Below are positions 1 to 64,000 of a DNA stretch of 64,000 nt, piece by piece. The stretch covers positions 37,848,999-37,912,998 of the forward strand of contig OZ007575.1 of the NCBI GenBank assembly GCA_963931925.1, in the 5' to 3' direction. The DNA is from Onchidella celtica. Lineage: Eukaryota; Mollusca; Gastropoda; Systellommatophora; Onchidiidae. A model generated the notes under the pieces. It was not told the origin of the DNA. It did not search any database and was given only the letters and a program-made list of their open reading frames with translations. Positions within the stretch are counted from its first letter, which is position 1. Each line of letters opens with the position of its first letter. A program made the position numbers and the translations under genes.

Positions 1-863
1 TGAAGTTAGCGAAGACCCCACAGATTTTCTGTGGTGTTTATAACATTTTGTCAATTTCACAAGAAGCCAAACTACATGCACAAAATTATGATTTTTAAGT
101 TTTCGAAGAGTCATGAACGACAATAGATGTGTTGATTAAAAAAATAAAAATAAAAAAACAACAACAAAAAAAAGGCGTTTTGATTATTCATTATAAAACA
201 TAAAGCATTTTTTAAAAATCAAATGCACTGAGGCCGTTTCTGTACACAAAACTGTTCTACACGTGCTTGAACAAATCAATGGCTGCCTTGAATTAGCTCC
301 CAAATCGTCCTCCATTCATGTTTTCACACACCCCCCCCCCTTCCAGCAGAGCCCTCTTAACGCATGGGTACATAGGGCAGTTGGCCAGGGGCCCTAAAGG
401 TTTAGGGGGCCCTATGCATGCAAATTTCCACTTGTTTTGGAAACGGGAAAGAAAATTACATTGCCTTGGCTGGAGGTCCATGATGATGTTAAGACGGTCC
501 AGGCAACCATTGTCACCTTTTATATTTTTTGCCCCCTGTCGTCCTTTCCTGTGTTTTGGCCCCCTTGAAAATCAAAATGGCGATATCGTCCACGTTGAGA
601 ACCACTGAGTTACAAACGTTGGGGATGCCGGGTGTTTATAACGATTATGAGCTAACTGTAGGAACCGCAGGGTACTTAGGACAGGCTAATGTAACGGTGA
701 TAACATTTTTTATGGCGGATCCAAGCTGAGCAGGTACGTTTTGATAAACTAACGAATTAAAATGATGTTTTTGCACCGAAATACTTGGGTTGGTGACCCC
801 CTGAGTCAAGACTGCTCTGTCTCCGTTTTAGTGTGAGATGTAGCAGATGGAGTTCAACGGCAC
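1..863. other. Non-coding stretch with one dispersed repeat fragment
   Basis: No gene is visible. AT-rich sequence with short A runs surrounds a GC-rich block at about 346-421. That block is related, in inverted orientation, to 34472-34546: both carry GGGGCCC-type runs next to a CAGAGCC or GGCTCTG edge. The short open frames here have no domain signature. Confidence 0.4.
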
Positions 864-1032
864 GTGGCGCATTTATTCATTTGTACACTCTTAACTCTTT
901 GTGTACCAATTACCGACGAATCGGCTCTTCCATTGGTCACGTATTATAAGCCAATCACCGATGTATCGATGCACAAGAATGCTAAGCTATTTTGTTTAAG
1001 GAGGAAAGAAAGTCGACTTTCTATTAATAAAT

Positions 1033-1566
1033 GTGAGTGTGCATGAGAAAACCCGGCATAAGTCGGCAACATGACATTTTGAGTTCTGTACATATAATAA
1101 AAGACAAGACATTTCTGATAAATTGAAGACAATGACCCCCCTAAAACAAGATTTTGAGAAAATGGCATTTAATCCTATAAGTGGCAATAGCTAATTGACC
1201 AAGTAATATTGGAGTGATTGCTGTTAGGAGACCGTAGTCTAATAACTAAGCAGTTATAGAGATCATAGTGAGTAGTGTTCACTGCTCATCTACAGTTTAC
1301 CCTGTAACATGCCACGGTCCCCTAACAACAGCCAAGTCGGAAGTTTTTGGATCTTGTTAGGAGACCGTAGTCTAATTACAAAGCCGTTATAGAGATCATA
1401 GTGAGTAGTGTTCACTGCTCGTCTACAGTTTACCCTGTAACATGCCACGGTCAACTAAACAACAGCCAAGTTGGAGGTTTGTGTCGGACCCATATTTTCA
1501 CTTCAAAGCCGTTTTTCTCAAAATCAGCTCTGCCGACTTATACCGGGTTTTCTCATGCACACTCAC
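1033..1566. mobile_element. 534-bp TIR DNA transposon (non-autonomous)
   Basis: The element starts GTGAGTGTGCATGAG and ends with its reverse complement. The terminal inverted repeats run about 50 bp (1033-1083 and 1517-1566) with few mismatches. It is flanked by AAAT (1029-1032 and 1567-1570), a 4-bp target duplication. The uninterrupted repeat at 25420-25610 has a single AGAT at that point, which acts as the empty site. No transposase frame is present. The interior holds a duplicated ~133-bp hairpin unit. The superfamily is not assigned. Confidence 0.75.
1221..1485 (+). repeat. Tandem pair of ~133-bp hairpin units inside the TIR element
   Basis: Two direct copies begin GTTAGGAGACCGTAGTC at 1223 and 1356. 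Each contains a small inverted repeat around GTGAGTAGTGTTCACTGCTC. Each ends near TGCCACGGTC; in the first copy CGGTCCCCTAAC is close to the inverse of its start. The unit is therefore able to fold back. The arrangement suggests an internal duplication within the larger element. Confidence 0.65.
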
Positions 1567-1784
1567 AAATGTTGCTGTAGGTAGTCAGCATTCATCTCCC
1601 ACAATATTTTCTTCCTGTATCGTCAAACGTTGAAAAATTTATGGCACACAAAAAGTTAACACATGTATTTTTATTCACAGGCCCGTGTATGTAACCACAC
1701 AAATACATTAATATTGACAGGTATTTTTTCTATTTCACTACTTGAAGTTTTTTTGTTGTTTTTTTTTTTTTTTTGGCGTTTCCA

Positions 1785-2655
1785 TTTCCGTACATGTGAA
1801 AACACAGCAAAGTTGTGGTGAAATAGAAACGCCGTTTCCGTACATATGAAAACACTGCAGAGCTGTAGTGAAGTGGAAACGCCATTTCCGTACGCATGAA
1901 AACACAGCAAAGCTGTAGTGAAATAGAAACGCCGTTTCCGGACATATGAAAACATAGCAAAGCTGTAGTGAAATAGAAGAGCCGTTTCTGGATATATGAA
2001 AACATATCAACGCTGTAGTGAAATAGAAACGCCGTTTCCGTACACATGAAAACACAGCAAAGCCGTAGTGAAATAGAAACACTGTTTCCGTACATATGAA
2101 AACACAGCAAAGCTGGAGTGAAATAGAAACGCCGTTTCCAGACATATAAAAACACAGCAAAGCTGTAGTGAGATAGAAAAGCCGTTTCGATATATATGAA
2201 AACACAGCAAAGCTGTAGTGAAATAGAAACACCGTTTCCTGACATATGAAAACACAGCAAAGCTGTCGTGAAATAGAAACACTGTTTCCGTACATAAAAA
2301 TGAAAACACAGCAAAGCTGTAGTGGAATAGAAACGCCGTTTCCGGACATATGAAAACATAGCAAAGCTGTAGTGAAATAGAAGAGCCGTTTCTGGATATA
2401 TGAAAACATATCAACGCTGTAGTGAAATAGAAACGCCGTTTCCGTACACATGAAAACACAGCACAGCCGTAGTGAAATAGAAACACTGTTTCCGTACATA
2501 TGAAAACACAGCAAAGCTGGAGTGAAATAGAAACGCCGTTTCCAGACATATAAAAACACAGCAAAGCTGTAGTGAGATAGAAACGCCGTTTCGATATATA
2601 TGAAAACACAGCAAAGCTGTAGTGAAATAGAAATGCCGTTTCCGTACACATGGGA
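1785..2655. repeat. 50-bp minisatellite, about 17 copies, with an 8-unit higher-order repeat
   Basis: The unit is 50 bp: AAATAGAAAC, then GCCGTTTCCG, TACATATGAA, AACACAGCAA and AGCTGTAGTG. Each unit contains the near-palindrome GAAACGCCGTTTC. A variant block starting at 1931 recurs at 2335, about 404 bp later (eight units plus a 4-bp AAAA insertion), with the same rare variants, so the array grew by block duplication. The unit has no stop on the minus strand and 50 is not divisible by three. All three minus frames are therefore open and give 50-residue periodic frames of up to 350 codons. I read these as artefacts. Confidence 0.92.
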
Positions 2656-2660
2656 GCACT

Positions 2661-4168
2661 CTTTCTTTTTACTACTTGACGGATTTTTGACGTTTTCGTT
2701 GCAGTTTCCGTTTCCGGACATAAGAAAACACAGCTTTGGCGAGCTCAGTTTGGAAGATTGGCGCATTTCGCAAATATTTCGACAAAACAATTTTCTGAAA
2801 TAAAAGCTTTGCGTTAGGCTAGGAGCGGATCCAGCGTCGGTTTTGACTTGAACTTGCTCGAGCCAAATTGCAAAACAGGCTATGACAGTGAGCTATGGGA
2901 TTTATTGGATAAGAAATGACCCGAAAATGAATGAGAATGAGCTAGTGTTGATTCTTGCTTTAAAGTACAACGTTTCTGTCTTTCTTTTATGTAATTTTCG
3001 CTGATCAGAGACTCAGGCAGATCAAGACCTGAACAGCCAACATAGATTCAGAGGCTCTTTGATATTAATAATTTATGCCTACAAAATTTATACAATGCGT
3101 TGATCAGCTGGAAGGCTTGGCTAAGCTTAGAGTTCAGCTGCACTTTCTGCCCGGCATGTTTGTCATTAGAATAACCCTCTTCATACTGGATTTCTCATCA
3201 ACCCTCTGACAATGTGTAAAAATATTTATGGCATTGAAAAGCCGACAAAGACCCTTAGGGAGGCCGAAGTTTCTTGCTAACATCACGGTGTGAATAAGAT
3301 TAGACATGCCATAAAAAAATGATAAGTTAATGATAAAAAATGATAACGAATCTAAAAAGAAAAATGAACGATATAACGTTGAGGCCAAACATCCTACGCA
3401 GAACCAAATCAAAGCGCTATATTAAAAGTTGCAGTATTCAAAAAGAATTCTAGACTTATACATTCCCGTGGACATTATGAGATGAAAAAAAAAAATGTCC
3501 ACTATTCGAGAAAACGAAAAAAGTAATATTTGGTATATTTGTTTACAATTCATGTACTGAAATTAAATAGAATTTACGCCGGTGGTATTTATATATTTAA
3601 AAAAGGCAAACCCCTGTTTTTACAGGCTGTAAAGTCTTAGGGCATACACAATTATTTGATAAAAATCTGCAAAGCGAAGGTGCTGATCTGAGGTGCTCCG
3701 TGAGAGATAGGATCAAAATCAGACTTTCAACATTCCGGTGCAGGTGGGAGTGAAAACATTGCTGGCAAAGACTTCTTTCACGCGTTTTTATTGAAAGGAA
3801 TAAAGAAATTAGATGATTAATCTACTTTTGATATAGTGAATTACACGTGCTGATACTGAGATTTATGTGGGGTTTAAATGTGAAGACAGGTTCTCTCGTT
3901 TTGGTGGACTTGGTACCCTATCCGTAGCTTCATTCACAAGAAAATACAGACGAAGAATCCAGTTTCGGAGCCGATTCAATTGTACGTACTGTTCAAGATA
4001 GGTCTGGGTACTTTGGTAATTCTTACTGTCAGTAGAGTAGTCGATCTTTTGTACCATTCATGAAAAAAAAATGTGTACGGTATCTAAATGCTTATTTCAG
4101 TCTCGATTCTACCACAGTTATTGCATTGTGTATCAGATCATTTCAGGCTGTCAGTAGTCGATCTTTAA
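2661..4168. other. AT-rich stretch without recognisable features
   Basis: Nothing coding or repetitive is recognised beyond short A/T runs. The minus-strand frame at 3134-3412 (92 codons) has no motif, signal or neighbour that would support a gene. Confidence 0.4.
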
Positions 4169-4421
4169 GGCTGTGATTTGCGTATGTTAGTCAAGAATGC
4201 TTTCAGTTTACAAGGGTATAAATAGAGCTAGTATGTAACTGTAAACATTATGGCTTGCAAAAATCATTACAACCTTATCGTGATTGATTGACTGATTGAT
4301 ATCTTTCAGGCTGTGAGTTGTGTATGTCAGTCAAGAATGCTTTCAGTTTACAAGGGTAAACGTAGAGCTAGTATGTAAACTATAAACATTATGGCTTGCA
4401 AAAAACCATTACAACCTATCG

Positions 4422-4445
<24 letters not shown>
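4169..4445 (+). repeat. 140-bp tandem duplication, each copy ending in a TGAT tract
   Basis: Copies begin GGCTGTGA at 4169 and 4309. They share GTCAAGAATGCTTTCAG, GAGCTAGTATGTAA and AACATTATGGCTTGCAAAAA. The first copy ends in about four TGAT-like units, whereas the second runs into the long array at 4422-4605. The tract therefore expanded in only one copy after duplication. Confidence 0.8.
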
Positions 4446-4605
<160 letters not shown>

Positions 4606-4889
4606 TCATTAGCGTCTTTGTTATCGAGACTCGAGGGCATCATTTAATAGGAGTAGCCGGCCAGACTTGTGCTAAGTCAAAAGTATGAAAAGCCATGCGT
4701 CTCTGCACGAAGCCACCTAAAAATGATCAAGAGCTTATCAGGCTTTGAAAAATTCCCTCCAAAATTAAGGGCAGCTGTGGTTGCTTCATGTGTCTGTAGG
4801 CTGGAATTTCTCCCCTACACTCTTTCTATTTTGTTCTTTTAAGACACAGATTTGATGTGGGGAAAACTACTGGACATTCATAAATAATA

Positions 4890-5570
4890 ATGATCTTTTT
4901 GTTTTGTTGGTGTTGTTGTTTGTTTGCTAGCTTGCTTGCTTGCTTTTTTCTTTCTTCCTTTCTTCTACTTTCTTTCTTTCATTTTCCTCTCGTCCGCCCT
5001 TTAAAAGAAAGGGATTATTTCTTTCTTTCATTTTCCTCTCGTCCGCCCTTTAAAAGAAAGGGATTATTTCTTTCTTTCATTTTCCTCTCGTCCGCCCTTT
5101 AAAAGAAAGGAATTATTTCTTTCTTTCATTTTCAATCTTCCTTCTTGTTTTTTCCTTTCTTTTTCTCTTTCTTGTCTTTCTTTCCTTTTTTCATTTCTTT
5201 CTTTCCTTCTTTCTTTTATTTTCTTATTTTTTCTTTAATTTTATTTTCTGTCTTTCTTTTCTTTTGTCTTTCTTCCTTCCATCTTTCCATTCATTCTTCC
5301 CTTTTTTTTTTTTTTTTACTTTCTTGCTTTTTTTCCTTTACTTATTTTCTTTCTTTCTTTTGAGTTCTTTTTCCCTTTCTTTCATTTAAATATTTTGTGC
5401 CTTTGTTTTTTTTTTTTTATACTTTCTTTCTTTCTTTCTCCTGATTTCTATCTTTCTGTCTGTCTTTCTTTCCTTTACTTTCTAGCTTTCTTTTTCCTCC
5501 GTTTTTTTTTTCTTTCTTTCTTCTTATTCTTGCCTCTTTCTCTTTAAGTATTGCTCTCTGTGTCGTTTCG
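4890..5570. repeat. Polypyrimidine tract with three 49-bp tandem units
   Basis: T/C-rich DNA dominated by CTTT. Near its start, the unit CCTCTCGTCCGCCC followed by TTTAAAAGAAAGGGATTA repeats at 4986, 5035 and 5084, a 49-bp period. The unit contains the inverse pair CCCTTT and AAAGGG. Leu/Phe/Ser-rich frames here are compositional. Confidence 0.9.
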
Positions 5571-6071
5571 ATTTTTTTCTGCTGAATAATTGGGCAAAGT
5601 TTTACAGCCAGGAGGATGTCGCGGATTATCTCTTGAAGGTTCTAACCCTACGTGTCCAAGCAAATTGCTTGTTAAGACAGATTTCCCACGTATCTGATGT
5701 TCGTTCAAGAGGTATCAGTTTATAATCTACATTAAACCTAGATATGATGCTTGTGAGGGGTTAGGTTGCCCTGACATGCCAGAAACACACGGGGTTTCAA
5801 GAGCAGTGAAGATACTGGTGTTTGCTTGGACGCTCTGATTGTGGCATGCAATATAATTATCTAACATCGAAGATAACTTGAAATGAGTTTGCTTGATACG
5901 GACATTCTGGTAACGCCCATATCGCACTGAGTAAAATTTGTTGTGATTCGGTTTTGTGGCCTGTGGGGTTAAATTATTCCTCGGTGGTAAGAAGTGGTAA
6001 GAAACTCCTCAGGTGGAGCGAGGCAGATGACGACCTTTGGAGGAAGAGTGGATTCTTTCATTAGATGTTTT
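5571..6071. other. Stretch without recognised features
   Basis: Ordinary mixed-composition sequence. A 66-codon minus frame at 5727-5927 lacks any recognisable signature. Confidence 0.4.
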
Positions 6072-6895
6072 GGCCTTTAACTTCCTGACATCTTCTAGAA
6101 CCCCCGGCCACACCGAATTCATGACTCTCGGCCTTTAACTTCCTGACATCTTCTAGAACCCCAGCCACACCGAGTTCATGACTCTCGGCCTTTAACTTCC
6201 TGACATCTTCTAGAACCCCCGGCCACACCGAGTTCATGACTCTCGGCCTTTAACTTCCTGACATCTTCTAGAACCCCCGTGGCCACACCGAGTTCATGAC
6301 TCTCGGCCTTTAACTTCCTGACATCTTCTAGAACCCCCGGCCACACCGAGTTCATGACTCTCGGCCTTTAACTTCCTGACATCTTCTAGAACCCCCGTGG
6401 CCACACCGAGTTCATGACTCTCGGCCTTTAACTTCCTGACATCTTCTAGAACCCCCGTGGCCACACCGAGTTCATGACTCTCGGCCTTTAACTTCCTGAC
6501 ATCTTCTAGAACCCCCGGCCACACCGAGTTCATGACTCTCGGCCTTTAACTTCCTGACATCTTCTAGAACCCCCGTGGCCACACCGAGTTCATGACTCTC
6601 GGCCTTTAACTTCCTGACATCTTCTAGAACCCCCGTGGCCACACCGAGTTCATGACTCTCGGCCTTTAACTTCCTGACATCTTCTAGAACCCCAGCCACA
6701 CCGAGTTCATGACTCTCGGCCTTTAACTTCCTGACATCTTCTAGAACCCCCGTGGCCACACCGAGTTCATGACTCTCGGCCTTTAACTTCCTGACATCTT
6801 CTAGAACCCCAGCCACACCGAGTTCATGACTCTCGGCCTTTAACTTCCTGACATCTTCTAGAACCCCCGGCCACACCGAGTTCATGACTATCGGT
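6072..6895. repeat. 57/58/60-bp minisatellite, 14 copies
   Basis: Units start GGCCTTTAACTTCCTGACAT at 6072, 6130, 6187, 6245, 6305, 6363, 6423, 6483, 6541, 6601, 6661, 6718, 6778 and 6835. Length differs only at one junction: CCCCAGCC gives 57 bp, CCCCCGGCC 58 and CCCCCGTGGCC 60. Runs of 57- and 60-bp units stay in frame on the minus strand (VLEDVRKLKAESHELGVA repeats), while each 58-bp unit shifts the frame. No flanking exon, start context or single continuous frame supports a protein. Confidence 0.93.
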
Positions 6896-7667
6896 GTTCG
6901 TCACCCACCCTTTTTGTTTATCGTCGCCAGGCTTTTCTTTGGGTGATTGAAGAGTATAAGCCAGTGGACAAGTTGAGGTATTGATATTGCCCAAGCAAGC
7001 CATACATGAAAACTAGATTGACACTTAAAACTCGTTTGAAAATAATGCGGGCGAGTTTATTATAAATATCTCTAGAATGATTCCACCTAAATTAGTTATT
7101 GTATTGTTGACTATATCAATCAAATTATGGCCGAATAATATTTTGGGGCATTTTTGAGTTTTAAAAAGAAAAAGAACTATATTTTTTCAAATATGAATAT
7201 AAATATCTAGTGGTTAAAACTGCAATTCATAGGTTGCTCATAGTACTTTCCCCAGAGCCCGTGAGGCAAAGAGCAGAGTTTTCACTACACTCACAAAGTT
7301 ATTTTCATTGAAATTCTCTCTAGCAAGTTGATTCAAAGAAAATTCAAGTCTGAATCAAAGACAGGCAGATTTGACAGGGCGTTACTGGCCTTCGTGTTCC
7401 GTTCGTGCTATGCTGATGAAGTATTGACGTTCAAGAAACTGTTGGCCAAGCTGTCTTAAGTCGGTTGGCAGAAAGAGAGATCTTGCACACTGATTCAAAA
7501 CATGCACACAATAGTCTTGGCTCAGTCGCTAAGTGAGAAGTACTTGGCCACAATTCCTCTCATAAATTTCAGACAATTTCATATCACTAATTTTTTAGAC
7601 ATGTGAAGCGGAGACGTAAATGCATTCTTGGAAAAATTAATAGAGAAAAACAAAAACTAAAGAAGAC
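6896..7667. other. Stretch without recognised features
   Basis: AT-rich sequence; no gene, RNA or clear repeat is seen. Confidence 0.4.
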
Positions 7668-7914
7668 GCGACCTTAGTTCTTGTTTGTTCTAACTCCTCT
7701 TTTTGCCCAACTGTGAAATTCGATATTAAACGTTGGCACCATTAGCAATATGATGAGGAGTTAGAATAAATCGGAACTGTGAAACAGCTTGATAAGTGCA
7801 AACAACGCATTTTAAACAAGTGTCAAAATGTGCATTTATTATACCTCTTCTACATTCTAAAAGACCTCCAATTTTTCAGAAAATGGAGATAGAACAAACA
7901 AGAACTCAGGTTGC
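7668..7914. mobile_element. MITE family M, copy 1 (~247 bp)
   Basis: The left end, GCGACCTTAGTTCTTGTTTG, is answered by an inverted right end, CAAACAAGAACTCAGGTTGC. The terminal repeats continue into GTTCTAACTCC and GGAGATAGAAC. The interior includes AAACGTTGGC, AAATCGGAACTGTGAAAC and TATACCTCTTCTACAT, which recur in the other copies. There is no coding capacity. The family has six recognisable copies in this window: 7668, 8811, 17032, 29724, 48046 and 55270. Confidence 0.85.
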
Positions 7915-8412
7915 CAAGAACGCCCGAACACAATTAATCACTTGGTGTTACGTCAGTGCCAGTACTTGACGGATGTCTCCATAATGATACATGTTCTTTT
8001 ATCGAGCTAAAGCACATGTCCTGAATGTTTTTTGTTCTTGTTGTGGTTTTTGCAAACTTATCTGGTGCCTTATATAAACATTAATCTTTTCTGAAAAAGA
8101 AAATAGAGGAGACATTTTTTTTAAAAAACGTGTCATTCTGAAAGCGTTAAGGAAAATGAATCCAGGAAACCAGACAGAAAGAATCTGCCTCTCTTTAGAG
8201 ATTTCATTTCTTTAGAATTATAATTCTCACTAACTACACATCGAATCCGCTTGATACTTTGACACAATGGAGAAGGCCTGTTGAAGTAGTGAGTGGTGTG
8301 TAACTCAGTTCAGCCAAAAAGTGGAGATAGAACCTTGTCACTCAAGAGGACGATGTGCTAAGCCTGAAAACTGGGGCAATGGACGATTGAGATTTCAATT
8401 ACCAGAGTCAGC

Positions 8413-8597
8413 GCTCTTGTCCACAGCATCCGCTCCGCTCCGCTGTTTACACAGAAAATAATTTATGATAAACCCTCTTTGCCTCCATAGCAGTGAAGAG
8501 CGGAGCGGAACGGATGCTGCGGACAAGAATACAGAGGCAAAGAGTGGTTCACGACATTGTCCGGAACAATAGCGGAGCAGGTGCTGTGGACAAGAGC
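8413..8597. mobile_element. 185-bp foldback element with 16-bp perfect TIRs
   Basis: GCTCTTGTCCACAGCA at 8413-8428 is matched exactly by its reverse complement at 8582-8597. A further inverted copy of the longer GC-rich arm (TGTCCACAGCATCCGCTCCG type) lies at 8499-8526, so the arm occurs three times. No target duplication is clear. Confidence 0.6.
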
Positions 8598-8810
8598 ATT
8601 AAAGGGCGAAATTTCTGGTCTCATTAACAACGATGAAGTATTGGAGTTGTCGGTACCGTTTCAAATTATTGGTGTTTTCTCTCACACCTTCTCCGCTCCC
8701 TTGGGGTCTACGACACAGAACTCAGAGTGTACGGTAGCAAGTACGGACCTCTTGTATCATTTTAGTTCCTTTTTGTAAAGTTGTCGTCCCAAAGATTGCA
8801 ATAAATAGTT

Positions 8811-9062
8811 CGCGACCTAAGTTCTAGTTCCAATTCCACCGTTTGCACAACTGAGAAATTCGACGTTACACGTTTGCGGCTTTAGTATTTATTATGATAA
8901 GGACTGAGATGAATCAAAACTGTGAAACACCTTGATAAGTGCCACAACGCATTTTAAACAAGTATTGTCAAAGTGTACACTGTTATACCTCTTCTACATA
9001 TTAAAATATCTCCCGTTTTCCACAAAGTGAAGATAGAGGAAAGCAAACAAGAACTAAGGTCC
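8811..9062. mobile_element. MITE family M, copy 2
   Basis: Starts CGCGACCTAAGTTCTAG and ends AACAAGAACTAAGGTC, in the same orientation as copy 1. Shared interior blocks are CGTTTGCGGCTTTAG, AAACTGTGAAACACCTTGAT and TATACCTCTTCTACAT. It lies about 0.9 kb from copy 1. Confidence 0.85.
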
Positions 9063-10761
9063 CCGGTTATTGCCCCTGTTTGTGTGTTTCTATACTTGTT
9101 GGTTTGTTTGTTTTAAATCAGGACGCAAAAAAAAAAAAAAAACCCAGCTGTTTAACAGATTATTTTGTTTGCCCTTTATTTGATAAGGTTGCACTGTGAA
9201 ATGCTTACACATTACCAATATAATGGATTTTAAAAAGACGCGGTTTATGTCCTCGCTCGTGCTACGAAAGGAAAGTCAGAATCTCCGAGTGAAATCTTAA
9301 TGAGATTTTTTTTTTTTTTGTTGCTTTAAAAATTATGCCATTTCTAAGACTCATGTGACATTTTCAAATATCTTAATTGCTGAATGTCTCGGGACAAAAT
9401 ATTTTTGGCTGTATAATAATTGTTGTTTTTCAACGGTTGGTTCTGTTCGAATTTTAAACAACAAAAAAAAAATCCCCTGTGGCATAATGGGTTCTATTTA
9501 AAGATATGATTGCTGGGCATATAAATGCGTATGGCACTTTTTATTGTGTGTGAACTATTTTTTTAAAGTATTTCCTGCATCTCTTCGATCCAAGTCTCTT
9601 CAAAAATTGATCTCAAAATACACCGTAAGGACGAAGTTTTCAGCGTTTCAAAGGTTAAAGATATCCAGGCATGTGGATATTGAAAAGGTTAACTCTGTCA
9701 AAAGCAAAAATTCTTTTTTTTTCAATACTTTAATATTGTTTATGCGTTTGTTGACATATATTTTATGCATTTCTGTTAATGAGAAATCCAGTGAAGCCAA
9801 ACATTACTTGGTGTATTTATTATGAGCATCTTTCTATCTAGGCCATGAAATAATTTTTCGGTTTTGGTTTTAATTTTTGTTCTGTTTGTTTGGCTGGAAT
9901 TCCGGACCTGGCCAGTGTTAATTGTGTGGCCGGCTATTTTTTTTTTTTTTTTGGTGTCTCGCATTACCCAAGGAGAATGTGATGTCGGAATACGATAAGG
10001 TTAAGTGAGATTTGATATGGCGAGCTGAATTTGTTAAGAAGAGGAAATGTTTTGATAAAATCGATTTAATTGTTATATACAGGAGCTGATACAGTGTACA
10101 AGGGTATACATTTCAATATTGTAGGATAATTGTTGTTTAAAATGAACATAGGTGGTTGGCAGGTGTTTCCAATATTATGTCGTGTCTACATTTGTCCTAT
10201 CATTAATTTACATGACTTATCTGTTTGTCCTTTTCTCTGACTTCTTAAAATAGTTTTTTATAAGCAGTTAATTCAAATGCACATAATCTATTGACGGGTG
10301 TTTGCCATATTGTTGTATACGACATTTTGTCGATTTTGAGGTTTTGTCTTGAAAGTGGTTTTATTAATCCGTATTTTATTATGTGTAAGTGTCATATGGG
10401 TATATATTTCTCGGCGCTTTTTTATGCAAGTTTCCATTTTGAAGCGTATTGAACAAAACCCTGATTTTAAACAACTCTTCATACTTTCAATCCTCAATTT
10501 CTCGAAAAGGCAAAACGATACACAAAGGTACCCTTGTGCATTAGTAAGTGATGTTCTTGCGCAATCAGCTGTTTATTGTATGAAGAGTTGGCAAAAACAC
10601 TGGTAATATTACTTTCTTTAACAAGTTCTCATATTCTCATGTCATTGCAACTTCAAAGCGCACCATTTGACTTCTCATGTCCATGTTTTATATTCTTCCA
10701 TGCTTGTAGGTCGAATCCACGTGATGCCACAAATTATTTTTGTTTTGATTTTTCGATACTA
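9063..10761. other. Stretch without recognised features
   Basis: AT-rich DNA with several A or T homopolymers. The 60-95-codon frames here have no recognisable domain. Confidence 0.4.
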
Positions 10762-11110
10762 AAAATGGCCGGTGGATCAGCTGATTAGTGTAACTTCGAG
10801 ATATGTCGAAGAGGTTAAAATGAATGCCAGTTACATTGTAGTTGATTGCTATGGCAGAGATGGAAAGGATGGATCCAAGCTGGTCAGATTCCCTACCATC
10901 CGCGTAAACAAGAGAAAGGAAGTGAAAGAACTGACAGAACGTCTTACATTTAACATCTACACACGTGCAATTGTTTACTATAGTGGCCTACTTTTAGCTC
11001 GCCGCCTGTAGGTTCGTGGCGCATCCCGTGCCTTGCGAGGCAAATCAGCCAACGAATCAAAATCAATGCCACAGTCGCCATGGTGATTCGTGGGTCCGAC
11101 ACTAAAGATG
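10762..11110 (+). repeat. Duplicated THAP first-exon block, copy A
   Basis: Matches 54705-55075 over about 350 bp in the same orientation, with several small differences. Shared landmarks include GGATCAGCTGAT, GTGTAACTTCGAGAT, GATGGATCCAAGCTGGTCAG and AACGAATCAAAATCAATG. The homology covers sequence upstream of the start codon, the exon and downstream sequence. This points to a genomic rather than mRNA-derived duplication. The two copies are about 44 kb apart. Confidence 0.85.
10820..10946 (+). pseudogene. THAP-domain N-terminal exon, likely inactive
   Basis: From the ATG at 10820 the frame reads MNASYIVVDCYGRDGKDG, then SKLVRFPTIRV and KEVKELTERL. The THAP zinc finger (a C2CH DNA-binding domain) begins with Cys near residue 5 and Cys near residue 10, followed by an RFP-type motif near residues 23-25. 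Here residue 5 is Tyr while Cys10 and the RFP are kept, so one zinc ligand is lost. The sister copy at 54764 has both cysteines. No tryptophan or second half of the domain follows before the frame becomes nonspecific, as expected if only a first exon is present. The THAP assignment rests on spacing and the RFP motif. Confidence 0.6.
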
Positions 11111-12121
11111 GTGGACAGCGCATTCTACCCATATTTTGCTGACTGCCGTGTAACAAGTAATTGCACAATTGCACATGTGAGTAATCATTATATTTCAGCC
11201 TGCACCCACTGTTAAGGTAAGGATAACCCTTCATGTAAGGACTTTTTTTTTGCTTTCTCCATCTGAATAGAACTACGATAGTAAAAAATAATCACAATTC
11301 AAGTCATTTCCCAGGCAACCTTCAAGGAAATCTCATGTATATTCGGCCAGTAATTGCGTAAAACACTGGGAAGCAACGATTTGTCAACACAACTCTCATT
11401 TGAGGATTCGCGGTCGACGTGTTGTTCATCAGATATCGCGTCTGTTTCTGTTCAAGGTTCCCCTCTACGACCGGTGTCTATGAATTCGAGAAAACCTCCC
11501 TTATCTACCATGGTTATAAAAATATTTCGTGTTTTCTCATTACAACCATTAAAATATCGCATAGAATTGGGTCGCTGTCGGCGGTCGCTGGGGTTGAATC
11601 CAGAACATTCTATTACTTCATGCTGATCTGTTTCTTCCAAATGATTTGTGAGAATGTGTTTTACGCACGCTGAAACATTGAACATCCTGACGAAATACGA
11701 GATTGGTTTTTTTTTAAACCTTTAAAAGTTAAAACTGAAAAAAAAAAAAAAAAGCTGATCTTCCTGGCAAATATTATTACTAACTGCCATCCCAAATCCT
11801 TTCTGGTGAAAGGTTGTGTTGCTGTTTTTAATTATTATTTGTAAACTGATCTCCATGCCAACGTTTCGTTTATTTGTACAAACACCAAAGAAGAGTATAG
11901 AAGAATCTAATTATGCCACCCCAATGTTTACTGTATCAACCTTTGCCAGTTTTCTTGTTATCATTTTTTATGCAAGTTTTCTGCTTTTTTCTTCTTTTGT
12001 TATTGTTATTCTTACGGTTTGACATTTCCATTTTTCTAAATTCATAACTAGTTTGTCTCTTGGTATGCTGGTACAGTACAGTAATCCAAAGTCTAATTTC
12101 CAATTTGGCTTTGGCAAAACA
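11111..12121. other. Stretch without recognised features
   Basis: Mixed AT-rich sequence with a poly-A run near 11740. Three overlapping 77-90-codon frames lie at 11354-11685 on both strands. None has a supporting motif. Confidence 0.4.
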
Positions 12122-12148
12122 ATATTATTATTATTATTATTATTATTA
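12122..12148. repeat. (ATT)n microsatellite abutting a Helitron-like end
   Basis: About nine ATT units directly touch the 3' end of copy F1. Similar ATT tracts flank copies F3 and F5. Confidence 0.9.
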
Positions 12149-13657
12149 CTTGCCGACCCGCGCAAGATAAATCTTGCAAATTTTCCGTGTACTAAGCCCA
12201 ACTGTACATCCAGTATCTAGGTTACATTAAAACGGCATTTGGATTCGATGCAATGGCTAATAGAACTTACTGTTTCACCACAATTTCACGTAGAAATACA
12301 GAGATGCGATAGCGTTAATTTCCGACCACCAGTGTGAAAAGAGAGGTCAAGGACGTAATTTCCGGTCACACTTTTCGATTCTATCCTACGAAAATATGTC
12401 TCTGTTTTTGCGGCTCAAAAATTGTTAATATTCTAGTAATCTATACTAATAAAAGAGAAACTTTACGACATTGCGCGCGCCTCTGTCGCTACTCCTCCGT
12501 TAATGTTGATTCTATGGCCTTGAAATTTTACACAGTGCTTAGTATAGTCTGTGGTCGTGTCGCCGGCACATAAAATTTAAATATATTTGAGAAATAACAG
12601 AACGTTTGTTTCCGTTTTTGTGTTGCGACACATCAAATTTTCGGCAAATTTGCGGCAATTTTTTGTCATCGATTATAGTATTCTGTGCGCAAATTGCTTG
12701 AGCGATTACAGTCGCCGATTTTGTTGAATCGCCTCGCAATATAGCCGATTGTGCTAAACGGCCTCGGAATAGACCCCCAAATTACATGTCTTATCATGAG
12801 GACGCAGATCTACATATCTTATCATGAGGACGCAGATCTAATGATTTGCGTGCACTGTACCTTCAAGAATGCATTTTCTCATAATATTTCATCGACTGAA
12901 GTAATCAGACCTATTTAACTCATGATGTTTTACGCCAACGATTACCACCAACTTCCGCCGTCACACATTTTAAAACAGTGCACAACTGTGGTTAAGTTTC
13001 AACTTTGTTCTGATTAGTTTACATCTAGACTAGGTCTATATATCTGTGTTTTAGAATGTGTTTTCAATAGCCTATGCCTACATTCTAGACTAGATTTAGG
13101 AAAGGAAAGATTCTGGATTAGGTCGACTATTAGCTAACGCTACCCTAGACCCATTAATCCATAAGTATCCATAAGTAAGTAAGTAAGAGATTGACGCCAC
13201 AGTACAGGGCCAACGTTTCAACATTTTAACTGTTTAAAGCAGCGCCCAACAGCAGGACTTTCATTTCGTTGCTCAACAGCAAACCTTTTTGGCTTTGGTT
13301 AGGTTTCAGCTTTGTTCTAATTAGTCTAGACCAGATCTAAGCTTTTAATATGCCTAGGAAAAGGAAAGGGTCTGGATTAGGGAGATTGACGCCGGTATGT
13401 CACAATAGTTAACCCATTGTCATCATCTGTCACTGTCACACTGCCTTTTCTTTCTTTCCTATTCCGTTCGTAGAACGGGTAATCAGGCTTGTAATATATA
13501 GTATAATAGTAAAGACGGAGTTTTGTTCAAAATAAATGTGTCCAAGTAACTCTTCGTCAAAAATTGATGCAGTACACCAAGTTTCGTAATTTTTCATGGC
13601 GTAGTCGCGAAGTTTTAGCTGCTTGCAGGTTCAGCCTCTAGCTCAATTATAGTAAGA
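12149..13657 (-). mobile_element. Helitron-like element family F, copy F1 (interrupted)
   Basis: Read on the minus strand, it starts TCTTACTATAATTGAGCTAG at 13657, preceded by A. It ends with hairpin GCAAGATTTATCTTGC (12161-12176), then GCGGGTCGGCAAG, followed by T at 12148. A 5' TC, a 3' hairpin about 10 nt from a CTRR-like end, and insertion between A and T are Helitron hallmarks. The end here is CAAG, whereas copy F5 has the canonical CTAG. Removing the inserted element at 12440-13491 leaves about 457 bp. No Rep/helicase frame exists, so it is non-autonomous. Confidence 0.72.
12440..13491 (+). mobile_element. Helitron-like element G, nested in F1 (~1.05 kb)
   Basis: It starts TCTATACTAATAAAAGAG after an A. 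It ends with hairpin CCGTTCGTAGAACGG (13464-13478), then GTAATCAGGCTTG, followed by T. The hairpin-to-end distance fits Helitrons. CTTG departs by one base from CTRR, so the 3' boundary is less certain than the 5' one. Copies F2 and F4 pass through the same point of family F without this insert. No replication-initiator frame is seen, so it is non-autonomous. A short direct duplication (TATCATGAGGACGCAGATCT) lies at about 12790-12840. Confidence 0.62.
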
Positions 13658-13661
13658 TATA

Positions 13662-14040
13662 TCTCGTACTATTATGGAGCTAGAGGATGAACATAATTAT
13701 GCATCTAAAACTTTGTGACGACGCGATCAAATAGTATGAAATATTGCGTACTGCCTCATTTGTTGGCAATAAATTACGTGGAAACATCAATATTGATCAA
13801 AATTCAGTCTTTAGTATTAATTAATTACTATTTTTCCTTTTTATTTTTTTTTTTTTAGCTGCAAAAATCAAATGCATGTAGGTCGAGTAAAATGCAAAAG
13901 CATGATCGGAAATTTTATTCTTTGCCTAAGTCGAAAATCAACCAAATTACACCTGTGGATTCTGTAATGAGTTGTAAAATAAGAGTAAATTCTATTAGTC
14001 TTTGCATCTAATCCAAGTGCCATTAATGTGATTTAGATCT
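13662..14040 (+). mobile_element. Helitron-like family F, copy F2, 3'-truncated
   Basis: Begins TCGTACTATTATGGAGCTAG just beyond the 5' end of F1. F1 and F2 therefore lie head to head and form a large inverted repeat. Homology to F1 continues through AGCTGCAAAAAT and TAAATTCTATTAG to CATCTAATCCAA. It stops close to the SINE at 14047, and the terminal hairpin is missing. Confidence 0.65.
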
Positions 14041-14046
14041 AGCTTT

Positions 14047-14322
14047 TTAGAATTTTGCCGGGGCAGCGGCCTTACACGGCCTCCTCTTCACGATTTCCAA
14101 CTGCCAAGGTATCTTTAACGTGCGCAACGTGCACACGGGCCCTCCGAATTTTTCGTCCTTATCCGAGAAGACTGGGTGCTCGATCCTATCGACCACAGGA
14201 TCAGGGACAAGAAAATATGAGAAAACCCCCAAAATTCCAATATGCCTGCACCGACCGAGATTTGAACCCGCTACCTTCGGCATGATAGGCGAGCACCTTG
14301 TCTCTAGACCACCGTGTCCCCT
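14047..14322 (-). mobile_element. tRNA-derived SINE family S, copy a
   Basis: On the minus strand it begins GGGGACACGGTGGTCTAGAG. It carries a Pol III A-box-like TGGTCTAGAGA, then a degenerate B box, GGTTCAAATCT. The body contains CTGATCCTGTGGTCGATAGG, CCGAGAAG in the reverse sense, GGGCCCGTGTGCACG and CCTTGGCAGTTGGAAATCG. The 3' end reads GGCAAAATTCTAAA. Length is about 275 bp. Four copies are recognised: 14047, 22618, 23808 and the split copy at 60032/63460. Confidence 0.85.
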
Positions 14323-14717
14323 GAAACATTTTTGATTCAATGTGTCACCGGCTTAAAAACAGGAGCAAAACCAGACGTCTTTCTATGTACTCTTCAGTTT
14401 AACTGTGTGTTTATCTGCATGTTCAACTTGCTTGTATTTTAATGTCACTGAATATTGTCGACCCGCTCTTGTTTTAATTTAGGTATCTCTTTGCTGATTT
14501 TATCAACATTTTTTTTCTTTAAAGTTCCCGAATTTGAAGCCACATTCTCATTTTTATGTCCGATCCACCTGTTTCAACATTTGCTACCTATATTTTGCAT
14601 TATCAAAACAATGTCTTTGAACGTGTGTGAGGTCATTATATTAGAAATGCTTTTTTTGCTTTTTAGCGTATTTACTTTGTGTTAATTATTTTAATCTCTG
14701 CACTCGGTTTATCTGTT
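14323..14717. other. T-rich stretch without recognised features
   Basis: The hydrophobic 76-codon frame at 14455-14685 reflects T-rich composition. Confidence 0.4.
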
Positions 14718-15056
14718 AACCCGTTTCATACATTTGTTTCCATTTAACTTGCTTTCAAGATGTTCTCTATCCTTATTGTGTGGTCTTCACCAACTCCATA
14801 ACGTAAAGTGAGTGTTTGGGGCCCATTGGGTATATTTATCCATCTTGCCATAATTTGTTTTAGTCTCTGAACAACGTTTAGCTTTTTAACCCTATTCATA
14901 CATTTATTTCTATTTAATTTCCGCACAAGATGTTCTTTACCCTCATTGTGTGGTCTCCACCAACTCCATGCATTGAGTGTTTGGGGCCCACTGGATACTT
15001 TTATCCGTCTTGCTAATTTAAATTTTAACGACCTAGCGTACACCGCGCTGCCTCCC
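14718..15056. repeat. ~170-bp tandem duplication
   Basis: Copies begin AACCCGTTTCATACATTTG at 14718 and AACCCTATTCATACATTTA at 14888. Shared blocks are AAGATGTTCT, CATTGTGTGGTCT or TATTGTGTGGTCT, CACCAACTCCAT, GAGTGTTTGGGGCCCA and ATCCGTCTTGC or ATCCATCTTGC. The duplicated minus-strand frame (14744-15205) mirrors the DNA repeat and a poly-C/T tract, and is not convincing as a protein. Confidence 0.85.
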
Positions 15057-15941
15057 CCCCCCCCCCCGCCCTTTTTTTTTTTTGATACCCTACAAAATAC
15101 TTTATTTTTATCAAAGCCCGGGTTTGACACCGCATGTTCAAACGTTTCGTTTTTTGTTTCTTTTAACATCATTTCAAAATAAATTAGAGACGCATTCTGT
15201 CTCATCCATTTCCTGCAGCCCAGCCAAATGTCAGCATGGAATTTCCTTTCCGAATCTTAGCATATGGAGTAAAACAGTTGGCTGTTTTAGCACTGGATAC
15301 GAGATTTGTCATTGACATCAGCCTGTTGCTTCTCTCTTGAGCAGAGAAATGGTCTGTTAACTTACATGAAATGGCCGACAACAAAGACAAAAAGACATGC
15401 ATTTTGTACGGTTTTCGGAAAGGGATGAGGAAAGGGGATGGAGTTTACATATCGACGGTTGGTAACCAGAATGTTTTAGGTCGAAAATAGTTCAACTGAG
15501 AAAAACGAGTTTGTAATCTTAATGAAAATTCAAATAACTGCAATAATTTCAACACTGTCACATGAATAATTCTATTGGGTTATGAAGTCAAGTCACACAC
15601 CGGATGTACTGGATATTATCAGGTATTTAAGAGCAATGAATAAAACTGGGCATAACACATTCTGCTTGATACTTGATAAACCTCGATATTATTTTGTACG
15701 ACGGACACACATACATTAATTTCTGTCGTCCTGTGCGAGCTTACCTTCCCAGTGCTGATAAACCATATTTTTCAATTTTTGCGAGAAATGAGCAGCTGAC
15801 ATGCAGAACGTCCTAAACAGTGATTTGACCTGAATTGGTGATCTGTAGTTCTCCAGAAAGTCCGTGTGGAAGACCACCTTCCACTTTAGATGTGAAAGGC
15901 AAAGTCACAAAGTGTGAAAAAGAACAATATAGATGAATTCA
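15057..15941. other. Stretch without recognised features
   Basis: Starts with a poly-C/poly-T junction near 15052-15081. No gene, RNA or repeat is recognised in the remainder. Confidence 0.4.
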
Positions 15942-16237
15942 GAATAGCTTACCATCCTCTCTAACAGTGTGATGTATCCTGAGAAACCAGCAAGTACTCT
16001 AAGGGTATGACAATAGAATAGCTTACCATCCTCTCTAACAGTGTGATGTATCCTGAGAAACCAGCAAGTACTCTAAGGCTATGACAATAGAATAGCTTAC
16101 CATCCTCTCTAACAGTGTGATGTATCCTGAGAAACCAGCAAGTACTCTAAGGCTATGACAATAGAATAGCTTACCATCCTCTCTAACAGTGTGATGTATC
16201 CTGAGAAACCAGCAAGTACTCTAAGGGTATGACAATA
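15942..16237. repeat. 74-bp tandem repeat, four copies
   Basis: GAATAGCTTACCATCCTCTC starts at 15942, 16016, 16090 and 16164. Units are almost identical and differ mainly by AAGGGTATG versus AAGGCTATG, so the array is recent. Confidence 0.93.
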
Positions 16238-17031
16238 GAATCTTGCAGTAAAATCCTCTTGTAAAAATATGCTGTCTGTGGGACCCCAGGACGAACGGGT
16301 AAGAATAGGCAAAATGCATGTGCATCGGTCTGTGTGCAAGTGCATTAAAATTTAGGAAGATGAAGCAATGACGCCATTGAGGAATATGTGGAATTTCAAG
16401 ACAAAATTTCCAGAAATAAGATCATTACAAATGGTTTTTTTTTTGCCTCCTGGTCCATCAGACCCACGACGTAAAGTGAAGGTTAAAGAAAATAAGGCAA
16501 AAAAAAAAAAACATTTTTTGGTGTGTTTTTTTTTTTTTTTTGCCTTAAACTTATGAATTTTGCACTCGGTAGCATGAGCGTTTTTACCCATCAAGCCATT
16601 CCATTAAAATCACCAGGCCTTTGACTCTGCCAATACGCCCACACAATTTACTCTGAAATTGGATGGGCAGGAAATCTCATTTTGTCAGTGACTTCTTTGG
16701 TTTGATTCCTGTACTTTAAATAGTTTGTATTACATCACTATTGTTCACCTGATTTCAATCTCAGCACTTCAGGGAAATATCTACGCCTACAACTTACTCT
16801 GGGTAAATCCTAATTTCAGGCATTCATTCATGTTAAAATAACCTTTTTCTGGCATCATTTTGTGAAAGATACAGCTTTGCAGAATCTGTTTGGAAAAAAC
16901 AGTAAGCAGTTTTGAACGCCATACGCAGCAAAATCACAGATGGAAAAGAGAAGGGTCATCAGATAAAAACGTGACATTGAAAGATAGAGCTCGATTTTGA
17001 AAGTGTCCTCGCTGAACATGATACTAATATG

Positions 17032-17272
17032 GCGACCATAATTCTGGTATGTTCTATCTCCATGTTCTGAAAAACTGGAGACATTTCGGTATGTAGTAGA
17101 GGTATAACAAATGCACACTTTGAAATTTGTTTAAAATATGTTATCGCACGTATTAATCTGTTTCAAAATTCCGATTTATTCTCACCCCTTATAACAATAC
17201 CTAAAGCCATAAACGTTTAACGACGAATTTCCCAGTTGTGCAAAAAGTGGAGTTGGAAGAATTAAGGTCGCG
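17032..17272. mobile_element. MITE family M, copy 3 (inverted relative to copies 1 and 2)
   Basis: Begins GCGACCATAATTCTGGTATG and ends GAATTAAGGTCGC. Interior order is reversed relative to copies 1 and 2: TAGTAGAGGTATAACAAATG comes first and AAACGTTTAACGACGAATTT last. Confidence 0.82.
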
Positions 17273-17310
17273 ATAATTAAATAGTCACCGTTGTATTCGT
17301 CCACACGAAT

Positions 17311-17628
17311 GACCAACGTTACTTCATCTTTGTTTGCTACAACAATGGTAGGAATAACCAACGTTACTTTGCCTCTGTTTGCCACAACAAGAATAATAAT
17401 GACCAATGTTACTTCATCTTTGTTTGCTACAACAATGGTAGGAATAACCAACGTTACTTCGCCTTTATTTGCCACAACAACAATAATAATGACCAGTGTT
17501 ACCTCATCTTTTTTTGTTACAACAATAACAACAATGACCAATGTTACTTCGTTTTGAAAGACATTCCAATAGCAATAAAATCATAGACTGGCTGGTGGCA
17601 GCCCAAATGTGTGCATGGTTAAGCCAGG
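17311..17628 (+). repeat. Dispersed VNTR repeat, six 45-bp units plus conserved 3' segment
   Basis: 45-bp units start ACCAACGTTACTT or ACCAATGTTACTT at 17312, 17357, 17402, 17447, 17492 and 17537. The last runs into a single-copy tail: GAAAGACATTCCAATAGC, AATAAAATCATAGACTGG and CTGGTGGCAGCCC. The same tail with only two units occurs at 19095-19251. The 15-residue frame (TNVTSSLFATT) follows from the 45-bp period. CAATAAAAT resembles a polyadenylation signal. Confidence 0.85.
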
Positions 17629-18479
17629 CAGTCAGTTGGGTTGGAAATAAGTCATTGATACTGACAGTTGTTAGAAACACTCAAACACAATTCTGAAGCC
17701 CTATTTTTTTTTTCTAAGCAAACTAAATACCTGATGCCAGCTTATCGAGCTATCTAGAGCAGTTCTGAAATGTCCTGATTTGATTCACGAGGCATGTTAT
17801 ACCTACAGTCTGATTGCTGAGTAGATGAAAAAAAAATCTCCATACAAAAATAATAAGATTCTCCACAAGAGGAAAATTCATAAGGGTTGACAGATACGAA
17901 AATTACATAGTTAAGAAATAACAACGGGAGATGTCTTTACACGTTTGGAGGTCTGGAATGTGAATGAAGAAGTATTTACCTCACTAACCATACAATGATG
18001 AGAATTGGCATGGTGAAAACCTGGCTCAGTTTTGGATGCTACAAGTAATATTTGTCAGAAGACTTAATATGGTTGTTTTGTTTTCATTCAGTTTCTAGTC
18101 CTGTAAGCATTTCAGTCAGTGTTGGACAGTTTAGTTAGATATGAAATACATGAATTTTATAATAGCTACGTCACTGAGAAGTGTGACGTTGATCGCGATG
18201 CTGTACACGGTGTCACCACCCATCCACCCACCCCCTCTCCGTCTCCTTCCCACCCATGCTCATCTCCTTCCCGCTTCCGGCAGCATATGACGTATATACA
18301 AAGATTACAACTCGCGAAAATTGGCTGTAATCTTGGGAAAACGGAACACAATTATGGCCTAGGAACGTCCGATGAAAGACGAAATAAAAATACAAAATTT
18401 TGAACTTTCATAAATTCTGCATCGTTACGTGAACCAAGCTGATAGCTTTACAGCATGGTACTTCTGTGAGTGGATGTGG
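17629..18479. other. Stretch without recognised features
   Basis: No gene recognised; a C-rich patch lies at about 18217-18280. Confidence 0.4.
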
Positions 18480-18725
18480 GAAAATCGAGCGAAAAGTGAC
18501 AAACCAAATTCCTGAGAAAATCGCTTCAAAGAGGGAAAACTTTTCTATGTAAATTGAGATTTTCGTATGATATGAAAGATTAGCAATTAGCCATTTTTCT
18601 GCCATCGGTTTAAATATTTTGCTTAAAATCCCCTTAGAAATATTTTATTTTGATTTTTTAAAGAGGTACAAAAAGTTCACCTTATGCCCAGATCCACTCA
18701 CTTGTGGGGAGGGGTCAAGGTACCA
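18480..18725 (+). repeat. Dispersed repeat, partner of 45800-46030
   Basis: Shares with 45800-46030, in the same orientation, GACCAAATTCCTG or CAAACCAAATTCCTG, AATTGAGATTT, TTTTTCTGC, TATTTTGCTT, TTAGAAAT and CAGATCCACTC. Divergence is substantial, so both are old copies. Class unknown. Confidence 0.65.
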
Positions 18726-19094
18726 AAGACAAACAAATTGTTTCAAAAAATTCGACTCTGAAGTGGTTATTTCTAGATAACTTGCTTTAACCGCCAGCGG
18801 CCAGGTTGTTAACCATGCGTTTTTGACAATAATGAGGTCATGTGGAGCCCATGTGTATATCAGGTGAAAGAAAGAGGTTAGTCCATATCTTTTGCGAAGA
18901 TGGTGCTAAAGTTTTATGACAACTTGTCAGGAGTTCCTCCCACGGTGCAGGTGATTGGTGAGAGCTGCTGGCAGGGGCACCTTCTATCCTGTCCTTCTGT
19001 TACATTCTCTCTATTGTCTTGCCTTTTTCCTGGCACAAGGTCACCGCTCAGTGCCGGATTGAGGCATGGGCTTTATAAGCTGCAGGCCAATGCA

Positions 19095-19251
19095 GCCACA
19101 ACAATAATAATAATGACCAATGTTACTTCATCTTTGTTTGTTACAACAATAACAACAATGATCAATTTTACTTCGTTTTGAAAGACATTCCAATAGCAAT
19201 AAAATCATAGACTGGCTGGTGGCAGCCCAAATGTTTGTGTGGTTAAGCCAG
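19095..19251 (+). repeat. Dispersed VNTR repeat, two-unit copy
   Basis: Two 45-bp units, then the tail GAAAGACATTCCAATAGC, AATAAAATCATAGACTGG and GGTTAAGCCAG, nearly identical to 17311-17628. The copies differ in number of 45-bp units. Confidence 0.85.
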
Positions 19252-19504
19252 CTGAAGGCCAGCTGAAGGCCTTCACAGATTAAGTGGAATTATAATGTCT
19301 CTTCTCTTTTTGTTGTGTTACACTTGCGCCCATATACGCGGGGTCTAATGTTCACATTATGTTGTAGATGTTGAATAAACTGATTTCAAGAATTCGAATT
19401 ACATTCTTTTATTATCATTACTGGAGGCCTCACAGTATGTGTAGCCCAGGGGCTTACAGAATCGTACTCAGGCCCTATGGCCGCTATCATGTCGTCGTGC
19501 TTTC

Positions 19505-19727
19505 TCCAAACTCAAACTCAAACTCGAACTAGAACTCAAACTCAGACTTAAACTCAATTCAAACTCAAATTCAAACTCAAACTCAAACTCAAAATAGAAT
19601 TCAAATTCAAACTCAATTTTAAATTCAACCTCAAACTCAAAATAAAATTCAATTTCAAACTCAAATTCAGATTCAAACTCAAACTCAAACTCAAAATAGA
19701 ACTCAAATTCAAACTCAAACTCAAACA
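19505..19727. repeat. Degenerate hexanucleotide microsatellite (CAAACT)n
   Basis: Imperfect ACTCAA/ATTCAA units throughout. The Phe-Glu repeat frame on the minus strand is a consequence. Confidence 0.92.
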
Positions 19728-19809
19728 CGCCATGGTGATTCTCCTGGACTGGTGGTGCACTGAGTGACTCAAGTCTGTTTTGTCTTCATTTTAGTGATGT
19801 TAGGAGCTA

Positions 19810-20012
19810 AACGTAGAGAGGAAGAAAGAGGAGGGAGAGGGCGCCAGAAAGGGAGAGAGAGAGAGAGAGAGAAAGAGGGATAGCGACAGAAGAGAGAGAG
19901 AGAGAAAGAAAGAGCGAAAGACAGAAAAGAGGGAGAGAGAGAGAAAGCGGGGGGGGGGAGAGGTTAGAGGAAAAGAGAAAGAGACGGGAGAGAGAGAGAG
20001 GCGACAGAATTG
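19810..20012. repeat. GA-rich purine tract
   Basis: Mostly GAGA/GAAAGA with a G9 run near 19950. Confidence 0.9.
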
Positions 20013-20721
20013 TCAAGTTAAACGTGAACTCGCGCTCTAGGGAGATTGAAACAGTTCTGTTTCACTGGTTAGGGCACGTCAAAACAGGCTTGTGACAGCT
20101 CAAGGAACGAGAGACTTCGTATACTGAACCAACACAGACACACAACACAGACTTGACTCTATAGCCATTGAACCTAACGTCGACTGCAGTTTTGGGATGC
20201 TCAAGACAATAAAATCCTCTTTAAAAGTGCGAAGATCCAAGAACGTATGCGTAGGAAAGGTGAAAGTGGATTGTGCGAATGTGAGCAAGCATAGTGCATA
20301 TTTTTAAAGTTTCAATTTAAGAGAAGATGAGCAATGGAGTCATTGAAGAATACCTGGAATTGATAGAAAACAGTTCCAGAAATAAAAAATAATTACAGAC
20401 GTTTTAAATTGCTTTTTGGGCCCATTAGACATTATACTTGACTTTTTATGCCAGAAATGAACGGGTGTGGTCCATTACGAGGTAGCTAGGCACCTCAGTC
20501 TGTTTTTAATCTGCCGCCGCGGCACCGTGAGATTTCCTTGAAGCAATTACATGCGAAACTGAAAGGCGTATGCCAGGTGTAAAGAAGAGGGTGAGGGTGA
20601 GGGTGTGGCTACCCACACCCACCAGCTGTTGCAGTGTGTTCCCTGATATTGCTAATAAGGGTCCAATTTGTACACGTGTATGTATACCATATTACGATTC
20701 TTTTTTAAGCTTTAATTTATT

Positions 20722-21110
20722 ATTTTTTATATTATTATTATTATTATTATCACCATTATTATTAATGACCGGCCCATTCACGTACAGAAAATACCGATGT
20801 TATATTTAAAGTCCATTTTCACAAGTTTATAACGAGAGGCAAAGTATGAAATTTCGGATCATACTTTTCAATTTTGCTCGACAAAATTGTGTGTTCAAAT
20901 AAATTGTACATGAATAATATTAAAGACTAAATTTTTGTTCAAAATGGATATGTCCAATAATTTGTCGTCAAAAACTGAGGCAGAGCGGATCGTAATTTTT
21001 GGTCTCGTAGTGACGGAGATTTAGCTCCATTATATTATTTTTATTGTTGCTACTACTATTATTATAATTATTATGTCATTATTACTACCATTATCATTAT
21101 TGACAAGGGC
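20722..21110 (-). mobile_element. Degenerate Helitron-like family F copy F3, between ATT tracts
   Basis: About 20763-21045 aligns to F1. ATGACCGGCCC sits where F1 has TGCCGACCCG. Body matches are GAAATTTCGGATCATAC and CGACAAAATTGTG. The 5' arm contains AAAGACTAAATTTTTGTTC, GTCAAAAACTGAGGCAG and CGTAATTTTTGG. It is bounded by (TTA)n at 20722-20762 and by ATT-rich sequence after 21045. Terminal motifs are eroded and the F segment next to the 5' TC is deleted. Confidence 0.5.
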
Positions 21111-21143
21111 ACCTTGGGTCATGTAGCTTAATACTCACATTAT

Positions 21144-21144
21144 G

Positions 21145-21190
<46 letters not shown>

Positions 21191-21303
21191 CCTCTCTCTC
21201 TCTCTTTCTTTCTCTCTCTCTTTTTTCCTCCCTCCCTCTTTCTCTCTCTCTCTCCTTCTTTCTCTCTCACTTTCTCTTTCTCTCTCTCTTTCTCTTTCTC
21301 TCT

Positions 21304-21361
<58 letters not shown>
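21144..21361. repeat. (CT)n microsatellite
   Basis: CT/CTTT repeats over about 220 bp; Ser-Leu or Arg-Glu frames are artefacts. A C10 run follows at about 21480. Confidence 0.95.
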
Positions 21362-21363
<2 letters not shown>

Positions 21364-21932
21364 CTTCTGTGGTCAGATTCCGAAAGAAAAACAACTACTT
21401 TGATCAATTCACCAGTGAAAAGATTATTGTGCCTGGCGAGCCGAACTTTATCATTAGTTAACTTTGTTGAACCATTACACCCCCCCCCCCGCCTCCCCCA
21501 ACCCCCTTCCAAAAAAATTGTTGTGTGAACAGAACCGAATTGGGTTACATGCCCATTAGTAATTTGTTTGGGCGGAGGACGTGTGGGTTTGTGGGGAAGC
21601 CTGGTGCCATTTTTCCGAGCAGTGAATTTATAGTATTGCAACAGAGGCTGAGCTTTGGGGCCCACAATAGCAGTAGATCCTGAGCACCGCAAAGGCACCC
21701 TTTATCATCCAGGAGCAACAGAATAATACGTAATATATCCAGCAAACAGACACAGATCTAATAATTATAGAAGATCGTCTTTTGTCTACTACTGCACTCG
21801 CCTTGGTACAATTATCAGTGTGCACTGCCACTAGTACATCAACTTTCTACATGCGACGTCCACTGCGTAGGTTAACAACAATCATTGTCCATTACTTCCA
21901 CTTGGGCACCACCCTCATGGAGCTTTAAACCA

Positions 21933-22596
21933 CTAAAGGCCTGTTTACACTGGTAGGTTTTAGGAATAGAAAAACGGAATCGAGGCCGTGGGGGAAGAAC
22001 TCTCCTAGCTTTCCGAGTTTTGCTTTCCGATTTCCCCCTCGAAACGCGGCTTGTTTACACTAGTCCGTTTTCCGAATGAGAAGCGATGCGCATCGTTTGT
22101 TTTGGTCATGTGACTGTGAGTGACTGGGATGGACGCTCGCGTGTCGGCCGCTGACCTCTCACTCGACGAGCGAAGGAAATGTTCGGTTCAGCATTTCAAT
22201 GTATGAATGTGAAATTAATCTGATCTTTCAAGGCTTTTATCACTCACTAAAATTCCAAGGGCTTTAGTTCTCGTCTGCTTGTTATGCCATGTGGGCGATT
22301 TAGTATCCCATAGACAGCTCCAGCCCTCAAGAATGTTTGGGTGAAAGTTTCTTCGATAGGTCTACCGAACGCCATTTTACACCGAGGCGGTAGTCACGTG
22401 ACGCATAACCTTTCCGAAATCGGAATGAAAATAGGAATGGTCCTATTCCAGCGTTTCAGGGGGAAATCGGAAAGGAAATAGGAAAGGGTCGGATTCCATT
22501 CCGATTTCGGAACAGTGTAAACGCGACGGGCTTTCCGCTAGATTTCCTTTCCTTTTTTTCTATTCCTAAAACCTACCAGTGTAAACAGGCCTTTAG
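21933..22596. mobile_element. 664-bp MITE with 42-bp perfect TIRs
   Basis: The first 42 bases, starting CTAAAGGCCTGTTTACACTG, are repeated exactly in inverted orientation at the right end (22555-22596). ACCA flanks both sides (21929-21932 and 22597-22600), a likely 4-bp target duplication. Subterminal inverted blocks (CCGATTTCCCCCT versus GGGGGAAATCGG, and GTTTACAC versus GTGTAAAC) make the ends able to fold. No transposase is present. Superfamily not assigned. The perfect TIRs suggest recent mobility. Confidence 0.85.
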
Positions 22597-22617
22597 ACCA
22601 ATAAAATTGCTCTCAAT

Positions 22618-22898
22618 CGAGCCGTGGTCTAGAGGCAAGGTGCTCGCCTCTCATGCCGATGGCAACGGGTTCAATCCCGGTCGGTACAGGCATGTTGGAA
22701 GTTTGAGATTGTTTTCTCATATTATTTTCCTGTCCTTGATCCTATGGTAGGTAGAATCTAGCCCCTAGTCTTCTCGGATAAGGATGAAAAACTCGATGGG
22801 CCCGTGTGCACGTTGCACACATTAAAGAAACCTTGGCAGTTGGAAATCGTGAAGAACAGGCTGTACAAGGCCGCTGCGCCGGGGAAAATTCTATAATA
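22618..22898 (+). mobile_element. tRNA-derived SINE family S, copy b
   Basis: A box TGGTCTAGAGG is at 22625-22635 and B box GGTTCAATCCC at 22668-22678. The body follows: CCTGTCCTTGATCCTATGGT, TCTCGGATAAGGATGAAAA, GGCCCGTGTGCACGTTG and CCTTGGCAGTTGGAAATCG, ending in GGGGAAAATTCTATAAT. This is the most complete promoter among the four copies. It starts only 21 bp past the 664-bp MITE. Confidence 0.87.
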
Positions 22899-23353
22899 CA
22901 AAGAAAAACTAATCCCTAACACAACAAGAACAAATGAGGTGTAAATGCCAAGAGCAGCGAACCTCCTAAAACAAAGACTTAAACTCCGGGCTAAGATACG
23001 AGGCCTTGTCAATTACACACAACATATTTCAGCATAACATAACACCACAATGCAGGTTATACAGAGAACAGAGACAACTGTAATTATTGCCCCCCCCCCC
23101 CTAGCTCCTAAGGCCGGCGCTGATATCCATTTATAAGCCACTTCTAACCCTTTCCTCTATAGCCACCGTCCACCACCATTGCATTCTACTGCAACCACCG
23201 CTACAACGTAATGTACATATTACTTCCAACACTACACTATCTCTACAGCTTCATCGTCTCTCATATCTACCACACTCCCCAGCATTCCAGGCTCGTTCCA
23301 TGGCAGTTTGACGATCAGTAAGACGTCACTAGTGATCATAAATCAGTCCACGG

Positions 23354-23690
23354 TGTTTATTTAGCAACTGTATTGTTTGTTTGTTTGCTTTGTTTAGGTG
23401 TTGTTTTCACTCAGCTCTCAGTGATTTCCATCAACATACAAAACAGTGGTTTACCCTACCCTAGCCACGCATTAGCCAATTTTGATTGGCCGATTATTAG
23501 TTGGATGGTGAGGTCACAGTCTATTAGGCAACTGCAATGTTTGCTTGTTGGTATTCTTTTCCTGTTGTTTTTACCCAGCGCTCAGGTTTTTCCACCAACA
23601 TACAAAACAGTGTTTTACCGGAACCTATACGTGCATTGATTGATTTTGATTGGCCGGCTAGTTGGATGGTGACGTCACGATGTTGAATTT
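23354..23690 (+). repeat. ~165-bp tandem duplication
   Basis: The two halves share TTAGCAACTG or TTAGGCAACTG, CATACAAAACAGTG, CATTAGCCAATTTTGATTGG or TGATTGATTTTGATTGG, and AGTTGGATGGTGA. Divergence is moderate. Confidence 0.8.
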
Positions 23691-23807
23691 CAATGAGCCA
23701 GACAGTTGGATCTCACTCACGCTCAATCGTCGCCACAGTGCAGTGCCGGTGGGCGGTATTGTTGTTTTTTTATATTGTTTTAAGGGGGGGGGCAGGGATG
23801 AATTTTA

Positions 23808-24065
23808 TTTAAGTTTCCCTGGCAGTGGCCTGTTCGGCCTGCTCTTTTCGATTTTGAACTGCCAAGGAATCTTTAACGTGCCTTAAGTGCACACGGGCCC
23901 TCCGAGTTTTTCGTCCTTATCCGAGAGGACTAGGTGCTCGATCCTGCCTAGACCACTGGATCAGGGACAGGAAAAAATTTATGAGAAAACTCCCCAAATT
24001 CCAACATGCCTGTATCGACCGGGATTCGAACCCGGCACCCTCGGCCTCTAGACCACCGTGTCCCC
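23808..24065 (-). mobile_element. tRNA-derived SINE family S, copy c
   Basis: On the minus strand: GGGGACACGGTGGTCTAGAG, A box TGGTCTAGAGG and a consensus B box GGTTCGAATCC. The spacer between A and B boxes is shortened relative to copy b (an anticodon-arm deletion). The body and 3' end match the family, except CACTTAAGGCACG for the usual GCACGTTGCACAC. Confidence 0.87.
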
Positions 24066-25419
24066 AGCTTTTGTTCACCTGCTTCATTTTTATCATTGTC
24101 TTCGAAATCTCTGACTCTTGAGCCCTTCGTCATACCCTGGCAAAATATTATGTGTGTAGTAATAATACAGAAACGGCACCCTGAAAGGCAAAGGAAAAGG
24201 AAAGACGTACAATTTTTTACTTTTCTTTTTACCATATTATTTCGACTTAGCTTCAGGCCTTGCTGCGATCCAGGCCTAGATTAACCATTTAAGCAAAATA
24301 AGCACGTGCTTAGGGCATCAAGGGAAGAGGGATCGGGACACCACAGAAAATTTTCATTTGCCGGATTTACCATGGACCATAAAATGGTGCAAAACTGCAA
24401 ATGGTACAGCTGACCCGGGACCCACAAAGACGGGCGCTCACAATACATGAAAACAAATTAAAGTATATGCTGTCATAATAAGACTCGCTTTATTATTTTT
24501 TTTTTAATGGTTTATTTTTGTTTATATTTTGAATTATATAATATGCAATTTATGGGGACACCGAAATCTTTAAGTGCTTAGGGCCTCCAAAGGTCCTTAT
24601 CGTGTCCTGCTACGACCCGACATAATTATTTTCTGTGGTTCTTTTTATAATATTACGCGTGCAATCGGCTAATATTTACATATGATATGTACTACACCCG
24701 AAATTTAGGGCTAGCGTTGGGCTCGGGGATTGGGTTAATATTAATTAAAGCGTTCAGACTGAGATTAGAGTCTGCAAGGATGCTCCCAACCGTCCATCTT
24801 TAGCTGGTCTTAGCCATAGCATTGACCGAATTATTCATGGCCTTGACTCCCTCACCCCCCCCCCTCCCCCCCCCCTTTTTGTTTTTGTCCTCACCACTAA
24901 TTAAAATTATTTTGCCTTGCCGTCGTACTTTTCTTTTTTGTAAATTCATGCCATAATTATGAAATTGCCATTTATTTGCTTTTTCGCTTTTTTAACATTC
25001 TATATTTCCAGAGCTTTTGCTCCATTAAGATCCATTTTTTATTTTTTTTTTTGTATCTTATTAAAGTTTTTTGTCTCCTGTGGTAAATGTATGAGTTTTA
25101 TTTTTGAATGCATATTTTATATTTACCCACCGTTTTCTTATCAACGTTTTAATTATCGGTTTTCTTTGATTGCTTTTTGTGACGCCATAACTCTTTTTTG
25201 GTGTGTGTTTTGTGTGCTTTAATAGATATCGTGACACTCCTGCATTTCACGTGGATGAATTTTTAGACCAGTGATTCTCAACACTGGAGGCACGCAGTCC
25301 CCACTAGTCCAAGGGGAGGAATTTCTTTAATAGCTAAGCTAGGCGCACACTTGCGACATTTGTTAACTCTGTGTGTGCCATGAATTTTTCCACGTTTGCC
25401 GATACAGGAGGAAAATATT
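24066..25419. other. Stretch without recognised genes
   Basis: C-rich run at about 24857-24876 and a T-rich segment at 24880-25220 producing a hydrophobic 87-codon frame. GTGCTTAGGGC blocks near 24305 and 24575 may be ends of an eroded element, but I cannot define it. Confidence 0.35.
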
Positions 25420-25610
25420 GGGGGGAGATGAATGAAGACTGACCACAGCAACATCTATTAATAGAAAGTCGACTTTATTTCTTCCCGAAACAAAATAGCT
25501 TTGCATTCATGTGCACCGATACATCGGTGATTGGCACAAACGTGACCAGAGGAAGATCCCGTATATCGGTGACTGGTAGTAAAGTAGGTACACAAAGAGT
25601 TAAGTTGTGT
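25420..25610 (-). repeat. Uninterrupted copy of the 0.9-kb dispersed repeat
   Basis: The reverse complement matches 864-1032 joined directly to 1567-1603. It preserves the site that is empty of the TIR element at 1033-1566. Divergence between the copies is modest. Confidence 0.7.
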
Positions 25611-27236
25611 CGCTTTTTTTCTTTTTTTTAATTACATCTAAGTGAATGAATGAAGATGCCCACACATCTATGCCACGCAGTGGCTCATTACAGAGTCAAC
25701 GGGAACATGGAATTAAGACTCGACAGCATCTTGCGAGTGGGCGCCTAGCCAAAGGAGAAGGAATTAAAAATGTTTACCCCTTTACTTGTCAACGCCAGAT
25801 GGTTAGGATTTTTTCCTAGAATTCCTTGTTACTTTCAGATATGATTACTGCAGTCGCTTGAAGTCGTGAATGTGAGTCTACATAGTGAAACATATCAATT
25901 TTCAATAAAGGATTTTCATTTTCACTTTTCTATAATTAAAATTTTACAAGCTGTACTACAACAACTCTCAGCTCACGAGTTTGCACTGCTGGCACTGAAG
26001 CGGTTAACCGTGGCATGAGTTGGGGAGAAATTAGAGAAGGAACTTAAAACCAGGAATGAATGTATTCAGTTAATCGTGTGTACTGTTTATCAAATGAAAT
26101 ACCTAAAAATACAACTATAAAAGCATTATATTCAAATAGAATTTATGATTTCGTCTTTCTTTGATTGCAGCTAATAGAGAAATTTACGTTCATAAACTGA
26201 TTCAATAATTATCACTCTTGAAAAATTTATTAAATGAAAATTTAAAATGGGAGAAGAATTGAGGAAAAACTGGGATGACAAAGGGAGAAATGTGGTATGG
26301 GACTATAAGAACCACTGTTTTAGTGCTTTTAGAGACAGTACATGATAACTTTACCTATCGTTCATTCCGTCACCAATGAACGACACAGCTGAACTCTTAA
26401 TCATGCACGTTGATTCTCTCGTTGAATACGTACGTTGTTATGGTAACGGTGCGCTTCCTCTCATGCAAAACTGTTTTTTTTTTTTTTTTTCATTAGATCT
26501 GTATGTTACCTTGAAATTATCCTGGTCGATCTTTATACGCAGCAATATGTTTATGAGCAGTTCATAATATCAATATTTATATTTTTTATCTTAACCCTTC
26601 AATGCCCTTTGTTCCCTTATTTGAAACATGTCACCCCTTACCCAATGCCCTATTTTCTACCCAGTGCCCTATTTTCTAAGTTATTAAACAGGCAATATTT
26701 TTCTGATAAATATTTATATTTTTTGCATGTCTTTGATTAACTAAAAAAATACAAATCAATGTTTGAAGTTTCTGAATTTTTGTAATATCCATTTCTGGGC
26801 GGGAGAGGGTTAACCACAGTTGATTGTAGCTATGTCTTTTTAGCTGTATATAATATAAGATATCAAATTAGACGGGGTTTTGCGCGCATTCAGCGGCAGC
26901 ATCTTGAATTGTAATTACATACTTTCTCCCAAAAATGTCATTTGTGACAATATAATTTTGTTGCTTGACAGGGATATATCCAAAAAATGTTTCCCGGCAA
27001 CATTTGTGTCTGACATATCGGGCTATTTCATTTTCATCTGAAGATAGACCTATTTGCATTAGCCTCTTCAGCAGGATATGTAATTTGCAGGGATAGATGT
27101 TGTCTCTGTTAGCACTGTTTGAAAAAAAACTCACGCAGAATTGTTTTTGAGTGACAGTTTCCTATTGATTGGGTGGAGCTGATCACAGAACCCACGGGAC
27201 AAAAATTATCGAAATCTTGATATTAAACACCAGTGC
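25611..27236. other. Stretch without recognised genes
   Basis: AT-rich. An 88-codon minus frame at 26868-27134 has a protein-like composition but no recognisable motif or start context, so it is not called. Confidence 0.35.
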
Positions 27237-27237
27237 C

Positions 27238-27285
<48 letters not shown>

Positions 27286-27291
27286 CTTATA

Positions 27292-27331
<40 letters not shown>

Positions 27332-27365
27332 TCTCTCTCTCTCTCTCTCTCTCTCCTTCTCTCTT

Positions 27366-27399
<34 letters not shown>

Positions 27400-27500
27400 A
27401 CACTCTGTTCTTTCTCTGCTTCTCTCTCTCTTTCCTCTCTCTCTCTTTCTCTCTCTCTCTTTCTCTGCTTCTCTTTCTCGCTCTCTTACTCTCTGTCTCA
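27237..27500. repeat. (CT)n microsatellite
   Basis: CT dinucleotides with interruptions. The long Ser/Leu and Arg/Glu frames on both strands derive from it. Confidence 0.95.
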
Positions 27501-27835
27501 AAACACCTGGAGTTAAGAAATAAAGAAATTATTCAGCGCGGGTTTGAACATTTTTTACCAATGAAACTTTATGCATTTCGTACACAGCTTTTCACAAAAC
27601 GGGAGTTCGTACTTTTACCAAATTAATGCTTACTTCTATTTCCGACATTTATAGGGGCTCACCTTTAGGGCTTAAGATTAAGTTTATCATCAATGATAGG
27701 GTTCGATTTTTAGAAACTCCCTTATAATGCCAAAAGATTTCAACAGTAGGTGTGCTGTCAGCCTCTAGATCATTTACCTGGCCACAACATCATCTCGTCT
27801 ATTTTAAAAGAAAAAAAGACTTCAGAACGGATAAG

Positions 27836-28505
27836 AAAGAATGGTACTGAACACTTAGTATTAAAACCCCTTCTGAAATGTTCAAGTAAAAACTGCTCGT
27901 AACTTGACATTTTCAGGGAAATTAATAACAACTCATAACTTTTATGTCAATTTTACTAGTCACTGTAACTCTTTACGGCCATCTATCTTAGAAGGTAACA
28001 GATGTACAGCGCCTGAAATCATTTGAGCTACGTACTAAAAACTAATTCAATTACATCTCTTTATTTGTTCTCCCCTTTCGGAAATATTCTCAGGGAATGA
28101 TGGAGTCATTAAAGGGCAGAGCATGATAACCCTCTATTTAAGCGCTCAGATTAGCGTGTCGTCTTCAAAAGAGGGGGAAAGAATGGATAAGCAAGAACGG
28201 TGCTAAGCAGCCAATAATAAACCCTTCTGAAATATTCCGGTAAGCTCGACATTTTCTGGGAAGAAATAAAATCGAATAACTTCTAACATTCTCTTGCGGC
28301 AATTTTACTCATCACTGTAACATTTTATGGTCTTAATCCACGAGGACAATTATTTCAAGCCCTGTACATCTGTTGCGCCACGTACTAAAACTAATTCAGT
28401 TACAGCACATTTATTTATTTATTTATTTCCTTTTTGAAAACATTCTCATGCACTCATTAAACAGCAGAGCATGATAACCCTCGATGTAACCACTCAGAAA
28501 TTATG
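27836..28505 (+). repeat. ~345-bp tandem duplication
   Basis: Shared blocks: AAAGAATGG, CCCTTCTGAAAT, TTGACATTTTC or TCGACATTTTC, CAATTTTACT followed by CACTGTAAC, ACGTACTAAAA, CTAATTCA, ATTAAA and AGCAGAGCATGATAACCCTC. The copies span about 27836-28170 and 28178-28505. Confidence 0.8.
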
Positions 28506-28861
28506 TGCTCGTATTGCTGTGTTGAAGGTAAACGTTCTTTGCAAAAACACTTATGTTTATGCGCTCACCAAAGTTGCAACCATCAAATGCAGGAAAATAA
28601 TGTTGGTTTTCATTATAGGGAGGGTTAAGTGTCTTCCACTTCCACCTTTGATTTGGTTGCTTACGGGTGACCTTCTTGTGCTTAGCTGACGTCATTTTAC
28701 TCAAGGTTACACACAATGCAAGATTGGCTGTGGGGAGACCGTAAAGTACATACGCCTGGGCGGAGGGAGGGTGTTACCCTCCCCCAGCATAGAAAGCGTA
28801 CGCGGGGGGAGACGGGGTCTGGGGAGCCTACACATGCAATTCAATTCTATTTCTCGTTATA

Positions 28862-28912
28862 AGATGAGATATAACTTTATTATCCTGTTGCCAGGTAATT
28901 TGTTGTCACAGC
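28862..28912 (-). mobile_element. Possible LINE 3'-end remnant
   Basis: On the minus strand the sequence ends GGATAATAAAGTTATATCTC, resembling the short GGGATAATAAAGT-type 3' termini of CR1/L2-group LINEs. Related to 42424-42476. No coding sequence is attached. Confidence 0.3.
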
Positions 28913-29723
28913 ATCAGTAACAGTACTACAGTAAATATAATAATTAATATCAAAGGCACACACAGGCCTTTAACGCAGACCACAAACATGCACATTACTC
29001 ACCCAACATTACCAGCAAATGAGGACGTTACTGAATGAAGAAGATTGGTTTTATTTGCATGTTATTCTGCAAAATTAAGTTGTTGGTTGGATTATATAAA
29101 TGTCATGTTTCTAATTAAATTATCACATAATCCATAATAGATCTGAGATGGCACTGAACGTTTTTAAAACACGAAGGCTGTATGGACACTCCCCACCGTA
29201 ATGGCTGTATACTCATACAGTTTTATCTCTGACAATACAGCCCCCTGTCAGGGCTCTAGGGGCTCGGTTGATTAACAGCTCTTTTGGGGTCTTCTATGAG
29301 ACAAAGCCAGAAGATGCCAAAGAAGAAAAATACAAGAAAGACAACATTTAGGTGAAATAGCCTCTGGCTAATATATTCTTGGTAAACAAAGACCACAAAG
29401 CAGGGACAATACCACAGAAATCCATGAAGACCAGGCATGGCACTCGACTGGCATCAGTAGGCAATTTTCAACTAAGCTTTGCATTCTGCGAAAGAGTCCA
29501 TTCGCTGTCTTGGTAAACCTGCCCAGCTTAGGATAAATCGTTCACAAATAACCTGGACAGAATTAGAACAGTGTATCATTATTATTTAGAACGAACATCG
29601 GTGCCCACAATGCCATTCTGGTTGGTGGACCTAAGACTAGGACAGGAAAGTCGCCACTGCCGCTTAGCTTTGGTAACAATGATGCCTAACATTACAGAAG
29701 CACCTTATTCACGTAGTTATAGC

Positions 29724-30068
29724 GCGACTTTAGTTCTCCTTTGGTTTAGTTCTTGTTTGGTTTATCTCCATTTTCTGAAAAACTGGAGATCTTTTAGTAT
29801 GTAGAAGAGGTATAGCAGATACGCACTCTGACATTTGTCGGGGCTGAACTGTCAGTGATAAATTTTACGAGCACACAACGAGCCATTACAATGGCGAGTG
29901 CTCATAATAAAGAGTCGATGTTTTTAAATGCCTTGTGGCACTTATCAAGCTGTTTCACAGTTCCGATTTATGTTAACTCTTTTACAGCACTCTAAAGCCG
30001 CAAACGTTTAATGTCGAATTTCTCAGTTGTGTAAAAAGTGGAATTGGAACAAACAAGAACTGAGAAGG
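29724..30068. mobile_element. MITE family M, copy 4, with ~80-bp internal insertion
   Basis: Starts GCGACTTTAGTTCTCC and ends GAACAAACAAGAACTGAG. Interior order is as in copy 3. A segment of about 80 bp at roughly 29840-29925, absent from other copies, sits between the TTTGTC and GCCTTGTGG blocks. Confidence 0.8.
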
Positions 30069-30263
30069 CGGAAGGTCCACCACGTTTTCCGCGTTCATTG
30101 AGGGAAGAGAAAAGTCTTGCGAACTTTGTTTTTATTCAGTCTTGAACTTCCTTTAAATGAACCAGTGAGACAAACTTGTCTATTTCATTAGTGCCCCGGG
30201 CCTGGTCTAACTCTATAGCCTACAAAACCGAGGCAAAAGGGACCTGACTCAGTGGTCAATAAG

Positions 30264-31006
30264 CAGTGGTTCTGAAAGTGGTGGCGTGGTAATATTTTTG
30301 GTGGGGCGTGGGACTTCACAATGGGGCGTTGACATTTTTTAAGGAAATCTTAATTTCATTGGTCATTTCAGTTTAACTGTATAGATAAAGCGTTGTTACT
30401 AACTAATTGTATATATTATAAAACTGAATAATTATATGTGTAGCCGCCCGACAAAATGAGGCACTTCCTGCATGTTGGGGTATGGAGATATTGGTATCGC
30501 TAAATAGATTATTCAAAGCCCTTCCATTTGGTAAAAAAACATGTTTGCTGTAGTTTAATTAGCAGTGAAGATAATTATGGCCTCTCAAAGACAGGAAGTG
30601 ACACAATCACAGTTTTGAGAAAAACGATTTTAAAGTTTCAGCTTTTAGTCAAAATTTTTGATGATGACTCAATTCAAAGTCAGTTTTGAAGTATTTGCCC
30701 TTCTCAAACAGGATTATCATTTGAAAACGGATAAGTAAAGAGGTTAAACTTTTCAAAAATACTGAAAACGCAAAATCGGTGAAATTGGCATTATGATACC
30801 TTTTAACGACTTCTCAAATCAGGTAGTGCTGAAATGTGTCTCATTTTGCCCGGCGGCTACACAGATAAATAAATATTTCTTACAATGCTTTTGTATACTG
30901 TATACTAACTGTGTCCTATCATGGCCGGGCCCACGGGTTTTGTTGTTGTTGTTTTTTATCAAATTGAAAAGTGGCATGGGGAAAAATAAAAGTTGAGAAC
31001 CACTAG
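30264..31006. mobile_element. hAT-like DNA transposon remnant (743 bp)
   Basis: The left end CAGTGGTTCTGAAAGTGG and right end AAAGTTGAGAACCACTAG are inverse copies of the CAGTGGTTCTCAA type typical of Charlie-like hAT elements. The G-rich subterminal block (GGTGGGGCGTGG) also fits. Candidate 8-bp target duplications TCAATAAG and TCTAAAGG agree at five of eight positions, so the copy is old. No transposase frame remains. Confidence 0.6.
30437..30863. mobile_element. TIR element nested in the hAT-like remnant
   Basis: TGTGTAGCCGCCCGACAAAA at the left and its inverse (TTTTGCCCGGCGGCTACACA) at the right form TIRs of about 25 bp spanning 427 bp. No target duplication is evident and no coding sequence is seen. 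Confidence 0.6.
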
Positions 31007-33615
31007 TCTAAAGGCTTTTATTCTTGTTGATGTTGTTGCTTCACTTCTTTCTGGCAAGCTACGTTACTTCACATACGAGGGTTCACTCCACTTTGAACTG
31101 CTGCAATCGTAAACTTGGAAACTAAAAACAAAAAAATATGCAACTTGGAATGCGAAATTCTAGAAAAGATTGAAAAACCAATGAAGACAAACTCTCTCTC
31201 CCTCTCCCCCTCTCTCTCATTTGCATGTTTACGAAACGATTGCTACCGTTCTTCATTGTTTTTCCGGGTTGCATTCCGGGGTCCCACCGGTATAAAACTT
31301 CAAGATTCGATTATTTTTTCTACTGGTACTGAGTGAAAGTGCGAGCAAACAAATAAACAAAAATCGGCATCTTTAAACTTTCGATCTGTGATTAAAGCTG
31401 GTGTCACATTGAAGTTGACTCCGTTTTGCGTCTGTTTTTACTGTGTGTGTGTGTGCGATGTCTCTCTTTTCATCCGCTGACTCAAGACAGGTTTGACGCG
31501 TCCGAACTAGTTTTTCAAGTACTAACATCATTGTTTTTTACTCCACATTCCGGTATAATTCAAGTTGAATGAACCTGGCTTGAGCTGCAGAAATGAAACA
31601 AACTAACTCTTGCAAGCAATATGTATGTATACATAATTATCTGAGCGTCAACAACAGGCCTAACGCCAGTGTTACTATCATTTCTCAATAATATGTGTGA
31701 AGCAGTTCAGCTAGAATCTTCCAAAAAGACGTATTACTGTAACCACCGTTATTAATAATTTGATCTTCAAATTGTAGCATTATGTCTTTCATAAAGTTCT
31801 ATGAGTACTTATCTATGATAATAATATATGTAGTAAAGTTCAACCTTAGCCATCTTGTATATTTTATAAGATTGTTTAAAATATTGAACTCGCAATGTTT
31901 AGTAATATAAGGGGCATAGTTTGATTTTGTCCAATGTACTTCTTGTTATCAGCACAAATCAGTACGAATAACTTTCATGTGGTAGGAAATTGGCTCCTTT
32001 TTAATTTGATGTGTATATTAAGCATGGGTAGCGCTTTGATATTTGGCTGGGTACGACTTTATCATTGTCTTTTTGTCTGAAAAGAGAGCTAATCTATAAT
32101 CTCATGTTAGAGGGTGTTTTTGAGGAATTTCTTACGTTGCCACCCTTTACCTCATTATATCCGGCATTTTCAGTAGACCCAAGTGCAAGGTTCCCAGCCA
32201 TCTGAGGGATTGGCCTCCCGACTATAGTGAGACAGATTTGTTCCACAGTCGCCAGTGGGCGAGGTGCCATTCAACTCCATAGTTCATATGTCACACCAAA
32301 ACAGAGACAGAAACAAAACAAAAAAACTTTACCACCAGCCTGACAGGCCGAGTGTAAAGGTGAAAAACAAACAAGATCAGATTATTTTTAACTTTTTTAC
32401 CGGCACGCTTTGGCGCGTCTATAACTTAAAATTACGTGTACTTTGTCCTCGTGTCTTTGTTTGATGGCGCAAATGGAAAAGAAATATTGGAATTAAAGCA
32501 GCTTTAATCATCTTTGGTCTACTTCCACTACCACCACCCCGCTACCCCACCCCCACCAAATTACCTGTGATCATCGATGACGCTTCATTATTAAATCAAG
32601 ATTCGTCTCTTGGTAATAAATAGTCCAATATCTGTCTTAGGAATTTTTGAGTGAACTGATGTTAATTAACATTCCATTTGATGAAAAGTTATCACATTTT
32701 GTATAGGTACTAGGTAAATAGTATAAAAGACATTAAATTAATGTAATTAATAACGAAATATTCTGATATAGTTCATGCGGGTGTATATTAGATGAACATT
32801 TGAAAGAAAATATGAACAGAATGTCCAAATGTGAAGCAGGAATTATAGGTAGTAATGCAAAGTTAAAATAGATCTATAGGCAGATCGAAAGAGAAAGTGA
32901 ATAGGCGAAAGAGAAAGTGAATAGGCGCAAGAAAAAGGGGTAAATGAGTTCAAAAGACAAAATAGATTTTGGATTGAGTTTGAGAGCGAGAGAGCGAGTG
33001 ACAGACAAGAGAGAGACAACGAAAGAAAGAGAGAGCTACTCAGACACAAAGAGAGACAGAGAGAGAGAGAGAAAAAAGAGACGAAGATAAGGTAAAGAAA
33101 GAGGGGCCCTTTTATGGAGTCTTCAATCTCTCCCATTCCCGAAACGCGAAAGTAGCAAAGATTTAAACATTTCAAGAGCACCCGGTCTGAAAAAAAGAAA
33201 ATACTAAATATCGTGACTGTTCTGGGGCTGAGATTTTTGCTAGCTAAATGTATTTAAATTGTCACTATTCTTACAACACGATCTCTGATCTTAACCACCG
33301 TAGGGCGGCAAAATTTTTCACCAATTGAGAGTTAAGTTGTGCACGGAACTTATTGCCAAGGATAAAAAAAGAAAAAACAGAAGAAAAATGTTATTCAAAG
33401 ATAACGATTCGCTCACACACACAAAAAAGCTGTAGATTTCGCCACGTTTCCGATTGTGCGTGTGGCGTGTCACTGGTAATCTCACGTGTAAAACTCGTGC
33501 GCCGGGTTTTTTTCTCTATACCTGTTTTACTGTCGACTGTCTCGTTTACCCGATGACATTTAGAAAGTTGCTCACCACTGATTCAAGCTGTGTTCACATG
33601 TGAGCCAGGAGTGAC
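31007..33615. other. Stretch without recognised genes
   Basis: Contains a short CT run at 31190-31215, a TG run near 31445 and a GA-rich tract at 32980-33075. No gene, RNA or transposon boundary was recognised. Confidence 0.4.
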
Positions 33616-33862
33616 AGTACTACCCGAGACACAGGATATCGAGACGGACGAATTCATCGTTTTCCGTCCGCCGGCTTGTTGCATTGTTGACATGGATGGT
33701 ACGCGCACAATTCGCATCACACCCCCTTCATACTTGAACCAAAAAGACTAGTACCACAGAGCTCTGTGAGTAGTACTCGCCGTGTTTATACGCGCACAAG
33801 CTGTGGACATATAGTGAAGGAAGGAATGGTCCGTCTCGGTATTCTGTGTCTCGGGTACTACT
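33616..33862. mobile_element. 247-bp MITE with ~34-bp TIRs
   Basis: The left end starts AGTACTACCCGAGACACAGG and the right end is its near-perfect inverse (CTGTGTCTCGGGTACTACT). The arms extend to GAGACGGAC and GTCCGTCTC. ACAGTAC occurs at 33614-33620 and 33866-33872 and could be a 7-bp target duplication if the true ends are slightly shifted; this is unresolved. No coding sequence. Confidence 0.72.
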
Positions 33863-34471
33863 AATACAGTACACATAGAATGTCACTGGTCACTGATCCC
33901 ATAACCCGCCGGGGTCGTAGGGGCGCTGCAGTGATGAACGTTGCACCAGCTGGCTTCATTTGTGGCGGTTGTGGGCGAGTGTCTGGCTTTAAAAAAAAAG
34001 AATGAAAATAACTAAATGGGGAAAAAAATAAATCATTTATTAGGACAAAAACAAATGATAACATGTATTGATAACTTAAACGTTCCAAATACATGACATT
34101 GCACAGCAGTGGCTTGTTCTGAATGGGACAACTGGCTCTACACTAATATTTTCTCTTTTTTTTTTTTGTCCCACGCCCCATTTCAAGTTTCCTGGGCTTG
34201 TTTTCAGTCCTGCCAGTGCGCCAGGTCCCTTTTTAATGACACTGCCAAGACAAAACAATAGTTAAGTCAGTGTGTGTGCCATCAGTCTTAAGGTTGGCGA
34301 AATGTTGGATATCACTGAATTGTTGTTCTCAACCGGGAGATGATTGTTGCTGATAATGGTGATGGTATTGGTTAGGGTCACGTAAGGCTGTTTTGAGATC
34401 ATTATTGGCCCATGAGGAGGCAAAGCAATAGGCTGCGACACGCCCCCTACTCAACTACTCAGAAACGTGTA

Positions 34472-34546
34472 TGCATGGGGCCCCCTAAACCCTTGGGGCC
34501 CCTGAACAAACTTGCCCAGTGTGCCCATGCAATAAGACGGCTCTGG
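34472..34546 (-). repeat. GC-rich dispersed repeat fragment
   Basis: The reverse complement resembles 346-421: CAGAGCC, then CATGGG, GGGCA, CAGGGGCCC, GGGTTTAGGGGGCCC and ATGCA. Class unknown. Confidence 0.55.
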
Positions 34547-37500
34547 AGCCACGGTGAGGCTGACGATGGTTGCGACGGCAATGGCGTAGATTTCTCATCA
34601 TTTGCCCCTTTTCAATTAAAGTCCACAATAATTATGGCAAATCGGGGGTATTAATGATATTGTTCTTTCTGCACTGGGTCAACGTGAGTGCACACGGTCA
34701 TACTCTCACTAGTCGACGTTTCTGTCGATGGGATTTTCACCTCTCAGTTTCAATGGCAGGGAGAATTCCCTTTGTTTGTCAAGTTCTCTGGCCCCATTGT
34801 CTCCGCCAAGCCTGCATCTGTTTACTTTCTCATTTTCACCGGAGATCAAACTCCCCCTAGTGTTTGCAGATAAACAAATCAACTTTTAGATCAACACAGC
34901 CCAAGTTAATTTTGTTTTTTAAAACTGTCTTGCTTTTTTTTTCCTTCCATAAATTCTTTTGATTCTAAAAACGCAGGTTAAATAGCAGAAAAATAAATAC
35001 GCAAATCAATAAAAAGTCCAGGGTTGCCTTATGGTTTATGCATAAAGCTCGACCTGCCACCATTTGTAAATACGGCAGTTAATATGAAAGTTGCGTTATT
35101 TTCAGGGAAATGTGGCGATGCCTGAGTGGCTCATCGTGTACATAACCAAAACCTGTAATCCCCTTAAACTGCCAAAAACGTAAGCCTGGGATTTTAAACA
35201 GTACTAATAATATCTTTCAGCTATAATCAGTTAAGCGCCGAGTGGAACCATCTCTTAAAGTAAATATGAATCTTTGTACGTTACGAGAAGTATACGCTGA
35301 ATGCGATACGTTTACACAGCTAATAATTGCAATAGACTCGTCATGACAATACGTTAGGCACCGAAAGAGTTAAACCAGTCAATCCAAATAGTGATTCCAG
35401 CTGTCTAAAAATGGTCGGTATTTTCACTTTGCCCTTTGGATGACTGGTTTGACTCTAAAACCAGACGCTTTCCACAAAACGAGTTCCGAACAATAAAACC
35501 ATAAAACAAAAGGTGACCTAATAAAAAAAGGTCATAATAGACGTCTCTAAAGAACCCACGAAACACAATTTTGAGTCAAAAGACAATACAAAGAAAGAAG
35601 CAGTGCAATAAACTCTGTGCTTAAAAGAAGTGGTCATAAAATCAGGTTTTCATTAATTTTAATTTTTTTTTTGTCTTGCGGTCTTGAAATACGTGTGGAC
35701 CTACGGGGATGTTGTGTATCACAGAATAACTATTGGAAGAAGCCTTCAAGAACATTGTAATGAGTCATCCTTGAGCTGAAAAGGGATAGCCAGGCAAAAA
35801 GATCGTGTTTTACAAGGTGCGCATAACAGTAAATTCGAAAAATAATATATAAATAAATAAATAAATAATAAATAAGTAAATAAATAAATGTTCCAACGAA
35901 AATAAAGAAATACCTAGTCAGATTAGTTCATTGTACTTCGATTTCTCTGCTGACATTGCAAAGTTTCTAGGGGAGGCCTGGGCAAATTTTTTTATTACTT
36001 CAAAAAAAAAAAAAAAGATTTACTACTTCAAAAAATAATAATAGATAAATCGTGTTCCCTGTTGACAGTCTTCATTCAGATCCCAAGCAGATTTGAATAC
36101 CGCAAAAATTTTACTAAATTGGTCGCAAAATCTTCGAGCGAAGAGTGGAGAGAGAGAGAGAGAGAGAGAGATGTTCGGTTGTGAACACAACGGTATTTTG
36201 TGTTAAAACCATCGGCCATCATTATCTTATCTGTTTTCCGTAACGACCTTGCCTGTTTCCGGTCTTGTCGAACATCCGGGCATTTCAGCTGGGCTGGAGC
36301 AGCGGAACAAACAATCTTGTCGTGAGATGTTTTGGTGTTTTATCTCAGCCAATCACAGGGCCCGGGTTACTAAAACCATCGGAAGTTGGAAAGTAACCAG
36401 TCATAATGTACAGGGCAAATGGCCAGTTTTTGGCTTTCGGTGTCTTGCTTCTGGCTGGCAGCATCCTTTTTGTCTTTTGACCAGTGGCTGGCATGAATTG
36501 CCCAGGGTGAAAAAAAAAAAAATCACCTATCGCATATCAAATTAATTAAGTTTCTTCTTTTTGTTTTTCTTTACAGTTTTTCAATCACCGTAATTTTCTC
36601 TTGTTTCCCTCTTGTTCTTTCTATACCGTCCAGGTGGGCATCGCGCCGAAAAACAGCCTTTATAATTATGATCAGTGAATTGTCCAAGTTGAAATATCAT
36701 GTGTCAAAATACCAAAGTAAGCATTTTTGTGGGGTTTTTTTTTGTTTTTTTTAAGCTACTGTCTTTTCTGTCGTCTTCTTCTTTTCTTTCCTTCCTTTCT
36801 TCTTCTTCTTCTTCTTCTTCTTCTTCCTCTGCCGCCTCCATTCTTCTTCTGGAACAATCCACCAGCTTTGACTTCACATTTTCCCCACTGGCCTCGTTCT
36901 TCAACCTCGTTCCAATTCTTTACTAGTAACTGCTAAAATAATGTCGATTTCGAGGTATCCCTGTTTTGTTTTCTTATGTCTCATTTCTATTTCTCATCCT
37001 CATTTTTTATTTTCCTCCACAATATTCTTCTAAACCAACATAGCAATTTTACCCGCTGGAATGATTTAAAAAGTCTCTGGTAAATAAAAATTTAAGATGT
37101 CACACAAGTAGAAAGCATTGCATAATCTCGACGTAAAGCACTTTCATTCGACGCGTACAAGTGGGGCAATCCCATTGCGTAATAACGTCTGGTAGAAGGC
37201 AAAGATTTGAAAGTAATATCTCTATTTTGTAACATGTAGGAAACCTCAGGTCACAATTGTGTCTTTTTTTTATTTTTATGCAACATCATAATTGGAAAAT
37301 GAAACTGAAAATAATTTCTGTATGTTTTGAACGTGATGTCACGCCAACTGTTAGAAATAACGCGAGTGTGACACACTGCTATTTTGCATAATTGTGTTTT
37401 GACTCGGTGCGTGAGATCTCTTTTCCACACCGGCTGATTCAATGCAGTACTGATATTCCCGATCTAGAGAGACGGACTTTGTTTTCGTCTCATCAGTGTG

Positions 37501-38297
37501 TGACGACGTCCCGTTTTTACTCCACAATCCTCTCTATAAACGACAAACCCTTTTGACTCACAGCGCCTCCAGCCTTTTTCGTGTACAACTTCCGCTTGCA
37601 CTAAAAAGTTCCTTACAAAATTTGACAGCTGGCTGCTTCGTTAATATCGCCTAAGTGTCAGGTCTTGAATGTTCGCCCCATCTTTTCAGATAATTATAAC
37701 ACTCTCCAGTCAGCTCGTTTAGCTCTGTAAAATTAAGCTGTGATTTTTCCATATCCAAAATCAGTAAATTTAGAGAACTCAGTCTGAAAGAAATAAAAAA
37801 TTGTCATTACATTTAACGAAGTCTATCTGATCTACCGCAATTTCAATGTCTAAATTCACATCCAACAGCACGAATAATTTATTTTTTTTAAACTAGACGA
37901 AAAAAAATAAATAATTTAAACAGGACTTTTTTTTTTCACTGGTTTTTAAATGCCTCATTTGAACGTCGAGATAAAGCCCCCAGAAGATTCCACTGGACAC
38001 CAGGGACGACGTCTCATTATTCCATATCTGGAGGGCAAGGAAAGCTTAACAAAGGCTCTGCCTGTTGATGCAGGCAATAAGACGTGCTTCATTACCACTC
38101 GCGCTATACACCACCAGCAGCAACTTCAGAATTTGTGCACTGAAGGTTTCAGTAGTTTGTACCCTACCGTCTACAGCTGGGCTTTCCGGTCTAGCTAGTC
38201 AAAGTTCTACTGTGTATGGGGGGTTGTGAGTAAGTTTTTTTTAATCTTTTACTCCCGACCCCTTGAGGGACGACGTCATTATTCGTTTGTGGCCGTT
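34547..38297. other. Sparse stretch with short microsatellites
   Basis: Holds (AAAT)n at about 35850-35890, (GA)n at 36150-36171 and (TTC)n at 36800-36826. An 82-codon plus frame (37950-38198) and a 61-codon frame (34688-34873) have protein-like composition but no recognisable domain, so no gene is called. Confidence 0.4.
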
Positions 38298-38590
38298 GAT
38301 ATGAGATTTCAAATCTTGTGTGGGATTTCAGTCTTTCGTTTGAATTGTGAGATTTCAGATTCGTGTTTTTTGTTTGTTTGTTTGTTTTTTTTACAATTTT
38401 TGGGATTTCGGCTTTTGATAGAATAGTGAGATTTCAGTGAAGAATTCCAATTTTGAGTGGGAATTCAAGTATTTGGTGGGATCCAGTTTATGGGATTCCA
38501 ATGTTATATAATCTTCAGTGCATTCTTACCTGGGATGAGATTGTAAATTCTGAGTGAGACTTTAAATCGTATGTCGGAGGACTTCTGACC
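38298..38590. repeat. Highly degenerate short repeat (GGGATTTCA-like)
   Basis: GAGATTTCA, GGGATTTCA, GGGATTTCG, GGGATTCCA and similar words recur every 20-40 bp, suggesting an eroded minisatellite. Confidence 0.45.
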
Positions 38591-39702
38591 TTAAACGTGT
38601 GTGGGGGTCTCAAGGTCATACATACGTATCGTGATCATTTTTGCAGTATCGCGCTAGTCATCGTTTAGTCTCTCATGAAATACTCAGTTGCCGTCACTGA
38701 AAAGAATAAGAACTCGAAAAATATATTACTCTTCAGTATGACAACTTTTTTTCTGTCCAATTTGTCTTTCAACGGTAAATATAACGGGAAGAAGGCGTGC
38801 AATGTCAGAGAGAGATATCGCCATTTATTTAAGTTTCAAAGAACGTAATGGCAATGTTAAAAAAAAAAAAATGCAACATCTTTCCCTGAATTTGGCAATT
38901 CTGCAGGTTACAGGGAAATTGTGTCATGATTCCCCTCATTAAAACTGACAGGAATTCTATATATATATAATAATTATCACACATAAAAATTAAAAAAAAT
39001 TGGATTGAAAACTGCCGCTTCCATATGTTTCTCGCCAGTGGGCAAATTTGTTTGTGATGTGATGAAGTCAATGGAAAAATGAGATTTTTGTTGTTGTTTG
39101 GGCAGCAGCATAACCAGAGAGGCTGGAATTTCATAATATTATGTTTGATCAAAAAATAGTTCACACAGAATTTCCGTCTTGTTTCCTTTGGCCGAATTTG
39201 GCAATTCGTTCAACAATCTCTTCCGACTGTCACCTGCAACTTCGTATCAATGAATCATTTATTTTTCTCCATAACGATGACAAGCATTTGACAAGGCTTA
39301 GAGAGTATTATCGTATTATGTCAGAATCTTGTTTTGCGTCTATTACAGCCTATATTGACAGCCTATTTTGATGAATATAGAAGGGCGAAAAGTTACTTTT
39401 ATTAGAAATCATAATAATAACGCAGCAACTGCCATAATGTATTTGGGAAATACATTAGATATAAATTAACGCTTTTTTTCAAATGTACATGTATATCTAA
39501 ATGAAATTTAAAGAAAAAACAAATTCAAACTGCGGACAAGTTTGTTATAATAATTTTAGTTATTGTTAATATTGGTACCCGTGTAAAAACATCCCACTAA
39601 TTATACAACCTAAACTTCTGGTATTTCTTTCCACCCGGCCTCTAAAGGGTGTTCTTAATGTACATACTAATTTTTGTATTTTTGTCAGATGAGAATAATA
39701 GG

Positions 39703-39842
39703 GGGTGGAGGGGGATGTCTCAGAACTGAGGGGGGGGGGGGGAGAGACCGTATTTAAGTCGCAGTAAAGTGCTGATATGCGCTAGGGTTAATACTGCCAC
39801 AATAAAATATCGCTGTTCTTTAAAGACATCCCCCTCCCCCTG
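39703..39842. repeat. Short inverted repeat with G/C-rich arms
   Basis: GGGGGTGGAGGGGGATGTCT and the inverse-matching AGACATCCCCCTCCCCC are about 100 bp apart. A G13 run lies between them. It could be a small foldback element or simply G-rich low complexity. Confidence 0.45.
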
Positions 39843-40520
39843 CCATTTTTCGATCTTCACACCCTGCGATCTTGAGAATCGTCACCCTCCCCTACCAATA
39901 CACTCCGGCTTGCTTCCGTCGCCTTGTCAAAAAAGGCTTGTTTTCACATCACCTATAACCAAAACCAACTTAACTTTCCCCGCGACCGGAGGCTGGAATT
40001 TCCAGGAAAACATATTTAGCGCTGAGGGGGCTACTAGATGTTGATTAGACAGCTCAAGCGGGAGAGATGGAGGGAGGAAACAGATTATGAGCGGACGAGT
40101 GACAGAATGGCCTGATTAGGTGGCCGCCAGCCATTTTTTTTTTTTTTGTGGAGACACCGGCTCTACAGATGTTCCCGTTAGTGAGTTCATAAAACCAGAG
40201 GCCAGAAAAGCTAATGAACCCCCCTGAAATGAGTGGTACTTGGTACTACCACCTCTTTATTTGCAAGGAAAACTAGTTAAGTTTTTCCCCTGGCAACGTC
40301 CATTGTGTTCATTTTCTCTCTTTTGTGATTGGTCTCCATGGGTTTCTGTGAGAGCCGTGGGGGAAGGTAGGAAGGAGAGGATATTAATGATATCTTTGCT
40401 GCCTCCAGGCGGTACTGACATATTTGGAGACGAGCCGGTCTCTCATTAAAGTGGACGCAAGTTTTCTTTCGTTAAATTTATTAGAATAAACTTGAAAAGT
40501 TCACACTGATGTCCGTAACA

Positions 40521-40700
40521 CCCTAGTTCTGGTCCACACACAAACTAACCGATATCGATTTTGATAGGGCGACGTCACGGGTACATCTCAGTGAGACCTC
40601 GCGCAGCAGTTGAAGTTGGGATTTCACTAAAATCCAATGAAGTGACGCCATCTCCCAGATAAGTGGCGGATGGAAATCGGCTGGTATGTGCGCCTAGGCT
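40521..40700. mobile_element. Possible 180-bp MITE with imperfect TIRs
   Basis: CCCTAGTTCTGGTCCACAC and CTAACCGAT at the left are loosely inverse to ATCGGCTGG and TGTGCGCCTAGGC at the right, around a central GACGTCAC. Arms are diverged and no target duplication is clear. Confidence 0.4.
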
Positions 40701-41290
40701 AAATAAAATAATCATGGCAACTCCGCGTTTTTTTTTTTTCGGACAGAAATTTCCGTTTCTAAATCGTCTTCAACATTTTGGGAGGGGGGGGGGGGGTTTG
40801 TAATCAGGTAAGGTTTCAAAAATTAAAATGTACAATCTCATCAGGATTCCCTTAATGTCAATGATCGTAGTTGAAATAATCCTCTAGTCTAGTGGACGGA
40901 AGCGCTGGTGGACGGTAAGGGTCACGAAGCTGAAAACTCCTTCACTTAATGGCCAGACCGGCAACTATAGAAGTGTGCACGTCCACATCTCAGCATAATA
41001 TATTGCATAGACTTGTCTTATTAACCGTGACAGACATTCTACTCAGCTTACGGCTCTTATAAACCACCCGCTGTCAAGCTGACAACTCCTACTGACAACA
41101 TTTTAACGTGGTGGTATAATATTTCGGATGTGATGACGTTCATTTGTCAAGGAGAGGAGATTTCATTGTCAAGAGTTGTTTCTCTAGCCATATTTTTCCC
41201 TTTCCTCTTCATTTTCATCTCAGGTGTTTTTATTTTTGACGTTCTTCCTCTTTTCTTTCTTATCATTTCCATCATCTCTCAGCTGCCACC

Positions 41291-41478
41291 GGCCCAGTGG
41301 GGCCCAGAGGTTAGAGGACTAACGTTAGGTTCGAATCCCGCTCAGGGGCGGGGATCTCAACCTTCCAAATTTCACGAAACACCTGGCGACCGAAACGGTG
41401 ACCCAGTCCACGCCCTTGAAACAGTCTCGTTGTGGTGAAAAGGGACAAACGCGCCTCCCTCCTCCAAGAAAAAAAAAG
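41291..41478 (+). mobile_element. Second tRNA-derived SINE family, one copy (~188 bp)
   Basis: The head contains GGCCCAGAGGTTAGAGG, A-box-like, and a perfect B box GGTTCGAATCC at 41328-41338. A non-tRNA body follows, and the element ends in A9 at 41469-41477. The body is unrelated to family S. Target duplications are not obvious. Confidence 0.65.
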
Positions 41479-42423
41479 TAACACAAACAAATATCTCAAT
41501 CCTCTTCCATCCTGTTACTCACATCATAATCACGCGGATGGATTTGGTGGGTATTTCTGACAAGGATCTGTCCTATCATATAATTATATCCTATATAATT
41601 ATGTTTGTCGTCATGCTGCATCTAGGCACAATGTGGCAACGTGTCCACGGGCTTTTTCCAAAAAACTCACGTCACAACGTCACAACCTGGACTGTCCTCA
41701 TCCAACAATCTGAGACCAGCGATGTCTGCTTCACCACAGAAGTCTGTGCCGCAAAACTAGACTCGCATAATTATGCGATACAGTGGCGTCGCATTTCCTA
41801 AACACTGGCAAATGAATGAGAGACAAGAATACATTGCGCAGTCAACGGGGAACATGAAACAAAACGACTGCAACACAACGTTAGCGCGCCTAGGTTTATG
41901 GAGCATACTTACGGTGTTTAACGATTTTGTACGTTCTATTTTCCCTTTTCCGCCACCGAGCTGGGGAATTTTCTGAAAGCCAAACCACCATTTATTGCCT
42001 AGGTAGGTTTCCGGCGTTGCCGTAAACAGGTGTGACCTGGTCTTTAACCTGAATGTTTTTGTTTACTAGGCAGGCAGGTTAAGTGTGATGAGTGATGACC
42101 CTGCTTTATTACTTTCTGTTAAAGCAATGACTGGGGGGGGGGGGGGGGGGGAAGAGTTCTGCTTAGAGCCCGGACATATTGGCTTCGATTTCCGGTTCGC
42201 CTTCGAAAGACGCCAGGCTCCATGAAAAACTAAACAAGACGAAAGCGGAAGCAATATATGCCTCCAAAACTAAAAGGTGCTTGTGAAGATTTGACATCTC
42301 TGCAAGACTAGACGGGCGTCACTCGGTAAAGCTAAAGAATGCAAAACGAAATCGAAGCCACCGCGTTTGGGCTGTCAAGGAGAAGTCTTTACCTGCAGAT
42401 GATGTGAGAAAGGTTGGAAGACA

Positions 42424-42476
42424 AGATAAGAATCACTTTATTATCCCCATGAGGGCAATTCTCTTTCCCAGAGCCT
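42424..42476 (-). mobile_element. Possible LINE 3'-end remnant
   Basis: The minus strand reads GAATTGCCCTCATGGGGATA followed by ATAAAGTGATTCTTA, the style of 3' terminus seen in CR1/L2-group LINEs. No attached coding region. Could instead be another short interspersed repeat. Confidence 0.35.
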
Positions 42477-43299
42477 TTAACAGCACATACATGGTACACA
42501 TATCTTACGTATTATTTACATAAACATATCACAACTCAATAACTCAATAACAAGCATACATGAAGTGACGTGGTAAAGAACCTTAGTGGAAAAAATACAC
42601 AGAAATGGAGATATCATAATTTTTTTATAGTTCGTTTTTTTCACTTGACAAAGGCGAAAGCCGAAAATTTGTGTATTTCCTGTCTTCTCTTTAGTTTGCT
42701 TTGTATTGTTTGGGTTTTATTTCTCACGCGGGGCATTGCAACATACAACCTTTTCTTTTTGCCCAATTTTGACAGAAATGGAGAGCACTGCAACTCCGTG
42801 CTGTCGCCTCCGAGGGGGGCGGAAGGGGGGGGGGGGGGTTTGGGGTTGGTCTGTCTGATGGTTCAAGAACTTATTTTGCAACACAGGTGTATATATAATT
42901 TTGCTTAAAAGTTCTGAGCTATTCCGTGACGAAATTCAAGAGGAAAATCTTTGCTTCTAAGAAAATCAAAACCAATGTCTCGCGGAGATAACTGTCACGC
43001 AGCCATGGTTTAAATTTTCTCTCCTAAACAAAAATTGTTACTTTGGCGTACTTAAATATTGAGGGAGAGAAAATGCTCTTCTGACTCATTGCTGTAAGCC
43101 CCTTTGAGCGGTTCGTCCCCCCAAAAATGGCCAATACAAATGGCACATGAAAATCACAAGGAGATAATTTAATATTAAATTGCACAGCTAGATGTACCGG
43201 GCATTATCTGAGATAAACCTGTCAACCCACCCTTCTATTTCTTTCTCTTTGGGCTAGAAAACTTCCCATATTCTATAATTATACAGTCTTACCAAAGAT
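42477..43299. other. Stretch without recognised genes
   Basis: Contains a G12 run at about 42826-42838; a G18-type run at about 42131-42151 lies upstream, before the LINE-tail remnant. No gene recognised. Confidence 0.4.
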
Positions 43300-43665
43300 A
43301 CTAGAAACGATAAGATGGGACTTTTTCGCACAACCAAAAAACCCGTGCACACAATTTACGCGCTGATCGGGTCCAGGGCCCGTGGCGCATAGTATGAAAA
43401 GAAAGATTGATGTAGTGGTAAATTCAATTTATGACGCAAAATTGTGACCGTGCTACTGCCACTTAAAAAAAAAAGAATAGCCAGAGTTTTCCCATAGCGA
43501 TTGAGGTTAATTCCACAATAATTGTGTGACGTCAATCAATCAAGGCCTAAAGCGATAGCTGAACAGTGAATAAATTTCAGTATTTTCCCCATTTGGCTTT
43601 GTAAAATACGGCACTTTTTCATGACTTCTGCGGGTTTGCCTCGTTAGGTGGGGGTGCGAAAACTG
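43300..43665 (+). repeat. Dispersed repeat D, copy 1
   Basis: Matches 63645-64000 in the same orientation: GATACTAGAAACGATAAGAT, GTGCACACAATTTACGCGCT, GGCGCATAGTATGAAAAGAA, GTGCTACTGC, AATAGCCAGAGTTTTC, GCGATTGAGGTTA, AGGCCTAAAGCGATAGCTGA and TTTTTCATGACTTC. No ORF or termini identified. Confidence 0.85.
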
Positions 43666-44563
43666 CACGCTATAAGCACTACCTGTCTCATCTTATCAAG
43701 AAGTATTTTGGTGTTAGTACAGGAAGCAGTCTGGTAAGGTGTTTGCGCTCAGAGAACTGAATGGGTATTAATATCGTTTTCCGGTGTGGTGGGCTTATAC
43801 AGGGAACACAATCGGTCGACAGATGAGCAATTAGGCTGGCTTAATTGACCCTTCAGAAAAGTAATTGAAACGGTCATTTGGGTTGTAGCGTCGAACAAAA
43901 AAAGGACCAAAATTGCACCGCAGTGAAATACTGTCACCATTATTTTCTTTTATTATAGATTTGGCATTTTTCGACATGGAAATATGGAAGTGCTCACATA
44001 CTATAAATTAGTCTTTGCGAGAGGGGATTACGACTGGTCAAAGAACCAGTGTTTTCTGAAATAACTAGCCGGAAGTCTTGTTTTTTTTTTCATGTTTTGT
44101 TTTATATTTAAGTTTATTCAGATGCTGTTTCAGTTACATTGGCAGTCGTGGGATCGAGGGACACTAAAAATGTCAGTTGTAGTTGTACACTGAAAACTGA
44201 GTTGAAATCTGTTTTCCTAATCTCTTGGTTTTTTTACAATGCATTTTTAAAGCCCGATCGACTGTATTAAGTGGCAGACATGAGAGATGTAAATCACATT
44301 TTAAAAAGAAAAAACTGCGGAAACGAAATTTAAATCTTGTTTTCCATCTTTTTTTTATTTCAGATGCTGTTATAAACATCCGTGTGTGTGTGTATGGTTT
44401 CTGAACCTCAGTGGCTGATCATGAGATGTAAAAGTCGACAGTAAATTGTCATTGTACCGTAGTCTTTGACATCACATTAGTACCTTTGATCGATCACTGC
44501 GAACGGAAGGGGAGAGAGAGAGCAAGGACATTATTCTCAGGTAAGTGAATAGTCAAGGCAGCT
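43666..44563. other. Stretch without recognised features
   Basis: AT-rich. Short frames only. Confidence 0.4.
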
Positions 44564-44566
44564 GTG

Positions 44567-44598
<32 letters not shown>

Positions 44599-44626
44599 TT
44601 GTTGTTGTTGTTGTTGTTGTTGTTTT
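44564..44626. repeat. (TTG)n microsatellite
   Basis: About 20 TTG/GTT units, with TTTTTG interruptions, followed by a G8 run. Confidence 0.95.
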
Positions 44627-44759
44627 TGAGGGGGGGGATCCCCTACTCCACCCACATAAACATAATTATAAGGAAGGCATAAACTAGTCCTGGACGAGGG
44701 TCCAAATTCAAATTTGGATAGCTAGTTCAACGGGTCATAACGGTTCAATCCAATTATCC

Positions 44760-45295
44760 GGATGAAGAGATCCGCTGGCGACTGGTGCTGGGTACGGTTC
44801 CGACACCAGTGTCGACTCCTTAGATACTGACCATCTTGGGAACCCGACACCAAGACCTGGTACCGGTACTAGTGCCGACGCTGCGGCGGCTCTAGTTATC
44901 CTCATGGCCACTGCTTAATTTTACATTTAATAGACGTAACACGTGTAGACACTGCATCACAAGGTTTTAAATATTTAGAGAATTAGCTCTGCGCCCCCCC
45001 CCCCCAAATACTATAGCACCGCACCAGTGCCCACCCCCACCTGATAGGAGACAGCAAATTAAAGTTTGTTCACCTTTGCATGATGCAAATTCTCGGAGTC
45101 AGTGCCGAAGGCGGGTCTCGGAGTCGACACTAGGGAAGTGATGGAGTCGTGACGTCACTTCCTAGAGGTCAGTGTCAACTGCAGTGTCGGGACCTTTCAG
45201 TGGGGCACCTGTGATGTCATTGGAGTCAATGTCGGTTCCAACGAGAAGTTATGGTGTCGGAGTCGGGATTCGCGACAATGAAAAAGTGCTGGTGC
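44760..45295. repeat. Degenerate GTGTCGG/GGAGTC-type repeat region
   Basis: Words such as CCGACACC, GTGTCGAC, GGTGTCGGAGTCGG, GAGTCGAC, CAGTGTCGG and CAGTGCCG recur on both strands, interrupted by a C-rich run at 44994-45005. Likely an eroded short tandem repeat. Confidence 0.45.
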
Positions 45296-45799
45296 AGCCC
45301 AGCCCTACTTGCGACACGCTTCTGACTTGCTTTTAGACACCTTGAATCTAGATTAGAAGCTCGGTCCATAACGATTTGCGACACAGTACACATTTCAGAG
45401 ATACAACTTGGCGTCAGTGTGTGTACATTTTCGGGCCCATTTGGTGCATGTGTTGGGAAGTGTGTGTGTGCGTGTGTGTGTGTAGGTATGAGCGAGACAT
45501 GCATGTAAGGCGTTAGGAGGTGGCGCGTGTTTGTGCGAGGGTGGGGGCGCGTATGGAGAAAAATGTATACACCAACCATTGTGTGGGTGTGCCTATTGTC
45601 CTCTATTGTCCTTCAAGTCTAGATTCTGTCTTAATTTCATGAAATCCATTTGTATTTTTTGTTTTTGAATTTTTTAACATACGACCTGGGGAGCTCGATA
45701 GCCGAGGATTCACGTTTCCTCAAAGCACGAGAAAAACAGCTCAAAAATTCTTTAGAGGTAGAAAAATGTTTTCATAACAAATCGTGTACTTTTTTCATG

Positions 45800-46030
45800 A
45801 ATGTATCTGGTGAAATCTGGCTTAAGATGAAAAGACCAAATTCCTGGGAAAACCTCTCCAAAGAAAGAAAACCTATGGAAATTGAGATTTGCTTACATGA
45901 CAATCAAGATTAGCTATTTTTCTGCATTCAGTTAAACTATTTTGCTTGAAATCTTAGAAATTTTATTTTGCTTTTTAAAGAGATAAAAATTCCACCTGAA
46001 GCCTGATTTCGCCAGATCCACTCGCATTTT
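45800..46030 (+). repeat. Dispersed repeat, partner of 18480-18725
   Basis: See shared words CCAAATTCCTG, AAATTGAGATTT, AGCTATTTTTCTGC, TATTTTGCTTG and GCCAGATCCACTCGC. The 87-codon plus frame at 45650-45913 overlaps this repeat and is not supported as a gene. Confidence 0.65.
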
Positions 46031-46299
46031 CAGGAGAATTTCGTGTGTGTTTTCCGCCTGGGCTTTTGTTTCAGAATTCCGACAAGTGTTCGCCGTGCGA
46101 AAAATGGTGACTAAAAAACAATTCCCCAGCGGAATTATGGTAGAAATATATGGCTTGAGGTCATTCCCAGACAATCACTGTCATTTTATGTCAGGAAGAG
46201 GTCAAGACTTCGGGCAGACCCTACAAGTTACAAAACGATAAAAACGCTCAAATCTTGGCATTTGAATTTGATCCACTCGACCTTTAGATCAAAATCTGT

Positions 46300-48045
46300 G
46301 GAGATGCCAGAAAAGGGGCAGGGGAGGGGAAGAGGGGGAGGGTCTTTTCAATGTGCTTGTCTGGTTTAAAATATAAAATTCATGGAAGGCGAGAATTAAA
46401 AATGAATGTTCAAAGGAAGACGAAATTACACAAATTCTTCCGTAAGAATTCTTTGACAATCAATATAAGACACACGGTGTAAAGAGAAGAGAACAATCAA
46501 TCCACGCAGAAACACTGATTTTTTTTGGAGACTTTCACCGTTTAGTAATATTAAATTCTTTACATTTTGAGTTACCATTCTGTTTGGGCACTGCCATTTC
46601 ATTCGTGTATGTTGCCCTCTCTTAACCATTCGTCTTCTTCACTTTCCAAGATCATCTTTTTGTATGATAAACGTCACTATCCATCCTGATGGTGTGAAAA
46701 AAAAAATGACGTCAATCCAAACCCAATTAACTGAAGTGCGTTTGATACGCACGCAGATATTATGTTAACAGATGGGAAATGTCTTCAGTAGGTAGTCTAC
46801 GGACAGCTTTACCGCGCTAAGATCCGACAACATGAGACCGTGGAAGATGGGGGGGGGGCGACAAGGAGAGAGGGGTGGGGGTGGGTGGGGGGGCGCAAGT
46901 GAAACAACTGGCCATTGTTCGATCTTGAACACCGCACGCTGTCTGGCCGAACGCGAGCGATTAGCGTCGCTTCAGAATCCTCTCGGTCATTACCGATCTA
47001 TTCAGCGCCCAAAAAACCTCAGACATTGACTTGTCCGGATATGCCACTCACCGCCACTGGTATGAGAAACTGGGCCAAACATGGCACCGGAAAATTAGTG
47101 AAGATGGGCGACGACGCTGTCCTGTTCCCGCTGATCAGTTTTACATTAATATATAATTTATATAATTGCTTGTATAATATATATATATATAATTATTGCT
47201 GGCCTATTTGCTGCGCAGTGACGACCAGTCCTATAAATCGTACCTACTCTACATTTTGTTTTGGCTGAACTGAACTGGGTTACACACTACACTCTACAGG
47301 CCTTATCCATGGTGTCAAGACTTTATGATCTGAGGTTGAGCTCAGCTTTGTGGCAATTTTGAGTCTCCCAAAATATGAAAAAATCATTTTTAAAAATCCG
47401 AGTAATCAAGAACTGTTTTTTGTTTCGTTACATTAGATCTAATTCTTCTGAACTTTTAGTCATTTTTGTAAATGGTAGAATGGATGCACTTAAACTAAAA
47501 TTGCCAATCTAATTTTCCAGACAAAACACGACTTCTACATTGCTAATGGTACTACACTGAACTGGCCAGGTATGCCTGCAAAATTCAAGTTGACCCAACT
47601 CGCTCCACGAAAAAAGTGCAAACGCTGCATTTTTACACGTCAAGGAATAATTATTTCCAATCAGAAAATTTTTTTAATGTGCATTACTGAACAAATTTTG
47701 TAGTTTGTATTCTGTAGTCTCTGTACAACTTTTGTTCAATATCCTCGTGCAATGTGACAGATATTGTGATATGTGTGATTGTTGGACCCCCCCTACCCCC
47801 CACCCTACCCCCTTACCGGCCCCCCCCCACCCCTCACCCCCACACACACGTTCTAAATTGTCCAATTTCCAGACAACGGAAAGTATTTCAGAATGCTTTT
47901 GAAAACACCTCGTCCCAGTTCTGACAACTGAGGGACAGAAAGAAAAAACTTCAAGGTTCTATTAACGGAATCATCGTTGCGTTTCTGACTGTATGGGTCT
48001 CTCTATCAATCTCACTCGCATTGTGTGTGTAAACTGTAAATACTT
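46300..48045. other. Stretch with G- and C-rich tracts, no gene called
   Basis: G-rich block at 46848-46893 and C-rich block at 47787-47848 (see findings). Short AT run at 47178-47195. A 117-codon plus frame (46915-47268) ends in AT-rich low complexity and shows no motif. Confidence 0.4.
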
Positions 48046-48476
48046 GGCGACCATAGTTCTCGTTTGCTTTATCTCCATTGACTGAAAAACTGGAGATCTT
48101 CCATTGTGTAGAAAAGGTGTAACAAATGCAAACTTTGATTTAAAATGCGTCGTGGTACTTGTCGAGGTATTTCACAGTTCCGATTTATTTCAACCCTTTA
48201 TCATCTTACTATAATTGAGCTAGAGGGTGAACGTGTAAACAGCTAAAACTTCGCGACCACGACATCAAAAATCATGAAACTTGGTGTATTGCATCAATTT
48301 TTGACGAAGATTACGTGGACACGTTCATTTTTTAAAAAAAATCAGTCTTTACTATTATTTATATTAAAATTTTTTTAGCCGCAAAAACTGAGACGTATTT
48401 TCGACGGACGCAAACGCTTAACGTCCAATTTCTTAATTAGGCAAAAAGTTGAGCTGAAACAAACGAACTATCGTCG
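48046..48476. mobile_element. MITE family M, copy 5, split by a Helitron-like fragment
   Basis: Begins GGCGACCATAGTTCTCG and ends AAACAAACGAACTATCG. The MITE interior stops at CAACCCTTTA near 48200 and resumes at about 48405 with GACGCAAACGCTTAACGTCC. The intervening 200 bp match family F. Confidence 0.78.
48204..48404 (+). mobile_element. Helitron-like family F, copy F4, 3'-truncated
   Basis: Starts TCTTACTATAATTGAGCTAG preceded by A, the same 5' terminus as F1. It continues with GGTGAACGTG, CAGCTAAAACTTCGCGAC, CATGAAACTTGG, CAGTCTTTACTATTA and GCAAAAACTGAGAC. The 3' half with its hairpin is missing. Because MITE sequence lies on both sides, the loss probably followed insertion. Confidence 0.7.
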
Positions 48477-49918
48477 GGAATCTTACTCTTATTTCTACTC
48501 GTCCATCAGAAAAAACGACTTAAGATAAAGGGACATGTTAGTCGGTGTGTCACCTTCAGAGAAAATTTGTTTTCTCCATAAAGGAAAAAAATAATATTGC
48601 CAAACGTTTACGCACTGAAAACGTACTGTCGGAAAAAAAAAAAAACTTTCAGCACGCACAGTTGAGATAAGTGAAGTGCTTACGGTAATTACACCTAACA
48701 ACTTCAAAAAGCACAACCGTTTAACCATCTTCCTCCAAATACCGATGTTTGGTGGTGAAGGGCGGAAATATCTGCGCAAAAAATATGCAAAGATATGCTA
48801 TTTCAAAAGGCACGGCTGTTAATACAAGGGTCTGAAAAAATTATAAAAAACACACTTATTTTTGTAAAAGAAACGTGATTTTGAGCTTTGTGGGAGTTAG
48901 GAAATCGGAATAAACAACTCAAAATAGGTTAAATTGCCTATTCATTCGCGTTGCAGTAGTGATCATTTTCTTTTTTGATATTTTTTGCCCCCAAGCCATC
49001 GTTTTATTCAAGTCAAAGACATGACACTTCAGTGACGTCTTTCAAAACGTAGATTGATTCATCACTAGTTTCTGCATTCGCGGGGTGTAAAATAGAAAAT
49101 GCGTATGCTTTCTAACATGGTGACATTTATAATATGCGTTAATAAAACACATTTCTATTTGATTCTTACTCATAAAAGACTAATGAACCAACTTATCCGT
49201 TTTATAACTATGGGGGGGGGGGGGGGAGAGACGGTCAGTGATCATTTGCCCTTTCCAGTTTCTGCATTCCCCCTGCATACCCCCCCCCCCCGGGAAAAAA
49301 CAGTAAAATTGTAGCTCAAGGTCTGGATACAGGTGATCGAAAATTAGACTTAATATGTTTCCCTACTATTTCCAAACTGCCCACAAAGTAACGATCACAC
49401 CATGTTACACGTAAACTGGGGAAAATCAAATTTAACCCTGATGCTGCCCCAAGGGAAACTACACTATTACTATTATCCCGCCAATGCAACGTTTTTGAGC
49501 TGTAAGTATAGTAGCAAACTGTCAATTTGATAAGTTTGCACTGAACTGGAAAACCCCAGACCTGGTAAATATTTCTGGAAAGTTTCGAAATTATACAGTT
49601 CGAAAACGTAACTTTTTTTTGGCTAGAGACAGCAATAGGACAAGAAAACCACGGCGTTCGACACGTGACCGTTGCCCCTAACGCATGGAGTTGAGATGCC
49701 GAGTTTGTGGTATTGAGTTTAGGACGGAATTCAGGAGTCAAACTTAAAATACGTTTTTGTTTTCTTTTTATTGGTGAGGATTATCGACTCAGAACCGAAT
49801 GGGTTGTGTGAATCAAGAGCGGCCACGTTACCATTTACGGCTCGTAACAAATTTAGAAGCACAGAAATCCATTCCGAGGTTTATTCCTGGAAACCTGGTG
49901 ATACACAGGTTTGATAAT
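48477..49918. other. Stretch without recognised genes
   Basis: G14 run at 49213-49226 and C10-type run at 49280-49291. The 141-codon minus frame at 49316-49741 has no recognised motif. Confidence 0.4.
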
Positions 49919-50145
49919 ATGGAAGGTGAAACTCCCTCCCTGCTACCTTTACTTTGGGTTAGAAATTAACCACAGTGGGTGTTCTTTTGTTTTTTCAGTA
50001 TAATTTCAATGTGAAAGGAATTTTCTAAAGTGCAGATTTATACATTCTAAAAGTCTGACTGTAGGACTGAAGCCAGCCGGACCGATTGTTGAGACATTTT
50101 ACTTATCTTGATTGGCAGTGTCTTTACGAGTGCAGTTCCTAGACT
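49919..50145 (+). repeat. Dispersed repeat E, copy 1
   Basis: Matches 53462-53685 in the same orientation, starting GGAAGGTGAAACTC. Shared blocks: GGTTAGAAATTAA, GTATAATTTCAATGT, TTTTCTAAAGTGCAGATTTA, CATTCTAAAAG, CGGACCGATTGTTGAGACAT and CTTGATTGGCA. Class unknown. Confidence 0.82.
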
Positions 50146-50774
50146 ATTAATGCAGAGTGCAGCCCTTTATGGTTACGCGGGGTTGTTATCAATAAAACTA
50201 TTGATGCTCTTTGTTCGATCTCTTGGTCGAAAATAGTCGTGCTGTGTGTTTCGGATGGTTTTTCCTCCCTCTAACATTTCAAGGATAGTCAGCACCAGAA
50301 AGGTATTTTGCTAGTGACAGTTTCCAACAAACTCTTGTTATGTGAGGCAATAAAGTGTAGTTCAAGGACGGCTCAGATGGGTAGTTCCCTCAACTTCCCA
50401 ATCTGTTCAAGTCATCAAGCCCAACTCTCCCAACGCCTCGAATGCCGAGCTACGCTCCACAATGCAAGGTAAGGAATACGTCGAATTAAGATGAATTCTT
50501 TCCGCCCACGCATTCAAGACCGGAGTTTTCAAATCCAGACATCGAAGAGTGGGGACCATCTCGGCAGAAACTTCGCTCGGACTGATTTTTTTTTTAAACG
50601 AGTCAGGAAGCCACGAAACAGCGTTCTTTTATTTTTGAGTTTTTGAGTTTTGGTTTAACAGCGCGTCGGCACGATAACAGCAACTTTGTGCGCCTTTCAC
50701 GGTTTTTTGTTTATCTTACTTTGAGCTAAGTTTCAGCCCTCAAGTCTCCTATTTAATGGGCCATTCTTTTCTGT

Positions 50775-51505
50775 GATTGATGGCATCACATTAAAAACGT
50801 CAGCGCATCACTTTAGCCTCGGCGCCCAATGTATGCACAATGTTTGTCAAACTCCGACTGTTAAACATTGTTTTGTATTACAGAGTAAGGATTATTTAAT
50901 ATAGTGTGCAACGTTGGTGTTCTATTTCAACATGGACCGGCACTATCAACTGTCACAACACTCTTGCCACACTGTGCATTACTTTAACCAAGTCGCCCAA
51001 TGTATGCACAACTTTTCTCAAACTCCGACGGTCAGAGTTTTGCAGTAAAGAGTAAGGATTATTTAATATAATTATTGTGCAACGTTGGTGTTCCATTTGT
51101 ACATGCACTAGAGCTATCAACTGTCGCTGCACTATTGCCACAAAGTGCATCACTTTAGTCAAGACTCCTAATGTATGCACAACCTCTCAAACTCCGACTG
51201 ACAAACAGTGTTTGGCAGCACAAAGTAAGGATCATTTTATTATTGTGCAACATTGGTGTTCCAGTTGTATGCACCAGAGCTATCAACTGTCACTGCACTA
51301 TTGCCACACTGTGCATCACTTTAGCTAAGTCGCCCAATGTATGCACAACTTCTCTCAAACTCCAACTGTCAAGCAAGTGTTTGTCAGTACAAAGTAAGGA
51401 CTGTTTAATAATTATATTGTGCAACATTGGTGTTCCATATCTACATGCATGAGAGCTATCAACTGTCACCGCACCGCATTATTGCCACACAGCACGCTTT
51501 TATGA
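50775..51505. repeat. ~170-bp satellite, about 4.5 copies
   Basis: Monomers begin TGTGCAACGTTGGTGTT or TGTGCAACATTGGTGTT near 50905, 51076, 51244 and 51418, after a partial monomer from 50775. Each has CTATCAACTGTCAC, ATTGCCACA, CAATGTATGCACAA, CAAACTCCGACTG and AAGTAAGGA. Monomers vary by several percent and by small indels. Short frames are not conserved between monomers. Confidence 0.9.
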
Positions 51506-52635
51506 TCTGATAAGAGTATTTCTGAAAACTCTGCTCAGGGCTACACGGCAATTTTTTTTTTTAATCCGTTATTTGTGTGACCTTTCCAAGTGAGATGTCG
51601 ATACAGGTAACACTACAGGTAACAATACAAAAAAAAAAAAAAAGTGCCATTCCAAAGTAAAGTATCTGTTTCAATCGTAACTGACAGATTCCTGGAAAGT
51701 AATAAATAGTCATATTTCTGGAAAGTAAATGGTTCGTTACAGCACATTTGTTGGTTTGTTTTTTAATTAATTTTTCCAAAAGCCAGGACAATATATTTCG
51801 GGTTCCTTACTGTGGAACATGGACATGATGGGAATATTATATTCCTGTGGTGGAACGGGGTACAACCAGAGTATTTTATGAACATAGGACTGCTGATCCT
51901 GAAGTATAGCTGGATTGTGTTAATATATGCATTAAATCCACACAAGAATATAGCCCGAGGAAGGATTTCTGTCAGTCCAATGGTGGGGTCAAATAGTATA
52001 GGCACTAATCTTAATGAGCATGAACTGTGTCATCCATCGTGTACAAACAATTTCAATTCCATAGCATCCGAGTCGCTAATCCTCCGGTCTAAAGCACCTT
52101 TCAAGCCAAGAAAAAAAGCATTTTAATTTTCTGGCACTTTACCGATAATGGCGTAAGTCATTATTTTCTGACACTTGACATAAGATAAAACTCTTTTTCA
52201 ACTCTTTCTAGAATTTGCCATTATGATTCTATTGGATTATTAAATTTTTCTATTGATACATTTCTTTTTCTATAATACCCAATAGCCGTGGGTTACTTTT
52301 TGGCATAAGTCATAATGCCATTACCGTAGAAAACTGATGATTTACTGGTGGAAAACCATGAACGTCCGACAAAGCGCATTAAATAATGCAGCTTTGAACC
52401 GTCCTTTGCGGTACTTTAATTTTTTTTTCTGTACAGCTATTTTTTGTCCAACTCCAAGTCCAGTCAAAACATATGGCGAAATAAAATCAAGCACGCACAA
52501 TTTATTGCTCTCATCTTTGTTGGGATTTGGTCTACTATCGTCGCGCAGGCCAGGGGTGTTGACGAGATAAGCAAACAAAGCTAACGGACACAGTAAACTT
52601 CACGCTACAACAAAAGTAGAATTGGGATGTACATG
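51506..52635. other. Stretch without recognised genes
   Basis: No repeat or gene recognised. The 104-codon plus frame at 51812-52126 is unsupported. Confidence 0.35.
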
Positions 52636-52838
52636 TGGGAAGGATGAATGATAATAGATGGACAAAACGCTACACTGAACGGCAATCATGAACAGGAAAA
52701 AAGAACACGTAGACGACCAGGAAGAAGACGGCAGGATGATATTAAAAGGAGGGAACAATGAGGAATACCAAGGAATGGAAGTCATTTTCGGTGGGCTACA
52801 TCCTGAAGTGGATGGACAATGCCAAGGTCAAACGTGAA
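52636..52838 (+). mobile_element. LINE C-terminal fragment family T, copy 1 (degraded)
   Basis: Homologous to the inverted stretch 57058-57278. It contains AGATGGACAAAACGC, CACTGAACGGCAATC, CGACCAGGAAGAAGACGGC and GGAATGGAAGTCATTTTCGG. The frame reads RTRRRPGRRRQDDIKR, a degraded version of the Arg-rich GRPGRRWxDDI tail found near the C-terminus of RTE/CR1-like reverse transcriptases. Stops interrupt it. Its 5' edge is at nearly the same point as in the other copy. Confidence 0.65.
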
Positions 52839-53461
52839 TATAGTAATTACTACCATAACTCTGTTGAACCAATTTTCTTAGCCACCATGCTACACAGCAA
52901 GCCCTCGGGATAACTAAATTACAACTGACATTCCAATGCCTCAAACATTGTGAACAAACAAAGCCAAGTTTTCCCCTGAAACAATATACAGTCAGGACTG
53001 AACGATACAGAAATCTATTCCCATTTTTATGTAAGCTGACGTCAATTGGTCACGAGTTTGGTTATTATAACAGAATCTGAAAACGTATAATATTCCATAT
53101 ATTGATCATCTCAAAACAAAGCCCGGAAGGATTACCGAATCCTGTTACCTACTGAAAACAACGCTAAAGAAGTTTTCTTATTTGATGGGTTAGGATAAAT
53201 TTTAAAAAAAGGGGCTAGATTTTGTGTGTGTTTTTTCTTTTCTGGGAATGGGTGAATTTTTTCTAGTGAAAACTAGGCGGTTTTTAAATGTAATCTTAGA
53301 CACTCCGCACTGTTCGAGCTAATCATTGAAATCAGGTACTTTATATAGATAGGGTCAGATATTCAACATAATGTAACTAGCGGATCTACGCAGGTACTAC
53401 GTCATTCCTATGTGCAAACGAGGCGTCAATACTACTTGTCGGATTATTGTAGGCTTTCTGG
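52839..53461. other. Stretch without recognised features
   Basis: AT-rich; nothing recognised. Confidence 0.4.
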
Positions 53462-53685
53462 CTGGAAGGTGAAACTCGCTCCCTGTGACCTTTACTTTCG
53501 GTTAGAAATTAATACCAAAATGTTTATTTCTTGTAAGTATAATTTCAATGTCAAAGGGATTTTCTAAAGTGCAGATTTATACATTCTAAAAGACTGGCTG
53601 TAGGACTGCAGCCAGTCGGACCGATTGTTGAGACATTTTACCTAGCTTGATTGGCAATGTCTTTATGAGTGAAGTGCCGAGAATG
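53462..53685 (+). repeat. Dispersed repeat E, copy 2
   Basis: Nearly collinear with 49919-50145, 3.5 kb upstream in the same orientation. The main difference lies just after GGTTAGAAATTAA. Confidence 0.82.
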
Positions 53686-53763
53686 TTAGTTCCCTGTAAT
53701 CCATGCACACGACTGCATGACAATATAATATTTCTTTATTCTGTCGTTTTACCCAGTTCCTTT

Positions 53764-53764
<1 letters not shown>

Positions 53765-53811
<47 letters not shown>

Positions 53812-53967
53812 GTCTCTCTCTCTCTCTCTCCTTCTCTCTCTCTCTCTTACCTTCTCTCTCTCTCTCTCTCTCTTACCTTCTCTCTCACTCTCTCTTTCTC
53901 TTACCTTCTCTCTCACTCTCTCTTTATCTCCCTCTCTCTTTCCCTCTCACTGTCTCTTTCTCTTACC

Positions 53968-54029
<62 letters not shown>

Positions 54030-54213
54030 TACCTTCTCTCTCACTCTCTCTTTCTCTTACCTTCTCTCTCACTCTCTCTTTTTCTCCCTTTCTTTCATTC
54101 CCTATCCCTCATTCTCACCCTCTCACTTTTCACCCCCTTTCGTTTCTCTGTGTGTATGTGTGTGTGTGTTTCTCTCCCTTTCGTTTTCTCTCTCTCTCTC
54201 TCTCTCTTTCGCT

Positions 54214-54246
<33 letters not shown>

Positions 54247-54258
54247 AATCTCTCTGCC
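53765..54258. repeat. (CT)n-rich microsatellite tract
   Basis: CT repeats with regularly spaced TTACCTTCTCTCTCACTC variants, so part of the array is a minisatellite built on CT. The 216-codon Ser/Leu frame is an artefact. Confidence 0.95.
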
Positions 54259-54704
54259 CCTCTCTTTCCCATTCAGCTCAATAACCAATCAGCTTAAGAA
54301 GCCCTATCGCACATCACGTACTTTCCTCCAACAAAGGAGGAAGCTCCACCAACAACATATTTATTTGTCTGTCTGATATGCCACAGATGATCTGCGTGTA
54401 TGCTCGTATTATTCTCATAACACCCTACTCCTTCCCCAGCGTTCTCTCTTGTCTTTCTCTGCCTCCACGCGTTTGGTTAGTGGCCGCTTGTGGTAGGATC
54501 TCCTTCTGCCCCATTATTCTGCTATATTCTGTTTATCGTCTTGCTTTTCCTTAGCATATTGTGACCGTTATGGGGTCGACATGCTGTCTCCAAATTCAGA
54601 CTCAAAGTCTGCCTCCACATCTCCCCTTTCATCACGATGAATATTCCGATAGGTAGACTGCGCATGACGTCGCAGGGTATGTTGGTTTTGAACTTCTTAC
54701 ACTA

Positions 54705-55075
54705 AAGATGGCCGTTGGATCAGCTGATGAGTGTAACTTCGAGATTATGTCCAAGCGGTTAAAATGCCTGCTGGTTGCATTGCAGTTGACTGTTGTGACA
54801 GGAGTGGAAAGGATGGATCCAAGCTGGTCAGATTCCCTACCATCCGTGTAAACAAGGGGAAGGAAGTGAAAGAATTGACCGAACGTCTTCCATGTGCATG
54901 TACACACGTGCCATTGTTTACTGTAGCGAACTACTTTTCGCTCGCCGCCGGTTGGTTCGCGACGCCTCAAGTGCTCGCAGTGCAAATCAGCTAACGAATC
55001 AAAATCAATGTCACAATCGCCATGGTGAAGCCTGGGTCCTTATACTAAACATGGCGTATAAGCGAATTCTACCTA
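54705..55075 (+). repeat. Duplicated THAP first-exon block, copy B
   Basis: Same-orientation homologue of 10762-11110. It includes GATGGCCGTTGGATCAGCTG upstream and ATCGCCATGGTGA downstream. Confidence 0.85.
54764..54892 (+). CDS. THAP-domain N-terminal exon, partial
   Basis: The frame from ATG 54764 reads MPAGCIAVDCCDRSGKDG, then SKLVRFPTIRVNK and KEVKELTERLP. Cys5, Cys10 and the RFP at 23-25 match the spacing of the start of THAP zinc-finger domains, which bind DNA and occur in regulators and P-element-like transposases. The conserved Trp and the later Cys and His are absent, as expected if the exon ends near residue 40. No downstream exon is recognised within the window. It could be the first exon of a gene extending beyond what I can see, or a duplicated relic. 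The 10820 copy has lost Cys5. Confidence 0.5.
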
Positions 55076-55269
55076 CAAGGACGTCATTATGATAAGCCAA
55101 TAGCGCACTGCGTCAAATTTGCTTCGCCTCAGTTTCAGTATAAGATGTAGACAGTAGTGTTAAACGGGATCTCCAGCATTGGTAAGACTGAAACGGAATG
55201 TCTCCCTGCTTTATTCAAAAGCTATTCTTGAAGAAGTTCTTGAAATTTGAGGTCTGAGACAAAATATCT

Positions 55270-55457
55270 CAGTTTGAGTGATTACGATAAGAAATTAGAC
55301 TAAATTGAAATTGTTAAACAGTTTATCAAATGCCCAGCACATTTTAAACAAGTTTCAAAGTGTCCATTTATTGTTATTATCTCTTTTACATACTAAAAGA
55401 TCTCCATGTTTTTTTCCGTAAAAAGAGATAGAACAAACAAGAACCCAGGTCGCGATA
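55270..55457. mobile_element. MITE family M, copy 6, one end missing
   Basis: The right end GAACAAACAAGAACCCAGGTCGC and interior ACATTTTAAACAAGTTTCAAAG are present. The left terminus is not found. Confidence 0.72.
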
Positions 55458-55737
55458 TAATATCCTGTAACTCGTTTTGTGGTTAAAAAAATATAATTAA
55501 CATGCAATGCGAACGCACATGCTTTTTAGATGGTCCTTGAAAGAAATTCTAAATTGCAAACGCCAGACCCGAATACGATTGTTGCTAAAAACGAGATTTT
55601 GAATTGCTATGCATGTTTGCTGTGATAATTGTACCATTGATACAAAGTAAAATGTCTTTTATCTTTCTCTATTTTAAGTAGCTGGTGATGATAATGTTTT
55701 TGAAAAGGAGGGAAGTTTGGAGATTGGAGGGGTGAGT

Positions 55738-55876
55738 GGCGGGGGGAGGGGGGAGAGGGGGGGGGGAGGCATTCTACTCAAATCATGATTAGTTCATTTA
55801 AGGAATGATTACTGTTGAAGAAAGATGTGAATATTATTTTCTTTTTACACCCCCTCCCCCCCCCCTCCCCCCCACT
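55738..55876. repeat. G-rich block followed by C-rich block
   Basis: GGCGGGGGGAGGGGGGAG-type sequence at 55738-55769 and CCCCCTCCCCCCCCCC-type sequence at 55850-55874. Low-complexity tracts with G-quadruplex potential on opposite strands. Confidence 0.85.
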
Positions 55877-56301
55877 TTTTTGTTTTACTGACTCTTTTTT
55901 TTTACACCTTTTAGATAGGGCGGGGGTTATTTGAAATGTAGCACACCACTTAGCTGTTCTGAAACCTTACAACCGAGGTGAGAAGATGGGTTTGTCTCTA
56001 GAGCTGCCTTACGCTGGGACACCTTTATTTCATGTACTGCTCCATTCTTCCATGGGAAGTCGTGTCATTTTGTAGCGATATTGTGCCATTATCCAGGGAA
56101 TGTCGCAAAGCACAGGAAAAGCTGTAGTGTTGCAGCAGAGTTGGGAACAAAGTTAAAAATGCGACAAAAAAAAAAGAAAGAGAGAAAAAGCTTAATGCTG
56201 AATATTTCTTTATTATTATTTTTGTTTCTACAGCGGTGCTTTGCAACATACCGACTCAGAACCCATTTTGACTCAGTGTGTGACTATTAGCCCAACCAAT
56301 A

Positions 56302-56304
<3 letters not shown>

Positions 56305-56373
<69 letters not shown>
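56305..56373. repeat. (CT)n microsatellite, perfect
   Basis: About 34 uninterrupted CT units. Confidence 0.97.
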
Positions 56374-56377
<4 letters not shown>

Positions 56378-56856
56378 TTAATGGGCTCCTACGAGGGTTG
56401 AGAGGGAAGGGGGGGGGGGGGGCAACTATATGAAAAGCTACTTGGGGTGAAAGGGAATAAAAGAAATAGCCAAAATCAGGCATACGTACTTTTGGGATGA
56501 CATGTAACTCCATAACACCACAGCAAGAGCATCACTAGCCCCGGGGGAGACAGCCATCGCCCTTTCCACCTCTGGTCAAGGCATGGCTCGTATTCAGCAT
56601 GCATAAACTTGCTTAATTCATTATGAACATTCCACGCAAACTGCAGAGCCAGGCTTCGATTACTTCACATTTTCGCCTTTGGGAGTCCTAGTAAATCCGC
56701 GATCCAAATTATCGGGGGGGGGGGGGGGGGGGGTTCTCGAATAGCCGATTAAACGCCTAGCCAGCTTTAGCGGGTCAGTGGGTTGTGTCTGATGTATGGC
56801 AGTTTTAGTTCGTGTTGAAGCCAGAAAAAAGTCTGTAATTGTTTTTATTATTATTA

Positions 56857-57503
56857 CTAGCTGACCCGAGCAAGACAAATTTTAATGTGGAAATTGGTCA
56901 CTAAAATAAGGACACTTACATTCGATGCCAATACTGATAGATCATATTGTTACACTACGATTCCTTGCAAAATTCACAGAGGTGACGAACTTGATTTTGG
57001 ACGTGCAATATGTAAAAAGAGACAAGCACAAAATGTCCCATCATATTTTGCGATTTTTCACCTTTCACGCCGGCGTTGTTCATCCACTGCAGGATGGAGT
57101 CCTCCGATAATGATTTCCATTCATTTCTGTCTGATGTTTTCCTCATCCATGATGTTCCACCTGTCAGATTTATGTCGTCGTGCCATCTTCTTCCTGGTCG
57201 TCCTCGTATTCTTCTTCCTGCCCTTGGTTGCCATTCAGTGCGGTGTTTTGTCCACCTATGGTCATTCATCTTTCCCAAATTTTGCGATTTTACTCCATGA
57301 AAATGTCTCTTTTTTTTTTTTTGCACCTAAAAAAGTCGTCAATAATATACAAGACTGAATTTCGTTCCAAAATAATGGATGTGTCCTTGTAATTTATCGT
57401 CAAAAAACTGAGGCAGTCCAAAACATTTCATAATGTTTGTTTTCCGTAATTACGAAGTTTTAGCTGCTTTACAAATTCACCCTGTGATTCCACTGTGGTC
57501 GGA
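56857..57503 (-). mobile_element. Helitron-like family F, copy F5, split by a LINE-derived insert
   Basis: On the minus strand it begins TCCGACCACAGTGGAATCAC at 57503, preceded by A. It ends CTCGGGTCAGCTAG at 56857, followed by T: the canonical CTAG|T Helitron end. The body matches F1 on both sides of an insert at 57058-57291 (ACAAATT next to GCAAG, CATTCGATGC, and the arm TTACGAAGTTTTAGCTGC). Removing the insert and one target copy leaves about 413 bp. ATT repeats lie on both sides. Confidence 0.75.
57058..57278 (-). mobile_element. LINE C-terminal fragment family T, copy 2, with 13-bp target duplication
   Basis: Flanked by ATTTTGCGATTTT at 57045-57057 and 57279-57291, a perfect direct repeat. 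The minus frame reads DHRWTKHRTEWQPRAG, RRIRGRPGRRWHDDI, then TGGTSWMRKTSDR and WKSLSEDSILQWMNN. This is the basic C-terminal tail typical of RTE/CR1-like LINE proteins. At 221 bp this is a very short insert. Its 5' edge nearly coincides with that of the copy at 52636. Confidence 0.78.
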
Positions 57504-60031
57504 TTATTATTATTTTCAATTTTCACTAATTATATCTTTGTTGTTGTGGGAATAATGCGATTAGTCTGTGTCATTCTGAGGAAATAAACAGAAAACATGT
57601 TCGCTATTGTTTAAGGCTTCATTAAGTACGAATCCAAATTGGCGAAATAATGAACCCCTTGTTTCTCTGTGAACACAGGGCCGGTGTGAGATTAAATTTG
57701 GACTCTCATATGATTTTGTCCCCCGGTCCAAATGATTATAATACGACAAGAGCAATCCGGTGTTTCTCAACCTGTCCTGTCCTATGCGGGATGCCCCACC
57801 ATAATCAGACAACGTTAGTATACAATATTCAAAAAAAGAGTAAGAACATATTTATACACTCAGTATGTACACATTAAAGGGCAATTTTAATTAAAACTTT
57901 ATTACAAGTTTTATTCACTTGTTTCTTACGCAAATGGGAGCCTTGCCCTTGACTTTGGCCACAGATTTGTTTGATTCGAGGGACAAACTCCGTCAATTTT
58001 AGCCTTCAAGCATCACTAAGAAAAATCCCTGCCCTTTAGTATGAAGTCACGAAGAGCTCGTCTTGTAAGTTTTACATTATAGATTGTATAGCACATTGCG
58101 CCAAAGATCGAATTACGTGCTCGTAGCTTTTCCTCATGGCTCAGGTGCGCAGTGAGAATGGCCGAATTGCTACCACACCCAAGGTTCATGGATACCTTTA
58201 TCAGGAATTACCTGAGTGCATCAGACCGTTAACTGATGATGATGCTACCTTTATAAGCGGCCATGTTGATGAAGCTGTCGATGTTTTCTCAAGCTCTGTT
58301 GTCGCAGCTGATGTTGGCATGTTTGGTTTTTTGTTTTGTTATGAAGGGCTGCGTTTTCAGTATATATCACGAGTTCTTTTTTACATATAAGTGACGCAAG
58401 ATTTGAGTGGATGATTATCGGCACAGGCTTACGAATAACCAGATCAGAGTGAAGTCACAAAAGTGTTCACCTTCGCCATTTTATTTTGCCAGACGAGTCG
58501 TCACCACCAAAGACGCCGACTAACATTTCTTCTTTTACGTACGTTTCACTGCTTACTCCATTAAAAGATTTTTTTTTCAAAGGTTGACCCCCATTAGTTG
58601 TATAATACTGCAGTGAGTGCACTCGGTTCGCGACAGAATTATCCTAGTCTGTGGTAAACGTCTGAAATTCAGACAAAAACTAAATGGCTCCCCTGGCTTT
58701 GCCGTCGTTATGCTGAAGTCCCCTTGGTTGGTCTGGTTCAGGTGGTTGTTGTTGTCAGGGCATCTTGGTATTGTACATAGTAAGCTGCAGCTGAGCAGGG
58801 AACATGACTCAGTATTTTCTCTAACTCTGTTCCGCTTTGTAATTAGACTGTCTTAACAAGAGCACCTGGTTAATTGTTAGTCTGTGAATTGCGGTGACTG
58901 CATTTTTAGTTTAAATTGCACATCGTTCTCCTGTCATTATGCATTGTTGTCTCCCCGCCCCCCACCCCCACATCCGCAGGACATAGCAGCAAATATTTTC
59001 CCTAAAGCACTCTAAAGCACTCCAAATAAAATAATGAAATGTCCCGCACATGAAGATAAGCAGTTGAATTTCCCAGCTGTTGATGTAGATTTTTTTTGAC
59101 ATAAACAAGTGCAAGATTGTTCTTATATCTGTTTCTGCTGTTTATGTAACTCCCAGTTTGTTTGTTGTTTTTTTAATCTCGTATGTTAGAATATAATGAG
59201 ACATTCCGCGCTGATTAACTTTAAAATAACAATTTGCAAAAATAATAGATAATTTTCTATGCTGTTTTTTTTTTTTCTTAAAGAATTTCATGTTTGAAGA
59301 ATAATGAGAGCAATGCAACATGTTCTTGCCATCCTTGTAAAAGTTACACTGATCTGGAGCATGGAGTAAAGGAGAGGCAGAAAGACAAGTGCAGAGATGG
59401 AGAGAGAAATAGAGAGGAGTGATGAACTTTTTAGTTGTTGCTGTTGTTATTGTTGTTGTTGGTGGTGGCGGTGGTGGTGGTCGCGCTGCTGTTACTGCTG
59501 CTGTTGCTGCTTAAACCACGCGTGGTTGGAGAGATTCAGCAAATTTCAACAGTTTCAGATCTTATTTGGGTGTTCTGAAGAATCAGTCTGCAAGATCTAT
59601 GACAGTATGAGGTATTTTATGATAAGATGATAGTCACCATTCAATTATGTGAATATTTTGGATAACCGGTTTGTACGAATGCGGACGTCACTGTAAATAA
59701 ATCCCGAAACTAAGCGTGATCTTAGCGAAGGTAAATAATTATGACAAACTGGTGCCATTTGTGTCGAAATGACCCAAACTTACTGAAATCTTATCTTAGC
59801 TCCAGGTAAGATAACAGTCAAAACCTTTTTTTTACTCCTGCTACATCACATTTACCATAAGGTTAAGATTGCATCAAGACACTGTCCTGTTCAAGAGAGC
59901 ACTACTGTGTCGCCAGAGAGTGCAGTGTTTTTAGATCATTATTTTAGGAGGTTCGCTGGCCCCAGGCATGTACACCTCACTTTTCTTGTTTTTACTTGTC
60001 TTGTTGTGCTAGGGATTCCTTGTTTTTGTTA
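57504..60031. other. Stretch without recognised genes
   Basis: Contains TTG/GGT/GCT triplet runs at 59430-59512. The 84-codon plus frame at 58136-58390 has protein-like composition in its first half but no identifiable domain and is left uncalled. Confidence 0.35.
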
Positions 60032-60185
60032 AGAATTTTGCCCGGGCGGTGGCCTGTTCGGCCTGCTCTTTTCGATTTCCAACTGCCAAGGTATCTTTAA
60101 AGTGTGCAACGTGCACACGGGCCCTCCGAATTTTTCGTCCTTATCCGAGAAGGCTAGGTGCTCGATCCTACCAATCATAGGATCA
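60032..60185 (-). mobile_element. SINE family S, copy d, 3' part
   Basis: The minus strand contains TGATCCTATGATTGGTAGG, TCTCGGATAAGGACGAAAA, GGGCCCGTGTGCACGTTGC, CCTTGGCAGTTGGAAATCG and the end GGGCAAAATTCTTAA. It is the downstream half of a SINE whose head is at 63394-63460, the two being separated by the LINE. Confidence 0.88.
60172..60185. repeat. Target-site duplication of the LINE, left copy
   Basis: CAATCATAGGATCA, identical to 63394-63407. Confidence 0.88.
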
Positions 60186-60200
60186 TCATCATTGCCTTTC

Positions 60201-63182
60201 TCACCCTGGATCAGGGTATAGGCCACCAACAAACACTTTCCATCCCTCTCTATCATGGGCCAGCCTCTTTACATTATTCCAAGTCTTTCCGCTTCGTTGC
60301 ACATCATTTTCTCTGGCTCTTCTCCACGTTCCGCGCGGCCTTCCTCTTGATCTCTTGCCCTGGGGATTCCAATCCAATACCTTCTTCGTGATGCTGTTTC
60401 CTGGCCTCCTGAGAGTGTGGCCGATCCATCTCCATCGCCTCCTACCAATTTCCTCTCTGACTGGGCTCTGTCTTGTTCTTTTCCATACAATTTCATTGCT
60501 GACCTTGTCTGTCCATCTGATCTTAAGTAGCTTCCTCAAACATCTGTTGATGAAAACTTGGATTCTCTTTATGCAGGCCTGGGACGCATTCCAAGTCTCA
60601 CATCCATACAACAGGACTGACTTCACGTTCGAGTTGAATATCCTCAGCTTTGTTTTTAGAGATATATCCTTGGTTCTCCAAATCTTGCTTAAGGACGTGA
60701 AAGCTGCCTGTGCCTTTCCAATTCGTGCTTTGACTTCTGCCTCTGTTCCTCCCTTATTGTCAATGATACTACCAAGATAGCAGAAGGACTCTACTTCTTC
60801 CAGTGGTTGATCTCCTACTCTGACTTGTGCGCTTGGGGGTGCAACAATTTTTAGGACCTTCGACTTCGCAGGATGTATCCTCAATCCAATAGATTCTGAA
60901 ATTTTGTTTAGAGCTGTAGTCTTTGCTTGCATCTGGTCGTGTGTGTGCGACAATAGTGCCAAGTCATCTGCAAAATCTAGATCGTCCAGCTGTGTCCATG
61001 GGGTCCATTGTATGCCATTTCTTCCTCCACTGGTGGTTTCTTTCATAAGCCAATCCATCACCAGGACAAACAGAAATGGGGACAGCAAACAACCCTGCCT
61101 AACACCAGTCTTGATATCAAAGCTGTCAGTAAGCTCGCCATCGTGTACGACTCTGCAACTTGTCCCCTCGTACATGCTCTTGATAAGGTTCACCATCTTC
61201 TCTGGGATTCCATAATGTCTCAATATTCTCCACAGTGTTTCTCTATCGATGCTATCAAAGGCCTTCTCGTAGTCAAGGAAGTTCACTATCAGTTGGGAGT
61301 TCCACTCTAGCGACTGCTCTACTATGATTCTCAGCGTGGCGATCTGGTCGGTGGTTGATCGATTACTCCTGAAACCAGCTTGCTCCTCACGAAGTTTTGG
61401 GTCTGTTGCATTCTGTATTCGCTTGAGAATAATCCGGTTGAAAACCTTTCCTGGGATGGAGAGAAGTGTGATTCCTCTGTAGTTACTACAATTGCTGAGG
61501 TCCCCTTTTTTTGGAAGCTTCACGAGGTGTCCTTCCTTCCAGTCCTTTGGAAACTTGCCTCCGATCCAAATCCTCGAGAATAGTGAGTGCAGACCCTCTA
61601 CAGCCCCAGCAGCATCTGCCTTCAGCGCCTCTGGTGGGATCTGATCTGGTCCAGCTGCCTTGCCTCGATTTAACTGCTTTATGGCATCATTAATCTCTGC
61701 TTTAGTCGGAGGGTCGCAACTGATCGGTAAATCATTTCTTGCTGGTAGAATGTCGGGTGGGTTGCTTGGTGGAGGTCTGTTCAAGAGGCTGTTAAAATGT
61801 TCTATCCATCTTTTTGCCTGAGCTTCCTTTCCAAAAATAGCCTTCCTGTTGTAATCCTTGACAGGAACTTCAGGTTTTCCATATTTTCCAGCAAGAGTCT
61901 TTGTAGTCTGGTAGAGGATCCTCATGTGTCCTCCTGTTGCTGCCTTCTCTGCTTTCTCTGCTAACATTCCTATGAACTCCTCTTTGTCTTTTTTAATTGA
62001 TTTTTTGACCTCTTTAGCTGATGCTCGGTACTCTTCCTGGTTACCAACTCTTGAGCTTCTTGTACGACTTGCATTTACCTGTTCTTTTAGGTCTCTTCTT
62101 ATCCTTATCAAGTCCAGTGATTTTTGACTGATCCATTCCTTGTGTTCCACTTTCTTTTCCCCAAGAACATCCTGACATGTCGATGTAAATACTCCTTTTA
62201 CCTTAGCCCAGTGAGTCTCCAAATCTACTGTCTCTTCGAGGTCAACAAGGGGTTTGAATCTATTCCTCAGTGTCAGCTGGAACTCTTCCTTCTTGTCTCC
62301 ATCCAGAAGGCTCACTTGAAACTTTCTCCTCTTTGTTCCTGCCCTGGTACCTTGTTTCTTGAGGCGGAGTTTGAGTCTTGCCAGCAGCATGTGATGGTCA
62401 GACCCAACATCAGCTCCTCTCTGTACTATGACATCCTCCAGTGAGCGTCTGAATCGTCGGGTGATGCAAAAGTGGTCAATCTGGTTTTCAGTTACTCCAT
62501 CCGGTGAAATCCAAGTGGCCTTATGGAGCCTCTTGTGTGGGAATACTGAACCTCCAATCACATAGCTGTTAAATGCGCAGAAACTTGCAAACCGCTCTCC
62601 ATTCTCGTTCATTTGTCCCAAACCATTGCACCCCATAATGTCCTCATACCCTGTATTGTCCTGTCCTATCTTGGCATTGGCGTCTCCCATTATAATGTTC
62701 ACATCTTTTCTTGGCAATGTGTCAACTATTTCCTGAAGCTGGTTGTAGAAATCGTCCTTGTCCTCATCGGTTGCTTCATTTGTTGGGGCGTATATCTGCA
62801 CAATGTTCATGTTGATGTTCTTGTTCTTTGTAGTAAATGATGCCAATATAATTCTCCTTCCATAGGGTTCCCATCCCCTCAGTGACCTCTGGGCGTGCTT
62901 GCTCAAGATGATCGCTACTCCTTCTGTATGCTTTTTGTCCTCCCTTCCAGAATACAAAATCTTTTCCCCAGAATTAAGTTGTTTCAGTCCGGACTGTATC
63001 CAGCGGGTCTCGCTAACTCCAAGTATGTGCAGTCTGTATCGCCTCATCTCCATTGTAACCTGGGCACTCTTTCCTGCTTCATACATGGAGCGGACATTCC
63101 ACGACGCAATCCGGAGTGACTTGTTTGATGAAGGAGCAGTCAGGCCAGTGGAGTCCTTTCGGCTTTGTCCATTGTCCTTCAT
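60201..63182 (-). CDS. LINE ORF: apurinic endonuclease plus reverse transcriptase
   Basis: This protein nicks target DNA and reverse-transcribes element RNA at the nick. Residues are counted from codon 63218. An APE-type endonuclease spans about 36-280, with WNVRSM (Asn41), the catalytic Glu70 in GVSETRW, YAPTNEATD at about 143, GDAN (Asp179), QIDHF and SDHH at about 273. The reverse transcriptase spans about 505-830, with PKKGD at about 569, YRGITLL at 580, QAGFRSNRSTTDQ at 613, FLDYEKAFD (Asp649), GVRQGCLLSPFLF at 705 and FADD (Asp751/752). The basic C-terminus has YGCETW at about 871, RRRWRWIGHTLRRP and RSRGRPRGTWRR. There is no internal stop or frameshift. The first ATG is at 63182, residue 13 of this count; the frame stays open upstream to 63335 with no ATG, so a non-AUG start cannot be excluded. 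The stop is TGA at 60201-60203. Confidence 0.93.
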   Translation of the reverse strand: MKDNGQSRKDSTGLTAPSSNKSLRIASWNVRSMYEAGKSAQVTMEMRRYRLHILGVSETRWIQSGLKQLNSGEKILYSGREDKKHTEGVAIILSKHAQRSLRGWEPYGRRIILASFTTKNKNINMNIVQIYAPTNEATDEDKDDFYNQLQEIVDTLPRKDVNIIMGDANAKIGQDNTGYEDIMGCNGLGQMNENGERFASFCAFNSYVIGGSVFPHKRLHKATWISPDGVTENQIDHFCITRRFRRSLEDVIVQRGADVGSDHHMLLARLKLRLKKQGTRAGTKRRKFQVSLLDGDKKEEFQLTLRNRFKPLVDLEETVDLETHWAKVKGVFTSTCQDVLGEKKVEHKEWISQKSLDLIRIRRDLKEQVNASRTRSSRVGNQEEYRASAKEVKKSIKKDKEEFIGMLAEKAEKAATGGHMRILYQTTKTLAGKYGKPEVPVKDYNRKAIFGKEAQAKRWIEHFNSLLNRPPPSNPPDILPARNDLPISCDPPTKAEINDAIKQLNRGKAAGPDQIPPEALKADAAGAVEGLHSLFSRIWIGGKFPKDWKEGHLVKLPKKGDLSNCSNYRGITLLSIPGKVFNRIILKRIQNATDPKLREEQAGFRSNRSTTDQIATLRIIVEQSLEWNSQLIVNFLDYEKAFDSIDRETLWRILRHYGIPEKMVNLIKSMYEGTSCRVVHDGELTDSFDIKTGVRQGCLLSPFLFVLVMDWLMKETTSGGRNGIQWTPWTQLDDLDFADDLALLSHTHDQMQAKTTALNKISESIGLRIHPAKSKVLKIVAPPSAQVRVGDQPLEEVESFCYLGSIIDNKGGTEAEVKARIGKAQAAFTSLSKIWRTKDISLKTKLRIFNSNVKSVLLYGCETWNASQACIKRIQVFINRCLRKLLKIRWTDKVSNEIVWKRTRQSPVREEIGRRRWRWIGHTLRRPGNSITKKVLDWNPQGKRSRGRPRGTWRRARENDVQRSGKTWNNVKRLAHDREGWKVFVGGLYPDPG

Positions 63183-63393
63183 TGAATCTACAGGTGCAGA
63201 TGCTCCCCCTTCTCCCAAGATAAAAGACTGATTTAAAGTATTTGCTTGTGTTTCTGTAACTGGTTTATTTTTACAGGGTGGGTAGTTGGCCCACCGCCAA
63301 CTGGCTCTTCTCGGGAGACCAGGACCTTTGCACCTTTAGTCGTCTCTTACGACACGCAGTATCACGTCAGATGTATTCTTTGCTGTCCCTCTT
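63183..63393 (-). other. 5' leader of the LINE
   Basis: Lies between the right target duplication and the first ATG. The reading frame of the ORF continues upstream through it to a stop at 63336-63338. An internal promoter would be expected here, but no motif is distinctive enough to call. Confidence 0.6.
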
Positions 63394-63460
63394 CAATCAT
63401 AGGATCAGGGACAGGGAAATATGACAAAAAGCACTCTGCCTCTAGGCCACCGTGTCCCCT
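63394..63460 (-). mobile_element. SINE family S, copy d, head
   Basis: On the minus strand: GGGGACACGGTGGCCTAGAG (A-box region), then directly TTTTTGTCATATTTCCCTGT and CCCTGATCCTATGATTG. Compared with copy a, about 70 bp including the B box are missing, so this SINE was already defective or lost the segment later. The first 14 bp (63394-63407) are the right target-duplication copy. Confidence 0.85.
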
Positions 63461-63644
63461 GTGTCCAACGGTGTCCAGAGAGTGCAATGATTCGCAATAA
63501 CAATAAAGAGTGAAACAGAGCAAGCACACTGCCTGGTGTATTAGTGTGATGCATGATAATTAGGCGGCCAGCCACCAGTTTGGCCCCTGCACCAGCCTTG
63601 GTCTGTTTCATCCCTAAGGATGAAAATGCACTGACTGAAATTTG
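63461..63644. other. Short unassigned spacer
   Basis: Nothing recognised between the SINE head and dispersed repeat D. Confidence 0.4.
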
Positions 63645-64000
63645 TGTTAGCAAAAATACTAGAAACGACAAGATGAGACACTGTCTTCTTCGCACCACTT
63701 TAAAAAGTCGTGCACACAATTTGCGCGCTGATCGGGGGCGGGGCCCATGGCGCATAGTATGAAAAGAATGCTTGATATAATGGTAAATTTACGATACAAA
63801 ATTGTGACAGTGCTACTGCGACTACAAAAAAAAATAAAGGAAAAATAGCCAGAGTTTTCAAACTGCGATTGAGGTTACAATTCCACAATAAGTGACGTCA
63901 GTTAAGGCCTAATGGGATAGCTGAACAGTGGACAAAATTCAATATTTTCCCTATCACTTTTCATGACTTCCGCGCGTTTGCCACGAGGGGGGCAGTGCGA
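63645..64000 (+). repeat. Dispersed repeat D, copy 2 (runs off the window)
   Basis: Collinear with 43300-43665: ATACTAGAAACGACAAGATG, GTGCACACAATTTGCGCGCT, TGGCGCATAGTATGAAAAGA, TAGCCAGAGTTTTC, GGCCTAATGGGATAGCTGAA and TTTTCATGACTTC. It reaches the window edge, so its right end is unknown. Confidence 0.83.

Follow-up and report, generated by a model that had tools for sequence, protein, structure and literature searches.

How a LINE came to lie inside a SINE, and whether it arrived complete, is the question raised by this locus of Onchidella celtica, which we analysed within a stretch of 64,000 nucleotides (the window). The LINE insert occupies positions 60186–63393 (3,208 nt, minus strand) and is flanked exactly by two copies of CAATCATAGGATCA, one at its 3′ end (60172–60185) and one at its 5′ end (63394–63407). 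Over 14 nt the two copies match exactly, the match cannot be lengthened on either side, and the sequence is found nowhere else in the window, in agreement with the perfect 14-bp target duplication proposed in the initial annotation. With the insert and one copy of the duplication removed, the joined flanks align across the junction with SINE copies at ~14.05–14.32, 22.62–22.98, and 23.76–24.07 kb of the window, and a genome search with a junction-spanning 35-nt pattern, ambiguous at two positions, gives 649 matches (a match count only; the reversed control has none). The SINE is therefore restored across the junction, as had been claimed.

It is hardly credible that the two copies of CAATCATAGGATCA are a chance repeat around an element placed by recombination or assembly error. 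The window does contain 39 14-mers that are repeated 2–4.5 kb apart and pass the complexity filter, as CAATCATAGGATCA itself does, but CAATCATAGGATCA falls exactly on both ends of the element, the same structure is found at 45 other insertions, each with different duplications, and the SINE is unbroken once the insert is taken out. The 20 listed of these repeated 14-mers all stem from duplicated sequence near 49.6–53.6 kb. The anatomy of the locus supports its reading as a putative RTE-like LINE, a type widespread among animals, nested in an older and shorter SINE, and a nested insertion is in itself ordinary.

The host SINE is larger than the interval 60032–63460 first assigned. Its homology to the 22.6-kb copy continues to position 59930, and a second direct repeat, the 12-bp CCAGAGAGTGCA, brackets it as an outer target-site duplication (right copy, 59913–59924; left copy, 63475–63486), so that the SINE extends over ~59925–63474. 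In control comparisons, a 12-mer was shared by 44 of 5,000 random pairs of stretches of that size (pairs less than 400 nt apart were skipped but still counted), which makes the outer repeat good, though not overwhelming, evidence. The 3′ part of the SINE (59925–60171, minus strand) aligns with the copies near 14, 22.6, and 23.8 kb, and the 5′ part (63408–63474, minus strand), also defined by alignment to window copies, carries an internally deleted tRNA-like head, from which ~45–66 nt are missing relative to the 23.8- and 14.0-kb copies. The other window copies have motifs resembling A and B boxes; in the host copy the B-box part is gone. ARAGORN found no tRNA within the window.

The minus-strand frame of the LINE is open from 63335 down to the TGA at 60201–60203 (1,044 codons), whereas the longest open frame among 500 first-order random sequences of equal length is 296 codons. 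Counted from the first ATG, at 63182, the ORF encodes 993 amino acids (60201–63182, stop included). The reverse transcriptase domain RVT_1 (60768–61514, residues 569–817 of the 1005-residue reading; Pfam E 8.4e-36) was aligned to the R2 and L1 ORF2p structures, and this alignment served to check its catalytic residues. An apurinic-type endonuclease, Exo_endo_phos, lies at 62394–63107 (residues 38–275; Pfam E 4.5e-8); the match spans the whole profile, and the exodeoxyribonuclease III models match weakly, under their cut-offs. The claim of an uninterrupted frame with all catalytic residues thus holds for the frame and for the reverse transcriptase; the endonuclease is identified by its Pfam match, together with motifs presumed to be those of such enzymes. 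A search of solved structures with the endonuclease part gave two matches only, both spurious, and no RNase H was matched by Pfam in the element up to E 1. Relatives of the element were absent from the viral contigs, bacterial and archaeal genomes, and phages searched.

At the 3′ end, the untranslated region and (ATG)n tail together measure 15 nt (60186–60200, minus strand) and terminate in ATGATGA, confirming the very short 3′ end described earlier; the scored copies share this end and vary in the number of ATG units. A predicted terminal hairpin that includes the stop codon (60186–60225, minus strand) is equalled by 1 of 500 mononucleotide shuffles, and a 75-nt stretch is not unusual, with 76 of 200 dinucleotide shuffles folding as well. 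The 5′ untranslated region (63183–63393, minus strand) is 211 nt long and, by comparison of copies, lacks the first 29–30 nt of longer ones. Measured from outer end to outer end of the 5′ and 3′ patterns, 12 of 18 5′-complete elements on contig C1 are exactly 3,210 nt long (hand count).

To place the window copy within its family, we compared 46 copies (itself included), the best protein matches among 33,191 first-look candidates. All 46 cover 1005 of 1005 residues at 99–100% identity, and 45 are without a stop; the mean pairwise difference is 0.51% (range 0–27 differences over 3,018 nt), and 4 of 1,035 pairs have identical ORFs. Both the low divergence and the intactness are biased, because the copies were chosen as best protein matches, and for the same reason their pN/pS (0.09 or 0.24) is not used as evidence of selection. 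Of six C1 copies taken regardless of protein, a single one is intact; a second is free of stops but carries an in-frame deletion, three contain frameshifts and/or a stop, and most of the sixth is deleted. Exact counts in the genome are 591 for the long 5′ end (the inner 15 nt of the extension), 862 for the AAGAGGG 5′ core, and 3,879 for the 3′ end (a 29-nt pattern), with controls at zero. Two internally deleted copies (L092 and C1:32795518) differ in length and are not treated as a family. These sequence comparisons strongly support very recent activity of the lineage, which the initial annotation had put forward as a candidate active one, and the family is probably still active. Hundreds of its copies are complete at the 5′ end and the best are nearly identical, which makes the family a good natural record of RTE integration.

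The copies differ at their 5′ ends. Twenty-five of the 46 have a long end, at (C)GCCCGTG; 16, the window copy among them, have a short end, at (G)AAGAGGG, 29–30 nt downstream (short start sequence GAAGAGGG); two skip a hairpin, one is partial, and two are truncated further. The extra ~30 nt carry the exact inner stretch in 23 of the long copies and one changed base in the other two. High-identity copies running past 63393 had been named as evidence against the annotated insertion; these 25 copies do run past it, as the 591 genomic places with the inner 15 nt also indicate, and the window copy is therefore slightly shortened, though its duplication and junction are real. It is not full length within its own family, so that the description "intact" holds for the ORF and not for the length. 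Subtracting 591 from 862 leaves 271 cores without the exact inner long end; of 20 such cores taken in listing order on C1, 18 are short, judged by eye from the start alone.

In two pairs of copies, short L010 with long L011 and short L029 with long L031, the ORFs are identical and the 5′ ends differ. The short start would therefore arise repeatedly, and the element RNA would have two 5′ ends. Descent of the short copies from a source that had lost the first 29–30 nt is accordingly disfavoured, and we consider it improbable. A downstream promoter could let a short copy breed true, and the short start is constant, but the short copies do not cluster: their mutual distance is no smaller than that of random sets (16.1 versus 15.2 differences; 0.859 of 2,000 sets were as low or lower), and six of them (L003, L010, L027, L029, L030, and L042) have a long copy at 0–1 differences. 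The window copy likewise has its nearest long copies, L002 and L007, at 6 differences and its nearest short copy at 16. As a caveat, for 4 of the 16 short copies the closest copy is itself short, or the distance pattern is reversed; L039 and L043 are nearer to short copies, and L027, L029/L030, L035, and L046 are tied or nearly so.

A weightier alternative, which we regard as a serious possibility though short of probable, is that the short end is an ordinary 5′ truncation, left where reverse transcription stopped prematurely at a stable 5′ hairpin, rather than a separate RNA end. The loop of a predicted 7-bp hairpin does contain the short start, 989 of 1,000 mononucleotide shuffles fold less well than the first 48 nt, two copies (L025 and L026) skip the hairpin, and the partial ends of L016, L074, and L082 lie near the loop or the 3′ arm of the first hairpin. 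A stalled enzyme, however, would be expected to halt at the base of the stem, where none of the 46 copies ends; the short copies keep the whole 3′ arm and start at the loop, with nearly one-nucleotide precision (a G precedes 17 of the 18 short copies sampled). We tentatively suggest, as a rather unlikely but specific proposal, that a compact 5′ device of two adjacent hairpins, each with TGCAGA exposed in its loop or next to it, gives rise to RNAs with either of two fixed 5′ ends, by an alternative start or by site-specific RNA cutting at TGCA/GA. If so, ~28–35% of 5′-complete daughters would lack the first 29–30 nt, and the 5′ ends of RTE RNA would form by a mechanism unlike the HDV-like ribozymes reported so far.

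Other readings of the 5′ end were dropped. An HDV-like ribozyme has no Rfam match in the window copy (E up to 5), in the window (gathering threshold), or in L004 at its long 5′ end (E up to 10); the window copy and the L004 end gave weak matches to unrelated families only. A double-pseudoknot scan found none in the element and none in 100 shuffles, a weak null because the scan had no positive control. A splice acceptor at CTCTTGCAG was rejected because what directly precedes the start in short copies is the duplication and no upstream exon, and a downstream promoter motif does not fit in register and is not claimed. The 5′ motif had no match in viral contigs, and four motif strings had none in the paper texts searched.

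The insertion sites share a signature. A or T occupies both −12 and −11 in all 46 sites, compared with 211 of 569 (37%) upstream control positions from these loci, and a pyrimidine occupies −1 in 45 of 46, compared with 272 of 569; of 44 copies, 25 have C at −1, 18 have T, and one has G. Position +1 is A in 41 of 46 sites, whereas the duplication of the window copy begins with T. Duplications measure 10–14 bp in all 44 copies with the 5′ core and 11–12 bp in the two truncated further. Set against the Tn-TA split signature, in which a run of T lies ~10 nt before the duplication and cleavage falls at TA, the block is present at −12/−11 but is mixed A/T, not T, and −1 is often C; the sites would thus carry a variant form of the split signature published for RTE elements. 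Dozens of clean junctions thus yield an endonuclease target signature related to that published for Bov-B and plant RTEs.

In sum, the window copy very probably belongs to a very young family of RTE-type non-LTR retrotransposons and was inserted into an older, putatively tRNA-type SINE. The insertion would have proceeded by target-primed reverse transcription: the endonuclease would nick the bottom strand opposite a Y|A step (C|T here), ~11 nt downstream of the AT block, the RNA tail would pair with the freed end, and reverse transcription would run to the 5′ end of the RNA. The target duplication often continues the ATG repeat. The two RNA 5′ ends may reflect either a second transcription start or cleavage within the 5′ hairpin loop (TTGCA/GAA), and the window copy would derive from the shorter RNA. 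Near-identical sister copies reveal the choice of landing site and the usual start at one of two fixed points, and two ends this sharp make the origin of RTE RNA 5′ ends testable.

Among known elements, HmRTE-e01/BmRTE of Lepidoptera (RTE clade) has a single 990-residue ORF for endonuclease and reverse transcriptase, a 276-nt 5′ UTR, and a 14-nt 3′ UTR (PMC2887409). The element described here is alike in its single ORF of both domains (993 residues), its untranslated regions of 211 and 15 nt, its tandem-repeat end, and its target duplication. It differs in the repeat, (ATG)n rather than (CTT)2CT (text) or (GAA)2GA (legend), and in duplications of 10–14 rather than 20 bp; the excerpts of that account contain no two-start pattern such as the one found here (PMC2887409). 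SR3 of Schistosoma mansoni (RTE clade), whose description also supplied the definition applied here to the 3′ end, is close in length (3,211 versus 3,208 bp), has an intact-looking copy, and makes duplications of 10–12 bp, but its ORF is of 922 residues and its 177-bp 3′ UTR ends in TAAG repeats, unlike the element here (PMC1291365). RNA processing at the 5′ end is a known device of non-LTR elements, named for R2, R4, L1, and RTE; R2 elements have 5′ HDV-like ribozymes, whereas here the Rfam searches gave no HDV-like match and the short end falls in the loop of a simple hairpin (PMC3774820). Mollusc RTE-BovB elements have a canonical length of ~3.2 kb, as here, a likeness in length (PMC10294476). 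With Bov-B LINEs, which have the Tn-TA split signature, the element shares a block ~10 nt upstream of the duplication and a duplication that usually starts with A, its first base being related to the 3′ repeat; the Bov-B block is T-rich with T typical at −1, whereas here it is mixed A/T, centred on −12/−11, with C or T at −1 (PMC13295347).

In the window a young RTE-like LINE sits inside a SINE; the nested insertion that the initial annotation had proposed is real and resolved to the single base. An exact 14-nt repeat, CAATCATAGGATCA, lies at 60172–60185 and 63394–63407, with no third occurrence within the window, and encloses 3,208 nt of LINE on the minus strand (60186–63393; family copy L001). 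Once joined, the flanks of the LINE match across the junction with SINE copies near 14.05–14.32, 22.62–22.98 and 23.76–24.07 kb, and a junction-spanning 35-nt pattern with two ambiguous positions has 649 matches in the genome (1.14 Gb, 43 contigs) versus 0 for the reversed control. The joined SINE gave no match to the LINE interior at E 1e-3. The SINE limits first drawn at 60032..63460 give way to approximately 59925–63474, because homology to the 22.6-kb copy extends as far as 59930 and CCAGAGAGTGCA, at 59913–59924 and 63475–63486, encloses the entire SINE plus LINE. The host SINE is ~45–66 nt short at its head, and the missing portion includes a B-box-like part kept by other copies. Among the 46 insertions scored below, one other, copy L020, has flanks resembling the same SINE (by eye); its different insertion position shows that the LINE has no fixed target within the SINE.

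The window contains other repeats as well. Immediately to the right of the nested element, outside the SINE, lies one copy (63644–63954) of a ~320-nt dispersed repeat, which is 78% identical to 43286–43592; a second pair (10707–11129 and 54650–55073) shares 81% identity over 426 nt. A minisatellite at 6072–6894 comprises 14 copies of ~60-bp units (96% matches), with a 142-codon minus-strand frame open over much of the array. The 384-codon minus-strand frame in the tandem array at 1785–2652 (17 copies of a 50-bp unit) is probably a by-product of the unit, and no gene.

The LINE reading frame runs on the minus strand from 63335 to the TGA at 60201–60203 (1,044 codons), and its first ATG, at 63182, gives a protein of 993 aa. 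By computation, ~4.6% of single substitutions in this frame create a stop, and the probability of finding none at 2% neutral divergence is 0.066. In a 1005-aa reading, Pfam places the endonuclease domain at residues 38–275, the reverse transcriptase at 569–817 and DUF6451 at 839–871, and reports no match for RNase H at E values up to 1. The reverse transcriptase is alignable to the R2 and L1 ORF2p structures, FADD motif included, and the motifs WN, SETRW, GDAN and SDH hold the putative endonuclease catalytic residues. The 3′ UTR is 15 nt long and ends in ATGATGA. A hairpin containing the stop codon is predicted in the last 40 nt (60186–60225, minus strand), and may possibly be a feature recognized by the reverse transcriptase. 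The earlier description of the LINE as intact holds for the ORF but not for the 5′ end, which is shorter than the longest in the family: 25 of 46 copies reach ~30 nt further.

These 46 copies, L001 included, are the best among 33,191 first-look candidates in a protein search of the genome, and their selection as best protein matches skews their statistics toward young, intact copies. All span 1005/1005 residues at 99–100% identity, 45 lack an internal stop, and they differ pairwise by a mean of 0.51% (0–27 differences over 3,018 nt), with 4 identical pairs in 1,035. A protein-independent sample was formed by six copies on one contig, C1, taken in listing order from exact matches to the inner 15-nt stretch of the longer 5′ end, leaving aside those already retrieved in full. 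One is intact, one carries an in-frame deletion but is free of stops, one has a frameshift, one frameshifts plus a stop, one a single stop, and one is mostly deleted. Five C1-sample copies with long matches are 98.7–99.9% identical, in the matched part, to the nearest of the 46. Genome-wide, the AAGAGGG 5′ core has 862 exact matches, the core with the preceding inner 15 nt 591, and the 3′ end pattern 3,879 (controls all 0). Up to 35.86 Mb, the C1 listing contains 18 cores, each with a same-strand partner among the first 100 listed 3′ ends, from which a hand count gives 18 of 100 as 5′-complete. Sixteen of these pairs are near full length, and in 12 of them the two patterns together span 3,210 nt exactly from outer end to outer end; the other two have internal deletions and measure 328 and 361 nt. 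These two deleted copies, L092 (C1:19493066) and C1:32795518–32795878, retain the 5′ core with ~330–360 nt between the patterns and most of the ORF gone (sequence read for L092 only); their unequal lengths suggest that they are probably separate template jumps.

The family has two recurrent 5′ ends. The window copy starts at AAGAGGG, or at GAAGAGGG if a G common to the duplication is counted, and is one of 16 short starts among the 46 (14 called by script, plus L042 and L045 with one or two extra bases). The 25 long starts (23 recognized by an exact match to the inner stretch; L013 and L038 differ from it by a single base) carry an extra ~30 nt (27–33, mostly 30), reaching (C)GCCCGTGCAGATGCGGGGCCCTCTTGCAG. 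L016 starts at GCGGGG, and L012 and L015 start deeper within the 5′ UTR. In L025 and L026 the start is the long one and the second hairpin is missing; at different loci, they share an identical 18-nt skip over it, between GGG repeats, which reflects either a jump that has happened more than once or descent within a small sublineage. Of 20 C1 copies sampled for the inner long end, 18 have their start at (C)GCCCGTG and two (L074 and L082) near ATGCGGGG; 18 of 20 with the core and without the exact inner long end are apparently short (duplication unchecked; 17 preceded by G) and two are long with a base change.

Short copies are scattered among long ones (within-short mean distance 16.1 versus 15.2 in random sets; a fraction of 0.859 among 2,000 sets gave a distance no greater than that observed). 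Identical ORFs also occur with either start (L010 short, L011 long; L029 short, L031 long), so the short end arises repeatedly. The short start sits in the loop of a predicted hairpin, CCCTCTT-GCAG-AAGAGGG, and the predicted folding energy of the first 48 nt is −19.1 kcal/mol versus a shuffle mean of −11.7 (11 of 1,000 mononucleotide shuffles equally good). Reverse transcriptase stalling could be considered as the source of the short start, but a stalled enzyme would be expected to halt at the base of the stem rather than in the loop, and a second RNA 5′ end is therefore the more likely explanation. No HDV-like ribozyme was found at the LINE 5′ end, either by Rfam (window copy, whole window and long 5′ end) or by our own double-pseudoknot scan, run without a positive control.

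The insertion sites share a signature (numbered in the sense of the element from the duplication start, +1; controls are upstream positions in the same loci). A/T occupies both −12 and −11 in 46/46 insertions versus 211/569 control positions, a pyrimidine occupies −1 in 45/46 versus 272/569, and the duplication begins with A in 41/46. The window insertion conforms, with TTT at −12 to −10 and C at −1, and has T instead of A at +1. All four T-start duplications (L001, L018, L028 and L036) open with TG, prolonging the ATG tail, as expected if the RNA tail were to pair with the nicked target end during insertion. A general need for such pairing is disfavoured by Bov-B, since target sequence resembling the 3′ repeat seldom flanks its copies, according to PMC13295347. 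As a nested structure the insertion is ordinary; what a specialist might pursue is the sharply defined second 5′ end, together with the clear target signature.

By its anatomy, the LINE matches RTE elements. As described in PMC2887409, HmRTE-e01 encodes 990 aa (993 here) and has a 276-nt 5′ UTR and a 14-nt 3′ UTR (15 nt here) with a simple repeat, and SR3 (PMC1291365) is 3,211 bp long (3,208 nt here) with duplications of 10–12 bp. PMC13295347 reports a split signature for Bov-B and plant RTEs, in which a T stretch lies about ten nt upstream and the first base of the duplication, A or T, depends on the 3′ repeat; relative to that description, the family studied here is a variant in which the A/T block is mixed.
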